Positions 1 through 56,469 of a stretch of DNA of 56,469 nt are shown piece by piece. The translations under genes were made by a program, and so were the position numbers. Source of the stretch: Candidatus Aegiribacteria sp. (GTDB lineage: Bacteria > Fermentibacterota > Fermentibacteria > Fermentibacterales > JCC-6); the NCBI GenBank assembly GCA_021108005.1, contig JAIORS010000172.1, positions 1 through 56,469 on the forward strand. The letters are read 5' to 3'. How positions within the stretch are numbered: position 1 is the first letter of the stretch; each line of letters begins with the position of its first letter. The notes below the pieces were generated by a model that saw only the letters and a program-made list of their open reading frames with translations, did not search any database and had not been told where the DNA came from.

Positions 1-155
1 TAGGGGGATATAATCGGAGAAAAGGCAGACACACAGGTTAATAACTGTTCGAAAAATCCGAATAGTTGTAATCACCATATGAATAGCATTCTGTTATATT
101 ATAATCTATTAATATAGATAATATGATAATAATGCCCGGATGCAAGACCTGACCC
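1..155. other. Non-coding edge with AT-rich hairpin
   Basis: No convincing gene is seen here. An AT-rich imperfect hairpin occupies 96-124: outer arms ATATTA/TAATAT, inner arms TCTAT/ATAGA, a 3-nt bulge and a 4-nt loop. It lies just downstream of the minus-strand metallophosphoesterase gene, so it could mark the 3' end of that transcript, but it lacks a GC-rich stem and I would not call it a standard terminator. Confidence 0.3.
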
Positions 156-1745
156 CTACTGGAGCCAGATTCTTCCCATGGTTGACGGTTTGAATTTAAT
201 CGGATAAATCCAGGTTCCGAAATCATCACCGGCAGATCTATACACATGAGCATACGCATGGTCGTCCTCAAGCTCCAGAAGGGAAATATCAACGGCCAGT
301 TCAATGCGCCAGCCGTTCTCAGCAACCCTGACCTCGGTGCCGAAGCCAGCCTCCCAGTCGATCAGATCTCCTTCAGGCGTAAATATCGATGCCTCCGAAG
401 AACCGTCATGATATACTTTCAGCCACAGGACAGAACCCTCAGTCGAGTTGAATATGAAGCCTCCGTAATCCTCATTCTCCTGCGGACAGTCCTCCATCTC
501 CATGAAAATGTACAACTTTTCTCCGTCTGTGGCGGTCGTGAATACCGTTTCGGGAATCGATGCCGGCTGACCTGAATTATCAGCGAAGTTCGTCTGCAGC
601 GATCCTCTGTACTCTCCCTCCGAATTCTCGCCATCCAGCGAAGTTTCCGTTCTGAAAGCGTTTACTCTGCGGAGAACCTGCCATGAATAATCGAACTGCA
701 GCTCCTTGTTCCTGCTGCCGTATTCAAGGGATACGGAGATCTCAGGCGAAGGGTACGGGCTTCCCGCAGGGGACTGGGTGAAAACCAGGTCTACCGGCTG
801 ATCTTCAACTTCAACAATCAGTGATTCAGGTCGCAGATTCCAGTTCCCGGGATCGATGTTCAACGTAACAGTCCGGGAACGGTTTTCAAGCGGTTCCAGA
901 GTAATGGTTGCGGATTCCAGCTCCTGCTCGAGAGGTCTCGCTTTTATGAGATTTCTCGTGTACAGATACGACAGGTTCATTTCCTCGCCCGTATTGATTG
1001 TCTCGGGGTATACTCCCCTCGCATCGATCACGGTGAAGGCGACCGAGTCGGGCCAGACTGTCATCCAGCCCAGCTGTGTAAAATCACCCTTCTCCGTGTC
1101 GGGCTCGGGGACAGCGCTGCCGGACGGCCCGGCGGATACGTACAGAATTCCGTTCTCGCGCTGGGCAGCGAAGAGATGAATGTGTCCTCCAACAACCGCA
1201 AGGGGGCTTTTCTCCTCCATGAGACTCTTGAAATCGTTGATAATGACCGAATCCTGCCATGCCATGAACCAGAACGGCTTGTGGGTTACGAAGATCCATG
1301 GTTCCTCAGGATCGATTCCGTCTACGAAATTCTCTATGGATTCCACGTCTTCCGCGGTAAGTACGTTTCCAATTGAAGAATCCCACACTACGAAAGTTAT
1401 GCCGAATATCTCCTCGATTCTTGAAGGCTCGGTCCCGGTGTACCGCCTCCAGTAATCGGCCGTCTCATCGTTCCAGATATCGTTGTTTCCAGGCGTGTAT
1501 ACGAAGGGGAATGCGGTGGTGAGCCTTTGAAGTACAGGAAGGATGTGTTCCCAATCCTCAACAGCCGTTTCAACGTTACCATCACCCTCAACGAAATCTC
1601 CAACGGAGAGAACGATATCCGGTGACATCTCGATTATCGCGTCGACGGCTATCTCAAACTCGGTGTCGTCCGGTCTTCCCGTTCTGTCTCCCAGAACCGC
1701 TATCCTTACCGGGAACGAAGCGAGAAGGATAAGAAACATCGTCAT
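156..1745 (-). CDS. Calcineurin-like metallophosphoesterase, probably exported, with C-terminal beta-sandwich domain
   Basis: A 529-residue two-part protein. The N-terminal half carries the metallophosphoesterase motifs in order: GDRTG (Asp20), GDFVEG (Asp50), GNND (Asn87), THKPF (His155) and GGHIH (His188, His190), so a two-metal phosphoesterase fold is well supported. The substrate cannot be told from sequence. The last ~180 residues look like a CBM9/DOMON-like beta-sandwich, which suggests binding of a carbohydrate or surface ligand. The first 16 residues are hydrophobic but short, so export is likely but not certain. It is the last gene of a five-gene minus-strand run and starts one base after the stop of tadA, which implies translational coupling. 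Known relatives are periplasmic or surface phosphatases; that role here is inference. Confidence 0.85.
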   Translation of the reverse strand: MTMFLILLASFPVRIAVLGDRTGRPDDTEFEIAVDAIIEMSPDIVLSVGDFVEGDGNVETAVEDWEHILPVLQRLTTAFPFVYTPGNNDIWNDETADYWRRYTGTEPSRIEEIFGITFVVWDSSIGNVLTAEDVESIENFVDGIDPEEPWIFVTHKPFWFMAWQDSVIINDFKSLMEEKSPLAVVGGHIHLFAAQRENGILYVSAGPSGSAVPEPDTEKGDFTQLGWMTVWPDSVAFTVIDARGVYPETINTGEEMNLSYLYTRNLIKARPLEQELESATITLEPLENRSRTVTLNIDPGNWNLRPESLIVEVEDQPVDLVFTQSPAGSPYPSPEISVSLEYGSRNKELQFDYSWQVLRRVNAFRTETSLDGENSEGEYRGSLQTNFADNSGQPASIPETVFTTATDGEKLYIFMEMEDCPQENEDYGGFIFNSTEGSVLWLKVYHDGSSEASIFTPEGDLIDWEAGFGTEVRVAENGWRIELAVDISLLELEDDHAYAHVYRSAGDDFGTWIYPIKFKPSTMGRIWLQ

Positions 1746-1746
1746 C

Positions 1747-2199
1747 TTAATCCCCTTTTTCTGTTTTCTTTTCCCTGCCCTTGCGGAAAAATTCCTTCAT
1801 AAGCTCTGCCGCTTCGTCTTCATAGCATCCGCTTAACACCTCAGGGTAATGGTTCAAATTCGGCATTTCAAGAACATCGGTTACTGACCCGAATGCTCCA
1901 AAACGTTTATCCTTAGCTCCAAATACTATCCTTGGTATCCGGGACAGCACCGCCAGACCGGCGCACATAAGGCAGGGCTCAAGTGTTGAATAAAGTATGC
2001 AGCCCTCAAGTCTCCAGTCTCCCCTGTCCTCCGCTGCCGCGGTTATGACAAGATGTTCAGCATGGGAAGTGGGCATTCCTGTCTCGGATGTCCGGTTACG
2101 GTCAGCGAAATGCCTGCCTGATGATTCTACCAGAACCGCTCCGACCGGAACCTCCCCCGCCTGAAAGGCTTCATCAGCTTTTTCAAGGGCTATTTTCAT
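1747..2199 (-). CDS. tadA: tRNA-specific adenosine deaminase (TadA/CMP-dCMP deaminase family)
   Basis: A 150-residue cytidine/deoxycytidylate-deaminase-fold protein. The zinc site is complete: HAE (His46, catalytic Glu48) and PCLMC (Cys76, Cys79). Length and arrangement fit TadA, which converts A34 of tRNA-Arg(ACG) to inosine so that one tRNA reads CGU, CGC and CGA. A tRNA-Arg with anticodon ACG lies at 27715-27791 in this window, so the substrate is present. A guanine or cytosine deaminase of the same superfamily is the alternative, since the residues around HAE differ from the usual TadA pattern. It sits between the peptidase gene (31-base gap) and the phosphoesterase gene (1-base gap). Confidence 0.85.
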   Translation of the reverse strand: MKIALEKADEAFQAGEVPVGAVLVESSGRHFADRNRTSETGMPTSHAEHLVITAAAEDRGDWRLEGCILYSTLEPCLMCAGLAVLSRIPRIVFGAKDKRFGAFGSVTDVLEMPNLNHYPEVLSGCYEDEAAELMKEFFRKGREKKTEKGD

Positions 2200-2230
2200 C
2201 CAGTATCTGTCAATTTCGGAAATGCTAATT

Positions 2231-3484
2231 TTATTCCCCTTCCTTCATTACCGTTTCTATCTCTTCGGGATACTTCGGAATGTCCGCTGAAAGCACGGTG
2301 TTTCGCCTTTCGCCTATCAGCACATCATCCTCTATCCTTATTCCTATTCCCTCCTCCTCGGAGTAGAAGCCCGGCTCAACGGTAAGTACCATGCCCGCTT
2401 TGAGCTCATCACTTATAACGTTCTCGTCATGTGTGTCCAGCCCTAGATGGTGGCCGATATTATGATAGTAGAACTTCTCTATCTCCTCTTCGTTTTCAAT
2501 GATGCCTTTTTCCATGAGAACTTCAGTGTAGAATTTCTTCACTTCACTGTTCCATTCGGAATGGAGTTTTCCAGGTCTTAAAAGACGAATCGCCTCTTCC
2601 TGAATACCAATGACCATTTCAACAAGCTCCCTTTGCCTTTCAGTGAACTTGCCACTGACGGGAAAGGTTCTCGATATATCAGCGTTGTAATAGTCTTTCC
2701 TGGCGCCGAAATCCAGAAGAACCAATGTCCCGTCGTCCAGGGGTTTGTCGTTATCAACGTAATGAAGACACGTGGCCCTGCTTCCGCCTGCGACAATCGC
2801 CGGGAAGGCCGGAGTCTTCTCGCCGTTTTTCATGAATTCGTAAAGAAGCTCCGCCTCGAATTCGTACTCGAGCATTCCAGGTTTCAGGGCTTTCAAAGCA
2901 CGTAGAAATCCCTTCCGCGTAAGGGCAATAGCCTTCTTCATGGTTTCAAGTTCTTCAGGTCCTTTTATCATCCGGAGGCGGAATACATCACCCGAAAGTC
3001 TGTTGAAATTCAATTGAGGGTACGAGGATATAAGATCGTTCGCGAATTCCAGCCGCTTGCCGCTGTCCCGCGTAATGCCTGCAACAGGAAAATCGACCCA
3101 TACATTCTCTATTCCCCATCGGTTTATTATTCTGTCTATCCATTTCTTCACTCCGCTGTTGAATGAGATTTTTTCTATGCCGCTTCTTTCTGTGGCTTCC
3201 TCTTTTGTCAGTACTGTTCCAAACCATTTCGCATGGGTTTCATCGTAAGCATTTATAAAAAGATCTTCCCGGGCATCCATCGCTTTTCTGCGGTGGATGA
3301 CAAGCCATGTCCCGGGCTGATCGATGCCCGTAAGGTAAACAAGATTGAGATTAGGGGTGTAAGGATACTGACCATCTGCGCTTGTGGATTTCGATGTGGA
3401 TGGGGGAACTACGATCAGAAATTCCTCCGGCATTATTTCGATTAATCTGTTTCTGCGATTTGCATAGACCTCTGAACGGAACAT
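2231..3484 (-). CDS. pepP: Xaa-Pro aminopeptidase (M24 family, aminopeptidase P)
   Basis: A 417-residue M24 peptidase with an N-terminal aminopeptidase-P domain (about 1-160) and a C-terminal pita-bread domain. All five expected metal ligands are visible: Asp258 in LLDFG, Asp269 in NADISR, His345 in HNIGHHLG, Glu370 in VEPGFY and Glu385 in RIEDD. The enzyme removes an N-terminal residue that precedes proline and is cytoplasmic, as no signal peptide is seen. Length agrees with bacterial PepP (about 430-440). The gene follows the nitroreductase gene by 11 bases, so the two are probably cotranscribed. Confidence 0.92.
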   Translation of the reverse strand: MFRSEVYANRRNRLIEIMPEEFLIVVPPSTSKSTSADGQYPYTPNLNLVYLTGIDQPGTWLVIHRRKAMDAREDLFINAYDETHAKWFGTVLTKEEATERSGIEKISFNSGVKKWIDRIINRWGIENVWVDFPVAGITRDSGKRLEFANDLISSYPQLNFNRLSGDVFRLRMIKGPEELETMKKAIALTRKGFLRALKALKPGMLEYEFEAELLYEFMKNGEKTPAFPAIVAGGSRATCLHYVDNDKPLDDGTLVLLDFGARKDYYNADISRTFPVSGKFTERQRELVEMVIGIQEEAIRLLRPGKLHSEWNSEVKKFYTEVLMEKGIIENEEEIEKFYYHNIGHHLGLDTHDENVISDELKAGMVLTVEPGFYSEEEGIGIRIEDDVLIGERRNTVLSADIPKYPEEIETVMKEGE

Positions 3485-3495
3485 ACTGTCCTCCG

Positions 3496-4071
3496 TTATT
3501 CCTTAATTGGGGTAATGATTTCATCAAGGTCAAGCTTTGGAATGTGGTGCCTGCCCTTCGAATCTCTGTAATACCTTATATCACCCTCGGCTTTCTCAAG
3601 CACCGTTTCCTCTCCGGATGTTCCCAGGGCGATAACAAGAAAGGGAAAATACCCCTTCGGGGTGCCTGTGATTTCCTCTATCCGTTTCTGGTTGAAGCTC
3701 ATTATCATGCATGACCCGTAGCCAGATTCCTTTGCGGCAAGCACTATATACGCGGCGGCTATACCCGCATCAACCGGAATATGACGTTTTTCCCCGAACG
3801 GCGTGTGAATGATTATATACGCCGAAGGTCTTTCGCCCTCCTCAGGGCCGTTCCAATCCTCAAGATAGCCTGCCCATGCAAGCTGGGGAAAAATGCGCGA
3901 GCAATGTACGCTTTCCGTAACCGGAGTGAAGCGAAGAAGCTGCAGATTCCCTCCGCAGGGAGCAAGACGGGCTGAATCTATAAACCAGAGCAGTTCCTTT
4001 TCCGATATTCTGTTTTTTTGCCTGAAGCGCCTGACCGATCTGTTTTTTTCAGCGAGGTCATGTATTCTCAA
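3496..4071 (-). CDS. Nitroreductase-family flavoprotein
   Basis: A 191-residue protein with the nitroreductase fold. The N-terminal NRSVRRF segment (about 10-16) is the typical FMN-phosphate-binding arginine cluster. An APCGGN segment (about 37-42) and a C-terminal ALGTSGEE segment also match this family, whose members use FMN and NAD(P)H to reduce nitro compounds, quinones or other acceptors. The real acceptor is not predictable. There is no signal peptide. It lies between the TPR gene (48-base gap) and pepP (11-base gap) in a minus-strand run. Confidence 0.85.
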   Translation of the reverse strand: MRIHDLAEKNRSVRRFRQKNRISEKELLWFIDSARLAPCGGNLQLLRFTPVTESVHCSRIFPQLAWAGYLEDWNGPEEGERPSAYIIIHTPFGEKRHIPVDAGIAAAYIVLAAKESGYGSCMIMSFNQKRIEEITGTPKGYFPFLVIALGTSGEETVLEKAEGDIRYYRDSKGRHHIPKLDLDEIITPIKE

Positions 4072-4119
4072 TTTATCTCCTTCGATGACTGTATCGGGAA
4101 TATAGTATAAGAACTAATT

Positions 4120-5550
4120 CTATTCGTCGGTTTCATCACAAAAATCGGGATAGAGTTCCCGCGTGCATTCCGGGCAGAGACTGTGAGAGAATGTCGCGTC
4201 TGAATGCTCTGTGATATACTGCTCTATCTGCTCCCAGTAACCGTCATCCTTTCGGATCTTCTTGCATCGGGCACATATGGGAAGCATCCCCTGAAGGGAT
4301 TTAATCCTTTCCATTGCCCTCTGAAGCCTGATATTCGTCTCTTTCAGTTCCACTGTCTTCTGTTCCAGCAGTTCTCTTGCGTTCTCACTCTTCTCGAAGT
4401 CAGCTCTCAGTTTCTGCCTGGTAATATTCTGCAGCTGTCTCTGAAGAAAGAGTTTCTCCTTCTCCTCGGCATATGCCCTGCTGTACTCAAGGGATTTCAG
4501 AAGATCACCCTTTTTCTCGCTGCATTCCGAGAGTGCTTTCAGAACCTGCGCTCTAAGATCTCTGTCCGGATATCCTTCCATTTCAGACAGAACAACAAGG
4601 AGGTCTGTAAGTGGTTCCTCCACTCCTTCCAGTTTGTCCATATGAATCCTCAGGATGGATAGGCCGGCCCTGACCAGACAAAGATCGGGACTGTTATCAA
4701 CCTTCTTAAACAGATCGACTGCTTCCAATAGAACCTTTTCCGCTTCCTGTGGCCGACAGTCCTCTTCGAGAAGTTCTGCCAGATCGAACATGCACTGCCC
4801 GATCTGGTAGCTTCCCAGCTCTTTTCGCAGAACAATGCTTTCCCTCAGGAACTTTTCGGCGTCTCCGAACCGGCCCTGCTTCTGCTCCAGGCGCCCCAGC
4901 TCCCAGAGACAGTAGGCTTCTCCGATTCTGCGGCCGATCTCTCTATTTACCCTCAGGTTATCCTTAAGGTGCTGTCTGGCACTCCGGTACTCTCCCTGAT
5001 CAATCAGGACATCAGCTATGTTGCTGAGCGCTGTTGTTCTGAGAAGCTGATTGTTCAGTTCATCGGCGATGTCCACTGTTTGTCTGAAAGAGCTGTAAGC
5101 CCTTTCGTACGAGGCTATGTCCCTGAAGGCAAGCCCGAGGTTATTATGAACTACCGCGGCACCCTTTCTGTTTTCGACGGATTGTTGTATCTCAAGAGCT
5201 TCTTCATAGCATTTTATCGCGTTCAGCGGCTTACCTGTTCTTCGGTAACAGTTACCCATGTTGTTCAAAGCTGTTGCAAGACTTTTCATATCATCAAGAG
5301 GACGTAGTGTCTCAACCGCTTCGGCGGCAAGATCGACTGATTCGCTTGAGCTGCGTAACAGGGACACAGCTCTGGAAAGGAGGCAGAGCGAGGTACCTAT
5401 CAGTGCGGAATCATTCAGTTTACGGGCACCGGCAAGTGTATCAGTGGCGAGAATTTCGGCGTCAGCGGGGTTGGAGCCGCACAGGGTCATGAGTTGCTCG
5501 AGGTTCTTCTCAATAGAGGCTCGATCCTCAATCTTCCCGCGGGATGTCAT
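4120..5550 (-). CDS. TPR-repeat protein with coiled coil and C-terminal four-cysteine signalling motif
   Basis: Three parts are visible: about seven tetratricopeptide repeats (roughly 20-320), a charged coiled coil (about 330-415), and a C-terminal motif with LPICARCKKIR and LCPEC (paired CxxC, GYW between). That tail is familiar from the ends of bacterial sensor kinases, GGDEF proteins and response regulators, but here no kinase or cyclase domain is present. I chose the ATG at 5550 because GGAGGT lies four bases upstream; an ATG four codons earlier (5562) is in frame but lacks such a site. It is the first gene of the minus-strand run to 156 and is divergent from the radical SAM gene. It is probably a scaffold or sensor adaptor; function is not known. 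Confidence 0.8.
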   Translation of the reverse strand: MTSRGKIEDRASIEKNLEQLMTLCGSNPADAEILATDTLAGARKLNDSALIGTSLCLLSRAVSLLRSSSESVDLAAEAVETLRPLDDMKSLATALNNMGNCYRRTGKPLNAIKCYEEALEIQQSVENRKGAAVVHNNLGLAFRDIASYERAYSSFRQTVDIADELNNQLLRTTALSNIADVLIDQGEYRSARQHLKDNLRVNREIGRRIGEAYCLWELGRLEQKQGRFGDAEKFLRESIVLRKELGSYQIGQCMFDLAELLEEDCRPQEAEKVLLEAVDLFKKVDNSPDLCLVRAGLSILRIHMDKLEGVEEPLTDLLVVLSEMEGYPDRDLRAQVLKALSECSEKKGDLLKSLEYSRAYAEEKEKLFLQRQLQNITRQKLRADFEKSENARELLEQKTVELKETNIRLQRAMERIKSLQGMLPICARCKKIRKDDGYWEQIEQYITEHSDATFSHSLCPECTRELYPDFCDETDE

Positions 5551-5844
5551 CGCTACCTCCATCTAAAAAGTAGAAAACTACGCTGCTTTCAATCGACGCA
5601 CAGTTACTTAAACATATTGAATTCCCATGTTCCATTTCGACCTGCCTCTGAATGTAACAATAACGAGGATAACCTTACTCTGTCAAAATCATTAAGATCT
5701 GCTATGTTACCCGTTACTATGAAGGAATTTCTACATTAGCGACATTCCTTCCGATGTTGTTGAACTACAGGTTTATTTGTTATCATTCCGTCTTATTTGT
5801 TAATTGTAAGACTTTTACATTTTATTGATTTGGAAAAGGTTTCT
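5551..5844. other. Divergent intergenic region
   Basis: A 294-base AT-rich gap between the minus-strand TPR gene and the plus-strand radical SAM gene must hold promoters for both. TATCAT at 5781-5786 with TTGAAC at 5760-5765 is a possible plus-strand pair, but the 15-base spacing is poor. No operator, RNA or small gene is recognised. Confidence 0.3.
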
Positions 5845-7386
5845 ATGAAGATAATGCTGATATCTCCCTACCTCGACATCACATCACTGAGTACCCGGCA
5901 GCTTTCGTCCTATCTCAAGGCCGGGGGGCATTCCGTGGCGCAGGTCTTTCTTCCTGATCTTGAAAGCATGATGAAAAACGGCATCGATTTTGAAGGTTGT
6001 TACCCAGATGAAGTAGTCGAACAGATTGCAGAACTTGCCGATGATTTTGATCTTCTTGGAATGTCTCTAATGACCAACTACTTCATAAAAATGACACATC
6101 TTACCCACGGAATAAGGGAAAGAATAGATATTCCGATTATCTGGGGGGGAATACACCCTACCGTAGCCCCTGAAGAATGTCTGAATATCGCTGATTATAT
6201 CTGTATCGGTGAAGGGGAAGAAGCCCTGCAGGAGCTTGCGGATAGTCTTCAGAATGGAATCAGGCCTTCCCACGTTAAAAACATCTGGTTCCGCGACGAG
6301 CAGGGTGAATGCCGAAATCCGGTGCGGGAACCCATATCCAATCTTGATGACATCCCTTTTCCGGACTACGATATTGAAGATCAGTACGTTCTCGTGGGGA
6401 AGAAAGTTCTGCCACTTAGCGAGGACATTCTTAAGGAGATGGTAAGGGGCCGAGTTCATTTCAACGAACCGCATCATTTAATTTACGAAACGATGTGGAC
6501 CCGTGGCTGTCCTCATCACTGCGCCTACTGTATCAATAATCATTACAGAACCCTTTACAGCGGATTCAAGACGGTCAGACGGCGAAGTGTGGATAACCTT
6601 ATCGGGGAAATCAGGTCCATTCGCGAAAAATTCCCCTGGTTCAACAGGATAAACTTCATGGACGATGATTTCGCGAGTGCCAGCAACGAACAACTCATGC
6701 ACTTCAGAGACAGATATAAGAAAGAAATCAACTGTCCCTTCTTCTCCCTTCTGAGCGTATTGTCCTCCGGAGAAGAGAAGTTGTCTATACTTTTCGACGC
6801 CGGCCTGAGACGGACCGAGATAGGCATTCAGTCTCTCTCTCCATCCACAAACCGCTTGTACAGAAGGGAGTTCTTCTCCATGGAAAAACTTCTTAAGCTT
6901 GCCGGGACAGTGGAAAAGGTCTTTCCTCCCGATTTCAGCCCCACATACGATGTGATACTGGAAAACCCGTGGGAAAGCGTGAACGATGTTCTCATCACTC
7001 TCAGGGGTGTTCTTGAGCTTCCAAGACCCTTTGTTCTTCAGCTTTTTTCTCTTACGTTCTTTCCGGGCACGGCGGTTTTCAACAAGGCCATGGAAGATGG
7101 AATTATAACCGGATCAGATGCTTCCCATCTCAAGGAAGATCATGACAGGGGTTTCACTTATCTGAACCTTCTTTTTCTCCTGGTTAACAAGAGGGTTCAC
7201 AACCGCGTAATCAGGTTTTTTTCATGGAAACCATTCGCCGCAGTCATGGAATCAGTTCCTGTCAAATGGCTCCTGTCCCTTTTCAACCCACTCTACAGAG
7301 TCCTTAAAAAAAGGAACGTCTGCAAAGCCCAGACTAAAAGATTCGGTTGGTTCATTGAGGAGTATTCGGATAAAGGGCAGGCCTGA
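5845..7386 (+). CDS. B12-binding-domain radical SAM protein
   Basis: A 513-residue protein. The N-terminal ~140 residues resemble the cobalamin-binding Rossmann domain of BchE-type enzymes (WGGIHPT, IGEGE), although the classic DxHxxG histidine is missing, as is common in this class. The radical SAM core follows, with CPHHCAYC giving Cys222, Cys226 and Cys229 for the [4Fe-4S] cluster. Such enzymes usually catalyse methyl transfers or ring chemistry on lipids, cofactors or antibiotics; the substrate is unknown. The ATG at 5845 is preceded by GGAAAAGG and begins the conserved beta strand; an upstream TTG at 5797 would add 16 unlike residues. It is a stand-alone gene facing tldE, with a hairpin over its stop codon. 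Confidence 0.88.
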   Translation: MKIMLISPYLDITSLSTRQLSSYLKAGGHSVAQVFLPDLESMMKNGIDFEGCYPDEVVEQIAELADDFDLLGMSLMTNYFIKMTHLTHGIRERIDIPIIWGGIHPTVAPEECLNIADYICIGEGEEALQELADSLQNGIRPSHVKNIWFRDEQGECRNPVREPISNLDDIPFPDYDIEDQYVLVGKKVLPLSEDILKEMVRGRVHFNEPHHLIYETMWTRGCPHHCAYCINNHYRTLYSGFKTVRRRSVDNLIGEIRSIREKFPWFNRINFMDDDFASASNEQLMHFRDRYKKEINCPFFSLLSVLSSGEEKLSILFDAGLRRTEIGIQSLSPSTNRLYRREFFSMEKLLKLAGTVEKVFPPDFSPTYDVILENPWESVNDVLITLRGVLELPRPFVLQLFSLTFFPGTAVFNKAMEDGIITGSDASHLKEDHDRGFTYLNLLFLLVNKRVHNRVIRFFSWKPFAAVMESVPVKWLLSLFNPLYRVLKKRNVCKAQTKRFGWFIEEYSDKGQA

Positions 7387-7393
7387 GCCTGCC
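7375..7393. terminator. Hairpin between convergent genes, overlapping a stop codon
   Basis: A 7-bp GC-rich stem (GGCAGGC/GCCTGCC) encloses a 4-base loop that contains the TGA stop of the radical SAM gene. A short T-rich stretch (CGTTTTC) follows about 15 bases later. It probably terminates the plus transcript and could also serve the convergent tldE transcript. The missing immediate T run lowers confidence. Confidence 0.5.
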
Positions 7394-7406
7394 TCTATCT
7401 CGTTTT

Positions 7407-8717
7407 CTATTTAGCGGCTACACTGACATCGTTAAGAAGAATCGAAGGGTATTTGCCTCCAGAGAAGGAATCGTGCAGGCGGTTTTCCACGGATTCGATA
7501 TTCTGTAGAACATCGTAAACATTACCGGCCACCATTCCGTCCCTGACCCTGCCTTTTATCTTGCCATTCTCTACGTAGTAACCCGGATTGAGACCCACCG
7601 AGAAATCACCGTTGAGGATGTTACCCGAATGAGCGCCGAGAATTCCAAGTACTATTACTCCCCTGTCTATGTTCGATATCATATCCTCAAAGGAAACGTC
7701 ACCGGTAGCGATACGGCTGCACTCAAGAGACGGACTTGGAGATAGAGCGATGGTTTCCCCTCCCCACATACTGCTGCGGTATCCTGTACCGACAGGGCTT
7801 TTGTTGAGTTTATCCGCGTAATCGAGGTTAAGTATCAGATTCTGGAAAACTCCTTTTTCGAAGACCGTATGCTTCTTCGTGGGAACCCCTTCATCGTCGA
7901 AGAAATGCTGGTCGATTTCCTCCGGATCAGTGGGGTCTCCGTAAAGGGTGAATTTTTCGGAAAGAACCTTTTCGCCGAGTCTATCCTGGAGAGGAGATAC
8001 TTTGTTGTAGAAAGCTCCTCCGGATGTCGCTTTTGAAATCCTCCACAGCAGAGTGTACATTGTATTCGGAGTGAAAACCACCTTCATTTTTCCGGTTGGG
8101 ATATCTACTTCGGGAAGGCCGGAGTTGTACAGTTTAACCAGCTTTTCCAGATCGCTATCGGGAAAATTCCCGATCTCTCTGCTCTGGTACATTTCCCGGA
8201 CAGCTGTCTCGGTGTTGGGAAAGAGAAGCGAAGCTATAATGTACATGGAGGAGCATTTTCTTGAGAAATCAAGCCCCCCGGTATTCATGACAGCTACGTC
8301 CATCACTCCCCTTCCTGAGTTAACGTCGATCTGTCCCTTAACTTCTCCTCTCAGATAATCAAGAACTTTCTCAGAACGGGAATGGAGATCATGGTAACCC
8401 ATCCGGGAAACTGAGCCGTCAGGCACCCAGGCCGCGGGAATCTCCGAGGGCCCGGGAAAGGAGAATCCAGCTTTTACATTACCCTTGAGAGAATTCAGCG
8501 CGTTTGAAACAAGTTCTTTCCTGTCCAGAAGGTTCTTTGTATACGCAGTTCCGATTCTACCGTCCTTGAGGATTCTAAGAGCGTAGCCCGATTGAATAGT
8601 CGCCGACATGTCCGAGGTTTTTTCATTCCTCATTTCAAGGGAACTGAAATCGTTTCTGATGAAGAATACTTCAGCCTGATCGGATTTTTCAGCCGCCATG
8701 TCCAGCAGTTTTTTCAT
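7407..8717 (-). CDS. pmbA: TldE/PmbA-type subunit of the TldD-TldE protease
   Basis: A 436-residue PmbA/TldE-like protein. In the known E. coli complex this subunit lacks the metal site and pairs with TldD to form a heterodimeric metalloprotease that degrades unfolded or leader peptides (microcin B17, CcdA). No HExxH motif is seen, as expected. I chose the ATG at 8717: GGAGG sits upstream at proper spacing, and the codon lies one base after the tldD stop. The longer reading starts at a TTG (8732) inside tldD. Gene order tldD-tldE is tightly coupled. No RiPP precursor is visible nearby. Confidence 0.88.
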   Translation of the reverse strand: MKKLLDMAAEKSDQAEVFFIRNDFSSLEMRNEKTSDMSATIQSGYALRILKDGRIGTAYTKNLLDRKELVSNALNSLKGNVKAGFSFPGPSEIPAAWVPDGSVSRMGYHDLHSRSEKVLDYLRGEVKGQIDVNSGRGVMDVAVMNTGGLDFSRKCSSMYIIASLLFPNTETAVREMYQSREIGNFPDSDLEKLVKLYNSGLPEVDIPTGKMKVVFTPNTMYTLLWRISKATSGGAFYNKVSPLQDRLGEKVLSEKFTLYGDPTDPEEIDQHFFDDEGVPTKKHTVFEKGVFQNLILNLDYADKLNKSPVGTGYRSSMWGGETIALSPSPSLECSRIATGDVSFEDMISNIDRGVIVLGILGAHSGNILNGDFSVGLNPGYYVENGKIKGRVRDGMVAGNVYDVLQNIESVENRLHDSFSGGKYPSILLNDVSVAAK

Positions 8718-8718
8718 A

Positions 8719-10083
8719 TCAGACACCTCCAACTACCATATTGTGGATCAGAACATGCGGCCCCCCCAGAGCGGACTTGATGTTCAGCTGCCCTTTTCCG
8801 CAGCCGCCGCGTTCCGACAATTCAAGATCGTTCCCTACAGCCTTTATGTTCTGAAGTGTCGTGAAGAGGTTACCCATTATATTGATATCCCTTATCATCG
8901 GGCCAATTCCACCATTCTTCACCTTGAATCCGTACTGAGCTCCAAATGTGAAATTTTCTCCGCTGGTCTGTCCGCCTTTGCCATTGACCAGGTAAAGCCC
9001 GTCCCCAAGTTCCTGCAGAAGCTCATCAAGGTTCTTTTCTCCGGGTTTTACGTATATGGTTCCCATCCTGACAATGGGTTCGTAACGCATGTCCTCCGCT
9101 ACAGCATGGCCGCTTACAGGTTCTCCAAACGCGCTTGCGGTTCTCCGGGAATGAAGCCTCCCGGTCAGAACGCCTTTATCCATCAGTGTAACCGGCTTCA
9201 CAGCTACTCCTTCGTCATCGTATACGTAGTAGCCTATCTGATTGGGAATGGTTGAGTCCGCAACGATGGAAATGGCATCGGAACCAAGTTTCTCTCCAAG
9301 TGACATCTTCTCCCTGAGGGAGGGGTTATCCTCTATTATGTCGGCCTCACTGAAATGGCCAAAAGCCTCATGGGTAAAAACCCCGGCAAGCAGGGGACTG
9401 AGTATCACGTTATAGGTGCCGCCCTTTACCGGTTCCGCGTCGAGAAGCTTTCCGGCTATCTGTGCCTCTTCAATGAAATTCTCTTCCCTGTCAAGCAGCC
9501 TGTTGTATCCGTCGGCTCCTCCAATGGATATCCTGGTATTCTGAAGAAGATCACCGCGCCTGGCTATGACTTCACCCATGATATTCGTTGTGAGTATCTC
9601 TTCCGAAACGGCGGTTCCTTCGGAATTCACGTAGTGTTTCTCTCTGCCTATTTCCCTGTAAGTAATGTTGGTAGTCTCGATTGAGGGCTGTTCCAGCATC
9701 AGGTCATTGTATTTCTTGGTAAGCTCTATTTTATCATCTATACTGATCTCTCCGGGATCACCATCAAGAACAAGCCTTATGGTCTTTTCTACCACAGGAA
9801 CTTCTGTCAGAACCGATTTCTTCCCGCCCGTCGCAACTATTGTTTCCGCACCCTCGATTGCAAGCTCTATTGCGCGGGAAACGTCTTTCTCTCTGGTTAC
9901 GGTAGCAGTGGAAAAACCTCCGTTCTTCCCCACACGGATTACGTAGCCATCGGTTCTGTTTGAACCGACTTTTCTTATTTCCCTGCCGGTAAAACCAATA
10001 TTGGTCTCCGTCTTGATTTCGTACCTGATATCAACGAAATCAGCTTCAACTCCGCTTATCATGGACTTAAGTCTATCAATCAT
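8719..10083 (-). CDS. tldD: TldD metalloprotease subunit
   Basis: A 454-residue TldD family protein with the zinc-binding HEAFGH motif at about 238-243, the hallmark HExxxH of the family. With TldE it forms a peptidase that acts on peptides threaded into the dimer cavity. The start is the ATG at 10083, seven bases after AAGGGAG; a TTG at 10107 is in frame but lacks a site. It is the first gene of the pair and its promoter must lie in the 223-base gap shared with the divergent C1 peptidase gene. The strong match in size and motif makes this a firm call. Confidence 0.92.
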   Translation of the reverse strand: MIDRLKSMISGVEADFVDIRYEIKTETNIGFTGREIRKVGSNRTDGYVIRVGKNGGFSTATVTREKDVSRAIELAIEGAETIVATGGKKSVLTEVPVVEKTIRLVLDGDPGEISIDDKIELTKKYNDLMLEQPSIETTNITYREIGREKHYVNSEGTAVSEEILTTNIMGEVIARRGDLLQNTRISIGGADGYNRLLDREENFIEEAQIAGKLLDAEPVKGGTYNVILSPLLAGVFTHEAFGHFSEADIIEDNPSLREKMSLGEKLGSDAISIVADSTIPNQIGYYVYDDEGVAVKPVTLMDKGVLTGRLHSRRTASAFGEPVSGHAVAEDMRYEPIVRMGTIYVKPGEKNLDELLQELGDGLYLVNGKGGQTSGENFTFGAQYGFKVKNGGIGPMIRDINIMGNLFTTLQNIKAVGNDLELSERGGCGKGQLNIKSALGGPHVLIHNMVVGGV

Positions 10084-10306
10084 CAGAACTCCCTTCGAAC
10101 TTTTCAACAGGAAGACCGTACAACAGTTTTTTCATAATCAGTGAATATAAGAGTATCTCTATACATAAGCATATTAACATGATGATATCTTCATATGTTT
10201 CCCTTGACCTGGATTTTTTTTGAGAGCATTATCATTGGAACGATTTTCTGCTTTTCATGTTTATATACTGAAATCTTTTATAGACCTGTTTTCTCTGGAG
10301 GTTACT

Positions 10307-12751
10307 ATGAAAAAATGTATTTTCGTGGCCATTCTATTGTTCGCTGTGTCAATCGCAATGGCTGACCCGCCAGCAACTTACGATCTCCGAGATGTGGGGG
10401 GAGAGAACTATGTAACCTCAGTTAAAAGCCAGCAGGGGGGCACCTGCTGGACACATGGGGCAATGGCCTCAATAGAGGGAAACCTGCTTATGACAGGTGC
10501 CTGGGCAGCCGCCGGAGAAACGGGTGAGCCGAACCTGGCCGAATACCATCTTGACTGGTGGAACGGTTTCAACCAGCATAACAACGATGATTTGACTCCT
10601 CCTTCAGGAAGCGGGCTCGTCGTTCACGAAGGTGGAGATTACCTCGTAACAACAGCCTACCTTTCAAGGGGAGAAGGGGCTGTACGTGATATTGACGGGC
10701 AGTCTTTTGCAACCCCTCCTGTCAGACACCTTGATTCGTACCACTATTACTACCCTCGCGAGGTAGCCTGGTACATCGCCGGAAGCAACCTTGAAAATAT
10801 CGATGTCATCAAGCAGGCAATAATTGATTACGGAGTAATGGGAACCTGTTTGTGTTCCAGCTCAAGCTTCCTAAACAGCGATTACGAACACTATCAGCCA
10901 CCGACAAGTTCTCTCGACCCGAACCATGCCGTATCGATTGTAGGATGGGATGATTACAGAGTGACCGACGCTCCCAACCCCGGAGCGTGGCTCGTCAAGA
11001 ACAGCTGGGGAACGGGCTGGGGATATGCCGGTTACTTCTGGATATCCTATTACGACAAGCATTCCTGCCAGAATCCAACCATGGGAGCTGTATCCCTTCG
11101 GGACGTTGAATTCATGCAGTATTCCAACGTGTACTATCACGATTACCACGGCTGGCGCGATACTCTTACCTCCGCATCGGAGGCTTTTAATGCCTTTGTG
11201 TCCGAACGGGACGAGGTTATTGAGGCTGTGAGTTTCTTCTCTGTGGAAGACAGCGTTGATTATACCGCGAAAATTTACGGTTCTTTCTCAGGAGGGCAGC
11301 TTACCGATGAGCTTGCGTCCGTTACGGGCACGGTGCTTTGCGCGGGATTTCACACTGTTGACCTTGCAAGCCCGGTAATGCTTAATACGGGAGATGATTT
11401 CTACGTCTACCTCCAACTGTTAAACGGAGGACAGCCCTTCGGATGCACTTCGGATGTACCTGTCCTGCTTGGCGCATCGTACAGAACCATTGTGGAATCA
11501 AGAGCCAATCCTGGTGAGAGTTTCTACCTTAGCGGTTCTTCCTGGATTGACCTTACCACAGTAGACACAACCGCCAATTTCTGCATAAAGGCCCTGTCCA
11601 ATCCTGCAGGCCTATGTGTCTCTCCGGCTGGCGGGTTCATCTCCAGCGGGGATGTTGGCGGTCCATTCACTCCTTTAAGCACTGACTACACACTGGAATT
11701 CCAGGGAGAAGGATCCATCAATTACGAGATTGAAAAGGAAAGTACAGCTGACTGGCTTGACATTTCCGCTCCGTCCGGAAGCCTTTCCCCCTTCGATCCA
11801 GTTGATGTGACGTTCTCTATAGGCAGTTCTGCCAGCAGTCTTGCGGCGGGTGCTTACCCCGTAAGGGTCAATTTCACCAACACAACAACACACATGGGTG
11901 ATACTTACAGAGACTTTATTCTTACCGTTGGGGACCCTGCGATTCAGTACAGCTGGTACATGAGCAGTGACCCCGGATGGACAACCGAGGGTGACTGGGA
12001 GTTCGGAATTCCAACCGGTTCTGGTGGACAGCATGGATCCCCTGACCCCACATCCGGGCACACAGGAACGAATGTTTACGGTTACAATCTGTATGGCGAT
12101 TATCCGAACAGCCTGCCGGAGCGGAATCTTACCACGGAATCCCTTTACCTGTTCGGCCACTACAACACTCAGCTTGTGTTCTGGAGGTGGCTGGGAGTTG
12201 AGAAACCCGAATTCGATCATGCCTATATACGGGTCAGCAACAACGGTTCCGACTGGACGGATATATGGGCAAACGATGATTATATTGAGGATGACAGCTG
12301 GGTACAGCAGAGCTACGACATCTCTTCAGTGGCCGATAACCAGGCTCACGTATATATCCGATGGACCATGGGAAGCACTGACAACGGCTGGACCTATTGC
12401 GGCTGGAATATCGATGACGTAGAGATATATACAATCCCGCAGACAGGAATTGAGAGTGGAGAGGCAACGTTGCTGCCTTTATCCGTAGATCCTGTTTATC
12501 CCAACCCCTTCTCATCACAGGTTACGGTTCCCTTCGCTCTCGCGGAGGGCGGACAGGTAAATATCTCTGTTTACGATCTTTCGGGAAGACAGATCAATAC
12601 AATTACATCAGAGGAATTCGCAGCAGGCTCTCATAGTGTTTCATGGCTGGGCAGAGACAACAGGGGCAACACCATGACTTCGGGAATTTACTTTGTGAGG
12701 GTATGGACGGAGAATTCAACAGTTACCAGAAAGGTGATTCTCGCCAGGTAG
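10307..12751 (+). CDS. Secreted multidomain C1 (papain-family) peptidase with C-terminal sorting domain
   Basis: An 814-residue exported protein. In order: signal peptide (1-19); papain-like domain with Cys47 in GGTCW, His207 in NHAVSIVGW and Asn232 in KNSWGTGWG; a lectin-like beta domain of the sort found in bacterial C1 peptidases (about 270-430); a BACON-like repeat (about 435-545); a jelly-roll region (about 548-715); and a FlgD-like C-terminal domain (YPNPF, YDLSGR, final ILAR). It is probably displayed on or released from the outer surface. ATG at 10307 follows GGAGGT; the upstream TTG-started extension is ignored. The stretch before the catalytic Cys is shorter than in papain, with glutamines at -4 and -5 rather than -6. 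Confidence 0.9.
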   Translation: MKKCIFVAILLFAVSIAMADPPATYDLRDVGGENYVTSVKSQQGGTCWTHGAMASIEGNLLMTGAWAAAGETGEPNLAEYHLDWWNGFNQHNNDDLTPPSGSGLVVHEGGDYLVTTAYLSRGEGAVRDIDGQSFATPPVRHLDSYHYYYPREVAWYIAGSNLENIDVIKQAIIDYGVMGTCLCSSSSFLNSDYEHYQPPTSSLDPNHAVSIVGWDDYRVTDAPNPGAWLVKNSWGTGWGYAGYFWISYYDKHSCQNPTMGAVSLRDVEFMQYSNVYYHDYHGWRDTLTSASEAFNAFVSERDEVIEAVSFFSVEDSVDYTAKIYGSFSGGQLTDELASVTGTVLCAGFHTVDLASPVMLNTGDDFYVYLQLLNGGQPFGCTSDVPVLLGASYRTIVESRANPGESFYLSGSSWIDLTTVDTTANFCIKALSNPAGLCVSPAGGFISSGDVGGPFTPLSTDYTLEFQGEGSINYEIEKESTADWLDISAPSGSLSPFDPVDVTFSIGSSASSLAAGAYPVRVNFTNTTTHMGDTYRDFILTVGDPAIQYSWYMSSDPGWTTEGDWEFGIPTGSGGQHGSPDPTSGHTGTNVYGYNLYGDYPNSLPERNLTTESLYLFGHYNTQLVFWRWLGVEKPEFDHAYIRVSNNGSDWTDIWANDDYIEDDSWVQQSYDISSVADNQAHVYIRWTMGSTDNGWTYCGWNIDDVEIYTIPQTGIESGEATLLPLSVDPVYPNPFSSQVTVPFALAEGGQVNISVYDLSGRQINTITSEEFAAGSHSVSWLGRDNRGNTMTSGIYFVRVWTENSTVTRKVILAR

Positions 12752-12774
12752 ATACAACGATTCGGGGGGTACGA

Positions 12775-14124
12775 TTATTCGTGCCCTCCGGCTTTCCTGA
12801 TCAATTCTCTGACTGTTTTCAGTTTCTCATTCAGAAGCTCGGGGCTTGTGGCTTCAGCAACAAGCCTTAGATAAGGTTCGGTATTTGAAGGACGGATATT
12901 GAACCACCATCGGGGAAATTCCACTCTGTATCCATCAAAATCATACGTTGCCGTGGGGGATTCGCATGAGGTGAAATAATCTCTGATGCTTTTCATTGCC
13001 GATTCTTTATCGTCCACATGGAAGTTGATTTCCCCTGAATTTGAGTATGCGGAGATGGAATCAATAAGACCGGAAAATGTGTTTCCCTTTTCTTTGAGTT
13101 CAGATAAAATATTCAGAACAAGAATCGCCGCCAGCATTCCCGAATCGCAGTTAAAGAAATCTCTGAAGTAATAGTGGCCGGCCAGTTCGCCTCCGTAAAC
13201 GGCATTCAGTTCCCTCATTTTCAACTTGGCGTGGGAATGTCCAACCTTCCACATGAAAGGCCTGCCCCCAAGTTTTTCAATGTACTCGATTACTCCTCTT
13301 GAGGTTCTTATATCATGAAGTACTCTGTCATTTTTATCCTTCAGAAAATGTATCCCGAGAACGGCAGTGATAAGGTCAGGACGTACGAATCTTCCCTTAT
13401 CATCGATGAACATCACCCTGTCCCCATCTCCGTCGAATATCACCCCCGCGTTAAGATGATTTTCAATGACGACTTTTTTCAGATCCGTCGTATTCCGCTC
13501 GTCAAGCGGGTTAGGAGGGTGGTTGGGAAAGGAACCATCCATACTGTCGTACAGATACACAGGTTTATCGCCGAAGACATCACGAGCAAGCAGAGAAGCC
13601 ATTCCGTTTGAACAGTCTATTCCGTAATCAAGGTTCGACAGGTTCCCGCAGAATTTTTCAAGGAAAGTAACATATTCCCCTTTTATTCCGGGAAGCTCCA
13701 TGACCTTTCCACTGAAAACAGCAGGCTGAATACTGCCTTTCTCAACCATCTTCTCAAGCTCTCTGAGGCCCGTATCGTAACCTACCGGAAGAGCATCTGA
13801 ACGGGATATTTTCAGCCCGTTGTATTCCTTCGGGTTGTGAGATGCCGTTATTTGTACAGATGCTCTGAATCCATGAGTAGCAGTCGCAAAGTAGACCATC
13901 GGTGTTGTTGCCGCGCCCATGTCGTAAACATCAGCTCCGGAATCGGTGATACCCTGAACAAGGTGACTGAAAACGTCCGGGGTGGATTCTCTGCAGTCGT
14001 AACCAACAAGAACTTTCTCAGTTTTGAGAAGTCCGGGGAGGAAAAAACCTATTCTGTATACGGTCTCTCCATCGAAATCTCTACCGTAAACTCCTCTGAT
14101 ATCGTACGCTTTGAAAGCTTTCAT
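12775..14124 (-). CDS. manB: Phosphomannomutase/phosphoglucomutase
   Basis: A 449-residue alpha-D-phosphohexomutase with all four signature regions: the phosphoserine loop TASHNP (Ser95), the metal loop DGDGDR (230-235), the sugar-specificity loop GELAGHY, and the phosphate-binding loop RPSNTEP near the C-terminus. It interconverts hexose 1- and 6-phosphates for cell-envelope sugars. Whether mannose or glucose is preferred cannot be decided, so the symbol is tentative. It is convergent with the C1 peptidase gene (23-base gap) and follows the histidine kinase gene by 43 bases on the same strand. Confidence 0.9.
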   Translation of the reverse strand: MKAFKAYDIRGVYGRDFDGETVYRIGFFLPGLLKTEKVLVGYDCRESTPDVFSHLVQGITDSGADVYDMGAATTPMVYFATATHGFRASVQITASHNPKEYNGLKISRSDALPVGYDTGLRELEKMVEKGSIQPAVFSGKVMELPGIKGEYVTFLEKFCGNLSNLDYGIDCSNGMASLLARDVFGDKPVYLYDSMDGSFPNHPPNPLDERNTTDLKKVVIENHLNAGVIFDGDGDRVMFIDDKGRFVRPDLITAVLGIHFLKDKNDRVLHDIRTSRGVIEYIEKLGGRPFMWKVGHSHAKLKMRELNAVYGGELAGHYYFRDFFNCDSGMLAAILVLNILSELKEKGNTFSGLIDSISAYSNSGEINFHVDDKESAMKSIRDYFTSCESPTATYDFDGYRVEFPRWWFNIRPSNTEPYLRLVAEATSPELLNEKLKTVRELIRKAGGHE

Positions 14125-14167
14125 TCTATTTCTTTCCGGAATACTGTTAAAATGTACGTTTCATCGG

Positions 14168-16885
14168 TTATCGAACAAGAAGCGTTTTCAGTTCCTTTTC
14201 AAGAGTGGAAATTCTGAATGGTTTTACAAGCTCCCCTCTGAACCCATAATCGGAATAATTGGACAGTACCGGATTGGTGGAGTACCCGCTGGAAACAATT
14301 GCCTTCACATCCGGATCGATTTTTTTTAGTACTTTAATGGCAGCCTCTCCTCCCATTCCACCGGGGATGGTAAGATCCATTATAACGGCATCAAAGGGTT
14401 CCCCCGAGGATAATTTCTCTTTGTAGAGTTCTATTGCTTCGGCCCCATCAGCAGACTCGGTAACTTTGTGCCCCAGAACCTTCAGCATACCCGAAAGAAC
14501 CTGCCTGACTTTCTGGTCATCGTCCATTATCAGTATATGCGCCGATTCAATTTCTTCTACGGGATCGGTTTCCTTTTCCGGCACATTATCTTTCATCTCG
14601 TGTTCCCGGGCTGGAAGGTAAATCACTAATTCCGTTCCCCTGCCTTCTTCCGAGAAAACTTTTATTGTTCCGGAATGCCTTGTTACTATGGAATAGCTGG
14701 TCGAAAGCCCCAGACCTGACCCGTACGGTTTAGAGGTAAAATACGGGTTGAATATTTTCTTCAGATCATCGGGAGGTATACCTTTTCCCGTGTCCTTTAT
14801 GGAGATTTTCACATAATCACCAAATTTGAGATGAATGTTGGAATCAGCATTGATCTCGGTATTGCTGCAGCTCACTGTAATCTCGCCGCTGCCTGTCATA
14901 GCCTGTATGGAATTCAATATCATGTTACGAATCACCTGGGCAATCTGTTCCCTGTCGGCTTTTACTTTTTCAATGTTATCCCCAAATTCGAAAACCGCTT
15001 CTACGTCAGAACCTCTCAGGGAGAAAAGAACCGTTTCTTTTATAAATGATTCTATGTCCACTGACTTCTTAACAGGAACTCCTCCTTTAGCGAATGTAAG
15101 AAACTGACTGGTAAGAACAGTGGCTTCTTCGATGGAAATATCTGCCTGATTCAGGTACATGCTGAGTTTCGATGGATCTTTTTCTGTCTGCGCAAGAGAT
15201 ACGTTACCCTGAATTGCCATGAGCAGATTGTTAAAATCGTGCGCTATTCCTCCGGCAAGGGTTCCTATCAGCTCCAGGTGTTCGACCCTTTGAAGCTCTT
15301 CTTCTATACGGCGCTGATCTGTAATATCCCGAATTATTCCCTCTATATATTCCTCTTCTTCGATTCTTCCGATAACCTTTTTAGCCGAAATTGAGGCCAG
15401 AAAGGTAGAGCCGTCGAGTTTTTTCAGTTTGGCTTCGAAACAATGCACTTCATCGTTTTCAGCAAGTATTTCCTTAAGATCTTTTCTTCGTGACGGATTA
15501 ACGTAAAGATCTTTCACTGTTACGTTACTGAAATCTCCCTTTTCCTCTCCATAGAACATTCTGTACATTTCCTGATTGGCGGATACGATTTTTCCTCCGG
15601 ACTCCATTGTTGTTTTGTATACCGCCACAGGTATGTTTCCATAGAGTTCCCTGTACTGATCTCTGGTCTCTTCAAGTTCAACCCTTGTTCTCGATGATTC
15701 CGTTAGATCCTGAGTGAGAATAACCACTTTATCTACTTTTCCTTTGTCATCAATAAGCGCATAGAAGTAATGGGAGATAAACTCGGTTCCTCCGGGGGAA
15801 TGATTGGGTAATTTCAGTTTCGGGATGAAAAGCTCCCCGCCATTTTCGTAGATAGACTTCACATCATCAAGGTACTCTCCAAGATAGGAATCTTTCTCAT
15901 CCATGTGGAGTTCACTGCGGGGAATCATTTTTTCCTTCTGATCTTCCAGATTCTTGTTCCAAATAGTGCGCCATGAAGCATTGGCCATAAGCAGTGTACC
16001 GTTTCTGTCATGCACGGATATGCCAATGGGAAAATTATCAACAATGGCCTTCATTAGACTGTGACTTTCCTTGAGTTTCTTCTCCGTTTCTTTACGCTGC
16101 GTCAGATCCCTTATTGAAATCAGTATTACCTCGGTATCACGATAGATCATGGGCGTGGATGAAAGTTCTACGGGCAAATAACCTTTCTTTTTTCTAATTT
16201 CAGTTTCAAATACCAGCGTTCCCTGTTTTTTGTTACCGGGCTTCAGGAAAAGGGATTCAATTTTGTTTCTGTCCGTTTCATGAAAAAAATGCATGGGAGA
16301 GAAATTGTAAATCCGTTCTCTTTCAATACTTGTCATTATGCAGAAACTTCTGTTCGCGAAAAGTATCCGGTTTTCACTGCATATAAGTATTCCATCCTCT
16401 GTGTTCTCGACAACCTTGCGGTATCTTTCTTCACTTTCAGCGGTTTTCTGCTTTTCCTGAACAACTTCCGACATATCCTTGAGTATGACAACCCTTTCCT
16501 CTGTTCCGGGGATAAAACCCACGTTGGCTCGCATGAAACGTGATTCATCCACGGAAATCTTAACTCTGAGAGTATACGTAGAAGGAGGGTTGCCCGTTCC
16601 GCTGGCCCTATCCAAGAAATAGCCTCTAAGTCGGTCTATATCTTCATCCGCGATGAATTTCTCCCATGATACTTTTCCAATGGCATCTTTGAGAGAAATC
16701 CCAAAAACCTTCTCAACCTGGCTGCTGGCTTCGACAATTGTTCCACTTTTGTTCAAAACAACTATGATGTTCTCTGTGATCTGCAATATCGCCCTGAGGG
16801 TTGACCTGCTCAGCCTCAGATCATTTTTAAGTTCAGCAAGGACATTTGTTTCAGCCATGCTGTCTGTGTTTTTGTCTGGCAGCAT
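14168..16885 (-). CDS. Hybrid sensor histidine kinase, multi-PAS, with receiver domain
   Basis: A 905-residue cytoplasmic kinase with no membrane segment. It contains about four PAS domains (roughly 20-130, 145-265, 275-395, 405-535), a dimerisation/phosphoacceptor helix with HDFNN (His549), an ATPase domain with GKGIPPDD and GSGLGLS motifs, and a C-terminal receiver with DDD and the phosphoacceptor Asp837 in MDLTIPG. The HDFNN-type H-box is shared with NtrB-like and other soluble hybrid kinases. No response regulator with an output domain is adjacent, so the signal path is unknown. The start ATG has GGGAG seven bases upstream. Confidence 0.93.
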   Translation of the reverse strand: MLPDKNTDSMAETNVLAELKNDLRLSRSTLRAILQITENIIVVLNKSGTIVEASSQVEKVFGISLKDAIGKVSWEKFIADEDIDRLRGYFLDRASGTGNPPSTYTLRVKISVDESRFMRANVGFIPGTEERVVILKDMSEVVQEKQKTAESEERYRKVVENTEDGILICSENRILFANRSFCIMTSIERERIYNFSPMHFFHETDRNKIESLFLKPGNKKQGTLVFETEIRKKKGYLPVELSSTPMIYRDTEVILISIRDLTQRKETEKKLKESHSLMKAIVDNFPIGISVHDRNGTLLMANASWRTIWNKNLEDQKEKMIPRSELHMDEKDSYLGEYLDDVKSIYENGGELFIPKLKLPNHSPGGTEFISHYFYALIDDKGKVDKVVILTQDLTESSRTRVELEETRDQYRELYGNIPVAVYKTTMESGGKIVSANQEMYRMFYGEEKGDFSNVTVKDLYVNPSRRKDLKEILAENDEVHCFEAKLKKLDGSTFLASISAKKVIGRIEEEEYIEGIIRDITDQRRIEEELQRVEHLELIGTLAGGIAHDFNNLLMAIQGNVSLAQTEKDPSKLSMYLNQADISIEEATVLTSQFLTFAKGGVPVKKSVDIESFIKETVLFSLRGSDVEAVFEFGDNIEKVKADREQIAQVIRNMILNSIQAMTGSGEITVSCSNTEINADSNIHLKFGDYVKISIKDTGKGIPPDDLKKIFNPYFTSKPYGSGLGLSTSYSIVTRHSGTIKVFSEEGRGTELVIYLPAREHEMKDNVPEKETDPVEEIESAHILIMDDDQKVRQVLSGMLKVLGHKVTESADGAEAIELYKEKLSSGEPFDAVIMDLTIPGGMGGEAAIKVLKKIDPDVKAIVSSGYSTNPVLSNYSDYGFRGELVKPFRISTLEKELKTLLVR

Positions 16886-17052
16886 TAACGTTCTCCCGGA
16901 TAATTAATATACAATGCAATATAAGCGAAAAAAGCTTTCCTACAACTCAATGTGTCTTAACTAATACGTTTGTTCCGCGCAATATAAAGCCTTTACTGCT
17001 AACATAAGAATACTATGAGAAGTTCCCAGTCCTCATCTTCGCGGGATTGCTC

Positions 17053-17080
17053 TTGACAAATTAGTATTTGTTACTATCAT
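17053..17080 (+). promoter_or_regulatory. Sigma70-like promoter of the PadR/NifX/ATPase operon, with possible operator
   Basis: TTGACA at 17053-17058 and TATCAT at 17075-17080 are separated by 16 bases. Between them is a small inverted repeat TAGTA-N5-TACTA (17062-17076), placed where a bound PadR protein would block the promoter. The promoter call is good; the operator is inference from position alone. Confidence 0.6.
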
Positions 17081-17115
17081 CTAGGTGCAGGTTGCATATA
17101 GATGAAGGAGACACC

Positions 17116-17523
17116 TTGCCTGGACGAAGAAGAGCGCAGAATCGCTGTAGGAGAGGAATAACAAGGTTCCTTGAACCATGCCTTCTTCTGCTGCTCCATG
17201 GGGGAGAATCCCACGGCTACGAGTTACTTGATAACCTTGAACGCTTCGGATTCAGCGAAAACCCCGCGGATTCAAGTACCATATACCGTATACTCAGAAG
17301 CCTTGAGGAAAAAGGTTTCGCGACTTCCAGATGGGCCGAAGGTGACTCCGGTCCGGCAAGAAGGGTTTACTCTCTCTCGCCGGCGGGTGACGGATACCTC
17401 CAGATGTGGGTGAGCGATCTTGAGAAAACCGACAGAATACTGCACCGCTTCTTCAGTGAATACCGGAATCATATGGAACTGCATCACAGTAACGGCAGGA
17501 AAACCATTAAAGGAAAGGAGTAA
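17116..17523 (+). CDS. PadR-family transcriptional regulator
   Basis: A 135-residue winged-helix repressor with the PadR pattern: LLLLLHGGESHGYEL, then TIYRILRSLEEKG and RRVYSLSPAG (the winged-helix core), and a C-terminal dimerisation helix. I place the start at the TTG at 17116 (LPGRRR...), which follows GAAGGAG by five bases; a reading that begins at 17068 adds unrelated residues. It heads a tight operon (2-base gap to the DUF5320 gene) and probably regulates it, with a small inverted repeat over the promoter as the likely site. The inducing ligand is unknown. Confidence 0.88.
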   Translation: MPGRRRAQNRCRRGITRFLEPCLLLLLHGGESHGYELLDNLERFGFSENPADSSTIYRILRSLEEKGFATSRWAEGDSGPARRVYSLSPAGDGYLQMWVSDLEKTDRILHRFFSEYRNHMELHHSNGRKTIKGKE

Positions 17524-17525
17524 TC

Positions 17526-17873
17526 ATGCCGGCAGGAGATGGAACCGGACCCAGGGGAGAAGGACCCCTGACAGGAAGAGCGATGGGAAGGTGCGCCGGA
17601 TATCCGGCAAACGGATACGCAACCGCTCCGGGCCGCGGAGGCGGATACGGTTTTTTCGGAAGAGGCGGCGGAGGCAGAGGCTTCAGGAACAGATACTACG
17701 AGACAGGTTTCCCTCAATGGCGCAGATATCCACAGTATGACGGTCCCATGTACAATCAGGAGCCAACAGAAACAGAATCGCTGAAAAGTCAGGTTCAGTT
17801 TGTGGCGGACACTATCGAACAGATCGCTTACCGTGTGAATCAGCTTCTGAAAAGAAAAACAGAAAAGGAATAA
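17526..17873 (+). CDS. DUF5320-family protein
   Basis: A 115-residue protein that opens with the family pattern MPAGDGTGPRGEGPLTGR, followed by a glycine/arginine-rich stretch (about 30-65) and a C-terminal amphipathic helix (about 85-112). The family is often found next to NifX-like and MinD-type ATPase genes in anaerobes; the biochemical role is unknown. Here it lies between PadR and the first NifX-like gene with gaps of 2 and 3 bases. The C-terminal helix resembles the helical tails of the two following proteins, which might mean that they assemble together. Confidence 0.8.
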   Translation: MPAGDGTGPRGEGPLTGRAMGRCAGYPANGYATAPGRGGGYGFFGRGGGGRGFRNRYYETGFPQWRRYPQYDGPMYNQEPTETESLKSQVQFVADTIEQIAYRVNQLLKRKTEKE

Positions 17874-17876
17874 TCG

Positions 17877-18383
17877 ATGAAAGTAATTGTGAGTTCAACC
17901 GGAAGTGATGTTGATTCCGTAATCAGCCCGGTGTTCGGCAGGGCGAAGTTCTACCTTCTTGTGAATACTGAGGACTTCTCCTTCGAGAGCTTCGAGAACC
18001 CCGCGGTAACTCAAAGCGGCGGAGCCGGAATACAGGCGGCACAGTTCATTCTGAAAAAGAATCCCGACGCGGTGATATCTTCGAATGTCGGTCCCAACGC
18101 CTACGAAGTCCTCTCTGCGGGTTCCGTATCCTGCTACATAGCCAAAGACGGAACTGCACGGGAGACAATAGAGGCTTTCAATGGTGGTGACCTCAAAATG
18201 ATGGGAGCAGCGAATGCGGGTTCCCATGCGGGGATGGCAGGAAGCTCGGCCAACCGTTCGGAAAGCGCCACCGGAGAAAAAGATGACCTTGAAATGTTGT
18301 CTGCCAGGCTCAGGGATTTGAGAGGCCAGGTCGCTGATATTCTGAAGCAGCTTGATAGAATCATGGAGGAACAATCCTCATGA
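17877..18383 (+). CDS. NifX/NafY-like dinitrogenase iron-molybdenum cofactor domain protein (copy 1)
   Basis: A 168-residue protein. Residues 1-105 form the dinitrogenase Fe-Mo cofactor-binding domain (VFGRAKFY near the start, GGAGIQAA, PDAVISS). A Gly/Ser-rich linker (about 110-135) and a C-terminal coiled coil (about 137-165) follow. Family members carry or insert iron-sulfur or FeMo precursors, but no nitrogenase gene is in the window, so a general metallocluster carrier role is more likely. It overlaps copy 2 by four bases (ATGA), so the two are translationally coupled. Confidence 0.85.
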   Translation: MKVIVSSTGSDVDSVISPVFGRAKFYLLVNTEDFSFESFENPAVTQSGGAGIQAAQFILKKNPDAVISSNVGPNAYEVLSAGSVSCYIAKDGTARETIEAFNGGDLKMMGAANAGSHAGMAGSSANRSESATGEKDDLEMLSARLRDLRGQVADILKQLDRIMEEQSS

Positions 18384-18853
18384 GAATCGTCGTATCATCG
18401 GACAGCAGCAAAAAACTTGACAGTTCCGTAAGCCATCATTTCGGAAGATGCCCGTACTTCACAATAGTGGATATCGAAGGAAACAGTATCGTCAATGTAG
18501 AATCTGTGGATAACCCATACTTCAGCGCACATTCACCAGGACAGGTCCCATCCTTTATTAAAAAGCTTGGCGCCAACGTAATGCTTGCCGGAGGCATGGG
18601 GGGAAGAGCTATATCCATCTTCGACAGCTTCGGAATAAAATGCTCAACCGGAGCTGCCGGTACTGTAAAAGGTTCTATTGACAATTACATGGCAGACAAT
18701 CTACCCGGAGCCTCTCCCTGCCGCGAGAGCATTGAACATGCCCATGACGATTCAAGCTACGAAAAGGAACCTGTCGGGCGCCTGAGGGAAGAGGCGGCAG
18801 CCCTACTTGAAAAGCTTGATGAGATAATCGTCAAACTGCCTGACAAAAGGTAA
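18380..18853 (+). CDS. NifX/NafY-like dinitrogenase iron-molybdenum cofactor domain protein (copy 2)
   Basis: A 157-residue paralogue of the preceding gene: HHFGRCPYF, then GANVMLAGGMGGRA (the conserved glycine loop), and a short C-terminal helix (about 128-153). This copy keeps Cys and His residues near the N-terminal loop (HHFGRC) that copy 1 lacks, which might make it the metal-binding partner. It starts inside the stop of copy 1. Substrate and partner are not known; an iron-sulfur carrier for the downstream ATPases is the simplest inference. Confidence 0.85.
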   Translation: MRIVVSSDSSKKLDSSVSHHFGRCPYFTIVDIEGNSIVNVESVDNPYFSAHSPGQVPSFIKKLGANVMLAGGMGGRAISIFDSFGIKCSTGAAGTVKGSIDNYMADNLPGASPCRESIEHAHDDSSYEKEPVGRLREEAAALLEKLDEIIVKLPDKR

Positions 18854-18879
18854 AAATAGTTGGTTAGGAGGACAGATTC

Positions 18880-19074
18880 ATGTACATAGGAGGAGGAAGA
18901 GGACAGGGAAGGAATCCCTCAGGCGGCAGAGGCCGCGGCGGGGGACCAGACGCTGCGGGACCTGGCGGTAACTGCGTCTGTCCCAAATGTGGAAACAAAC
19001 AGCAGCATCAGGTTGGTACTCCGTGTAACAGCCTTACCTGTTCCAGGTGCGGGACTAGAATGACCCGCGAGTAA
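18880..19074 (+). CDS. Small glycine-rich zinc-ribbon protein
   Basis: A 64-residue protein with a Gly/Arg-rich N-terminus (1-28) and a C-terminal zinc-ribbon-like knuckle pair, CVCPKCG and CSRCG, with a further Cys and His between. A strong Shine-Dalgarno (TTAGGAGG) precedes the ATG. The N-terminus echoes the DUF5320 protein of the same operon. The Cys set could bind zinc or an iron-sulfur cluster. No function is known. Confidence 0.75.
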   Translation: MYIGGGRGQGRNPSGGRGRGGGPDAAGPGGNCVCPKCGNKQQHQVGTPCNSLTCSRCGTRMTRE

Positions 19075-19083
19075 ATCACTGAT

Positions 19084-19956
19084 ATGATTATTGCTGTGGC
19101 AAGCGGTAAAGGTGGCACCGGCAAGACAACGGTAGCTGTAAGTCTTGCCATTGCCGCCACTCCGAAATCCTCAGAAAAACCACTGCTCCTTGACTGCGAT
19201 GTTGAGGAACCTAACTCCGGTTTATTCCTCGATATAGACTATACTTCCGGGAAGGATACCGGCGTACTGGTTCCTGAAGTCGATCTTGATAAATGCAATT
19301 TTTGCGGTAGATGTGCCGAGGTTTGCGTATGGAACGCTATCGCAGTCGCGGGGGAAAAGGTGCTTGTCTTCCGCGATCTCTGCCACGGATGCTCCAGTTG
19401 TGCCCTTGTATGCCCCGAAGATGCAATCAGTGAGATAACCCATGTAACAGGTAGAATAGAAGGAGGAACGGATGGTTCCATTGATTTTGCCAGAGGAATT
19501 CTAAATGTAGGCCAGGCGATGCCCGTTCCGGTAATCACATCCGTTCTTAACGAGTATCTCCCTAAATCGGCAAGTTCCACAGTCATCATAGACTCTTCTC
19601 CCGGTACATCCTGCCCGGTGGTGGAAGCTGTCAGTAGAAGTGATTTTGTTATTCTCGTGACTGAGCCGACGCCATTCGGCCTTCATGATCTCAAGGCAGC
19701 TGTGGATGTAGTGGTCAACCAGATGAATATCCCCGCAGGGGTTATCATAAACCGTGACGGAATTGGAAACAGCGATGTTGAGAAGTACTGTCACTGCGAG
19801 AATCTGCCGATTCTTGCTCGTATCCCTATGGACCGAAGGATCGCGGAGATGCTTTCCAATGGAATTCCTCTCCTTAGAGGCCTTCCCGAATACACAGAAG
19901 TATTCTTGAATATTCTTGCAGCCGTCAGGAAAGAGGTTCAACAATTAAACAAATAG
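19084..19956 (+). CDS. MinD/Mrp-type P-loop ATPase with inserted ferredoxin domain (copy 1)
   Basis: A 290-residue P-loop protein of the MinD/ParA/Mrp class. The deviant Walker A motif SGKGGTGKTT lies at 7-16. An inserted 2x[4Fe-4S] ferredoxin domain follows, with Cys71/74/77/81 and Cys100/103/106/110, then the Walker B/switch region around DSSPG. Related ATPases with this insertion are placed among iron-sulfur cluster assembly and carrier proteins, where ATP binding gates cluster transfer. It is cytoplasmic. It lies nine bases after the zinc-ribbon gene, and its end overlaps the start of copy 2. Confidence 0.9.
   Translation: MIIAVASGKGGTGKTTVAVSLAIAATPKSSEKPLLLDCDVEEPNSGLFLDIDYTSGKDTGVLVPEVDLDKCNFCGRCAEVCVWNAIAVAGEKVLVFRDLCHGCSSCALVCPEDAISEITHVTGRIEGGTDGSIDFARGILNVGQAMPVPVITSVLNEYLPKSASSTVIIDSSPGTSCPVVEAVSRSDFVILVTEPTPFGLHDLKAAVDVVVNQMNIPAGVIINRDGIGNSDVEKYCHCENLPILARIPMDRRIAEMLSNGIPLLRGLPEYTEVFLNILAAVRKEVQQLNK
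19931..19937 (+). promoter_or_regulatory. Ribosome binding site that fixes an ATT start
   Basis: AAGAGGT lies within the 3' end of ATPase copy 1 and six bases before the ATT codon at 19944. It decides the start of copy 2, because no ATG, GTG or TTG exists in that frame between the upstream stop (19875-19877) and the Walker A motif. Confidence 0.6.
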
Positions 19957-20831
19957 TAATCCTCAGCGGAAAGGGCGGGACGGGAAAGACGTCTCTAACC
20001 GCGGCATTGGCTCATATAGCTGCGGATAAGCATACACTTGTTCTGGCGGACGCTGACGTTGACGCTGCTAATCTCGAGATATTGCTGAAACCGGAGAAGA
20101 CTGAAGAGTTCATATTCATTGGTGGATACAAAGCTGAGATAGATAAAGACAGGTGCACTAACTGCGGGGTATGTTCTGATGTCTGCAGATTCAGTGCGGT
20201 TATTCCTCCGAGTTCTTTGGAAAAAAACTACAGGATCGACAGGATCAGTTGTGAAGGATGCAACTCCTGCGTTTACCAGTGTCCTATAAATGCGATAACA
20301 AGCGAGAGAACAACTGCAGGAGCATGGTTTGTGTCCAGATCCGTCTACGGTACCCTTTACCACGCAGAGATGAAAGCGGGAGAAGAGAATTCAGGCAAGC
20401 TGGTTACTACCGTCAAGAATGCAGCTATCAAAAAGTGCGGAGAACTCGGTGAATCTATCCTTCTTGTTGACGGCCCTCCGGGTATAGGCTGCCCGGTAAT
20501 TGCGGCCTGTGCAGGCGCTGACCTTGCCGTGATATCTACAGAACCGGGGGTATCGGCTATTCACGACCTGACCCGTATTCTTGAAACGGTGAGGCACTTC
20601 GGAATTACGCCCGCGGTCTGCATCAATCGAAGCGATATCAATCCCGATAAGACCCGTGAAATCGAGGAATTCTGCATAGAAGATAAAATCCCTCTACTGG
20701 GGCGAATTCCTTACGATCCCGCCGTCACCAGATCTATGTCAAAGGGGCTTCCGGTGAATGCATTCGACCCTTCAGCGCCATCCTCAATCGCTATCTCCGG
20801 AATCTGGAAATCCGTTTCTTCTCTGATCTGA
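19944..20831 (+). CDS. MinD/Mrp-type P-loop ATPase with inserted ferredoxin domain (copy 2), ATT start
   Basis: Read from the ATT at 19944, this is a 295-residue protein (MKQIVILSGKGGTGKTS) with a complete Walker A motif at 8-17 and the same 2x[4Fe-4S] insertion as copy 1 (Cys71/74/77/81, Cys103/106/109/113). The first conventional start, a TTG at 20007, would remove Walker A. The frame has a stop at 19875-19877 and no ATG, GTG or TTG before the motif. AAGAGGT stands six bases before the ATT. The gene overlaps copy 1 by 13 bases. The two ATPases probably act together, as a heterodimer or in series. A sequencing error that turned ATG into ATT remains possible. Confidence 0.88.
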   Translation: MKQIVILSGKGGTGKTSLTAALAHIAADKHTLVLADADVDAANLEILLKPEKTEEFIFIGGYKAEIDKDRCTNCGVCSDVCRFSAVIPPSSLEKNYRIDRISCEGCNSCVYQCPINAITSERTTAGAWFVSRSVYGTLYHAEMKAGEENSGKLVTTVKNAAIKKCGELGESILLVDGPPGIGCPVIAACAGADLAVISTEPGVSAIHDLTRILETVRHFGITPAVCINRSDINPDKTREIEEFCIEDKIPLLGRIPYDPAVTRSMSKGLPVNAFDPSAPSSIAISGIWKSVSSLI

Positions 20832-21019
20832 ACTTGATCGATATGTTGTACAGAGCACTGATAAGAATTGCACTTCCTGTTTCATAAATGGTAATCGTAC
20901 TTACATAAGCAAAATTCACCATGGACAGTAATTGCCGGAAGTTTTATAATGATAATGGTAGTATTCTAAAATGCATGTATCATTTATTTGTACATGCGAA
21001 ATATACAGGAGGTATTTTT

Positions 21020-22756
21020 ATGCGTTTATTTTTGTTTTCTCTTCTCATGATCTTTCCCGCTTTACTCCTTGCTCAGAGCATGCATCAGGTCGATACCGAT
21101 CTGACCAGTGAGTGGGAAGCAACCGGGTTCAACAACGGCCGGGCCATGGTCAGAGATGCCGATGGCTACTTCCATATTGTTTACCACACACAGGACAATC
21201 CGGATTCCTCTCCGGGCGGACCCTGCGATATCTGGTACTCGCATACGCTGATCCCGGCTCCTCCTACGATTTCCGCTGACTGGGCTCCTGCCGTTAAAAT
21301 CGTCAATCTCCCCGGCGATGACCGCTACCCGTCAATAGCGATAGAACATGGTTCCGCAGGGGTTTCCAATGACAACGACATGCTTCACGTTGTCTGGCAG
21401 CACAATGAAGGAGAGCCTGGCAGTGTATACGATATCTTCTATTGCTCCAGTCCCAACGCCCTGGTTCCCCCTCCCGATGCCTGGAGGCTTGCGTCACCTC
21501 TACATGTGAGTGCTCATAATTCGCTCGTTCCGGACATAGACTGTTCCCTTGGCAACATACTTCATGTCGTCTGGCAGGAAGAGGATGTCGATCCTTTCTC
21601 TGAGATCTACTATTCGCAGAGTCCGGATCATGGAGGCTCATGGTCCCCTTTCACGAACATAAGCATGACGCTGGAGGCAAACAGCCAGATGCCGGACGTC
21701 GCCACGATCATCGATTTCCCTGAAGCTCCATCGGAGTACACTTACTGTTCGGAAGTTGTTCATGTCGTATGGAACGACGATTATGATACTTCGTCACCTC
21801 CTCATATTCTTTACACATTCAGCCCCGACGCCGGAATATCCTGGATGCCTTTTGAGGACGTAACTTTTATTTCGGGAGCGTACGGAAGCGATGGATATCC
21901 GACTCTCACTGTTGACAGAGATGATATTCCTCATGTGGCATGGATGACATACCTTTTGCCAAGTGATCCGGATAACCCGGGTCCATATACACCCGGCGTT
22001 GATCCTGCCGTTGTAAACAGCTTTCCCGGACCGGATCCGGGAATGTACGGGGTTTATCTCAATTACATCCTTTACAGCTGGAGACTCGGCGCTGTATGGT
22101 CTCCTTTTGAGACCGTAAGCGGTGTAATCGGCGACGAGGAATTCCCCTCCATAGCTGTCGATCAGTACAACAATCTATACGTAGCTTATCAGAACATGCT
22201 GGTCAGTGGTGATTACGATATCTATCAGGCAACCAAGGTTATAGGTGGTTTCCCGTGGGTACCGGCATGCATTTCCAACGACCCGGATCATGACGACTTC
22301 TTCCCGTCCGAAGCGACCAAGAAGGCCGGAACTTCAAGTCCGGGGTTTGACCTTACCTGGACGAAGATTGACAGTGACGGCTCCGCTGGAGGTCATGGTT
22401 CTTTAGCCGCGCGTTCTTCAGCTCACGAGATATGGTTCTCTGGAAACACGTCATACGCGCCTCCGGTTGCTATAGGTGATAGCCCGGATGGAATTCAGGT
22501 ACAGGGTTTAAGCGTTTATCCTAATCCTGTTCTTGCAGGCGCGTGGATATTCACAGGTGAATCCAGCGGACTGGTAAAGATATTTGATCTAAGCGGACGC
22601 GTTGTGTTCCGCGAATCAATTATGCCGAACAGTAACGGAAACTGTTTCTGGGGGGCAGTGGGTAGTGATGGCACACCCCTTCCCAACGGACAGTACATTG
22701 TTACTCTTCAGAACGGCGAGTTACTGGAAACTCGTTCCATAATCGTCGCCAGATAG
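21020..22756 (+). CDS. Secreted repeat (beta-propeller-like) protein with C-terminal sorting domain
   Basis: A 578-residue exported protein: signal peptide MRLFLFSLLMIFPALLLAQS, then about six BNR/Asp-box-like repeats (HVVWQ, IYYSQS, ILYTFS, HVAWM) of a propeller (about 25-480), then a FlgD-like C-terminal domain (YPNP, FDLSGR, final IVAR). No sialidase catalytic residues are recognised, so ligand binding or structural display is more likely than catalysis. ATG at 21020 is preceded by AGGAGGT; the longer upstream reading has no such support. A hairpin terminator follows at 22775. Confidence 0.85.
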   Translation: MRLFLFSLLMIFPALLLAQSMHQVDTDLTSEWEATGFNNGRAMVRDADGYFHIVYHTQDNPDSSPGGPCDIWYSHTLIPAPPTISADWAPAVKIVNLPGDDRYPSIAIEHGSAGVSNDNDMLHVVWQHNEGEPGSVYDIFYCSSPNALVPPPDAWRLASPLHVSAHNSLVPDIDCSLGNILHVVWQEEDVDPFSEIYYSQSPDHGGSWSPFTNISMTLEANSQMPDVATIIDFPEAPSEYTYCSEVVHVVWNDDYDTSSPPHILYTFSPDAGISWMPFEDVTFISGAYGSDGYPTLTVDRDDIPHVAWMTYLLPSDPDNPGPYTPGVDPAVVNSFPGPDPGMYGVYLNYILYSWRLGAVWSPFETVSGVIGDEEFPSIAVDQYNNLYVAYQNMLVSGDYDIYQATKVIGGFPWVPACISNDPDHDDFFPSEATKKAGTSSPGFDLTWTKIDSDGSAGGHGSLAARSSAHEIWFSGNTSYAPPVAIGDSPDGIQVQGLSVYPNPVLAGAWIFTGESSGLVKIFDLSGRVVFRESIMPNSNGNCFWGAVGSDGTPLPNGQYIVTLQNGELLETRSIIVAR

Positions 22757-22774
22757 CGTTTTCTGTGCTTTACG

Positions 22775-22806
22775 GGGAGAGAGGGAGTGTATCCTTCTCT
22801 CCCTTT
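22775..22806 (+). terminator. Rho-independent terminator
   Basis: A 12-bp stem (GGGAGAGAGGGA against TCCTTCTCTCCC, with one G-U pair) with a 5-base loop is followed by TTT. It is 18 bases downstream of the propeller-like gene. Confidence 0.75.
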
Positions 22807-22911
22807 CTACATACCGGACAAGAGGCGGGATTGCGTACTCAGGTTCATGTAATTATGTTGATAATATTGGATAGATAAATACAATTTTTTGATGTGACGG
22901 GAGATCATCTG

Positions 22912-23397
22912 ATGGTTGATTACAGTAAGACTGAGGCTGAGGATCTCAGCAGTGCTGAAGACAAATTTCTTAAAGAAAGGGCTTCTTCCGAAACATCGAT
23001 GAGAAACTCAGAAAAAAAGCCCATGAAGTGGAAGCTTATATTCATCTCGGTCGGAGTTATCGTACTGATTCTTGTTATCATCAATTCCCTTAATGAAATG
23101 CATAAGCTTCACAATCCCGAAGTACCTGTGATAACACAGATTGAGAATGCCAGGACCAGTATGTTCTTCCTGTCTCTTGAACTGGAAAACTACAGGCAGA
23201 TCAACGGAGGGTTTCCGGATACACTCGATCTTGAGATGCAAACTTACGGTTTGGAATACGATCTTGATTCTGATGGTTTATATACTCTTACTTACCAATC
23301 CCAGGATACTACTCTGGTTTTCTATTCCACCGATGATCCCGCGGAACTGGTCAGCGAAGAACTCGCAGTAGAGGTTTTCGGAGAGGGGCGGGAATGA
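22912..23397 (+). CDS. Single-pass membrane protein paired with a pilin gene
   Basis: A 161-residue protein with an acidic cytoplasmic N-terminus (about 1-42), one transmembrane helix (about 43-62) and an extracytoplasmic domain that reads like the soluble part of a small pseudopilin (regular helix with ENYRQINGGFPDTL, then beta strands). It has no prepilin peptidase site. Start ATG at 22912 follows CGGGAG; a GTG at 22894 is in frame but weaker. The stop overlaps the next gene, a real pilin, by four bases (ATGA), which suggests coupled production and perhaps a shared assembly. The function is not recognised. Confidence 0.75.
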   Translation: MVDYSKTEAEDLSSAEDKFLKERASSETSMRNSEKKPMKWKLIFISVGVIVLILVIINSLNEMHKLHNPEVPVITQIENARTSMFFLSLELENYRQINGGFPDTLDLEMQTYGLEYDLDSDGLYTLTYQSQDTTLVFYSTDDPAELVSEELAVEVFGEGRE

Positions 23398-23864
23398 AAA
23401 AACAGAACGGTTTCACTCTTGTGGAACTAATGATAGTCGTAATTATCATCGGTATCATCGCCGCTATTGCAATCCCTAAATTCTCCGCTATGTCGCTAAA
23501 AGCTCACGCAGCCAGGATCATCAGCGATTTCAGCATGTTTCAGACAGCTCTTTTTAGTTACCATCTCGATTCGGGAGAATACCCTCGAGACCAGTATCCC
23601 GGCAGGCCGGTTCCGGAACTCGTGGATTACCTCCCCGAGGGCTTCGAGTATAACCTTCGACCTGAACTCGACGCGAGGTACGACTGGGATAAATGGGGAT
23701 CACCCGGAAATCCCTGGTACCCCTGGACAGGAACGATACTCGGATTCTCTGTTACTTCCAGAGACCGGGCGCTGATTCAGGCAATCGACGACCTTTACAA
23801 GGGCAATTTTCACTGGACATTAAACAACAACTATACGTTCGTGATAACCGCTATACAGGAATAG
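23394..23864 (+). CDS. Type IV pilin/type II secretion pseudopilin-like protein
   Basis: A 156-residue protein with the classic prepilin N-terminus: short leader, Gly6, FTLVE, then a hydrophobic helix (7-27). The cut site is between Gly6 and Phe7. The C-terminal domain is rich in Pro, Gly and Trp and resembles GspG-like major pseudopilins (WGSPGNPW). It probably enters a pilus or secretion pseudopilus; the assembly ATPase and secretin are not in this window. It overlaps the previous gene by four bases. Confidence 0.88.
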   Translation: MKKQNGFTLVELMIVVIIIGIIAAIAIPKFSAMSLKAHAARIISDFSMFQTALFSYHLDSGEYPRDQYPGRPVPELVDYLPEGFEYNLRPELDARYDWDKWGSPGNPWYPWTGTILGFSVTSRDRALIQAIDDLYKGNFHWTLNNNYTFVITAIQE

Positions 23865-23900
23865 GACTCTATCGCCGGTTTTAGATCGTTCGTTTAAACG

Positions 23901-23930
23901 TTGACCTTCTTTATACGTTTTGTTTATCGT
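23901..23930 (+). promoter_or_regulatory. Possible promoter of the HEAT-repeat gene
   Basis: TTGACC at 23901-23906 and TATCGT at 23925-23930 have 18-base spacing and lie 34 bases before the start. The -10 match is moderate (4 of 6). Confidence 0.35.
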
Positions 23931-23963
23931 ATATGATTATGTTCAGTGTATAAGGAGCGAATC

Positions 23964-26690
23964 ATGAAGAATTCTGGTGATCCGGACAGGATAGCTGCAA
24001 GGCTGGTAACTGCAGTTTCTTCCCAGGAAACCCCTGAGGATCGTAACAATGCGCTTGCCAAATTTGTCTCCGGCTACAAACCGGGGATAATCGGCCCCGT
24101 CCTGGGGTCGATAGTGGCGGATTCATCCCAGCGCATGGAAGCTGGCATAACTTTCATTTCTCTTATTAACAAACCTCTCCTGAAAAAAATTATTCCGGAC
24201 TGGAACTGGGTGGGGCTGGAAAACTGGTTCACAAAAACCAACCTCGAAGAAGCATGGAACCTTTTCGACCAGGTTCCTTCAGGAGCCTCCAAATACGTTA
24301 TTGCCAAGATATCCATGCTTACCGAGGTTATTTTCATGCTAATTGACGATGACCTCCTTGATCCCGATTTAGATATTGACTGTTCAGGTGCTGACATCGC
24401 GCTTACCGTCCTCAAGGGGGCAGGCAAAGAAGATCCAACCTTCAGGATAAAACTCAGTTCCTATCCTGTAGAAATGCGTAAATTCATGAAGGATATTCTT
24501 GCCGAGCTTGATTTTATAGAAAAAACCCCCGGTACATGGCAGTTCGCGCTGAGTTCTAAAACACTTGATAAATACTCTTCCGGAAGTAATCTTTTAGCTC
24601 ACATGGGAGCGGGCCAGATGTCCCAGGCCGTAGCCCAGCGGAACGCGGAGAATCTCGTAAAAAGACTTGAGCTACTTATAAAGGTTCTTCAGATGTTCCC
24701 CTCAGGTCATCCTTCAATAGATCCTTCAACGGAATCTTTCCTGAGCACCCTATCCAAATTCTATAAAGAGAAGGAACAGGTTACAATTTCAGTAATGGGT
24801 GATACCGTCATGGTTAACGACATAAGGGTGGAAAAAAAAAGCCCCGGGATGAGCGCGTTCATCAGGGCCTTTACTGAAAGAAGAATGAGCAGCCTGACTT
24901 TCGAACCCGGGGTAACAGCTGAAAACGTAAAGACCTTCGCCAAGATCTTCAACAGACCTCCCGTGTACATTTCTGAGCATGGCGGTATGGACAGGCTCCT
25001 TGAACTCAGAGGGCTTGATTCTATTTCCATTAACCGTTTTCATTACGAGTTGATCTCAGAGGATGGAGATTCAGAACAGACTCTCGCGCGGGGAGAAGTT
25101 ACAATTGAGGACGCTATTTTTTCAGAGCTGATAGACAGGCTTGAACGGGGAGAGAGCATAGATTCCTTTCCGGGCAGCAAAATCGGTGACGCCCTGAAAT
25201 CAGTACTTGCCGCCGCAAAGGAAAATAAGGAAGAACAAAGGGAGATGATAGCCAGATTTGTAATTGCTCTTGATCCAACTCTCCTTGAAAAGGGCCTTCT
25301 TTCAAACCGCATAATTCAAAGGGGAATGGCCTGGAAAGCCATCCGTAAAATCATTGACAGGCTTCTTACAAGTCTTTCTTCTCCCGATCCGGACACAAGA
25401 CACCGTGCGGTGAGCAAGCTGCAGGATATGTCTCTGCTGGCCGTAGAGCGCGGAAAGGAAAACTCGACTTTACAGATAATCGATAGTATTTCCATGCTCC
25501 TTAAAAGGGAACAGGATCCGGACGTTCTATACAAAGGGGTAATCCTGATCGCTTCACTGATGGAAGCTCTTCTTTCCAGAGGAATGATGGCAATAGCCCT
25601 TGAGGCTGGAAAGATCCTTTTGAACCTTGAGTCAATGCAATTCTCCAGGACAGAGCTGGAGGCAGCAAGAAAGCGATCTCTGATAGAAGCCAAGAGGAAG
25701 ATGGACACTATAGACGCTGCGGAGGTTCTTGTTCAGAAGATCCTTTCAGAGGACGAAACTGTTTCCAGGGAAGCTCGCCGTCTCGCGATGATAGCCCCCC
25801 AGGATAATCTTGTATCTCAACTGGTCAATATTTTCCACGAGGATAGCAGGAGGCTCAGAGCCAGGGCTTTTCGCATGCTTCTTAAAATGGGCAACAGAGG
25901 ATTAACAGCTATCCATAGAAACCTCTCCGAGACGGTAGAATCCTTCAACTCTCTGAAAAGCGGGGCGGTCTATTCACTCCCGGAAACAGATTGGTACAAA
26001 GCAAGAAACATGATACAGGTTCTCCGCGACATTGGCTCTCCCACAAGTGAAAGCATTCTCGCAGAACTTTGTAAAGTTCCTGATCACAGAATCAGGCGCG
26101 AATGTCTCCTGGCTTTGACAAAAGTATCTGCAACAACCGCGGAAAGCCTTTCGATGTACCTGATCATGGACAAGAAAAGTGAAGTCGCTGAGATAGCCCT
26201 TGATATCCTCACAAAGCGAGCCATGCTGAATCCTGCTTTCGTTCCAAAAATAACAGAGGCATACAGGAAGAACAAAGATATCAGGCCTGAGATTATGGAA
26301 TCCTTCAGTATGCTCGGAAAACACCACGCTGTTATAGAATTCATATCAAAATGCCTCAAGAAAGGGCTTTCTGATATGCTTGACGATGATCCTGAGCTTA
26401 TCGCCGGGGCGTTACAGGTCATCAGGAGATATGGGGACGCGAACGAGTTACCGGTGCTGAAGAAACTGCTGCATGAAGTGGAGGGCGGTTTCTTAAAGAA
26501 AAGCAAAATTGATAAATATCTTATTCAGCAATTGAAGGAGACCATACGTAATTTGGGATTCTCCGAGAGCGTTATAGAAAGCAATGATTCACAGGGGATT
26601 TCAACCCGCGAACTCAAGAAGTCGACTCCCCCCGCGGAAGACGATGATGAGGTAACCATACTGGGCCCCGATTATGGAATAAACAACTGA
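23964..26690 (+). CDS. Large HEAT-repeat-like helical protein
   Basis: A 908-residue, almost wholly alpha-helical cytoplasmic protein with no signal or membrane segment. Regular helical pairs with HEAT-like character run through the C-terminal half (about 450-850, for example DPDTRHRAVSKLQDMSLL and SEVAEIALDILTKRAML). The N-terminal part (about 220-380) has a distinct mixed region (TISVMGDTVMVNDIRVEKK). The acidic C-terminus ends in DDDEVTILGPDYG. ATG at 23964 has AAGGAG six bases upstream. It is probably a scaffold. I do not recognise a specific function, and the neighbours (pilin, lipoprotein) do not settle one. Confidence 0.8.
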   Translation: MKNSGDPDRIAARLVTAVSSQETPEDRNNALAKFVSGYKPGIIGPVLGSIVADSSQRMEAGITFISLINKPLLKKIIPDWNWVGLENWFTKTNLEEAWNLFDQVPSGASKYVIAKISMLTEVIFMLIDDDLLDPDLDIDCSGADIALTVLKGAGKEDPTFRIKLSSYPVEMRKFMKDILAELDFIEKTPGTWQFALSSKTLDKYSSGSNLLAHMGAGQMSQAVAQRNAENLVKRLELLIKVLQMFPSGHPSIDPSTESFLSTLSKFYKEKEQVTISVMGDTVMVNDIRVEKKSPGMSAFIRAFTERRMSSLTFEPGVTAENVKTFAKIFNRPPVYISEHGGMDRLLELRGLDSISINRFHYELISEDGDSEQTLARGEVTIEDAIFSELIDRLERGESIDSFPGSKIGDALKSVLAAAKENKEEQREMIARFVIALDPTLLEKGLLSNRIIQRGMAWKAIRKIIDRLLTSLSSPDPDTRHRAVSKLQDMSLLAVERGKENSTLQIIDSISMLLKREQDPDVLYKGVILIASLMEALLSRGMMAIALEAGKILLNLESMQFSRTELEAARKRSLIEAKRKMDTIDAAEVLVQKILSEDETVSREARRLAMIAPQDNLVSQLVNIFHEDSRRLRARAFRMLLKMGNRGLTAIHRNLSETVESFNSLKSGAVYSLPETDWYKARNMIQVLRDIGSPTSESILAELCKVPDHRIRRECLLALTKVSATTAESLSMYLIMDKKSEVAEIALDILTKRAMLNPAFVPKITEAYRKNKDIRPEIMESFSMLGKHHAVIEFISKCLKKGLSDMLDDDPELIAGALQVIRRYGDANELPVLKKLLHEVEGGFLKKSKIDKYLIQQLKETIRNLGFSESVIESNDSQGISTRELKKSTPPAEDDDEVTILGPDYGINN

Positions 26691-26921
26691 AATTGTGAAT
26701 GATCAGCTATAGATCCCTACAAATCTTGACTGAAGGACAACTGTATAGCGTAATTAAACTGGTTGAGGTTTCTGTTAATGTATTTCAACCCTATCCGGGG
26801 AGGTTTTCTCTGAGACTATTATTCTTTCAGAAGTGCATGACACAAGTGTGCGGAATCGGCGGAGGGTCTTTTTTGAAGGGATCATCTGTAATCCGCACTT
26901 GCTGAAAGGAAGATAGATATC

Positions 26922-27545
26922 ATGAGAGGCAAAAGAATAAACTCCTTTGGCATTATCTCTGCAACAGTATCCGCTATACTGATTTCGGTAGCCTGCACCG
27001 ACACCACCGGACCGGTAGGAAAAGCACCTCAGGGACCACCGTGGTCACCCGTCGATAGCTCCTGGAAGATTATCGACAATCTTGAGTTCTCGTACAATAT
27101 CAGGGATGTTGATCTTTATATGAGCTGCTTCAGGGAAGATTTTGAGTTTCATCCATTACTTGTGGGTTCCTTGTGGTGCGAGTCTGCCAGACAGGACAGC
27201 TGCTGGGGATACGAGTTCGAAGAGCTGTGCCACCAGAACATGTTCGAGTCTACAGATTCTATTGAACTTGTAGTTGATGGTAATCATGTGACTCCCTGGA
27301 CGGGTGATTCAACGGGGCAGTCATATGCGCTTCAACGCGTATTTGAACTCACAGTGTATACCGAACAAGCTCAGGCAGGATATTACAGGGCCATGGGCTC
27401 TTCCGTTTTCGTATGCCGACAGGACTCCACTGGTGAGTGGTATGTATGGCAGTGGTACGATCTTTCGGAAAACAAGGAGACCGTTACCTGGGCAGTGATA
27501 AAGGAAAAATTTTCATGGACCGACGGCGATCTCCTTTTGCTATAG
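26922..27545 (+). CDS. Predicted lipoprotein, NTF2/SnoaL-like fold possible
   Basis: A 207-residue protein with a lipoprotein signal (ISVAC, lipid cysteine at Cys25), a Pro-rich linker, and a domain that starts WKIIDNLEFSYNIRD and continues YMSCFREDFEFHP. That pattern of an N-terminal helix plus a curved sheet resembles SnoaL/NTF2-like domains. No catalytic residues are identified. The 231-base upstream gap contains an imperfect inverted pair (TGCGGA near 26848, TCCGCA near 26892) that may form a weak long-loop hairpin in the leader. Function unknown. Confidence 0.75.
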   Translation: MRGKRINSFGIISATVSAILISVACTDTTGPVGKAPQGPPWSPVDSSWKIIDNLEFSYNIRDVDLYMSCFREDFEFHPLLVGSLWCESARQDSCWGYEFEELCHQNMFESTDSIELVVDGNHVTPWTGDSTGQSYALQRVFELTVYTEQAQAGYYRAMGSSVFVCRQDSTGEWYVWQWYDLSENKETVTWAVIKEKFSWTDGDLLLL

Positions 27546-27612
27546 AACTTCCATGCAGCACATCAATGAACTTTTACTATGAAAGAACACGGGTTCAGCT
27601 TAATTTTCTTTC

Positions 27613-27644
27613 GTAAGTGCCGCAAGTGGCGTCCTACCCCCTTC
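27613..27644 (+). repeat. 32-bp intergenic repeat, copy 1
   Basis: This copy matches copy 2 (27673-27704) at 27 of 32 positions; copy starts are 60 bases apart. Each copy holds an internal 9-base near-tandem (GYAAGTGYC, GCAAGTGRM) and ends in ACCCCCTTC. It is intergenic, between the lipoprotein gene and the tRNA. Confidence 0.7.
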
Positions 27645-27672
27645 AGCAGGGAGAATCTATTTGTAGAAGTCT

Positions 27673-27704
27673 GCAAGTGTCGCAAGTGAAGTCCGACCCC
27701 CTTC
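27673..27704 (+). repeat. 32-bp intergenic repeat, copy 2
   Basis: Second copy of the element at 27613, 60 bases downstream and ten bases before the tRNA 3' end. Its high similarity against unlike flanks suggests a REP-like or mobile element rather than chance; this is inference. Confidence 0.7.
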
Positions 27705-27714
27705 TCTGCTTAAC

Positions 27715-27791
27715 TGGTACGCCCGCCAGGACTCGAACCCGGAACCTTCTGGTCCGTAGCCAGACGCTCTATCCAATTGAGCTACGGGCGC
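27715..27791 (-). tRNA. tRNA-Arg (anticodon ACG)
   Basis: A full cloverleaf is visible on the minus strand: acceptor GCGCCCG/CGGGCGT (G-U first pair), anticodon stem TCTGG/CCAGA with loop CTACGGA (anticodon ACG), T loop GTTCGAGTC, discriminator A and encoded CCA (27715-27717). ACG is the tRNA whose A34 is deaminated to inosine by TadA; a tadA-like gene is at 1747-2199. Confidence 0.96.
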
Positions 27792-27841
27792 ACATAGAAC
27801 AAGGGTTGGACGGCTATTCTAACCAATCAAATGCCCCAAGG

Positions 27842-28765
27842 TCAAGACGATCGATTGTAAAGTATTCTGTATTCAAGAATTACCACATCACCCGGCTGCA
27901 GGCCGACAAATGACGGAAAGTCTTCCTCCCTCTGAAAGATGGCCCCCCGCGGCGTTGTCTCCGGATGCGATATTCTGATTTCCGTGTATTTCCCGGTTTG
28001 ATTATAGATCATGAGGGTACACTCGTACCCGGTTGTGTTCTGATGAATGGTCTCCGTTATCTCTATCTCTCTGTGCGGCTGAACCCAAAGCGTATCTCCA
28101 GTTCTGAGGGGCCATTCTCTTGTTCCCGCAAGAAGGTCGCCCGAATTCGGAACAATGCACGGCACAAGCTGATTCCACTGAGAATTAACAGGCCATCCGT
28201 ATCTCAATGTAAGAGGGAGTACTTCCCCCGCTGCATTCCACCATCCCAGCTCCATGTCACCATTCCTGATTATCAGCGTATCAGATACCATACAGACAGG
28301 ATTGCCCGAGTTATCCTTCATTATCGTGTTCTGTGAGAACCACTCCCTGCCTGTACTGTTACTTACCTTGACTGTCGCTGCAAATTCGCAGGTCTTCTCA
28401 CTTAGAGTCCAGCTATACAAGGGCTGCCAGGTTATTCCCTCCTGCCAGTACTCAACTGATGGATAGCCGCTGTATGCTCCCGCTGAGACTCTGAATGGAA
28501 TTTCAGCGTCAGGCAGCTGCTTAAGAAGTTCTGTGGAATCCTCGTATCCGCAGTTGAATGATAATCGGCTTATTCCTGACAGATCGGGATACTCAATCGC
28601 ATGACAGAGAGAGGCTCCCTGTCTGAGAAGCCCGGCAACTTCAGCAGGCCTGTCCATGTGAATTACAAGAGCGATTGTATCGAGGTAACGTTCAGCGTAT
28701 CTTTCCTTTTCAGCACATCCCGCAATCAGCATAGTTAGCATGAGGGTGGTCGCAATTGTTTTCAT
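27842..28765 (-). CDS. Predicted lipoprotein of unknown function
   Basis: A 307-residue protein with a lipoprotein signal peptide and lipobox (LIAGC, Cys17) followed by a mostly beta-sheet domain. The C-terminal ~140 residues look Ig- or FlgD-like (LEYRILY at the end, DTLWVQPHREIEI strands). The ATG at 28765 is chosen because the lipobox follows at the right distance; the longer reading from 28825 overlaps the divergent ABC gene and has no support. The first bases of the two divergent genes are 40 apart. I do not recognise the family. Confidence 0.7.
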   Translation of the reverse strand: MKTIATTLMLTMLIAGCAEKERYAERYLDTIALVIHMDRPAEVAGLLRQGASLCHAIEYPDLSGISRLSFNCGYEDSTELLKQLPDAEIPFRVSAGAYSGYPSVEYWQEGITWQPLYSWTLSEKTCEFAATVKVSNSTGREWFSQNTIMKDNSGNPVCMVSDTLIIRNGDMELGWWNAAGEVLPLTLRYGWPVNSQWNQLVPCIVPNSGDLLAGTREWPLRTGDTLWVQPHREIEITETIHQNTTGYECTLMIYNQTGKYTEIRISHPETTPRGAIFQREEDFPSFVGLQPGDVVILEYRILYNRSS

Positions 28766-28805
28766 GGGGTATTTATTCGTTTCTGCTGAATATTGAAAGG
28801 AACAT

Positions 28806-29420
28806 ATGCCTCCGTACATTTCCATTGGCGGTTACTCCGATCCGCCCCGGATATCTTACCTCTCCATTGAAGCAGGCAAAGGAGAGCTTGTAGCTCTCGT
28901 CGGCTGTCCGGGAAGCGGTAAGAGTAATCTAATCAAATCCATTGCGGGTATCAGGTCCGTAAGCGGGGGTTCCATCAGAATTATGGGGGCTAAACCAGAT
29001 TCCATGAGAGCCCGAGAGGAAGCTGTTTTTGTTTTTCAGAATTTCAATTTCGCTCCGGATTTAGCTGTCAGAACCCAACTTGAACGCAGAATAGCTCTCC
29101 TTCGCGGGGTCCCGGTAAGGGATGTTCGAATGGATATTGAGAACTGGTGTAAGGAAATGGAGCTAACAGAAATTGCTCAATACGTTCCCCAGCAGATGAA
29201 CCGCTCTCAACTCCAGATGCTCTCACTCGCTCCCCTGGCTCTTACAGATCCCCTGGTAGCCGTACTTGATGAACCTCTGGTAAATATGTCGTCAATTTCA
29301 ATCAGTTCGGCTCTTTCCATCATATTGTCTCTGCTTGAAAAAAATGCTTCCGTGCTCGCGCTGGTGCAAAGCAAATCTCCTCTGGTTAAGAGAGCTGACA
29401 GGGTGGTGAACCTATTATGA
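28806..29420 (+). CDS. ABC transporter ATP-binding protein, divergent signature
   Basis: A 204-residue ABC ATPase domain. Walker A GCPGSGKS, a Q-loop (VFQNFNF) and Walker B with the catalytic Glu (VAVLDEP) are present. The usual LSGGQ signature is replaced by MNRSQLQ, and the switch histidine after Walker B is missing (LVQSKS). Such changes often mark a low-activity or regulatory ABC protein. AAAGGA lies upstream of the ATG. The stop overlaps the permease gene by four bases, so they form one transporter or export-like complex. Substrate unknown. Confidence 0.8.
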   Translation: MPPYISIGGYSDPPRISYLSIEAGKGELVALVGCPGSGKSNLIKSIAGIRSVSGGSIRIMGAKPDSMRAREEAVFVFQNFNFAPDLAVRTQLERRIALLRGVPVRDVRMDIENWCKEMELTEIAQYVPQQMNRSQLQMLSLAPLALTDPLVAVLDEPLVNMSSISISSALSIILSLLEKNASVLALVQSKSPLVKRADRVVNLL

Positions 29421-30142
29421 AAGGCAGGAACACCTACCATTTCAGGGAAAGCATAAGCATTCTTCTTAAAACGAAGTGGATCGGTCCATACCTTCTTATT
29501 CCGCCAATGCTTGCTTTCATGGTATATGCGGAAGCGTTCCTGTCCTCCCACGGCGTAACGGGAATATTCAATCTGGAACAGAGAACCGTACTGGCTATTT
29601 GGAACTGTTCCCTTCTTCTCACTCTCTTTGCCGGTATCAAGTCCTGCATGTTCTTTTCGGAAATGTGGGAATCCAGATGGTTCAGAAATTCCTTGTCACT
29701 TCCGGTCAGCAGATCCTCCGGGTTCTGGGGACCCTATCTCGCGATGCTCTCGGTTGTATCAATCATCTTCATACTGACAATTGGAGCAGTGGCGGCAGCT
29801 CTTCCTGAACCTGGAAGATATCCTCTCCTGCAGATAATCGCGGAATCCTATATCCCTGTAGTCTGGGCCGTATCCATCGGAGCGTTTCTGGGCATACTTA
29901 CAAAAGGCACCGCAGGCTCGATGTTCTTCACAGCATTGCTGCTTCTTGGATTCCTGACCGGGCTTCCAATCGTAAGGCTTCCAGAATTGGTCTACTTCCT
30001 TATTCCTCCGGTCGGAAGAATAATGACCCTGGGGCTTATATATCCGCAGGGCCTTATTCAGACGATAGTTCTTATCTTACACTCGGTAGTTGTTCTTATA
30101 CTGGGCAGGATACTTTTCGATATAGGTTCGAAGAGAAGGTAG
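29417..30142 (+). CDS. ABC transporter permease-like membrane protein
   Basis: A 241-residue protein with about six membrane helices (roughly 21-37, 52-72, 97-117, 135-152, 160-182 and 205-228). It has the layout of an ABC-2-type permease rather than a MetI-type one. ATG overlaps the ATPase stop (ATGA), so it is the membrane partner of the preceding ATPase. It ends flush with the convergent gene at 30143. The substrate is not predictable. Confidence 0.75.
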   Translation: MKGRNTYHFRESISILLKTKWIGPYLLIPPMLAFMVYAEAFLSSHGVTGIFNLEQRTVLAIWNCSLLLTLFAGIKSCMFFSEMWESRWFRNSLSLPVSRSSGFWGPYLAMLSVVSIIFILTIGAVAAALPEPGRYPLLQIIAESYIPVVWAVSIGAFLGILTKGTAGSMFFTALLLLGFLTGLPIVRLPELVYFLIPPVGRIMTLGLIYPQGLIQTIVLILHSVVVLILGRILFDIGSKRR

Positions 30143-30697
30143 CTATTCCCCGGCCAGATACATATGTGAAACTACATTATCAAACCCTGTTGCCACATCG
30201 GTGGAGGCGTCGGCCGGAGTGATCATGTAGAAAAGTATCGAGTGATCTTCCGTAAATATCGCACAGGCTCTACCCTTGCCGGTAATATTACCTCGTTCAG
30301 TTATCACGTTGAAACTCAGTACCGTAACAAGACCTATAGAACTGGTTTCCCAGTGGGGGGAATCGGTGCTTCCCTCCATCCATTCAGGATCGCTTATCAG
30401 AAGGGACGGTAAGATATCGGGAGAGATGATATTTCGGAACCTTGCTTCAAGCCAGTCAGCCTTCCTGGTGTCGGGCTCAAGGTTTTCCTTCCAGTAATGG
30501 AGATGATATTCAACCCCGGTTGCGTTGGGACTGCTTGCTATGACTCCGGTTTCATCGGTCAGCGTTCCTTCAACAGGAGGATCAAATTCTTCGGGAAGCA
30601 AGCCGAACGCTACTCCGGGCGCTTCGAGGACGTATACAGGTTCGGTCTGTTCGGAACCTGTAATGGATAGAGCAACTATTGTAAGCATTGTAAGCAT
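30143..30697 (-). CDS. Small exported protein of unknown function
   Basis: A 184-residue protein with a short N-terminal hydrophobic segment (MLTMLTIVALSITGS), probably a signal peptide, and an alpha/beta domain. Two tail features stand out: GKGRACAIFTEDHSILFYMI strands and a helix near the end (ASTDVATGFDNVVSHM). No family is recognised. Its stop adjoins the permease stop, and its start is 90 bases from the divergent response regulator, so it has its own promoter. Confidence 0.65.
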   Translation of the reverse strand: MLTMLTIVALSITGSEQTEPVYVLEAPGVAFGLLPEEFDPPVEGTLTDETGVIASSPNATGVEYHLHYWKENLEPDTRKADWLEARFRNIISPDILPSLLISDPEWMEGSTDSPHWETSSIGLVTVLSFNVITERGNITGKGRACAIFTEDHSILFYMITPADASTDVATGFDNVVSHMYLAGE

Positions 30698-30718
30698 TTT
30701 ACTGTCCTTTTTTCTTAA

Positions 30719-30747
30719 TTGGCATCTTTACGGATTCACAATAGAAT
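30719..30747 (+). promoter_or_regulatory. Promoter of the two-component operon
   Basis: TTGGCA at 30719-30724 and TAGAAT at 30742-30747 have the ideal 17-base spacing and lie 41 bases before the response regulator ATG. Confidence 0.55.
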
Positions 30748-30787
30748 AGAAGTAGTTTCGTTTTTGTCAACAACAGAAAGGAATCCT

Positions 30788-31480
30788 ATGCGCAACAGTA
30801 ACAAACTTCTGATTGTTGAAGATGATGAGGCCCTTGCGTCTCTATTGCGGGAATACCTTCAGCGACATGGATTCATAGTCAGTCTTCTCTACAAAGGTTC
30901 CAATGTTGTTGAAACCGTTCTGGAAACCAAACCCGACCTTGTAATACTAGACCTGATGCTGCCCGATGCCAGCGGCCTTGATATCTGCAGGGAACTGAGA
31001 TCCTCCTGGAGGGGGCCCGTTCTCATGCTTACTGCCATGAAGGACGACGCTGACATCGTTGTAGGGCTGGAAGTCGGAGCGGACGATTACGTCGGTAAAC
31101 CGGTTACTCCCAGGGTTCTGCTCGCCAGGATCAGAGCTCTTCTAAGAAGGGGTTCCGCAGATGCGAAGGCTGAAATCATTCGACGGGGAAATCTTCATAT
31201 AAACGTTCCCTCAAGGGAGGTTACGTTAAAAGGCAATCCCGTTGATCTTACAACCACTGAGTTCGATCTGCTTGTCCTTCTGGCAAGAAGAGCGGGAAGG
31301 GTTCAGGAAAGAAGCCAGCTTGTTGAGGAACTGAGGGGAATCGATTTTCATTCCTTTGACAGAACCGTGGATGTAATTATTTCACGCCTCCGCAGAAAGC
31401 TTGAAGACCCTTCATCCGGGGAATTGATTAAAACTGTCCGTGGAATAGGCTACCTGATGATAATTCCGGAGGAACACTGA
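30788..31480 (+). CDS. OmpR/PhoB-family response regulator
   Basis: A 230-residue DNA-binding response regulator. The receiver has EDD at 11-13, phosphoacceptor Asp55 in LDLMLPD and a Lys near 105 (VGKPV). The C-terminal winged helix is complete (TTTEFDLLVLLARR, DRTVDVIISRLRRKL, KTVRGIGYLM). ATG at 30788 follows AAAGGA; the reading from 30719 is not supported. It overlaps the kinase gene by one base, so the two form a classic pair. It is not placed beside an obvious target gene; the divergent small exported protein at 30143 is a candidate target. Confidence 0.93.
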   Translation: MRNSNKLLIVEDDEALASLLREYLQRHGFIVSLLYKGSNVVETVLETKPDLVILDLMLPDASGLDICRELRSSWRGPVLMLTAMKDDADIVVGLEVGADDYVGKPVTPRVLLARIRALLRRGSADAKAEIIRRGNLHINVPSREVTLKGNPVDLTTTEFDLLVLLARRAGRVQERSQLVEELRGIDFHSFDRTVDVIISRLRRKLEDPSSGELIKTVRGIGYLMIIPEEH

Positions 31481-32730
31481 TGCATAAACTCTTTCTTAAG
31501 GTTTACATGCCCCTGGCCATATGCATTGTAATGACACTGATTCTGTCAGTAGTGGCTATGATGAAAATCATTCCCGCACAGTTAAACGCCCACAGGGCAA
31601 ATGTAGAGGAATTCAGGGATTTGCTGCTCGCGTCGCATCCGCTCGAAAAGGATTCCATCATCGCTGTCGCGGAATCAATGGATCTTGAGATAATTGTATA
31701 TCCCAACGCAGGACACCTTCGCCGTATTCCTCCACAGGAAGGTTTTTATACTCTTCCCGCGCTGCCATGGGATTATCCATGGAGGATAGACCTGTCGGGT
31801 GGTCCCCGGGGAGGTCCGGCGGGTTTTGTGAGGAAAAGCTTCTGGCAGATAGTGCTGATACTCCTTTTTACGGAGGGGCTGGTTCTTTTCGTATCTCTCC
31901 AGCCTGTTCGAAAAAGGCTGTCGAAACTTCAGTGGGCTGCCTCTGAAATCGGTTCCGGCAGTTTTGGAATAAAGCTGCAGGTGAAGAAAAAGGGAGATCT
32001 CATAGATAATCTTGGTAGAACTTTCAACAGTATGGCGAAACAGATCAAATCTCTGATCGAATCGCACCAGGAACTTCTTGGAATCGTTGCCCATGAATTG
32101 CGCACACCTATGGCCCGGATGAGGCTGGCTCTCGAGCTTATCAGGGAGGATTCAGGGGAGGAGAACTTCTCCAAGATCGACAGGATGGAAAAGGATCTCA
32201 TTTCTCTGGATAACCTGGTAACGGAACTTCTGGATTTCAACAAACTCAGGAGGGAAAGTCATATCAACCTTGAACATATTGACCTTGAAGGGGTCTGCAG
32301 GGAGATGGTTCAAGCTGAGTCCTGGTCCAGAGATGGAATTGATATCACGCTTCGCGGCAAAGGTAGCTGCAAGGGAGATATCTCCCTTTTCGGCAGGGCA
32401 GTTGGCAACCTCATCCGTAACGCGGTGAACCATGCCGAATCTAAGGTGGTAGTGAGTATAGCTGATGATCTTTCCTCCGGGAGTGTCCGGGTTTCGGTTG
32501 CCGATAACGGCAGGGGTTACGATGCAGGGATTATCGACAGGCTGGGAGAACCATTCACAAAGGGTCACTCAAGTAAAGGAACGGGATTGGGACTGGCCAT
32601 CGCCAAAAGAATAATAGTCCTGCACAGAGGGAAACTGCTCTTCGGTTCAAGCGATGAGCTGGGAGGCGCCGAAGCCGTTATTGAAATTGAATCAGATTTG
32701 CCTGTACCAATAGAAGAACATCATACATAG
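31480..32730 (+). CDS. Membrane-bound sensor histidine kinase
   Basis: A 416-residue kinase with two membrane helices (about 8-28 and 122-142) that bracket a short periplasmic sensor of about 95 residues, a HAMP linker, the H-box HELRTPM (His205) and an HATPase domain with NAVNHAE, DNGRGYD and GTGLGLAIAKR. It is the cognate partner of the upstream regulator (stop TGA and start ATG share one A). The signal is not predictable from the periplasmic part, which is aromatic and Pro-rich. Confidence 0.92.
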   Translation: MHKLFLKVYMPLAICIVMTLILSVVAMMKIIPAQLNAHRANVEEFRDLLLASHPLEKDSIIAVAESMDLEIIVYPNAGHLRRIPPQEGFYTLPALPWDYPWRIDLSGGPRGGPAGFVRKSFWQIVLILLFTEGLVLFVSLQPVRKRLSKLQWAASEIGSGSFGIKLQVKKKGDLIDNLGRTFNSMAKQIKSLIESHQELLGIVAHELRTPMARMRLALELIREDSGEENFSKIDRMEKDLISLDNLVTELLDFNKLRRESHINLEHIDLEGVCREMVQAESWSRDGIDITLRGKGSCKGDISLFGRAVGNLIRNAVNHAESKVVVSIADDLSSGSVRVSVADNGRGYDAGIIDRLGEPFTKGHSSKGTGLGLAIAKRIIVLHRGKLLFGSSDELGGAEAVIEIESDLPVPIEEHHT

Positions 32731-32734
32731 CTGA

Positions 32735-32760
32735 GCGGAACGGGCGTTAACCCGTTCCGC
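32735..32760. terminator. Perfect hairpin between convergent operons
   Basis: A perfect 10-bp stem (GCGGAACGGG/CCCGTTCCGC) with loop CGTTAA lies between the histidine kinase stop and the secDF stop. No T run follows on either strand, so it may act in both directions as a weak or factor-assisted terminator. Confidence 0.6.
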
Positions 32761-32789
32761 TTCCACTTCAGTATTTCAGTGCCCGAGTT

Positions 32790-35651
32790 CTACTTCTTCT
32801 TGAGCTTCGCGTGCCAGTCGACAAGTATCGGGCTGGCAATGAATATTGAAGAGTAGGTCCCTACAATTATCCCTATCATGAGTGTAAGCGCGAATCGGGA
32901 CAGGACTCCTCCCGATATTATGAAGAGTATGAATGCCGCCACGAACGTTGTAAGAGATGTTATCACAGTTCTGCTCAGAACTTCGTTTATTGATATGTTC
33001 ACCGTCTCCGCCAGAGTTTTGCCCTTTCTGAGCCTTCTATCCTCACGGATCCTGTCGAAAACTACTATGGTGTCGTTTATCGAATAACCCACTATCGTCA
33101 GAATAGCCGCAATAATGGTAAGTGATATATCAAGCCTGATAAGAGCAAGCAGACCTATGGTTATAATGGTATCGTGTGCCAGGGCGGCCACCGCCGCTAC
33201 TCCCCACTTGAACTGGAATCGGTACCAGACATAGAAGATGATGAATATCATGGCCATGAAAATGGCGTTAAGCGCCTTGGCTTTCAGTTCTTCTCCCACC
33301 CTGGGACCGATCTGCTTGATGAAGGAAAGCCCTTCGGTATCAGCCTCCAGTTCCATTGGAACGCATCCGTTCTCCTCCAGAGCGGTATAGACAATATCCT
33401 TGTCTACCTCCGAAGTCCGTACAACGAATGCGGCGGCTCCATCCCCCTGGTAATCCATAAGTTTCTGAACCTGCACATCCCCAAGGCCGTCTTCGGTGAG
33501 CGCTTCCTTCAGTTCTCCGGTTGTTGAGGCGGTGTTGCTGATTACGTTCGTTTCAAGACCGCCCGTAAAGTCAATCGAAAGATCAAGGCCACCGTTGATG
33601 AAGAATGCTCCCATTCCTATGAGAATCACTACGGCAGAAATCAGGTACGTCTTCTTCCGCATTTCCACAAAGGAGAAATGTCTGTCGCCCAGAACAGAAA
33701 ATTTCCCGAAACTCAGGTCTTTTTTCTTCTTGCTCTTGAGGAGAAGTTCTATAACAGCCCTTGAGAAAACAAGCGAACAGAACATACTGGCCAGAATACC
33801 AATTGAAAGAGTAACGGCAAATCCCTTTATCGGGCCGGTTCCGAATTTGTACAGCACAAGCGCTGTAATCAAAGTGGTGAGGTTAGCGTCGAGGATGGTA
33901 ACAAAGGCTCTGGAATATCCTGACCTCACGGCTGCCCTTATACCCTTGCCGGCTCTCTTTTCCTCTCTGATTCTCTCGTAAATAAGAACGCTGGCATCAA
34001 CGGCCATGCCTATGGTCAGAATGATTCCTGCTATTCCCGGTAGAGTAAGGGTTGCGTTAAGACCCTTGACTCCCAGCTGAGCCAGTGGACCGGGGAAGCA
34101 GAGAACTCCCATGATAATCAGCATATCGAAGATAAGTGCCAGAATTGCTATTACCCCGCCCGTTCCGTAATAAATGATAATGAAGGCAGCCACCAGGCAT
34201 ATCGCGATTATTCCCGCCAGCATGCCGTTGTTGATGGACTGCTGTCCAAGGCTCGGGCCTATGGTCTGTTCTTCGGCGATTACAAGCTCCGCCGGCAGTG
34301 AACCGGCTTTCAGAACAAGTCTCAGGTCTCTTGCTTCTTCCGTTGAGAACCCTCCGGACAACCTGGTTCCGGAACCGGATATCCGCTCGCGAATTGTCGC
34401 GGCGGAGTATACTGTGCCGTCAAGTACTATGGCTACCCGCTTATCTACATTGTTACCTGTAATCTGTTCCCAGTTCCTGGCTCCGTCCGAATCGAATTCC
34501 AGAATGAGATAAGGATTGTTTGAAAGTGACTGGGCGCTTCCCATACGGATTCTCACATCGGTAAGACTCGCTCCCGTAAGAAGATACTCTTCCCTCACTT
34601 CGTCGATCTGGCGTTCCCAGCCACGGGTCATGTCACGGGGAAGTATGTACAGAGCTCTCAGTGATCCCTGGGGAGTTTCTTCCAACCTGCCGAAAACGAA
34701 TCTGAGATTGGCTTCAGCCATGATCGAGTCAACGGCCGGTGTATTGATAACGTCATTTAACCTATCCATTTTGTCGCCAACGTAAACGATCCAGTCGCCC
34801 GGCGCTATTCCGACAGTGCTATATGAAATGTCTTCTGATGCCATCTCGATGAGGCTGGCAAGGCTTCCAGGCCTTTCCATTTCCGGAATAGTGATTTCAT
34901 CCGCTAAATTTTCTCCCTCGGTCTCCCGTTGAGGAAGAGAAAATCCTTCCGGTGAATCGAATTGAACTGATGAATCTGTGTCCTGAATAGAAATTTCAGT
35001 GGCTTCAATTCCTGTTGTATCGGAGGACTCGCCAATAAGGCTGTCAATTGATGCGGGTTCTTCCTCCTCCTTACCGGTCAGGAAGTTGTCAACCTGCCTC
35101 AGAACCGGCACGCTGGATACGGTGGGGTGTTCCTCCGAAGGGTATGCAACGAGTTTGAACTCCAGCATAGCCTGCCGCTCTACAATTGCCCTGGCTCTTT
35201 CCGGATCACGAACTCCCGGCAGCTGTACTACTATTCTATCGCTGCCCTGACGGGTAATTGAGGGTTCTGAAACACCAAACTCATTTATCCTGTTCCTTAT
35301 AACCTCAAGAGCCTGGTCGATAGCTTCTTCCTCATCCAGGCCGGGAGTCGGGACAACCATGTAGGACAGGTACATTCCGCCCTGGAGATCAAGCCCCAGT
35401 TTTATTGTACCTTCACTGGTCCGGTAAAGGTTCCTGTATTCCTCCAGCAGGCTTTCTCCGCCCTGGCTCTGCAGGGTGTCAAGTACCGCCCTTAGATGAG
35501 GGTTGTCTGTTTCAGGTTGAACGCTGGCCTCCGCCCGGTCTCTTTCAGCGGTTGGCAGTGTATACCAGTGAAAAGTCGGCCAAACCATAAGGATTGACAC
35601 TACAAATAAAGCAATCGAACTCCAGTTACGCCAATTGGCGGACTTAGTCAT
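32790..35651 (-). CDS. secDF: Fused protein translocase subunit SecDF
   Basis: A 953-residue fusion of SecD and SecF, the proton-driven factor that pulls exported proteins through SecYEG. SecD features: LGLDLQGGMYL near 85, LPGVRDPERAR, and RDLRLVLKAGSLP before the first multi-helix block. SecF features: GGLDLSIDFTGG and IGPRVGEEL. Twelve membrane helices fit the family. An insert of about 80 residues, acidic and Ser/Thr-rich (roughly 195-275), interrupts the first periplasmic domain. CGGAGGT precedes the ATG. It is convergent with the two-component operon. Confidence 0.95.
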   Translation of the reverse strand: MTKSANWRNWSSIALFVVSILMVWPTFHWYTLPTAERDRAEASVQPETDNPHLRAVLDTLQSQGGESLLEEYRNLYRTSEGTIKLGLDLQGGMYLSYMVVPTPGLDEEEAIDQALEVIRNRINEFGVSEPSITRQGSDRIVVQLPGVRDPERARAIVERQAMLEFKLVAYPSEEHPTVSSVPVLRQVDNFLTGKEEEEPASIDSLIGESSDTTGIEATEISIQDTDSSVQFDSPEGFSLPQRETEGENLADEITIPEMERPGSLASLIEMASEDISYSTVGIAPGDWIVYVGDKMDRLNDVINTPAVDSIMAEANLRFVFGRLEETPQGSLRALYILPRDMTRGWERQIDEVREEYLLTGASLTDVRIRMGSAQSLSNNPYLILEFDSDGARNWEQITGNNVDKRVAIVLDGTVYSAATIRERISGSGTRLSGGFSTEEARDLRLVLKAGSLPAELVIAEEQTIGPSLGQQSINNGMLAGIIAICLVAAFIIIYYGTGGVIAILALIFDMLIIMGVLCFPGPLAQLGVKGLNATLTLPGIAGIILTIGMAVDASVLIYERIREEKRAGKGIRAAVRSGYSRAFVTILDANLTTLITALVLYKFGTGPIKGFAVTLSIGILASMFCSLVFSRAVIELLLKSKKKKDLSFGKFSVLGDRHFSFVEMRKKTYLISAVVILIGMGAFFINGGLDLSIDFTGGLETNVISNTASTTGELKEALTEDGLGDVQVQKLMDYQGDGAAAFVVRTSEVDKDIVYTALEENGCVPMELEADTEGLSFIKQIGPRVGEELKAKALNAIFMAMIFIIFYVWYRFQFKWGVAAVAALAHDTIITIGLLALIRLDISLTIIAAILTIVGYSINDTIVVFDRIREDRRLRKGKTLAETVNISINEVLSRTVITSLTTFVAAFILFIISGGVLSRFALTLMIGIIVGTYSSIFIASPILVDWHAKLKKK

Positions 35652-35847
35652 ACGTAATAACCTCCGGGAACATTCATCAGATGTCAGTCAATCTTGACAT
35701 ACCGAGAAAATACGGCTGGTATCCGATAACCTGCCGTTATGTGATTCTCTAATTCAGTTCAAATCAGCTGGAATATAACAATTCTACGGGAACTGATGAA
35801 TAGCGACTGAAATAGAATGTGTCAACAAGGTGAATTCCTTTGTTTTT

Positions 35848-36246
35848 TTATCTGCTCGTATTATTCAATTCGAATCGAAGAGGCTCTCCCTCAAGTGTAT
35901 GACAAAGAAATGACAACCCCTTATCAGGCACCAGGTATGTTACCTCATGATCAAAACCGTGATCGCGAATTGTTCTGGTTATATGCAGATTAGCCTGATG
36001 TAACGAAATCGTATCCAACAGATCCATGGACCTTACAACAGTATCCGCCGATGATGAAGGCACATCTCTTAAACCCGACCCGATGCAGATAGTTACAAAG
36101 TCATGTTCCAGAAGTATCAGAGGATCGGTCTCCTCTGGAAATTCATTATCGTTCTCAACAACATCCTGCCCGGCTGTGACGACAGAAAGTAATCCGATCA
36201 CCGCAGCTACGGCAAGAAGGATAAGGCCTATTTCACTCAATTTCAT
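35848..36246 (-). CDS. Small membrane-anchored protein
   Basis: A 132-residue protein with one N-terminal helix (about 6-26) and an exported alpha/beta domain. No known family is recognised. GGAGG is 13 bases before the ATG, somewhat far. It lies 196 bases upstream of secDF on the same strand and is divergent from the barrel-like gene at 36350. It may be an envelope protein; this is inference from the anchor only. Confidence 0.6.
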   Translation of the reverse strand: MKLSEIGLILLAVAAVIGLLSVVTAGQDVVENDNEFPEETDPLILLEHDFVTICIGSGLRDVPSSSADTVVRSMDLLDTISLHQANLHITRTIRDHGFDHEVTYLVPDKGLSFLCHTLEGEPLRFELNNTSR

Positions 36247-36349
36247 TTTCTATTATTTTCCTCCGGTACATCCAGGTTGCCAAACTTCTGACAGAAAGAA
36301 GATTCTCTTCATCGTATGTCAAGTCAAGTTGAAATATAAAGGGAGTATC

Positions 36350-37105
36350 ATGATAAAAGTATTTCTTACCGTTCTTGTTCTTTCAGTGGCTGGAACTTCA
36401 ACTGGAGATTCAGCTCACGGAACATCAACACAGGGGGGGCTCAGCGGGTACCTTTTTCTGCCCGGAAGCGATCTTCTGCAAATGGGTGAGCTGCGTATCC
36501 AGGGACATTTTGATTACATGGATATGAAAGGTTCTTCCAACAGTTACCTTATCCTTCCGCTGAATGTCACCTGGGGCTGTATGGAAGGGCTTGAACTTGG
36601 AGGAGAGATTCCATTCTATCTCGATGATTCCGCTGATGAAAGTCATTTTCTGGGAGATATTACACTGGGCTGCGCCTGGCTGTACGAAACCGCCAGGGGG
36701 GGGTCATCCCTTGTTCTGAATGGACACCTCAGGCTTCCTGCGGGCCGAGAGGGTCGCGATCGCGGTTCAGAGCTTGATTTTGGAATATCAACAGGCACAA
36801 CCTTCCGCCTTTTCCGCCTTCAGTGCTCCGCTTCGTACGTACTGAACGGAGGTCAGAACCCGTTTGAGAATAGTATCATCGATTACATGAATTTCTCTAT
36901 TGGAGGAGCCAGTTACGTTGCGGAAGATGTTCAGATAATTTGCGGTATGGACGGGAACACATTCGGTGACCTCGGTTTGAGTGGTTCCGGAGTTATTTAT
37001 ATCTTCGACAGTATTTCATTGTTCGGAGCCCTGAGAGCGGGATTGAGCGGCGGGGAATCGTTCAGACTTTCAGCGGGAGCATCCTGGACTTTGTCGGGAT
37101 TTTAA
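36350..37105 (+). CDS. Outer-membrane beta-barrel-like protein
   Basis: A 251-residue protein with an N-terminal signal (MIKVFLTVLVLSVAGTSTG) and regular amphipathic beta strands that end in an aromatic residue (final SWTLSGF), as in outer-membrane barrels with a terminal Phe. ATG at 36350 follows AAGGGAG; the longer upstream reading overlaps the divergent gene. It ends two bases before the convergent iscS stop. A porin-like or transport role is possible; no subfamily is recognised. Confidence 0.7.
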   Translation: MIKVFLTVLVLSVAGTSTGDSAHGTSTQGGLSGYLFLPGSDLLQMGELRIQGHFDYMDMKGSSNSYLILPLNVTWGCMEGLELGGEIPFYLDDSADESHFLGDITLGCAWLYETARGGSSLVLNGHLRLPAGREGRDRGSELDFGISTGTTFRLFRLQCSASYVLNGGQNPFENSIIDYMNFSIGGASYVAEDVQIICGMDGNTFGDLGLSGSGVIYIFDSISLFGALRAGLSGGESFRLSAGASWTLSGF

Positions 37106-37107
37106 AG

Positions 37108-38259
37108 TTACTTCGCATAGGGAGATATTCTTCTGAGCCTTTCAATGATTGGAGGAAGAATCTCCATCACGTAATCTATCTCTCTATTGGTTGTATATCT
37201 GCTCAAACTGAACCGAATAGCGGTGCTGGCATCAACCGGGTCAATCCCCATAGCCGAAAGAACGTAGCTGGGGGTTCCTTCTCCGGTGCTGCAGGCAGAA
37301 CCGGAAGATACGCAAATACCTTCTACGTCCAGCATGGTCATTATCGCTTCGCTTTCAACTCCCCCGAACATCACTGTAGCTGTATTGGGAAGCCTCCTTG
37401 CGTTCGCGCCCGCTATGACAGTTCCGGAACAGTTATCAAGTATGCCTTTCTCCAATCTTTCCAGAAGTAATCCTGTTTCATCGATCTTCTCCGAAAGGTG
37501 CTCTACCGCAAGTTCTGCTGCTTTTCCGAGTCCCGCAATTCCCGGAGCGTTGAAAGTGCCGGCCCTCATTCCCTTTTCCTGGTGGCCCCCAAGCATGAGC
37601 GGAGGGATTTTTATCCCTTTCCTGATGTAAAGGGCTCCCACTCCCTTCGGTCCATGGAATTTGTGAGCGGAGAGGCTGAGCATATCTATTCCGATTGATC
37701 TTACATCCACGGCTATTTTTCCTACAGCCTGAACAGCGTCCGTATGAAACAAAGCTCCCGCTTCGTGGGCTTTGCGAGCTGCTTCTTCTACCTGCATTAC
37801 AACGCCGGTTTCGTTGTTGGCCATCATTATTGAAACCAGACCGGTCTTCTCGCTGATACAACTGTCAAAAGAATCCATGTCCAGTGTTCCGTCACTGTTA
37901 ACTTCGGAAAAGGCAACGAGATGTCTCTCTTCAGCAATGTGTTCCGCTGTCTCAAGCACTGCCGGATGCTCGATCCTGGATGTAACAAAGCCTGGTTTCA
38001 GAGGATTGATCTCGACAGCGCCTATCAGAGCTGTGTTATCGCTTTCGGTTCCCCCTGACGTGAAATAAATTTCTTCGGCATCGGCTCCTATGAGTTCAGC
38101 AACTTTATTCCTGGCCTTTTCGATATCTTCCATTATATCGCTTCCGAAAGAATGAAAACTGGATGGGTTTCCGAACCTCTCCGTCAGAAATGGAAGCATC
38201 GCGTCGAGAACCTCAGGAGCAACTTTTGTGGTAGCGTTATTGTCGAGATATACTTTCAT
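37108..38259 (-). CDS. iscS: Cysteine desulfurase (NifS/IscS type)
   Basis: A 383-residue PLP enzyme. The Schiff-base Lys200 is in SAHKFHGPKG, His98 in RIEHPAV stacks on the cofactor, and the catalytic Cys323 sits in the mobile loop SSGSACSTGEG. It strips sulfur from cysteine and hands persulfide to the scaffold protein encoded just upstream, with which it shares a 4-base overlap (ATGA). The order regulator-scaffold-desulfurase is that of a compact ISC/NIF operon. Length agrees with NifS. Confidence 0.95.
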   Translation of the reverse strand: MKVYLDNNATTKVAPEVLDAMLPFLTERFGNPSSFHSFGSDIMEDIEKARNKVAELIGADAEEIYFTSGGTESDNTALIGAVEINPLKPGFVTSRIEHPAVLETAEHIAEERHLVAFSEVNSDGTLDMDSFDSCISEKTGLVSIMMANNETGVVMQVEEAARKAHEAGALFHTDAVQAVGKIAVDVRSIGIDMLSLSAHKFHGPKGVGALYIRKGIKIPPLMLGGHQEKGMRAGTFNAPGIAGLGKAAELAVEHLSEKIDETGLLLERLEKGILDNCSGTVIAGANARRLPNTATVMFGGVESEAIMTMLDVEGICVSSGSACSTGEGTPSYVLSAMGIDPVDASTAIRFSLSRYTTNREIDYVMEILPPIIERLRRISPYAK

Positions 38260-38843
38260 TCGGTGACGCTCACTTTCACTGCTTTTCCCGTTCTCTTACG
38301 CATTTCTCTTTCCAGAATAGTGATGACGGATATAGAGTCACCTCCCGCAAGCCTGACATGTACACGCTCCGGATGAACATGTGTGATCGAAATCCCTCCG
38401 TTCCCGGCGGCTTCTGCAAGGTCTTCAGGCATTTCACTGATGATGGCTTTGAGATGTTCAGCAACGTTATCGCTTCGATGTCTGAAATTGCTAACCGCCG
38501 CAGAAAGCGCCTCATGCCCCATTACGGAGCAGTGGTACTTCTCCTCCGGCATTCCGCCGAGGAATTCAACTATCCGGTCGTTTGTGATCTCAAGAGCTTC
38601 CTCCAGCGTTTTTCCTCTGGCTATTTCCGTCAGGGCGGAGGCCGCGGCAATGGCTCCAGCGCAGCCGAAGGTCATGAACCTTATATCCGCGATTCTATTG
38701 TCGTCATCCACCCGGATATCAAGGGTCATGGCGTCGCCACACTGGGGAGAACCAATCTCGGAATGCCCATCCGGATCGGGCAGTTGCCCTGAATTCCTTG
38801 GATTCATGAAATGATCCATGAGTTTTTCTGAATACTTCCACAT
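38256..38843 (-). CDS. iscU: IscU/NifU-type iron-sulfur scaffold with degenerate Nfu-like tail
   Basis: A 195-residue two-domain protein. Residues 1-128 are the U-type scaffold with Cys35 in QCGD, Cys61 in FGCAG and Cys105 in YHCSV, plus the conserved Asp37. The last ~58 residues follow the pattern of the Nfu domain (NGGISITHVHPERVHVRL, then a helix and KAVKVSV), but the CxxC that binds the cluster in Nfu is replaced by AGGDS. The domain has probably lost cluster binding and kept a structural or partner role. It is followed by iscS in overlap and preceded by the Rrf2 gene (12-base gap). Confidence 0.9.
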   Translation of the reverse strand: MWKYSEKLMDHFMNPRNSGQLPDPDGHSEIGSPQCGDAMTLDIRVDDDNRIADIRFMTFGCAGAIAAASALTEIARGKTLEEALEITNDRIVEFLGGMPEEKYHCSVMGHEALSAAVSNFRHRSDNVAEHLKAIISEMPEDLAEAAGNGGISITHVHPERVHVRLAGGDSISVITILEREMRKRTGKAVKVSVTE

Positions 38844-38855
38844 CGGATATTTCTC

Positions 38856-39305
38856 CTATATGTTCCCCTCTATAAGGTCTTTCAGAGTTTTTTCGCTCAT
38901 ATAGGAACAGAACATGTTCCTGAGTTTCACCCACAACGGTCTGGTTACACATGTATCCTCAAGAGAACAGTGTTCCTGGCCGAAAAGGTTCTCCGGAGAA
39001 CACGTCGCTTCTCCGGACATGCAGCTCGCCGGAAGAAAATTGGTTTCAAGAACTTCAAAAACTTTGAAAAGATTGATCTTCTCCGGAGGCAACCCGAGAA
39101 CGTACCCTCCTCCCGGCCCACGTTTCCCCTTAACTATTCCGTTTCTCCTGAGAAGACCGAATATCTGCTCAAGGTAACGCACAGATACATGCTCCTGCTC
39201 CGATAACAGCGAAAGAGATATGGGCTGTTTGTCATCCTTACCCATCATGCTGGCCATGCGGGCAAGAACCCTGAGGGCATACCGGCTTCTCGTAGAAATA
39301 AGCAT
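38856..39305 (-). CDS. iscR: Rrf2-family regulator (IscR-like)
   Basis: A 149-residue Rrf2 winged-helix protein: MLISTRSRYALRVL start, the recognition helix VSVRYLEQIFGLLRRNG, the GPGGGYVL wing, and a cysteine-rich loop (SCMSGEATCSPENLFGQEHC) that can hold a [2Fe-2S] cluster. As in IscR, it probably senses iron-sulfur status and represses its own operon. A palindrome GAATAT-N4-ATATTC overlaps the -10 of its promoter. It heads iscR-iscU-iscS. Confidence 0.92.
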   Translation of the reverse strand: MLISTRSRYALRVLARMASMMGKDDKQPISLSLLSEQEHVSVRYLEQIFGLLRRNGIVKGKRGPGGGYVLGLPPEKINLFKVFEVLETNFLPASCMSGEATCSPENLFGQEHCSLEDTCVTRPLWVKLRNMFCSYMSEKTLKDLIEGNI

Positions 39306-39325
39306 ATTTCCCCCTTTTCCTGTAG

Positions 39326-39360
39326 GAATATGAGTATATTCAGATATTATTTTGCGTCAA
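39326..39360 (-). promoter_or_regulatory. iscR promoter with overlapping palindromic operator
   Basis: On the minus strand TTGACG (39355-39360) and TATACT (39333-39338) are 16 bases apart. The palindrome GAATATACTCATATTC (39326-39341) covers the -10, the right place for self-repression by the Rrf2 protein. The site differs from the E. coli type 1 box. Confidence 0.6.
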
Positions 39361-39914
39361 GTAACATGTTTTCGTTTGTAGAGATATTTTGACAGCACGC
39401 TTCCCACTGCCACCGCTACCGTTCCCGCCATCATCAGAACGAGAGCTAGTCTCAGGGCGGAAGGAAGGGGATCTCCCGTTTTTCCCGCGCCGGCAAAGGT
39501 AACATCCAGATCAAGGATAACTGTAACTGGCCGATAGTTGCCTCTATTGCTTACTATAATAGAATAACTGCCCAGACCGGGCACTTCCAATTCAAATGAA
39601 CCTGAGGATACTGACATGAACTCCAGGGTATCAACAGGTTCTACGTTGTTACGCCACCTCAGATAGTCATCCACGTGAAGCAGTATCAACTCAACGGATG
39701 CTGTGTCAGGAAATATCTGTACAGTCCCAATAAGGCTTGCGCTGTCCGATTTATGCTCCGGCAGCACAAAATTGACGGTCCTGTACCGGGCTACAGGGAT
39801 TTCGAGGCTTTCCTGCCGCAACAGAGCCAGGCTTCCGGCATACAGCGAATTGAACGTGAGCGGAATCGCAAGAACAAAATACCTCAATGGAATCCGTCGG
39901 GTTTTCCTGGACAT
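39357..39914 (-). CDS. Membrane protein, partner of the upstream gene
   Basis: A 185-residue protein with an N-terminal signal/anchor (about 12-32), an extracytoplasmic beta domain (about 35-145; strands such as GSFELEVPGLGSYSIIVSN are GOLD-like) and a C-terminal helix (about 154-176). It starts directly after the stop of the 39915 gene, so the two are coupled. No family is recognised with confidence. Confidence 0.6.
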   Translation of the reverse strand: MSRKTRRIPLRYFVLAIPLTFNSLYAGSLALLRQESLEIPVARYRTVNFVLPEHKSDSASLIGTVQIFPDTASVELILLHVDDYLRWRNNVEPVDTLEFMSVSSGSFELEVPGLGSYSIIVSNRGNYRPVTVILDLDVTFAGAGKTGDPLPSALRLALVLMMAGTVAVAVGSVLSKYLYKRKHVT

Positions 39915-40667
39915 TCAGTCAGTTTTATCCACTTCAGCAGCACCGGCTGAATATAACCTTCGAAGAGCTACTCCCTGGATTGTCAGGTAGAAGCCCACAA
40001 GCAGCGGAATAAGACCCGTTCCTGCGATTATCAGAGGAAGAATGCTGGAATCCGCGGCGTTCTCGATGGCTCCGGCTGCCTTCGAAAGGTGCTGTGTGGC
40101 TCTATTGAAAGCTTCCTCGGTGGTGAAAAGGTCGCCCGCAAGAGAATCTACCCCGCCGGCAACTTCTTCAAGAACCGGCTCAAGTGGTTCAAGCGTGGCG
40201 GAAAGATGCTCCATCTGACTTATCATTTCTCCCGACGCGTAGAAGGTGTTATTCAGGCTGGAAACAGCTTCTGAGAAGTAATTTCTGCCTATCATCGAAG
40301 TAATCGTAACGGGCAGGTTTTCGAGGCTTTCCCCCACTATGAGCACCAGACCCCTTATCTCCTCCGTGGTTTCTTTTATGTTGTTTACCGTTATCCAGGT
40401 TTCGTGGACTATATCCTTCGTGCTTCTTATGGAATTGCTCACTTCGCTTACCAGAGAAGATGATGTGCCGAAATCTTTCCCTATAAGCTCCACCGCTGAG
40501 TTAGCGCTGTGAAGTCCATCCGCTATTGATACAAGGCTACCCCTGACCGGCCCCCAGGCGGTAAATGCCACGACAATTATCGTGGATCCCGCTACTATCG
40601 CAATAACACCGAGAACCCAGGAAAGCCAGATTGAAAGACTGTGAGAAATAAGATTCTTCCTTTTCAT
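39915..40667 (-). CDS. Two-helix membrane protein with long periplasmic coiled coil
   Basis: A 250-residue protein with helices near both ends (about 15-38 and 212-234) that flank a periplasmic region of about 170 residues with heptad-like helices (VSEVSNSIRSTKDIVHE, NIKETTEEIRGL). The layout resembles stalk or tether proteins, and chemoreceptor-like periplasmic helices without the signalling tip. It is divergent from the inositol-phosphatase gene and forms a two-gene unit with the following gene. Function unknown. Confidence 0.6.
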   Translation of the reverse strand: MKRKNLISHSLSIWLSWVLGVIAIVAGSTIIVVAFTAWGPVRGSLVSIADGLHSANSAVELIGKDFGTSSSLVSEVSNSIRSTKDIVHETWITVNNIKETTEEIRGLVLIVGESLENLPVTITSMIGRNYFSEAVSSLNNTFYASGEMISQMEHLSATLEPLEPVLEEVAGGVDSLAGDLFTTEEAFNRATQHLSKAAGAIENAADSSILPLIIAGTGLIPLLVGFYLTIQGVALRRLYSAGAAEVDKTD

Positions 40668-40799
40668 TTTAACCCCTGTCTGAATACGTTGTTTGAAAGT
40701 ATTAATTAAAGTATCAAACTAATAGAGAAAAAACAAGACTGACCCATAATCCGCTTTCTCCTGCGGAAATACTATCGAAAGGCTTTCAGAAAGGCTGAT

Positions 40800-41570
40800 G
40801 TGAATATGATCGATGATATAATTCGGGCGGCCCATGAGGCCGGATCAATCCTTCTTGACGCAGCCGGGAGGGATATGGAAGTAACGAAGAAAAACAATCA
40901 TGAACTGGTAACCAAAGCGGATCTGCTCTCGGAGAAGCACCTGAAAAATCGTCTTCAGGAAATAAAACCGGAAGCCGGTTTTCTGGGGGAGGAGAGCTGG
41001 GAAGGAGATTTTCCCGAACCTCCTTTCTGGATCGTTGACCCGCTGGATGGCACAAATAACTACGCCCACAGTCACCCAGTCTGGTCCGTGAGCATAGCCT
41101 ACTGGAACGGGAGTGAAATAGAGCATGGCTGCGTATTCGACCCTGGCAGAAAAGAAACCTTCTCAGCTTCAAAGGGATCGGGAACATGGCTGAACGGGCA
41201 TCAGGTGTTCTCTACCGTGACAGAAAAAATGTCGGACTGCCTGTTCGCAACAGGTTTCCCTTACCACAGGAAAGAGAATAATCTTGGCCTTGATCTTGAA
41301 GTCCTCAAGTATTTCCTTGGAAGAGTTCAGGGAATACGAAGGGGTGGCTCCGCGGCTCTTGATCTCTCATATGTAGCCTGCGGGAGGCTGGATGGCTTCT
41401 GGGAAGAACATCTGAAGCCCTGGGATATGGCCGCGGGTTATCTTCTTGTAACAGAATCGGGCGGGGAAGTATCCGCATACGAAGGGGGAAAATGGTCCCC
41501 TGCCTCATGTGGAGCGGTAGCTTCAGGCAGGCCAATTCACAATAAAATGCTCCTGGGAATCGGACAATAG
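40800..41570 (+). CDS. Inositol monophosphatase-family phosphatase
   Basis: A 256-residue Mg-dependent sugar-phosphatase-fold enzyme. The metal site is complete: GEES (Glu near 63), DPLDGTNNY, and WDMAAGY near the C-terminus. Family members hydrolyse inositol phosphates, histidinol phosphate, fructose bisphosphate or PAP; the target is not decided here. GTG at 40800 follows AAAGG by five bases, while an ATG at 40806 is also possible. A hairpin follows its stop. Confidence 0.9.
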   Translation: MNMIDDIIRAAHEAGSILLDAAGRDMEVTKKNNHELVTKADLLSEKHLKNRLQEIKPEAGFLGEESWEGDFPEPPFWIVDPLDGTNNYAHSHPVWSVSIAYWNGSEIEHGCVFDPGRKETFSASKGSGTWLNGHQVFSTVTEKMSDCLFATGFPYHRKENNLGLDLEVLKYFLGRVQGIRRGGSAALDLSYVACGRLDGFWEEHLKPWDMAAGYLLVTESGGEVSAYEGGKWSPASCGAVASGRPIHNKMLLGIGQ

Positions 41571-41574
41571 AAAG

Positions 41575-41610
41575 GACAGGTGAAACAGAATCTGATCGGC
41601 TTCACCTGTC
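41575..41610. terminator. Hairpin between convergent genes
   Basis: A perfect 10-bp stem (GACAGGTGAA/TTCACCTGTC) with a 16-base loop separates the phosphatase stop from the barrel-like gene stop. No T run follows, so this may be a weak bidirectional terminator. Confidence 0.5.
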
Positions 41611-41633
41611 GCCGTCTATCCGGGGCTATACTG

Positions 41634-42335
41634 TCAGAAGCCCAGGTTCACGCCTCCGTAGAACATGCTGATGCCGTCTACCTCTTTATCCGATGAAATG
41701 GGTTTGGTGTACTTGTACTCGGCAAAAACGCTCAGGGGAACCAATGGAGGTTCGAAGGAAACTCCCAGAACGCCATGAATTCCCGGATGCACATGATCGT
41801 AAGGATCGATGCTCACAGAACCGCCGGTTTCTTCGTTGATAACCTGAAGCAGAACATCAGCGTCACTGAAGAGTATATGGGCTCCTCCTCCCGCGCCAAT
41901 GTACGGTTTCAGGGGAAGAGCCCCGATAGGTATTCTAATTTTCATGGTTGCGCCGAGATCTATATCATGAAAGGTAGCCGTGTAACCGCCAAGCATCTGG
42001 CTTTCGATGCTGTCGGGAGACCATCCCCATTCGTTCTCAAGGTATTGATAAAGACCGGTGGTATCTTCCCGAAAATTCTGGCCGTATTCATTTTCGATAT
42101 AGGTCACCAGATACTGTTCCATCGTAATATCGCTCTCGCTTCCGGCGTACGAACCGCTTACTTCAAGTTCTACAAGGCTCAGGAGAGGAAAACTAAGTTG
42201 TCCGCCGAAAACAGCGCCTGACGCGCTCTGGCCTGTTCTGGGGTCGTTTCCATTGTAATAGCCTATCCTGCCTCCGAACCTTACCCCCGCAGTTGATATG
42301 CCACAGATGAGCATCAATATCATAATTTTGTTCAC
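41634..42335 (-). CDS. Outer-membrane beta-barrel protein (OmpA/OmpW-like)
   Basis: A 233-residue protein with signal peptide MNKIMILMLICGISTAG and alternating strands, ending in a typical outer-membrane aromatic (VNLGF). Several strands have the GGxxxY/F pattern of small eight-strand barrels. No ligand is suggested. Its start is 144 bases from the divergent C25 peptidase gene. It is convergent with the phosphatase gene, with a hairpin between. Confidence 0.75.
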   Translation of the reverse strand: MNKIMILMLICGISTAGVRFGGRIGYYNGNDPRTGQSASGAVFGGQLSFPLLSLVELEVSGSYAGSESDITMEQYLVTYIENEYGQNFREDTTGLYQYLENEWGWSPDSIESQMLGGYTATFHDIDLGATMKIRIPIGALPLKPYIGAGGGAHILFSDADVLLQVINEETGGSVSIDPYDHVHPGIHGVLGVSFEPPLVPLSVFAEYKYTKPISSDKEVDGISMFYGGVNLGF

Positions 42336-42393
42336 ATTCAGCTCCTTTCGATTATTGCTTTAAACCCGGCACAGGATTAACGGTTTTCCTAAC

Positions 42394-42422
42394 ATTCTGT
42401 GCATTGTACCTTTAAGTATAAT
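42394..42422 (+). promoter_or_regulatory. Possible promoter of the first C25 gene
   Basis: TATAAT at 42417-42422 is a full -10 consensus. The -35 is poor (TTCTGT at 42395-42400, 16-base spacing). The gene start lies 58 bases downstream of the -10. Confidence 0.45.
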
Positions 42423-42479
42423 GTATTATTGTAATAATGTGTATTTCCAATTTTCACTATTATAAAGGAGGAACGAAAT

Positions 42480-44771
42480 ATGAAAAGATCTTTCTTTATC
42501 CTTTTACTGGCAGTGGCTGCGGTTTTCGCTTCTGGAGTGGGGGATGCTTCCAGCTGGCAGTCATTCGGCGGCTCAGCTGGCGAAATATCTGAAGTGACTG
42601 TTCTTGAATCGGACCAGAACCATATGGTTCTGGAAATCTCCATCCCGGGTTTCTGGCTCTACGACAGCCCGGCTGAGGGCAGAATATGGGACTGTATCGA
42701 CCTGCCTGATTTTTACTCACAGGGAAAAATCGGCCTGCCTGACCTGCCATCCGTAACAAAGATGTTCGCCCTTCCTTTCGGAACAGAGGCGATTGTAACG
42801 GTTGAAGAAGTAAATTCAGCTGTTTACGGTAACATGGAGATCCTTCCAAGACAGACCCCCGAAATTGACATGGACCACGAACCTTACCCCTTTGTCATCG
42901 TCGATGAATTTTACCGTAGTAACGAGAATTATCCCTCTTCATGGGTAAATATTGACAACGAGGGCATCTGGTCGGGACTCAATGTAGCGAGACTCGTGGT
43001 AAACCCGTTCAGCTACAATCCTTATACCGGAAACCTGGAAGCAGCAAGCAGCATCATCCTGAGAGTGGATTTTGAAGGAAACGCGACAGAATTCGCATAT
43101 CCGGTAAATCCATCGATGGTTCCCGCAATGGAACAGAACGTAATCAACTGGGACGTATTCAAATTCGCGGCGGACCCGCTTGACGGTTCCCGCGATGACG
43201 GTGTTGAGTATGTCTTTGTATGTACCGATACCAATGTGGACTGGGTTTCAGAACTCATAGAAACACACCACTATCTGGGGCTTCATACAAGGGTTGAAAC
43301 CCTTACTGCTCCCGCAACCTCTGGTGCCATAAAAACTGCCATAACTGATAATTATGATACTGGTGTTACTCGCTTCGCATGTATTGTCGGTACGAATGCG
43401 GAGCTTCCTTCTCACATCTGGGACGGATTTACAAGTGATTACTGGTACGCCTGCTTCATCGGAAGCGACAATTTCCCCGAGATAGCCGTTGGAAGACTGA
43501 CCGGTAACCAGACTCAGATCGAAAATCAGGTAGCAAAGATCATCGGCGGTTATATGGATTACGACTTCGATGATACGCCTACCACCGGCATCATTCCAAG
43601 CGAGTGCATACTTGCCGCCCATGGAGAACAATATCCCGGCAAGTACACAGCCTGCATGAATGAACTCGCTGCGTTTTCATACAGCCTTATCAATTTCGAC
43701 TTCACGACGGTTTTCCCCCCTGAGGGCGGAACCGCTGCAATGGTATCAACCGGTATCAACAACGAAATAGGCACAGTTACCTACAGAGGCCATGGAAGCC
43801 AGACATCCTGGACATGGTCCCCCGGATGGAACAATTCCAATATCACCGCACTGACCAATACTTTCATGCCTCCCGTTTTCAACATCGCATGTTACTGCGG
43901 TGATTACACCGGTGGGGGAACTTGCCTTGCGGAAGCCTGGCAGTGGGCCACTCACGGATCCAGCGGGAACCTCGCGGCTACCGATCCTTCCTATACAGAA
44001 GCAAACCACGTTTATATCAAGCAGATATACAAGGAAATCTTCGATACGGGGCTTTTCCGTATCGGTGAGGGGATAAACGCCGCTACCGTCTATACGATAA
44101 ACAATCAGGGCAGTATCGGTATTTCGAACGCCAAAATGTACATCTGGTTCGGCGATCCCGCAATGGACATCTGGACATTCGATACCGCCTCTGAGCCCGG
44201 CGTGCTTGAGATATCACCCCCCGCAAGCATTCCCCCCGGGAACTCGAACGTTACGGTTACAGTGACCGATGACGGTTCCGCAGTAGCGGGAGCCAACGTT
44301 ACCCTTACCGACGGAGTTGATAATTACGGAACCGGCATGACCTTCTACGAAGAGGGCACAACCAATTCCTTTGGAGAGGTAACCATAAATATCACAGCTC
44401 CTTCAAGTGGAACCGTACATATCGGAGCGTTCCTTCATGACTACAATTACGACATCGCTGAAGTAATCATCGGCACCGGTGTGGCCGCGTCAGAGGGAGC
44501 ATCATCTATCCTTTCCCTTGACAGCCCTTACCCTAACCCGATTATGGAAAATGCGTCCCTCGGGTTCAGCGTTCCCGTATCCGGAAGGGTTGAGCTTGCG
44601 GTCTACGATTTGTCAGGCCGAATGGTTGAAACCATCCTTGACGGCGCGGTCGAATCTGGAAGCCACAGTATGACGTGGGCTCCAGGGGCTGAAATAGCCA
44701 GTGGCGTCTACTTCGTCAGGCTTTCAACCGAGGGAGGAACCCTCACGCGGCAGGCTATGATCATCAGATAG
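42480..44771 (+). CDS. Secreted gingipain-like C25 peptidase with C-terminal sorting domain (copy 1)
   Basis: A 763-residue exported protease: signal peptide (1-18), an N-terminal propeptide-like beta region (about 20-230), the C25 catalytic domain with His438 in YRGHGS and nucleophile Cys471 in NIACYCG, an Ig-like domain (about 580-660), and a FlgD-like C-terminal sorting domain (YPNPI, YDLSGR, final MIIR). AAAGGAGG precedes the ATG. It is probably a surface or released cysteine protease. A GC-rich terminator follows, so it is transcribed apart from its neighbour copy. Confidence 0.92.
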   Translation: MKRSFFILLLAVAAVFASGVGDASSWQSFGGSAGEISEVTVLESDQNHMVLEISIPGFWLYDSPAEGRIWDCIDLPDFYSQGKIGLPDLPSVTKMFALPFGTEAIVTVEEVNSAVYGNMEILPRQTPEIDMDHEPYPFVIVDEFYRSNENYPSSWVNIDNEGIWSGLNVARLVVNPFSYNPYTGNLEAASSIILRVDFEGNATEFAYPVNPSMVPAMEQNVINWDVFKFAADPLDGSRDDGVEYVFVCTDTNVDWVSELIETHHYLGLHTRVETLTAPATSGAIKTAITDNYDTGVTRFACIVGTNAELPSHIWDGFTSDYWYACFIGSDNFPEIAVGRLTGNQTQIENQVAKIIGGYMDYDFDDTPTTGIIPSECILAAHGEQYPGKYTACMNELAAFSYSLINFDFTTVFPPEGGTAAMVSTGINNEIGTVTYRGHGSQTSWTWSPGWNNSNITALTNTFMPPVFNIACYCGDYTGGGTCLAEAWQWATHGSSGNLAATDPSYTEANHVYIKQIYKEIFDTGLFRIGEGINAATVYTINNQGSIGISNAKMYIWFGDPAMDIWTFDTASEPGVLEISPPASIPPGNSNVTVTVTDDGSAVAGANVTLTDGVDNYGTGMTFYEEGTTNSFGEVTINITAPSSGTVHIGAFLHDYNYDIAEVIIGTGVAASEGASSILSLDSPYPNPIMENASLGFSVPVSGRVELAVYDLSGRMVETILDGAVESGSHSMTWAPGAEIASGVYFVRLSTEGGTLTRQAMIIR

Positions 44772-44798
44772 CAGGCTGACTGCAGAACTTCGAACTTT

Positions 44799-44824
44799 GG
44801 CGGGCTGTTACGGCCCGCCTTTTC
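44799..44824 (+). terminator. Rho-independent terminator
   Basis: A 7-bp all-GC stem (GGCGGGC/GCCCGCC) with a 7-base loop is followed by TTTTC. It separates the two C25 genes. Confidence 0.85.
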
Positions 44825-44923
44825 TTATGTGCTTGACCTTGCCTGCCCAAATCAGTTAGGGTTCATGCTGTATTGGATTTCAGGAAAACGCTTTATCACT
44901 TTTCCATGATGGAGATGATTTGT

Positions 44924-47203
44924 ATGAGATTTCTTTTTTCCGCTTTCATCGTTACCGCTTTTGCCTTCGCGACCGGACCCGGAAGTGTTTCCAGCTGGCA
45001 ATCCTTCGGTGGCTCAGCCGGTGAGATTCCTGAGGTGACAGTTCTTGAATCGGACAGTTACCATATGGTTGTAGAGGTGAATCTTCCAGGATTCAATCTG
45101 TACGATTCCCCTGCCGGTGGCAGAATATGGAACAGCGTTGAACTTCCGGATTGCTACTCTCAGGGCCCCGTTGGCCTGCCTGACCTGCCATCAGTAACGG
45201 AGATGTTCGCCCTTCCATTCGGAACGGAAGCTGTGGTTACTGTAGGGGGAGTCACTTCGACTGTTTACGCTAACATGGAAATCCTTCCAAGACAAACCCC
45301 CGAAATGGACAGCGAATCGTTCCAATTCGTTATCAGCGAAGATTTCTACCTGAACGGTGAGAGTTATCCCTCTTCATGGGCAAACATTGACAACGAGGGC
45401 TCCTGGTCGGGACTGAATGTGGCGAGACTCGTTTTAAATCCGTTCAGTTACAATCCTTCCACCGGAAACCTGGAAGTTGTAAACAGCATTACTTTAAGGA
45501 TTGACTTCGAGGGAACCGCTTCTCACATGGCCGGCCCGGTGAACCCTTCGATGGTTCCGGCAATGGAAAGATATGTGCTTAACTGGGATGTATTTGAGAT
45601 CACGGCGAATCCGATTGACGTTTCACGGGATGACGGAGTAGAGTACATTTTCGTGTGCACAGAGGATAATGTAGAATGGGTCAGCGAGCTCTTCGAAACC
45701 CATCATTACCTCGGCCTGCATACAATTGTGGAAACCCTGGCGGCCCCTGCCACGTGCACCCAGATAAAGAGTGCCATTTCAAGCAACTACCATAGCGGCG
45801 TAACGCGTTTCGCCTGTATTGTAGGGACCCACGATGAGATGCCTTCATATTCCTACGCTGGTGTAGAGGGGGATTATTACTACGCTCTTATGGATGCGGG
45901 AAATTATCCTGATATATCGGTAGGACGCATAACGGGCGATTCTGCACAGATAGTACACCAGGTGGAGAAAATTATCGATGGCTACGCCGACTACGATTTC
46001 AGTGTTCTAAGAACCCCTGGCATCATTCCAAGTGAAACTGTTCTCGCCGCGCACCAGGAAGATTATCCCGGCAAATATACTCTGTGCTGTAATCAGGTAG
46101 CCGGCTATTCCTACAGCCTCTGCAACATTACTTTCACTAAAGTCTTTCCGGATGAAGGCGGTACAAGAAATGATGTTATTGACGCCATAAACGGGGGTGT
46201 CGGGACGGTAGGCTACAGGGGACATGGCAGTTTTTATTCCTGGCAATGGTCCCCCGGCTGGGTGCCTTCGATCGTTTATGCCCTCACCAACAGCTATATG
46301 CCGCCCGTTTTCAATATCGCCTGCAACAACGGCATGTATCAATACGGCACGACATGTCTCAGCGAGGCATGGCAATGGGCCGAGAACGGAGCCAGCGGCA
46401 ATCTGGGAGCAACCAGAAGTTCCTACACTGAGCCAAATCATGACTACATGAAACAGATTTATATAGCGCTTTACGATACGGGAACTTATCGCGTATGTGA
46501 AGCTATCATGGAAGCCACAACCTATACCATAATCCAGCATGGCGGCCTTGCTCTAACAAATGCCAGGTGTTACATGTGGTTCGGAGACCCGGCAATGGAT
46601 ATCTGGACATTCGATTCCGCGGGACAGCCGGGAGAATTGAATATCTCCCAACCCGCGATTATTCTTCCGGGAAACCAGGACATAACCATCACCGTTACAG
46701 ATAATGGGTCCCCCGTAGAAGGCGTTAACGTTACTCTTACAGACGGCGTTGACAACTACGGTGGCGGTATGACTTTCTACGAAGAGGGAACAACCAACTC
46801 CTCGGGAGAGGTTACCATAAACGTTACCGTTCCCTCCAGCGGAACCGTCTACACAGGAGCTTATCTTCATAATTACAGGTACGACATCAAATGGGTTACG
46901 ATAGGAACAGGAATAGAGGGTTCGTCCGGAAATAGTACTGTTCTTCATCTTGGGAATCCCTCGCCTAATCCTGTTACGGCGGCAACGTCTCTGGCGTTCG
47001 GAGTACCCGCGGGCGGAAGCGTTCGTATATCTGTTTACGATGTCGCCGGAAGAATGGTGGAAACGGTTTTCGACGAACAGGTTGAAGGGGGAACTCACTC
47101 GGTTGAATGGAATCCCGGGAGATCTGTTTCCAATGGAGTGTACTTCGTCAAGCTGGATACTGAAGACGGGTCCGTTTCAAGACAGGTTATGGTCATCAGG
47201 TAA
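44924..47203 (+). CDS. Secreted gingipain-like C25 peptidase with C-terminal sorting domain (copy 2)
   Basis: A 759-residue close paralogue of copy 1, aligned along its whole length. Catalytic His434 lies in YRGHGS and Cys467 in NIACNNG. The N-terminal motif SSWQSFGGSAGEI is identical to that of copy 1, and the C-terminal domain ends MVIR. ATG at 44924 follows TGGAG and precedes a hydrophobic signal; earlier in-frame ATGs (44906, 44915) are less likely. The copies differ around the second active-site loop (YCGDY against NNGMY), so specificity may differ. It probably arose by tandem duplication. Confidence 0.92.
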   Translation: MRFLFSAFIVTAFAFATGPGSVSSWQSFGGSAGEIPEVTVLESDSYHMVVEVNLPGFNLYDSPAGGRIWNSVELPDCYSQGPVGLPDLPSVTEMFALPFGTEAVVTVGGVTSTVYANMEILPRQTPEMDSESFQFVISEDFYLNGESYPSSWANIDNEGSWSGLNVARLVLNPFSYNPSTGNLEVVNSITLRIDFEGTASHMAGPVNPSMVPAMERYVLNWDVFEITANPIDVSRDDGVEYIFVCTEDNVEWVSELFETHHYLGLHTIVETLAAPATCTQIKSAISSNYHSGVTRFACIVGTHDEMPSYSYAGVEGDYYYALMDAGNYPDISVGRITGDSAQIVHQVEKIIDGYADYDFSVLRTPGIIPSETVLAAHQEDYPGKYTLCCNQVAGYSYSLCNITFTKVFPDEGGTRNDVIDAINGGVGTVGYRGHGSFYSWQWSPGWVPSIVYALTNSYMPPVFNIACNNGMYQYGTTCLSEAWQWAENGASGNLGATRSSYTEPNHDYMKQIYIALYDTGTYRVCEAIMEATTYTIIQHGGLALTNARCYMWFGDPAMDIWTFDSAGQPGELNISQPAIILPGNQDITITVTDNGSPVEGVNVTLTDGVDNYGGGMTFYEEGTTNSSGEVTINVTVPSSGTVYTGAYLHNYRYDIKWVTIGTGIEGSSGNSTVLHLGNPSPNPVTAATSLAFGVPAGGSVRISVYDVAGRMVETVFDEQVEGGTHSVEWNPGRSVSNGVYFVKLDTEDGSVSRQVMVIR

Positions 47204-47303
47204 GTTAAGTACCGTTCCTATAGGACTGAAGGTTTTCAGCTGCCTCTTAAGGGCGTATACTAAAGTGTTGACACGATAAGTCCCGGTACATTGAGGGGTA
47301 AAT

Positions 47304-48569
47304 TTGACTGAAGAACTGAATTTCACCGCTGATATCCTGTGGCGGATACTGGATGTCACACGTCAGCTCAGCACCCCGATTAAGCTGGACGATATGCTCG
47401 TTCAAGTCGTTGATGTTGCCCGTGATGTTCTAAGGGCAGAGCGCGGAACTGTCTTCCTTTACGATAAAGAGAACCATGAACTATTCGCGGAAGTCGGCAC
47501 CGGTCTTGAGGTTGAGGAAATCAGGTTTCCGGCCGATCAGGGCATAGCCGGCATATGTGCCCGTACATGCAGCATTGTTAACGTTCCCGATGCCTATTCC
47601 CATGGAGGGTTCAACCCGGAAATCGATAGAAGGATGGGATACCTGACCCGATGCATATTGTCCGTACCGCTTGTTGGACTGGACGATTCGCTTGTCGGCG
47701 TCCTTCAGCTTATCAATAAAACCGAAGGTTCCTTCAGCACGGAAGATGAAAGGGTAGCGGAGGTTCTGGCTTCCCAGTGCGCTGTTGCCATTCAGAGGGC
47801 CAGACTGTTGCGGGAATACATTATCAAGCAGAAGATAGAGCATGACCTGGCCCTTGCCAGAGAAATCCAGAGGGAGCTTCTACCCGACAGTATGCCCGAA
47901 ATAGAAGGGTACGATCTGTCAGGCTGGAACGAACCCGCGGATCAGACCGGCGGTGACATTTTCGACGCTATCAGCCTTGACAATAGAAGCGTTCTGCTGC
48001 TTCTCGCCGACGCGTCCGGACATGGGCTCGGCCCCGCGCTTTCCGTAACCCAGTTTCTTGCGATGGTAAGGATGGCTTTCCGTCTACAGAGCAATCTCGT
48101 GAGTCTACACCGTCATACGAATAACCAGCTTGTAGAAGACCTTACCGCGGAACGATTCATTACGTCTTTCATAGGTCTGCTGAACGCTGAGGATAACACC
48201 ATCAGGTACCATGCCTGCGGACAGGCGCCTCTGCTTCATTACCACCGTTCAACCGGGAAAGTGGACATCCTGACGGCATCGGCTCTGCCACTTGGTATAA
48301 TGCCGGATATTCCCCTTGAGGCTCCGGAACCTATCTGCATGGATAAAGGGGATATTTTCGCTCTTATCTCCGATGGTATCTTCGAACAGGTAGATAACAA
48401 CGGGGAGCAGTTCGGTGTGGATAGAACCATTGGTATAATCAGTGATAACAGCATGCTTCGCATGAATGAAGTTGTAAATTTAATACACTCAGCGGTTGTC
48501 CTGCACGCAGGTAAAGCCATACAGGACGACGACATGACCATAGTTCTCATTAAACGGAATACGCACTGA
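47304..48569 (+). CDS. GAF-domain PP2C-type (SpoIIE/RsbU) serine phosphatase
   Basis: A 421-residue soluble protein: N-terminal GAF sensor (about 25-170), a coiled linker (DLALAREIQRELLP), and a PPM/SpoIIE phosphatase with GGDIFD, LADASGHG, DGIFEQVD and DDMTIV carrying the metal-binding Asp residues. Such enzymes dephosphorylate anti-sigma antagonists in partner-switching cascades; no antagonist or kinase is nearby. The start is a TTG at 47304 after GAGGGG (five-base spacing). The GAF ligand is unknown. Confidence 0.9.
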   Translation: MTEELNFTADILWRILDVTRQLSTPIKLDDMLVQVVDVARDVLRAERGTVFLYDKENHELFAEVGTGLEVEEIRFPADQGIAGICARTCSIVNVPDAYSHGGFNPEIDRRMGYLTRCILSVPLVGLDDSLVGVLQLINKTEGSFSTEDERVAEVLASQCAVAIQRARLLREYIIKQKIEHDLALAREIQRELLPDSMPEIEGYDLSGWNEPADQTGGDIFDAISLDNRSVLLLLADASGHGLGPALSVTQFLAMVRMAFRLQSNLVSLHRHTNNQLVEDLTAERFITSFIGLLNAEDNTIRYHACGQAPLLHYHRSTGKVDILTASALPLGIMPDIPLEAPEPICMDKGDIFALISDGIFEQVDNNGEQFGVDRTIGIISDNSMLRMNEVVNLIHSAVVLHAGKAIQDDDMTIVLIKRNTH

Positions 48570-48600
48570 CCACATTACATAAATCAAAAGGTTAGATAGT

Positions 48601-50106
48601 ATGCAGAACAAAGGGTTCGACAACGAAAAGTACCTCGAGGAGCAGTCCGGGGAGATTCTGTCAAGAGTGGAAAATTCCAGAGGAAGGCTGTATCTGGAGT
48701 TCGGCGGCAAGCTGATGTTCGATCATCACGCCGCAAGGGTTCTTCCAGGTTACGACCCGAACGTAAAAATCAGTCTTCTTGAGAAACTGTGTGACAGGGC
48801 TGAGATCATACTATGCATATACGCAGGAGATATCGAGAAGAGAAAGATCAGAGGTGATTTTGGCATCACTTACGACGCGGATGCCCTTATGCTGATAGAC
48901 GGGTTCAGATCCAGGGGGATCAACCTCAGAGGAGTGGTAATTACAAGGTTCGAAGAGCAGCCCTCCGCCATCTCCTTCGAAAACCGCCTTAAAAGAAGAG
49001 GTGTCGATGTCTTCAGGCACTACTACACCAAAGGCTACCCTACCGATGTTGATCTAATCGTAAGCGAGGAAGGGTACGGCAGGAACGATTACATCGAACC
49101 CTCAAAGCCTCTTGTAGTTGTTACCGGACCAGGGCCTGGCAGCGGAAAGCTTGCCACATGTCTTTCACAGCTCTACCATGATTTTAAAAGAGGAGTACAC
49201 GCCGGATACGCGAAGTTCGAAACCTTCCCTATATGGAACATTCCTATAAATCACCCGGTGAACGCCGCGTACGAAGCGGCAACTGCTGACCTTCGCGATG
49301 TGAACCTGGTGGATCCCTTTCACCTTGAGGCCTATGGCAAAGTATCAATAAACTACAACAGGGATGTGGAGGCTTTCCCTCTTCTCAAGAGAATCCTTGA
49401 GAAGATTATTGGCGACAGGTCCCCTTACGCTTCTCCCACGGATATGGGAGTGAACAGGGCCGGATTCGGAATAACCGATGATCTTGTTGTCCGCAAAGCC
49501 GCAGAGCAGGAAATTGTCAGAAGGTATTTCAGGTACAGCTGCGAGTACGTCATGGGTCTTGCCGACCGGGAAACGGTTCAAAAAGCTGAACTCCTCATGA
49601 ACGATTACGGTCTGACTCCTGAAAGCAGGCCGGTCGTTGAGCCTGCCCGAAGCAATATCTGTTCAAATGAATCAAAGGATAATTCAGATTTCACGAAAGC
49701 AGCCGCACTGATGCTGAAAGACGGGACTGTAATAACAGGCAGGAGTTCGGAGCTCATGCACGCGTCCGCTGCCGTTGTTCTCAACGCTGTTAAGAAACTT
49801 GCCGGAATCAGTGAAGATATTCACCTTCTTTCGCCTGCCACCATTGAATCGATAAGAAAGCTGAAGAGAGCCGTGAAATCATTTCCCCTTCGACTTGATC
49901 TTGAGGAAGTTCTTGTCGCGCTTAGCGTTAACGCCGCCGTCTTCGCCCCTGCCGCGGATGGAATGGCGAAGCTTCCCGAACTGAGAAACTGCGAAGCCCA
50001 TCTTACCCATATGCCTGCGTCCGGGGATGAAAGTGGTCTGAGAACACTGGGTATTAATGTGACATGCGACCCGCTATTCGCAAGCAACAGGCTCTACGGT
50101 AACTGA
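48601..50106 (+). CDS. DUF1846-family protein
   Basis: A 501-residue protein with the whole-length pattern of the DUF1846 (UPF0371) family: LYLEFGGKLMFDHHAARVLPG at the N-terminus and TGPGPGSGKLATCLSQLYHD, a P-loop-like segment, near 177-196. Members occur in Firmicutes and Bacteroidetes; the role is unsettled, with a nucleotide-related function suspected. It lies 31 bases after the phosphatase gene. A 21-base inverted repeat follows at 50189. Confidence 0.9.
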   Translation: MQNKGFDNEKYLEEQSGEILSRVENSRGRLYLEFGGKLMFDHHAARVLPGYDPNVKISLLEKLCDRAEIILCIYAGDIEKRKIRGDFGITYDADALMLIDGFRSRGINLRGVVITRFEEQPSAISFENRLKRRGVDVFRHYYTKGYPTDVDLIVSEEGYGRNDYIEPSKPLVVVTGPGPGSGKLATCLSQLYHDFKRGVHAGYAKFETFPIWNIPINHPVNAAYEAATADLRDVNLVDPFHLEAYGKVSINYNRDVEAFPLLKRILEKIIGDRSPYASPTDMGVNRAGFGITDDLVVRKAAEQEIVRRYFRYSCEYVMGLADRETVQKAELLMNDYGLTPESRPVVEPARSNICSNESKDNSDFTKAAALMLKDGTVITGRSSELMHASAAVVLNAVKKLAGISEDIHLLSPATIESIRKLKRAVKSFPLRLDLEEVLVALSVNAAVFAPAADGMAKLPELRNCEAHLTHMPASGDESGLRTLGINVTCDPLFASNRLYGN

Positions 50107-50188
50107 GAATATGAGCTTATCCTCAAAGGTTCTTTGATTTGAGGACTTGACCCGGAGAAGAATATTTCCGATGATTGCCCTGTCGTTT

Positions 50189-50311
50189 GCTGCGCAACAG
50201 TTGCGCAGCCCGAAGTAACGCATGTTACCGGACCGGAAACGATGTTTGTACTCTAAATAGTGTACTCCTTCCGGTCGGGTTAAATAGCGTTTTAACCGTT
50301 TCAGGAAGGAG
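50189..50311 (+). promoter_or_regulatory. Structured leader of the rpsF operon
   Basis: Three structures lie upstream of rpsF: a 10-bp perfect inverted repeat around one A (50189-50209), which may terminate the previous gene; a GACCGGAA/TTCCGGTC stem (50231-50238 with 50269-50276) enclosing an inner GTAC hairpin; and a GGTTAAA/TTTTAACC hairpin just before the ribosome site GAAGGAG (50305-50311). The middle stem is a candidate S6:S18 autoregulatory element; the match is by position and structure only. Confidence 0.45.
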
Positions 50312-50319
50312 TTTTTGAT

Positions 50320-50673
50320 TTGCGAGACTATGAAACCGTAATAATCTGGAGTGCCAGCATCCCCGAAGCTGAAATCGAAAAGGAACACGATCGTGTTGTC
50401 GAGATCATCAAGGATGACGGAGGCACGTACATTGGTTCTGACAAATGGAGCCGCCGCATTCTTGCCTATCCCATCAAGAAACAGACCGAGGGTATTTACC
50501 ATTTTATGAAATGGACCGGCAGCAGTGATACTACAGCTGCTATAGAGAAGACCCTGAAGATCAATGACAGCTGCCTCAGGTATCTTACCCTTAGAACTGA
50601 CCTCGAAGAACCTGCCTCCGATGGTTCTTTTGATGATGGAAATGCGGAAGAAGATATGGAGAGCGGGGATTAG
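50320..50673 (+). CDS. rpsF: Small ribosomal subunit protein S6
   Basis: A 117-residue S6 (MRDYETVIIWSASIPEAE; RRILAYPIKKQTEGIYHFM) with an acidic tail (about 93-117) that exceeds the usual core. It binds S18 and 16S rRNA in the platform. The TTG at 50320 is the first in-frame start, eight bases after GAAGGAG. It heads rpsF-ssb-ssb2-rpsR. Confidence 0.96.
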   Translation: MRDYETVIIWSASIPEAEIEKEHDRVVEIIKDDGGTYIGSDKWSRRILAYPIKKQTEGIYHFMKWTGSSDTTAAIEKTLKINDSCLRYLTLRTDLEEPASDGSFDDGNAEEDMESGD

Positions 50674-50675
50674 TA

Positions 50676-51137
50676 ATGGATCTGAGAATGCCCAGCATCA
50701 ATAAGGTCATAATCTCCGGGAATCTTGTCCGTGACCCGGATACAAGAATTCTGGAGAACGGAACTCACCTTGCAAAAATGTCCATAGCAAACAACCAGCG
50801 CTACCGCGACAGAAGTGGGGAATGGCAGGAAAAGACATGCTACGTTAATGTTGTAGCATGGAGAAAAACCGCAGAACTGGTAGGCGAATTCTGCAGAAAG
50901 GGTTCCCCTGTATTGATTGAGGGGGAGCTTATCTACAGTTCCTGGGAAGACCGGGATGGCAGTAAAAGAAGCAGGCTGGAAGTAAACGCCAAGAGAATAC
51001 AGTTTCTCGAGAAAAAGGGTGGTCAAAGTTCTTCCTACACGGATGACTCTCCGGAACAATCCAGCAGAGCTTCGAGTAGTAACGAGAACGATTCCGCGTC
51101 GGATTCAATGGCGCAGGATGACGATATCCCGTTCTAA
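50676..51137 (+). CDS. ssb: Single-stranded DNA-binding protein
   Basis: A 153-residue SSB: OB fold (about 1-105; INKVIISGNLVRDPDTR, WRKTAELVGEFCRKG), a disordered Ser-rich linker, and the conserved acidic tip DDDIPF that recruits partner proteins. It lies two bases after rpsF. ATG at 50676 or at 50688 may be used. Confidence 0.96.
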   Translation: MDLRMPSINKVIISGNLVRDPDTRILENGTHLAKMSIANNQRYRDRSGEWQEKTCYVNVVAWRKTAELVGEFCRKGSPVLIEGELIYSSWEDRDGSKRSRLEVNAKRIQFLEKKGGQSSSYTDDSPEQSSRASSSNENDSASDSMAQDDDIPF

Positions 51138-51142
51138 TCAGT

Positions 51143-51490
51143 ATGACTGACCTTCATGAAACCCCTGAATTGAACTACATCGTCATAACCGGACGGATAA
51201 GTAAGAAGAGTGAGCTTAAATCGTCCAGTTACGGCATTTTCGTAATAAGGTTCGATGTAGAAAACTGCGTTTCATATAGTGACGCGAACTCGGAAGAAAG
51301 TAAGAAAACCTACGTCATCAGTATTGAAGCATGGGGAAACCTGGCGGAAAGAATTGACCGCAGTATTTCAAATGGAATGTTCGTATTAATCGAGGGCAGT
51401 CTCGTCAGCAGAACTTACGAAGACAGATCAAAAGGATTACACCATAGAATGGTCGTAAAGGCATCCGACGTAACAGCGTTAGGAACCTGA
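51143..51490 (+). CDS. Second SSB-like OB-fold protein, no acidic tail
   Basis: A 115-residue OB-fold protein of SSB or PriB type (YIVITGRISKKSELKSS, IEAWGNLAERIDRSI, FVLIEGSLVSR). It lacks the linker and the DDIPF tip, so it should not recruit the usual partners. It may act in a heteromer with SSB or as a primosome-like factor. It sits between ssb and rpsR, and no good ribosome site is seen, which suggests coupling to ssb. Residues are too diverged for a firm family call. Confidence 0.75.
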   Translation: MTDLHETPELNYIVITGRISKKSELKSSSYGIFVIRFDVENCVSYSDANSEESKKTYVISIEAWGNLAERIDRSISNGMFVLIEGSLVSRTYEDRSKGLHHRMVVKASDVTALGT

Positions 51491-51520
51491 TCATAAAGAC
51501 CGTCAGGAGGAATCGATTAA

Positions 51521-51775
51521 GTGGCAAAAAAAAGGATGAAAAAGAAGAGCAGCAAATTCGGACGTAAAAAGAAATGCCGTTTCTGCGGAAATCCTAATCT
51601 GGAAATATCGTACAAGAGCGAAAGGATGCTTCAGAGGTACGTTTCGGACAGAGGAAAAATCGTAGCAAGACGAGTTACAGGCAACTGCGCCAAACACCAG
51701 AGAATGGTCGCCAACTCCATCAAGGTCGCGCGGTTCCTTGCCCTTGTTCCCTACGTTAGAGAACACTACAGATAA
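51521..51775 (+). CDS. rpsR: Small ribosomal subunit protein S18
   Basis: An 84-residue S18 with a basic N-terminus, CRFCGN and the core NCAKHQRMVANSIKVARFLAL. The CxxC plus NCAKH suggests a zinc-binding (C+) form. GTG start, ten bases after AGGAGG. Confidence 0.96.
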   Translation: MAKKRMKKKSSKFGRKKKCRFCGNPNLEISYKSERMLQRYVSDRGKIVARRVTGNCAKHQRMVANSIKVARFLALVPYVREHYR

Positions 51776-51793
51776 ACCTGCAGCATACCTGAG

Positions 51794-52666
51794 ATGCAAA
51801 AGACGTCGGGAGGAGCAGGAAATGGATTCTTCGGTATCATCGCCGTTGGGATAATTCTTGTTCTCATGGGGGTTCCATTCGTTGGAATGACCATAATGTC
51901 GGTCATGATGGTTGCCCGGAACTCTAAATTCGGTCTGCCCATGGCGCTTGCGACTCTTTTTGTGGTTTTTCTTATCTCCGACTTCTCGGGTGCTCTTATC
52001 GCGGCGACCGGATCAGGAATCATCGTTACCTTTGTAAGGTCCGGCAGAAGTTTCAGATTCTCTCTGACAGTTGCCGCGGCAGCTACGGCGCTGGCCTGCA
52101 TTTTCGGGACTTTGCTTCTTCTGCAGAAGTCCATGCTGTCCAGCGAGAACGTTCAGGTTCTCATGCAGTTCTACGGTTCGGCGGGAATGAGCTCATCTGA
52201 AATACTTTTCGTAATGGACCTGTTACTCTATATACTGCCGGCCCTTCTGGCTTTGTGGGCAGTGGCAGGTGTTATCACCTCAGCAGTTGCAGCCAGGCTT
52301 GTAAGCAGAAGGAGAGGCGTATGGCCGGATCTGCCCCGTGAAGATTCCCTGAGGCTGGGTCTGCTTCCCGCCTGGATACTGATAGCGGCCCTGGCGGTGA
52401 ATCTCACCGGCAGCAGTTTTCCCCCGTACCTTCAGCAGGCTGCCGTGAATATTTCGATCTTCATGATTCTACCTTACTCAGCTGTGGGATTGGCTGTGTG
52501 CAGAAAAGTACTGTCTATTTATCCCCAGAGCTTTATACTGGCAATCCTTGTGGGAATAATCTTCCCTCCGATTGCCGTTGGATTGCTCATGATTGCCGGT
52601 ATCCTTGATACATGGTTTGATTTCAGAACACGTCTAAACAGAATGGATGAAAGGAAAAATTCATAA
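51794..52666 (+). CDS. DUF2232-family membrane protein
   Basis: A 290-residue protein with about eight membrane helices and the C-terminal DTWFDFRTRL segment typical of DUF2232 (YybS-like) proteins, which often sit between rpsR and rplI. Function is not known. It overlaps rplI by one base. No clear ribosome site precedes the ATG at 51794. Confidence 0.85.
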   Translation: MQKTSGGAGNGFFGIIAVGIILVLMGVPFVGMTIMSVMMVARNSKFGLPMALATLFVVFLISDFSGALIAATGSGIIVTFVRSGRSFRFSLTVAAAATALACIFGTLLLLQKSMLSSENVQVLMQFYGSAGMSSSEILFVMDLLLYILPALLALWAVAGVITSAVAARLVSRRRGVWPDLPREDSLRLGLLPAWILIAALAVNLTGSSFPPYLQQAAVNISIFMILPYSAVGLAVCRKVLSIYPQSFILAILVGIIFPPIAVGLLMIAGILDTWFDFRTRLNRMDERKNS

Positions 52667-53118
52667 TGAAAGTACTACTTATAAAGAGTGTGGAAGACCT
52701 CGGCCTGGGGGGGGATGTTGTGGATGTAGCCGATGGATACGCCAGGAATTACCTTTTCCCTCGAAATTTCGCGGTAAAAGCAACTCCCGCTGCCGTTAAA
52801 TCGACCGAAATCTACAGGACAAAAGCCTTGAAGGAACAGGTCAGAATATCCGAAGAATCCAGGCAGTTCGCGGATAAACTCAAGGATTTTGTTGTCGAGA
52901 TTACAGCCGCTGCGGATGACACCGGACATCTTTACGGAAGTGTCAGTGAAAGAAACATCTGCGAGATTATCAACGAATCCGGCTTCGATATAGATGTTGA
53001 ACAGGTACTTCTCGATGAGCACTTTAAAAAAACGGGAGAGTATTCTGTCTCCATTAAAATTTACGGAGACATCCGTACAGACGTACTGGTCAGGATTCTC
53101 CCCGAAGAGAACAAGTAA
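52666..53118 (+). CDS. rplI: Large ribosomal subunit protein L9
   Basis: A 150-residue L9 with N-terminal domain (MKVLLIKSVEDLGLGGDVV, ARNYLFPRNFA), central helix and C-terminal RNA-binding domain (DDTGHLYGSVSERNI). ATG shares a base with the previous stop; AAAGGA lies upstream. Confidence 0.97.
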   Translation: MKVLLIKSVEDLGLGGDVVDVADGYARNYLFPRNFAVKATPAAVKSTEIYRTKALKEQVRISEESRQFADKLKDFVVEITAAADDTGHLYGSVSERNICEIINESGFDIDVEQVLLDEHFKKTGEYSVSIKIYGDIRTDVLVRILPEENK

Positions 53119-53123
53119 TCCCT

Positions 53124-54137
53124 TTGAGAATTCTCGCAGTAGAAACATCCTGCGATGATACAGCGGTTGCACTGCTCGATGGATGCAGTGTAATCGCTGA
53201 ACGCGTCCACAGCCAGGAAATACACTCGCGACACGGGGGTGTCGTCCCCGAACTGGCGTCACGGAATCATATGAAGGTACTTCCGGAGCTTGTGAAAGAA
53301 GTTCTGCATGCCGGAGGGATGAACAGTTTCGAAAAAATCGATGCTTTCGCTGCTACCGCAGGTCCGGGATTGACAGGCTCTTTACTTGTAGGTCTTGCCT
53401 GGACCAAGGCGGCCGCATGGGCTTCCGGTAAAGTCTTCCTGGGGATAAATCACCTTGCGGCACATCTTTACATTCATTATGGAGGAAATCGACATGTTGT
53501 CTTTCCAGCCGTTGCCCTTCTTGTCTCCGGTGGTCACACCAGCCTTTTTACAATGAACTCATGGGAGGAGATTCTTCTTCTCGGCTCAACAAGGGATGAC
53601 GCTGCCGGAGAGGCTTTTGACAAAACCGCGAAACTGACCGGTCTCGGCTACCCGGGGGGCGCTGCTCTTGATCTTGCCGCCGACAGGGGAGACCCCGACA
53701 AAGTACGCCTGCCCTCCCCGCTGGCCGATCCGTCTCTGCCCGAATTCAGTTTCAGCGGTCTTAAGACAGCGGCCAAACTCCTCTGGGAGAAAGGAGAAGA
53801 TCGCTGTAACCTCGCGGCTTCGTTCAGAAAGACCATTGTGGATATCCTGGTATCGAAACTGATGTACCAGAGTGAGAAACTTGGCGCGCAAAGTGTTCTT
53901 GCAGCGGGTGGCGTTTCTGCCAACAGCCTTCTGAGACAGGTTCTGCGAAAGGAATGTTCGGAACGTAACTTGAATCTGTTTCTTCCTGACAAAGAGCATG
54001 CCACGGATAATGCGCTAATGGTAGGACGTGCCGCCGCGGCCATTCTTGAACGAGATCCTGAGGCATTTTCACCTCTTTACTGTAACGCTTTCGCAAGATG
54101 GTCGGGAAAAAATCTTTCTCCAATAACTTGCTGCTGA
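53124..54137 (+). CDS. tsaD: tRNA threonylcarbamoyladenosine transferase TsaD
   Basis: A 337-residue TsaD: ETSCDDT at 7-13, HSRHGGVVPELASR, a metal-binding NHLAAH pair, and LLVSGGHT. With TsaB, TsaE and TsaC it makes t6A37 on ANN-reading tRNAs. Start is the TTG at 53124, five bases after rplI; the ribosome site is weak. The other Tsa genes are not in the window. Confidence 0.96.
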   Translation: MRILAVETSCDDTAVALLDGCSVIAERVHSQEIHSRHGGVVPELASRNHMKVLPELVKEVLHAGGMNSFEKIDAFAATAGPGLTGSLLVGLAWTKAAAWASGKVFLGINHLAAHLYIHYGGNRHVVFPAVALLVSGGHTSLFTMNSWEEILLLGSTRDDAAGEAFDKTAKLTGLGYPGGAALDLAADRGDPDKVRLPSPLADPSLPEFSFSGLKTAAKLLWEKGEDRCNLAASFRKTIVDILVSKLMYQSEKLGAQSVLAAGGVSANSLLRQVLRKECSERNLNLFLPDKEHATDNALMVGRAAAAILERDPEAFSPLYCNAFARWSGKNLSPITCC

Positions 54138-54162
54138 CCTCAAGAGATCAATAATATATAAT
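54134..54162 (+). promoter_or_regulatory. Possible internal promoter before acpS
   Basis: CTGACC (54134-54139) and the consensus TATAAT (54157-54162) are 17 bases apart in the 57-base gap before acpS. It may give separate transcription of acpS-nnrD. Confidence 0.45.
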
Positions 54163-54194
54163 AAAGCGGTTATTACTCTTCAGGAGATGATTTT

Positions 54195-54593
54195 ATGACA
54201 GCTGCTTTAAAAACTCATGGTGTTGATTCTGTCAGCATCAAGCGTGTCGAAAAAGCTCTTAAAAGAAGCGGTAAAGCTTTTCTGAAAAGGATATTCGATG
54301 GCGGCGAACTGGACATGCGGGAAGACACAGGTTTTCTCGCAACCAGATTCGCGGCAAAGGAGGCTTTTTTCAAGGCTCTGGGAACAGGGGTTACAGGGGG
54401 AGTACGGTGGCACGATTTCCTCCTCCCTCCCGAAGATAATACCTGTCCGAGTCCCGTTATCAGCGGAAAATCCAGGGAACTGCTTAGAGGCAGAAAAGTT
54501 TTTGTAAGCGTCTCCCGGACAGAAACCACCGCGGTAGCAATTGTTTTACTTGAAGAACAGGGGGAAGGTTATGAAATACTGGGTAATACCTGA
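54195..54593 (+). CDS. acpS: Holo-[acyl-carrier-protein] synthase
   Basis: A 132-residue AcpS: HGVDSVSIKRVEKAL near the N-terminus and RFAAKEAFFKALGTG, which carries the conserved metal-binding Glu. It transfers phosphopantetheine from CoA to acyl carrier proteins. The final SVSRTETTAVAIV segment fits the last strand. AGGAG lies upstream. It overlaps nnrD by 23 bases. Confidence 0.92.
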   Translation: MTAALKTHGVDSVSIKRVEKALKRSGKAFLKRIFDGGELDMREDTGFLATRFAAKEAFFKALGTGVTGGVRWHDFLLPPEDNTCPSPVISGKSRELLRGRKVFVSVSRTETTAVAIVLLEEQGEGYEILGNT

Positions 54594-56118
54594 GGAAATG
54601 GCTCAATACGACAGGAGGGCCATTGAGAGTGGAACTCCTGGAGACGTTCTGATGGAGAAAGCTGGAACTTGTGCAGCCGAGAGAGCCATGAAAATGACTG
54701 CCCCCGACCAAGGACCGGTCATTGTATTCGCGGGTTCGGGAAACAACGGCGGTGACGGACTGGTTTTAGCGAGAAGACTGCGTGAAAAATCGTATTACGC
54801 TCATGTGGTTCTCGCAACTGTTCCGGGGAAGAGTCTTTCACATAACTGCCAGGCAAATCTGAGCCGATTCGTGCAGGATGGCGGTATCGTTGTGCCACCG
54901 GACGAGATGGACAGATTACCTGATTCCCCCTCTCTGATCGTCGATGCCCTTCTGGGAACGGGTTTCAAGGGAAAGATCGAGGGTATATTCGCTGAATGCC
55001 TTGAAAAAGCTAGAAATTATGGCTGCAGAGTACTTGCCGTGGACACCCCTTCCGGTATAAACGGAAGAACGGGTGAAACCGATCCCCTTACATTAAAAGC
55101 GGACGCAACCGTCACTTTTGCCGCTCCGAAGGCAGGGCTTCTGTTCCCTCCGGGCTGCGGCTATTCAGGAAGTATTTTCACAGCTGATATCGGCATAGAT
55201 GTTGATAAGACGAAAAACCGCATGATCCCCGGTCTTAGAGACGCTTACGAGCTTCTTCCCGAAAGACCTGTGGACGGACACAAGGGAACGTTCGGAAAGC
55301 TGTTGCTTGTCGGTGGTTCGGAGGCAATGCCCGGTGCCCCACAGTTGATGTCACTAGGTGCCTTGCGTTCCGGAGCAGGCCTTGTTACCCTTGCGGTACC
55401 TCTTTCCGCCCATCAGCTTATAGCAGGACGCATTCCAGAAGCGCTTTCGTCGTACTTCCTTCCGGGGGATGCTACGGGTATACCTGATACTGAGAATTTC
55501 CATGCAGCAGCCATCGGCCCGGGAATGGGAGATAATCCGGCAACCAGGAAAGTTGTGAACTACGTAATCAATCACTGGACGATTCCGCTGGTTCTGGACG
55601 CGGATGCTCTTAACGTCCTTGATAATCCTGTTGCAATTCTGGAAAGGTATCGAGGGAAATTACTGATCACCCCGCATCCCGGAGAGATGTCAAGGCTTAT
55701 GAACTGCGATCCGTCAAATATAGCAAGCAGATCCGGAGCAGCCGCCAAACTTGCCGAATCGGCGGGAGTAACGGTTGTGCTCAAAGGCAGGCCGACCATG
55801 ATATTCCATCCGGAAAAAGGCTCCTGCACAATTCCAGCGGGTAACAACGGGCTTGCAACCGGCGGCAGCGGCGATGTTCTTACGGGAATAATTTCATCAC
55901 TTATGGCCCAGGGTATGGAACCATTCAATGCCGGAATCCTAGGTGTGTACGCACACGGTCTGGCAGCGGATATTGCCGTAGAGAGTTCTTCCGCACGAAG
56001 TCTTATCGCAACCGACATCGCTTCTTTCCTGGGAGAGGCATTCAGAAAAATAGAAAACGGAAAGAACAGTGATCTTCTGACCTCCGGCGGCAAATGGAAC
56101 AGTGAGTACATCGATTAG
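54571..56118 (+). CDS. nnr: Bifunctional NAD(P)H-hydrate repair enzyme (epimerase + ADP/ATP-dependent dehydratase)
   Basis: A 515-residue fusion. The N-terminal epimerase (about 1-210) has GSGNNGGDGLVLARRL and VDTPSGING; the C-terminal dehydratase (about 225-515) has GPGMG, LDADALN, ITPHPGEMSRL and GNNGLATGGSGDVLTG. Together they repair damaged NADHX. ATG at 54571 follows GGGGGAAGG, inside the end of acpS. The acpS-nnr pairing is common in bacteria. Confidence 0.95.
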   Translation: MKYWVIPEEMAQYDRRAIESGTPGDVLMEKAGTCAAERAMKMTAPDQGPVIVFAGSGNNGGDGLVLARRLREKSYYAHVVLATVPGKSLSHNCQANLSRFVQDGGIVVPPDEMDRLPDSPSLIVDALLGTGFKGKIEGIFAECLEKARNYGCRVLAVDTPSGINGRTGETDPLTLKADATVTFAAPKAGLLFPPGCGYSGSIFTADIGIDVDKTKNRMIPGLRDAYELLPERPVDGHKGTFGKLLLVGGSEAMPGAPQLMSLGALRSGAGLVTLAVPLSAHQLIAGRIPEALSSYFLPGDATGIPDTENFHAAAIGPGMGDNPATRKVVNYVINHWTIPLVLDADALNVLDNPVAILERYRGKLLITPHPGEMSRLMNCDPSNIASRSGAAAKLAESAGVTVVLKGRPTMIFHPEKGSCTIPAGNNGLATGGSGDVLTGIISSLMAQGMEPFNAGILGVYAHGLAADIAVESSSARSLIATDIASFLGEAFRKIENGKNSDLLTSGGKWNSEYID

Positions 56119-56182
56119 CCGGAGTGAAGTCCTTGAAACAATAAAAGGTATAGGTTCCGATAACTGTCTATAATTCTTCCTG

Positions 56183-56293
56183 TTAATTCCCGAAGAGTTC
56201 CCTTCCTCTCCCGAATGTCTGAATGTTCACTTCCAGCGCCTTCGGCGGCACGCGTTCCTCTATCGCCTTTCAAATTGCCTCTGTGAGAGTGCC
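56183..56293 (-). pseudogene. Decayed C-terminal fragment, possibly 2-oxoacid:ferredoxin oxidoreductase gamma-type
   Basis: On the minus strand a frame that reads GTLTEAI, then TGA, then KAIEERVPPKALEVNIQTF and ends in TAA looks like the last helix region of an oxidoreductase gamma subunit, interrupted by a stop. No start or conserved core is present. The similarity is judged by eye and is weak. Otherwise the 325 bases from 56119 to 56443 hold no gene. Confidence 0.3.
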
Positions 56294-56308
56294 CTTTCTC
56301 GATTGGTG

Positions 56309-56338
56309 TTGACAGTGTACTATTATTCCTGCTATCAT
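56309..56338 (+). promoter_or_regulatory. Sigma70-like promoter near the window end
   Basis: TTGACA (56309-56314) and TATCAT (56333-56338) have 18-base spacing and point at the gene that starts at 56444. The CTATCATCT around the -10 is also found at the PadR promoter. Confidence 0.55.
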
Positions 56339-56443
56339 CTTATAAGACAGGAATTGCTATCGTACAGGAATCCCTGGATCACCTGTAAGATCAGCATACT
56401 AGTTGTCGGAGATACCGTTACGCATAAAAAACAGAGAGGATAC

Positions 56444-56469
56444 ATGATTATGTCGAAATACCCCCCCCC
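56444..56469 (+). CDS. Start of a truncated gene at the window end
   Basis: AGAGAGGA precedes ATG at 56444 by three bases and a second ATG at 56450 by nine, so the latter is the likelier start. Only a few codons follow before nine C residues end the window. The product cannot be named. The C run may be an assembly artefact. Confidence 0.35.

Follow-up and report, generated by a model that had tools for sequence, protein, structure and literature searches.

A divergent, tail-less SSB paralog is fixed beside ssb in the S6-S18 operon of Fermentibacteria and may act as a PriB-like accessory protein

A second single-stranded DNA-binding protein (SSB) gene, ssb2, lies directly behind the canonical ssb in the ribosomal S6-S18 operon of Fermentibacteria, a bacterial phylum without cultured members, and encodes a divergent OB-fold protein, SSB2, that lacks the acidic docking tail. 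We describe it from a window of Candidatus Aegiribacteria sp., the window being the whole stretch of DNA analysed (56,469 nucleotides of contig JAIORS010000172.1, with all genes of the operon on the + strand), and from comparison with the rest of the phylum. The gene itself, its fixation throughout the phylum and the divergence of its product are secure, and the family and history of SSB2 are well supported. As to function, we tentatively propose from the comparative analysis that SSB2 is an accessory OB protein which came to resemble PriB by independent evolution and would work with SSB or PriA. This PriB-like role is our best single guess, and a mixed complex of SSB2 with the canonical protein (SSB1) is its main rival.

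The operon in the window has the order rpsF-ssb-ssb2-rpsR-(membrane protein)-rplI. It opens with rpsF (50320..50673, TTG start) for ribosomal protein S6 (PF01250, 82 bits; TIGR00166, 64.6 bits), followed by ssb (50676..51137; PF00436, 112.2 bits; TIGR00621, 135.5 bits), whose product is a canonical SSB ending in the DDDIPF tip, with D150, I151, P152 and F153 invariant in the SSB1 alignment. The ssb2 reading frame (51143..51490, 115 aa, ATG start) begins 5 nt past the ssb stop codon. SSB2 scores above the Pfam gathering cut-off of the SSB family (PF00436, 57.6 bits against 26) and below the curated cut-off of the canonical SSB model (TIGR00621, 45.8 bits against 53.95); its C-terminus reads ALGT and the acidic tip is absent. 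The short OB-fold gene without DDIPF that the original prediction had placed in the rpsF-rpsR operon is present at this position. Downstream are rpsR (51521..51775, GTG start; ribosomal protein S18; PF01084, 76.9 bits; TIGR00165, 90.8 bits), a gene for a membrane-type protein of about 290 aa (51794..52666), which gave no Pfam match and is kept at the same place across the phylum, and rplI (52666..53118; ribosomal protein L9; PF01281 and PF03948). Just upstream of the operon lie genes for a GAF-SpoIIE phosphatase regulator (47304-48569) and then a full DUF1846 protein (48601-50106). The window also carries a Gingipain-type C25 peptidase with a propeptide and a Por secretion tail (44924-47200), the tail presumably pointing to a type IX secretion system.

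In all 17 rows of the genus (L001-L017), 5 nt separate the ssb stop from the ssb2 ATG (51138..51142 in the window), and the ATG is not preceded by a Shine-Dalgarno-like motif. The other 22 rows have gaps of 6-15 nt, and such a motif was seen in 15 of all 39 rows, every one of them within those 22. Judged from this spacing, translation of ssb2 is likely coupled to that of ssb by termination-reinitiation in this genus.

SSB and SSB2 were both present in 40 of the 42 Fermentibacteria genomes searched. The two genomes without the full pair are G026, in which the contig ends just past ssb, and G051, which is 68% complete and gave no match at all. Of the 41 genomes that gave a match, 38 carry rpsF-ssb-ssb2-rpsR in this order on a single contig, and there is no counter-example, since the remaining three (G004, G008 and G026) are broken by contig ends. 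Leaving out the truncated SSB2 of G004 and the second loci of G021, G023, G046 and G048, an IPF terminus occurs in 0/39 SSB2 compared to 40/40 complete SSB1 sequences. Named genomes yielded 18 loci when scanned: 17 belong to Candidatus Aegiribacteria, Candidatus Fermentibacteria or Fermentibacteraceae MAGs (48-82% identity), and the remaining one is a weak Enterococcus match (31% identity). Among the matches listed for a 16-row SSB2 profile, 28 within the phylum scored at least 122 bits and the best from 212 outside genomes 80.7 bits. The 47 distinct non-phylum loci examined in detail encode ordinary SSBs, most of them adjoining rpsF and rpsR.

Tandem ssb genes at the rpsF-rplI operon were also found outside the phylum in at least two genomes, G167 (L101) and G186 (L102), so that duplication of ssb at the rpsF-rpsR locus has occurred more than once. 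The second copy of G167 is tail-less yet retains F54, V58, W60, K73, W88 and R96 (SSB sites are numbered after E. coli SSB, except where residues of the window proteins are named), that of G186 retains a tail (DDDMPF), and both sit among ordinary SSBs in the tree. Among the matches listed, strong remodelling of the second copy is confined to Fermentibacteria. At the G186 locus the order is rpsF-ssb-ssb-rplI with both SSBs tailed, and rpsR was not found in the stretch examined. In one Fermentibacteria MAG (G040, locus L040), both rpsF and the gene for the membrane protein are split between frames, probably through assembly errors.

Trees were built with 17 of the 39 SSB2 sequences in both cases and with 17 SSB1 sequences in the first and 9 in the second. 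The second tree also took in 25 of 49 outside SSBs and 19 of 29 PriB-type rows, 9 of these 19 scoring below the TIGR04418 cut-off and being named by position and weak score only; L104 (the same record as L100) and the fragment out_L146_2 were dropped. SSB2 was monophyletic in the first tree (97/71), in the second tree with its broad PriB set (100/99) and after removal of the four longest rows (SH-aLRT 99), and SSB1 was monophyletic in both (100/100 and 100/99). A single clade of SSB1 and SSB2 was not rejected (p = 0.5; p = 0.437 in the AU test with the broad PriB set), and neither was one of SSB2 and PriB (AU p = 0.464), although the best topology of the second tree places these two apart without significance. 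The phylogeny with SSB and PriB that had been suggested as a check therefore yielded a single SSB2 clade but an evenly split placement, because the alignments hold only 113-124 columns. A grouping of SSB2 with PriB in the first tree was discarded: E. coli PriB is one very long branch there, and with 19 PriB-type rows the two separate, although not significantly. Since the AU test does not distinguish the two groupings, synteny and phyletic distribution, rather than the tree, carry the case that SSB2 is independent of PriB.

SSB2 evolves faster than SSB1 but under purifying selection. Over the same genome pairs, SSB2 paths are in the median about 4.5 times longer than SSB1 paths, and in 15 close pairs dN/dS ranged from 0 to 0.32 for SSB2 (median about 0.08) and from 0 to 0.16 for SSB1 (median about 0.03). 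Conservation, constraint and phylum-wide presence rule out a chance ORF, a pseudogene or an assembly artefact. As ssb and ssb2 are neighbours throughout the phylum, the simplest origin would be a tandem duplication of ssb. SSB2 is an old tandem-type paralog, neither a recent transfer nor a pseudogene.

Canonical SSB binds ssDNA tightly as a tetramer. In E. coli SSB, Trp40, Trp54, Phe60 and Trp88 stack on the ssDNA, and they are described as not conserved in Klebsiella PriB (PMC8509808); the contacts of Pseudomonas SSB with ssDNA include Lys7 and Glu80 (PMC8775380). We compared these sites in the 17-row tree sample of SSB2 and, where a total of 39 is given, in all SSB2. SSB2 falls short of the canonical-SSB test of four stacking aromatics at sites 40, 54, 60 and 88, with an aromatic at site 54 in 0/17, at site 40 in 24% and at site 88 in 65%. 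Basic residues are gone from sites 7, 41, 43, 62, 73 and 96 (0/17 at the K7 site, 12% each at the K73 and R96 sites), whereas N6 is fully retained and W60 and E80 are present in 17/17. SSB2 has gained acidic residues at sites 35, 58 and 68 and basic residues at sites 17, 93, 98 and 102. In the window protein, E40-N41 (51260..51265) align with A35-T36 of E. coli SSB, the change of A35 to E occurring in 34/39 SSB2. In the residue alignment, V58-W64 (51314..51334) correspond to E. coli sites 54-60 and have lost the aromatic at 54, carry E62 in place of V58 and retain W64 at the F60 site; N77 (51371..51373) occupies the K73 site, at which K or R is found in 3/39 SSB2 compared to K in 35/35 SSBs. 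The mean charge summed over sites 33, 35, 54, 56, 58, 60 and 73 is -2.6 in SSB2, -0.4 in PriB and +1.1 in SSBs, and these sites were picked after looking, so the unselected residue lists above are the fairer view. From strand alternation, sites 35 and 58 would face the DNA side. At the level of aligned residues the canonical ssDNA face of SSB2 is rewired, and its binding of ssDNA is probably weak or altered. An AlphaFold model of SSB2 built on 18 rows has an OB fold (pLDDT 81.9, pTM 0.71). The solved folds nearest to this model are bacterial SSBs, and the best 50 Foldseek rows are all SSBs; fold scores are tied and do not discriminate (SSBs from Z 15.0 down, Bordetella PriB at Z 14.4).

The classic example of a duplicated SSB that became a primosome protein is PriB; it binds PriA, SSB and DnaT and promotes DnaB loading, and it is not known from outside the proteobacteria. 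Its origin from Ssb was reported by Ponomarev et al. 2003, as summarised in PMC8509808. The E. coli priB gene sits between rpsF and rpsR, in agreement with the original prediction that PriB arose at a similar place. SSB2 lies between the same two genes, but the predicted insertion into the operon took a different form: the extra gene is there, added after a normal ssb, whereas E. coli priB stands alone and ssb is elsewhere. The clearest change common to both proteins is A35 to E, found in 13/17 SSB2 and 15/19 of the PriB set and in 0/35 SSBs (A in 35/35), and V101 to L is also common to both. At an 80% threshold 43 columns are conserved in SSBs; SSB2 has lost 15 of these and PriB 13, with 9 losses common to the two (Fisher p = 0.004; p = 0.047 for the 32 columns at a 90% threshold), the test having been chosen after looking. 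Any OB protein that no longer acts as an SSB may repeatedly lose its DNA-contact sites in this way. Shared PriB-type changes are few, the new majority residue being common in only 3 columns, and 4 SSB-type columns lost in PriB remain in SSB2.

By membership SSB2 is not PriB, since it scores 21.7 bits with the PriB model TIGR04418 (21.3 bits in the genome search) against a cut-off of 72. Even this weak match carries no signal, because 22/22 ordinary SSBs, hand-picked from outside loci for a control that also held E. coli SSB, match the model as well (best E value 3.7e-9); matches to the PriB_gamma model at E ≤ 0.1 (36/39 SSB2, 4/16 SSB1) were rejected as a PriB signal on this ground. E. coli PriB docks on PriA via His26, Glu39, Arg44 and His81 (PMC10175261). 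These residues are mostly absent from SSB2, and the sites vary within the PriB set too, His26 occurring in 6/19. PriA scored above its cut-off in 33 of the 42 Fermentibacteria genomes, and the PriA of the window organism carries N, F, N and E at the positions of E. coli D438, S481, T482 and H483. A PriA of the phylum is located at G000:C209:14239-15735. The independent PriB-like invention that had been thought possible thus keeps the local, vertically inherited OB gene, the tail loss and DNA-face changes at partly the same sites, and loses PriB membership and most of the docking residues; SSB2 could still work like PriB. In the phylum of G325, which carries a true PriB, many genomes (L174-L190) have a PriB-like protein of about 120-160 aa in the rpsF-X-rpsR slot. 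These proteins score below the TIGR04418 cut-off, have a common motif close to NQKRWIRDG-IRWGQ-EL-A and, on this sequence pattern, may form a second PriB subfamily.

Other readings of SSB2 were weighed against the same data. SSB2 might join SSB1 in mixed dimers or tetramers, in which only some OB folds would grip ssDNA and fewer tails would be shown. Deinococcus SSB offers a parallel, as a single chain with two unlike OB folds and one tail, and the best PDB matches of the SSB2 profile are the two-OB SSBs of Deinococcus and Thermus (90.3 and 85.4 bits), a ranking that partly reflects length because scores add two domains per chain. Co-assembly is also favoured by the adjacent genes with their fixed 5-nt gap in the genus and by the full retention of N6, W60 and E80, but the loss of K7 from all 17 SSB2 speaks against it, and we consider such a partner subunit somewhat unlikely. 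If SSB2 were comparable to SsbB, coating ssDNA without a tail in a specialised process such as transformation, it should retain the DNA-gripping residues, but it has lost site 54, K7, K73 and R96, whereas the unrelated tail-less tandem copy of G167 retains all of F54, W60, K73, W88 and R96. This reading draws on S. aureus SsbB, which is among the folds nearest to the SSB2 model, and on reports that two cyanobacterial SSBs consist of the OB fold only (PMC3976300) and that the SsbB proteins of B. subtilis and S. pneumoniae are specific to competence (PMC3128108). A channel-type ComEC piece occurs in the phylum, but ComEC scored above the family cut-off in 0/42 genomes, and we judge an SsbB-like coat unlikely. 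In the phylum ComEC seems to be split (G000:C154:30671-31405 and others): one ORF, of about 435 aa, covers the channel only, while the C-terminal part of the model is matched by ORFs of their own. None of these pieces reaches the family cut-off. Alternatively, SSB2 may have ceased to be a DNA protein and bind RNA or S6/S18, for example in regulating its own operon. In favour of this, the gene is locked in the ribosomal operon phylum-wide and the canonical ssDNA face is altered; however, the operon position alone says little because plain ssb occupies the same slot in many bacteria, and no known leader RNA family (Rfam) was found over 49900-53300, where there was one sub-threshold match only. 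Such a role appears quite improbable.

Descent of SSB2 and proteobacterial PriB from one ancestral duplication, by common descent or by transfer, would make SSB2 a true PriB. The AU test did not reject the clade, the two changes at A35 and V101 are common to both, and E. coli PriB scored 49.9 with the SSB2 profile compared to 34.3 with an SSB profile. A fuller PriB profile reversed this order, with ordinary SSBs at 119.2 and SSB2 at 86.2, and SSB2 itself matched best with SSBs (148.7). Among 385 genomes around the phylum a single one had a PriB above cut-off, and ssb still adjoins ssb2; we regard a true PriB as very improbable. The last reading, that SSB2 was captured recently from a phage or plasmid, was rejected; grouping with such SSBs had been named as the result that would refute the original prediction. 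SSB2 does match the phage SSB family phrog_44 (59.2 bits), but the best matches listed from 50,697 phage and 72,556 plasmid records are only about 27-36% identical, viral contigs gave 5 matches at 23-31% identity, SSB2 is joined by none of the 8 sequences from phages and plasmids that the tree included, and the synteny is vertical and phylum-wide. We give capture next to no credence.

In the account that we favour, ssb was duplicated, probably in tandem, ahead of the split among the sampled members of the phylum, and the pair has been inherited vertically since. The second copy shed its linker and DDIPF docking tail and then changed rapidly while a new constraint acted on it. Both proteins would be produced from the S6-S18 operon, SSB2 in this genus via translational coupling to the ssb stop, and SSB2 would have an OB fold that lacks the four aromatics with which ssDNA is usually wrapped. 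It could act as an accessory subunit beside SSB at ssDNA intermediates and pass these on, or form a bridge, to a restart factor such as PriA or to the replicative helicase. Such a role would match that of E. coli PriB, although the interface would have evolved separately. A more specific claim, that SSB2 represents a second independent origin of a PriB-type restart factor from ssb, phylum-fixed beside ssb, with parallel changes of the DNA face and a different PriA interface, is possible but doubtful. If true, it would be a natural replicate of the route from SSB to primosome protein. With a paralog that is present phylum-wide in the operon that holds priB in E. coli, still adjoins ssb and has a strongly rewired DNA face, Fermentibacteria provide a second lineage for testing the route from SSB to accessory factor. 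The automatic annotation "single-stranded DNA-binding protein" probably misleads for SSB2. The literature searched, which excludes most subscription journals, held no paper joining Fermentibacteria with single-stranded DNA-binding and none on the ssb2 gene.

Compared to known systems, SSB2 belongs to the same family and fold as the canonical bacterial SSB (PF00436, TIGR00621), but it has no linker or DDIPF tip, its DNA face is rewired and it falls below the TIGR00621 cut-off. It resembles the SsbB-type or OB-only SSBs of B. subtilis, S. aureus and Anabaena (Alr0088 and Alr7579) as a tail-less or short second SSB alongside a full SSB in the genome; it differs in having lost the DNA-gripping residue set and in adjoining ssb in the operon, the B. 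subtilis SsbB gene sitting elsewhere. As with the two-OB SSBs of Deinococcus-Thermus (1se8, 2fxq), one locus gives two SSB OB folds and one tail, in one fused chain there and from two separate genes in Fermentibacteria. The tandem copies of G167 and G186 likewise place a second SSB gene directly after ssb in the rpsF-rplI operon, but unlike SSB2 they have kept a normal SSB sequence. PriB (TIGR04418) and SSB2 are both small, tail-less OB proteins of SSB descent in the S6-S18 operon, and both have lost the site-54 aromatic, K62, K73 and R96; in contrast to PriB, SSB2 keeps W60 and E80, has gained an acidic residue at V58, which is not a PriB feature, and still has ssb as its neighbour.
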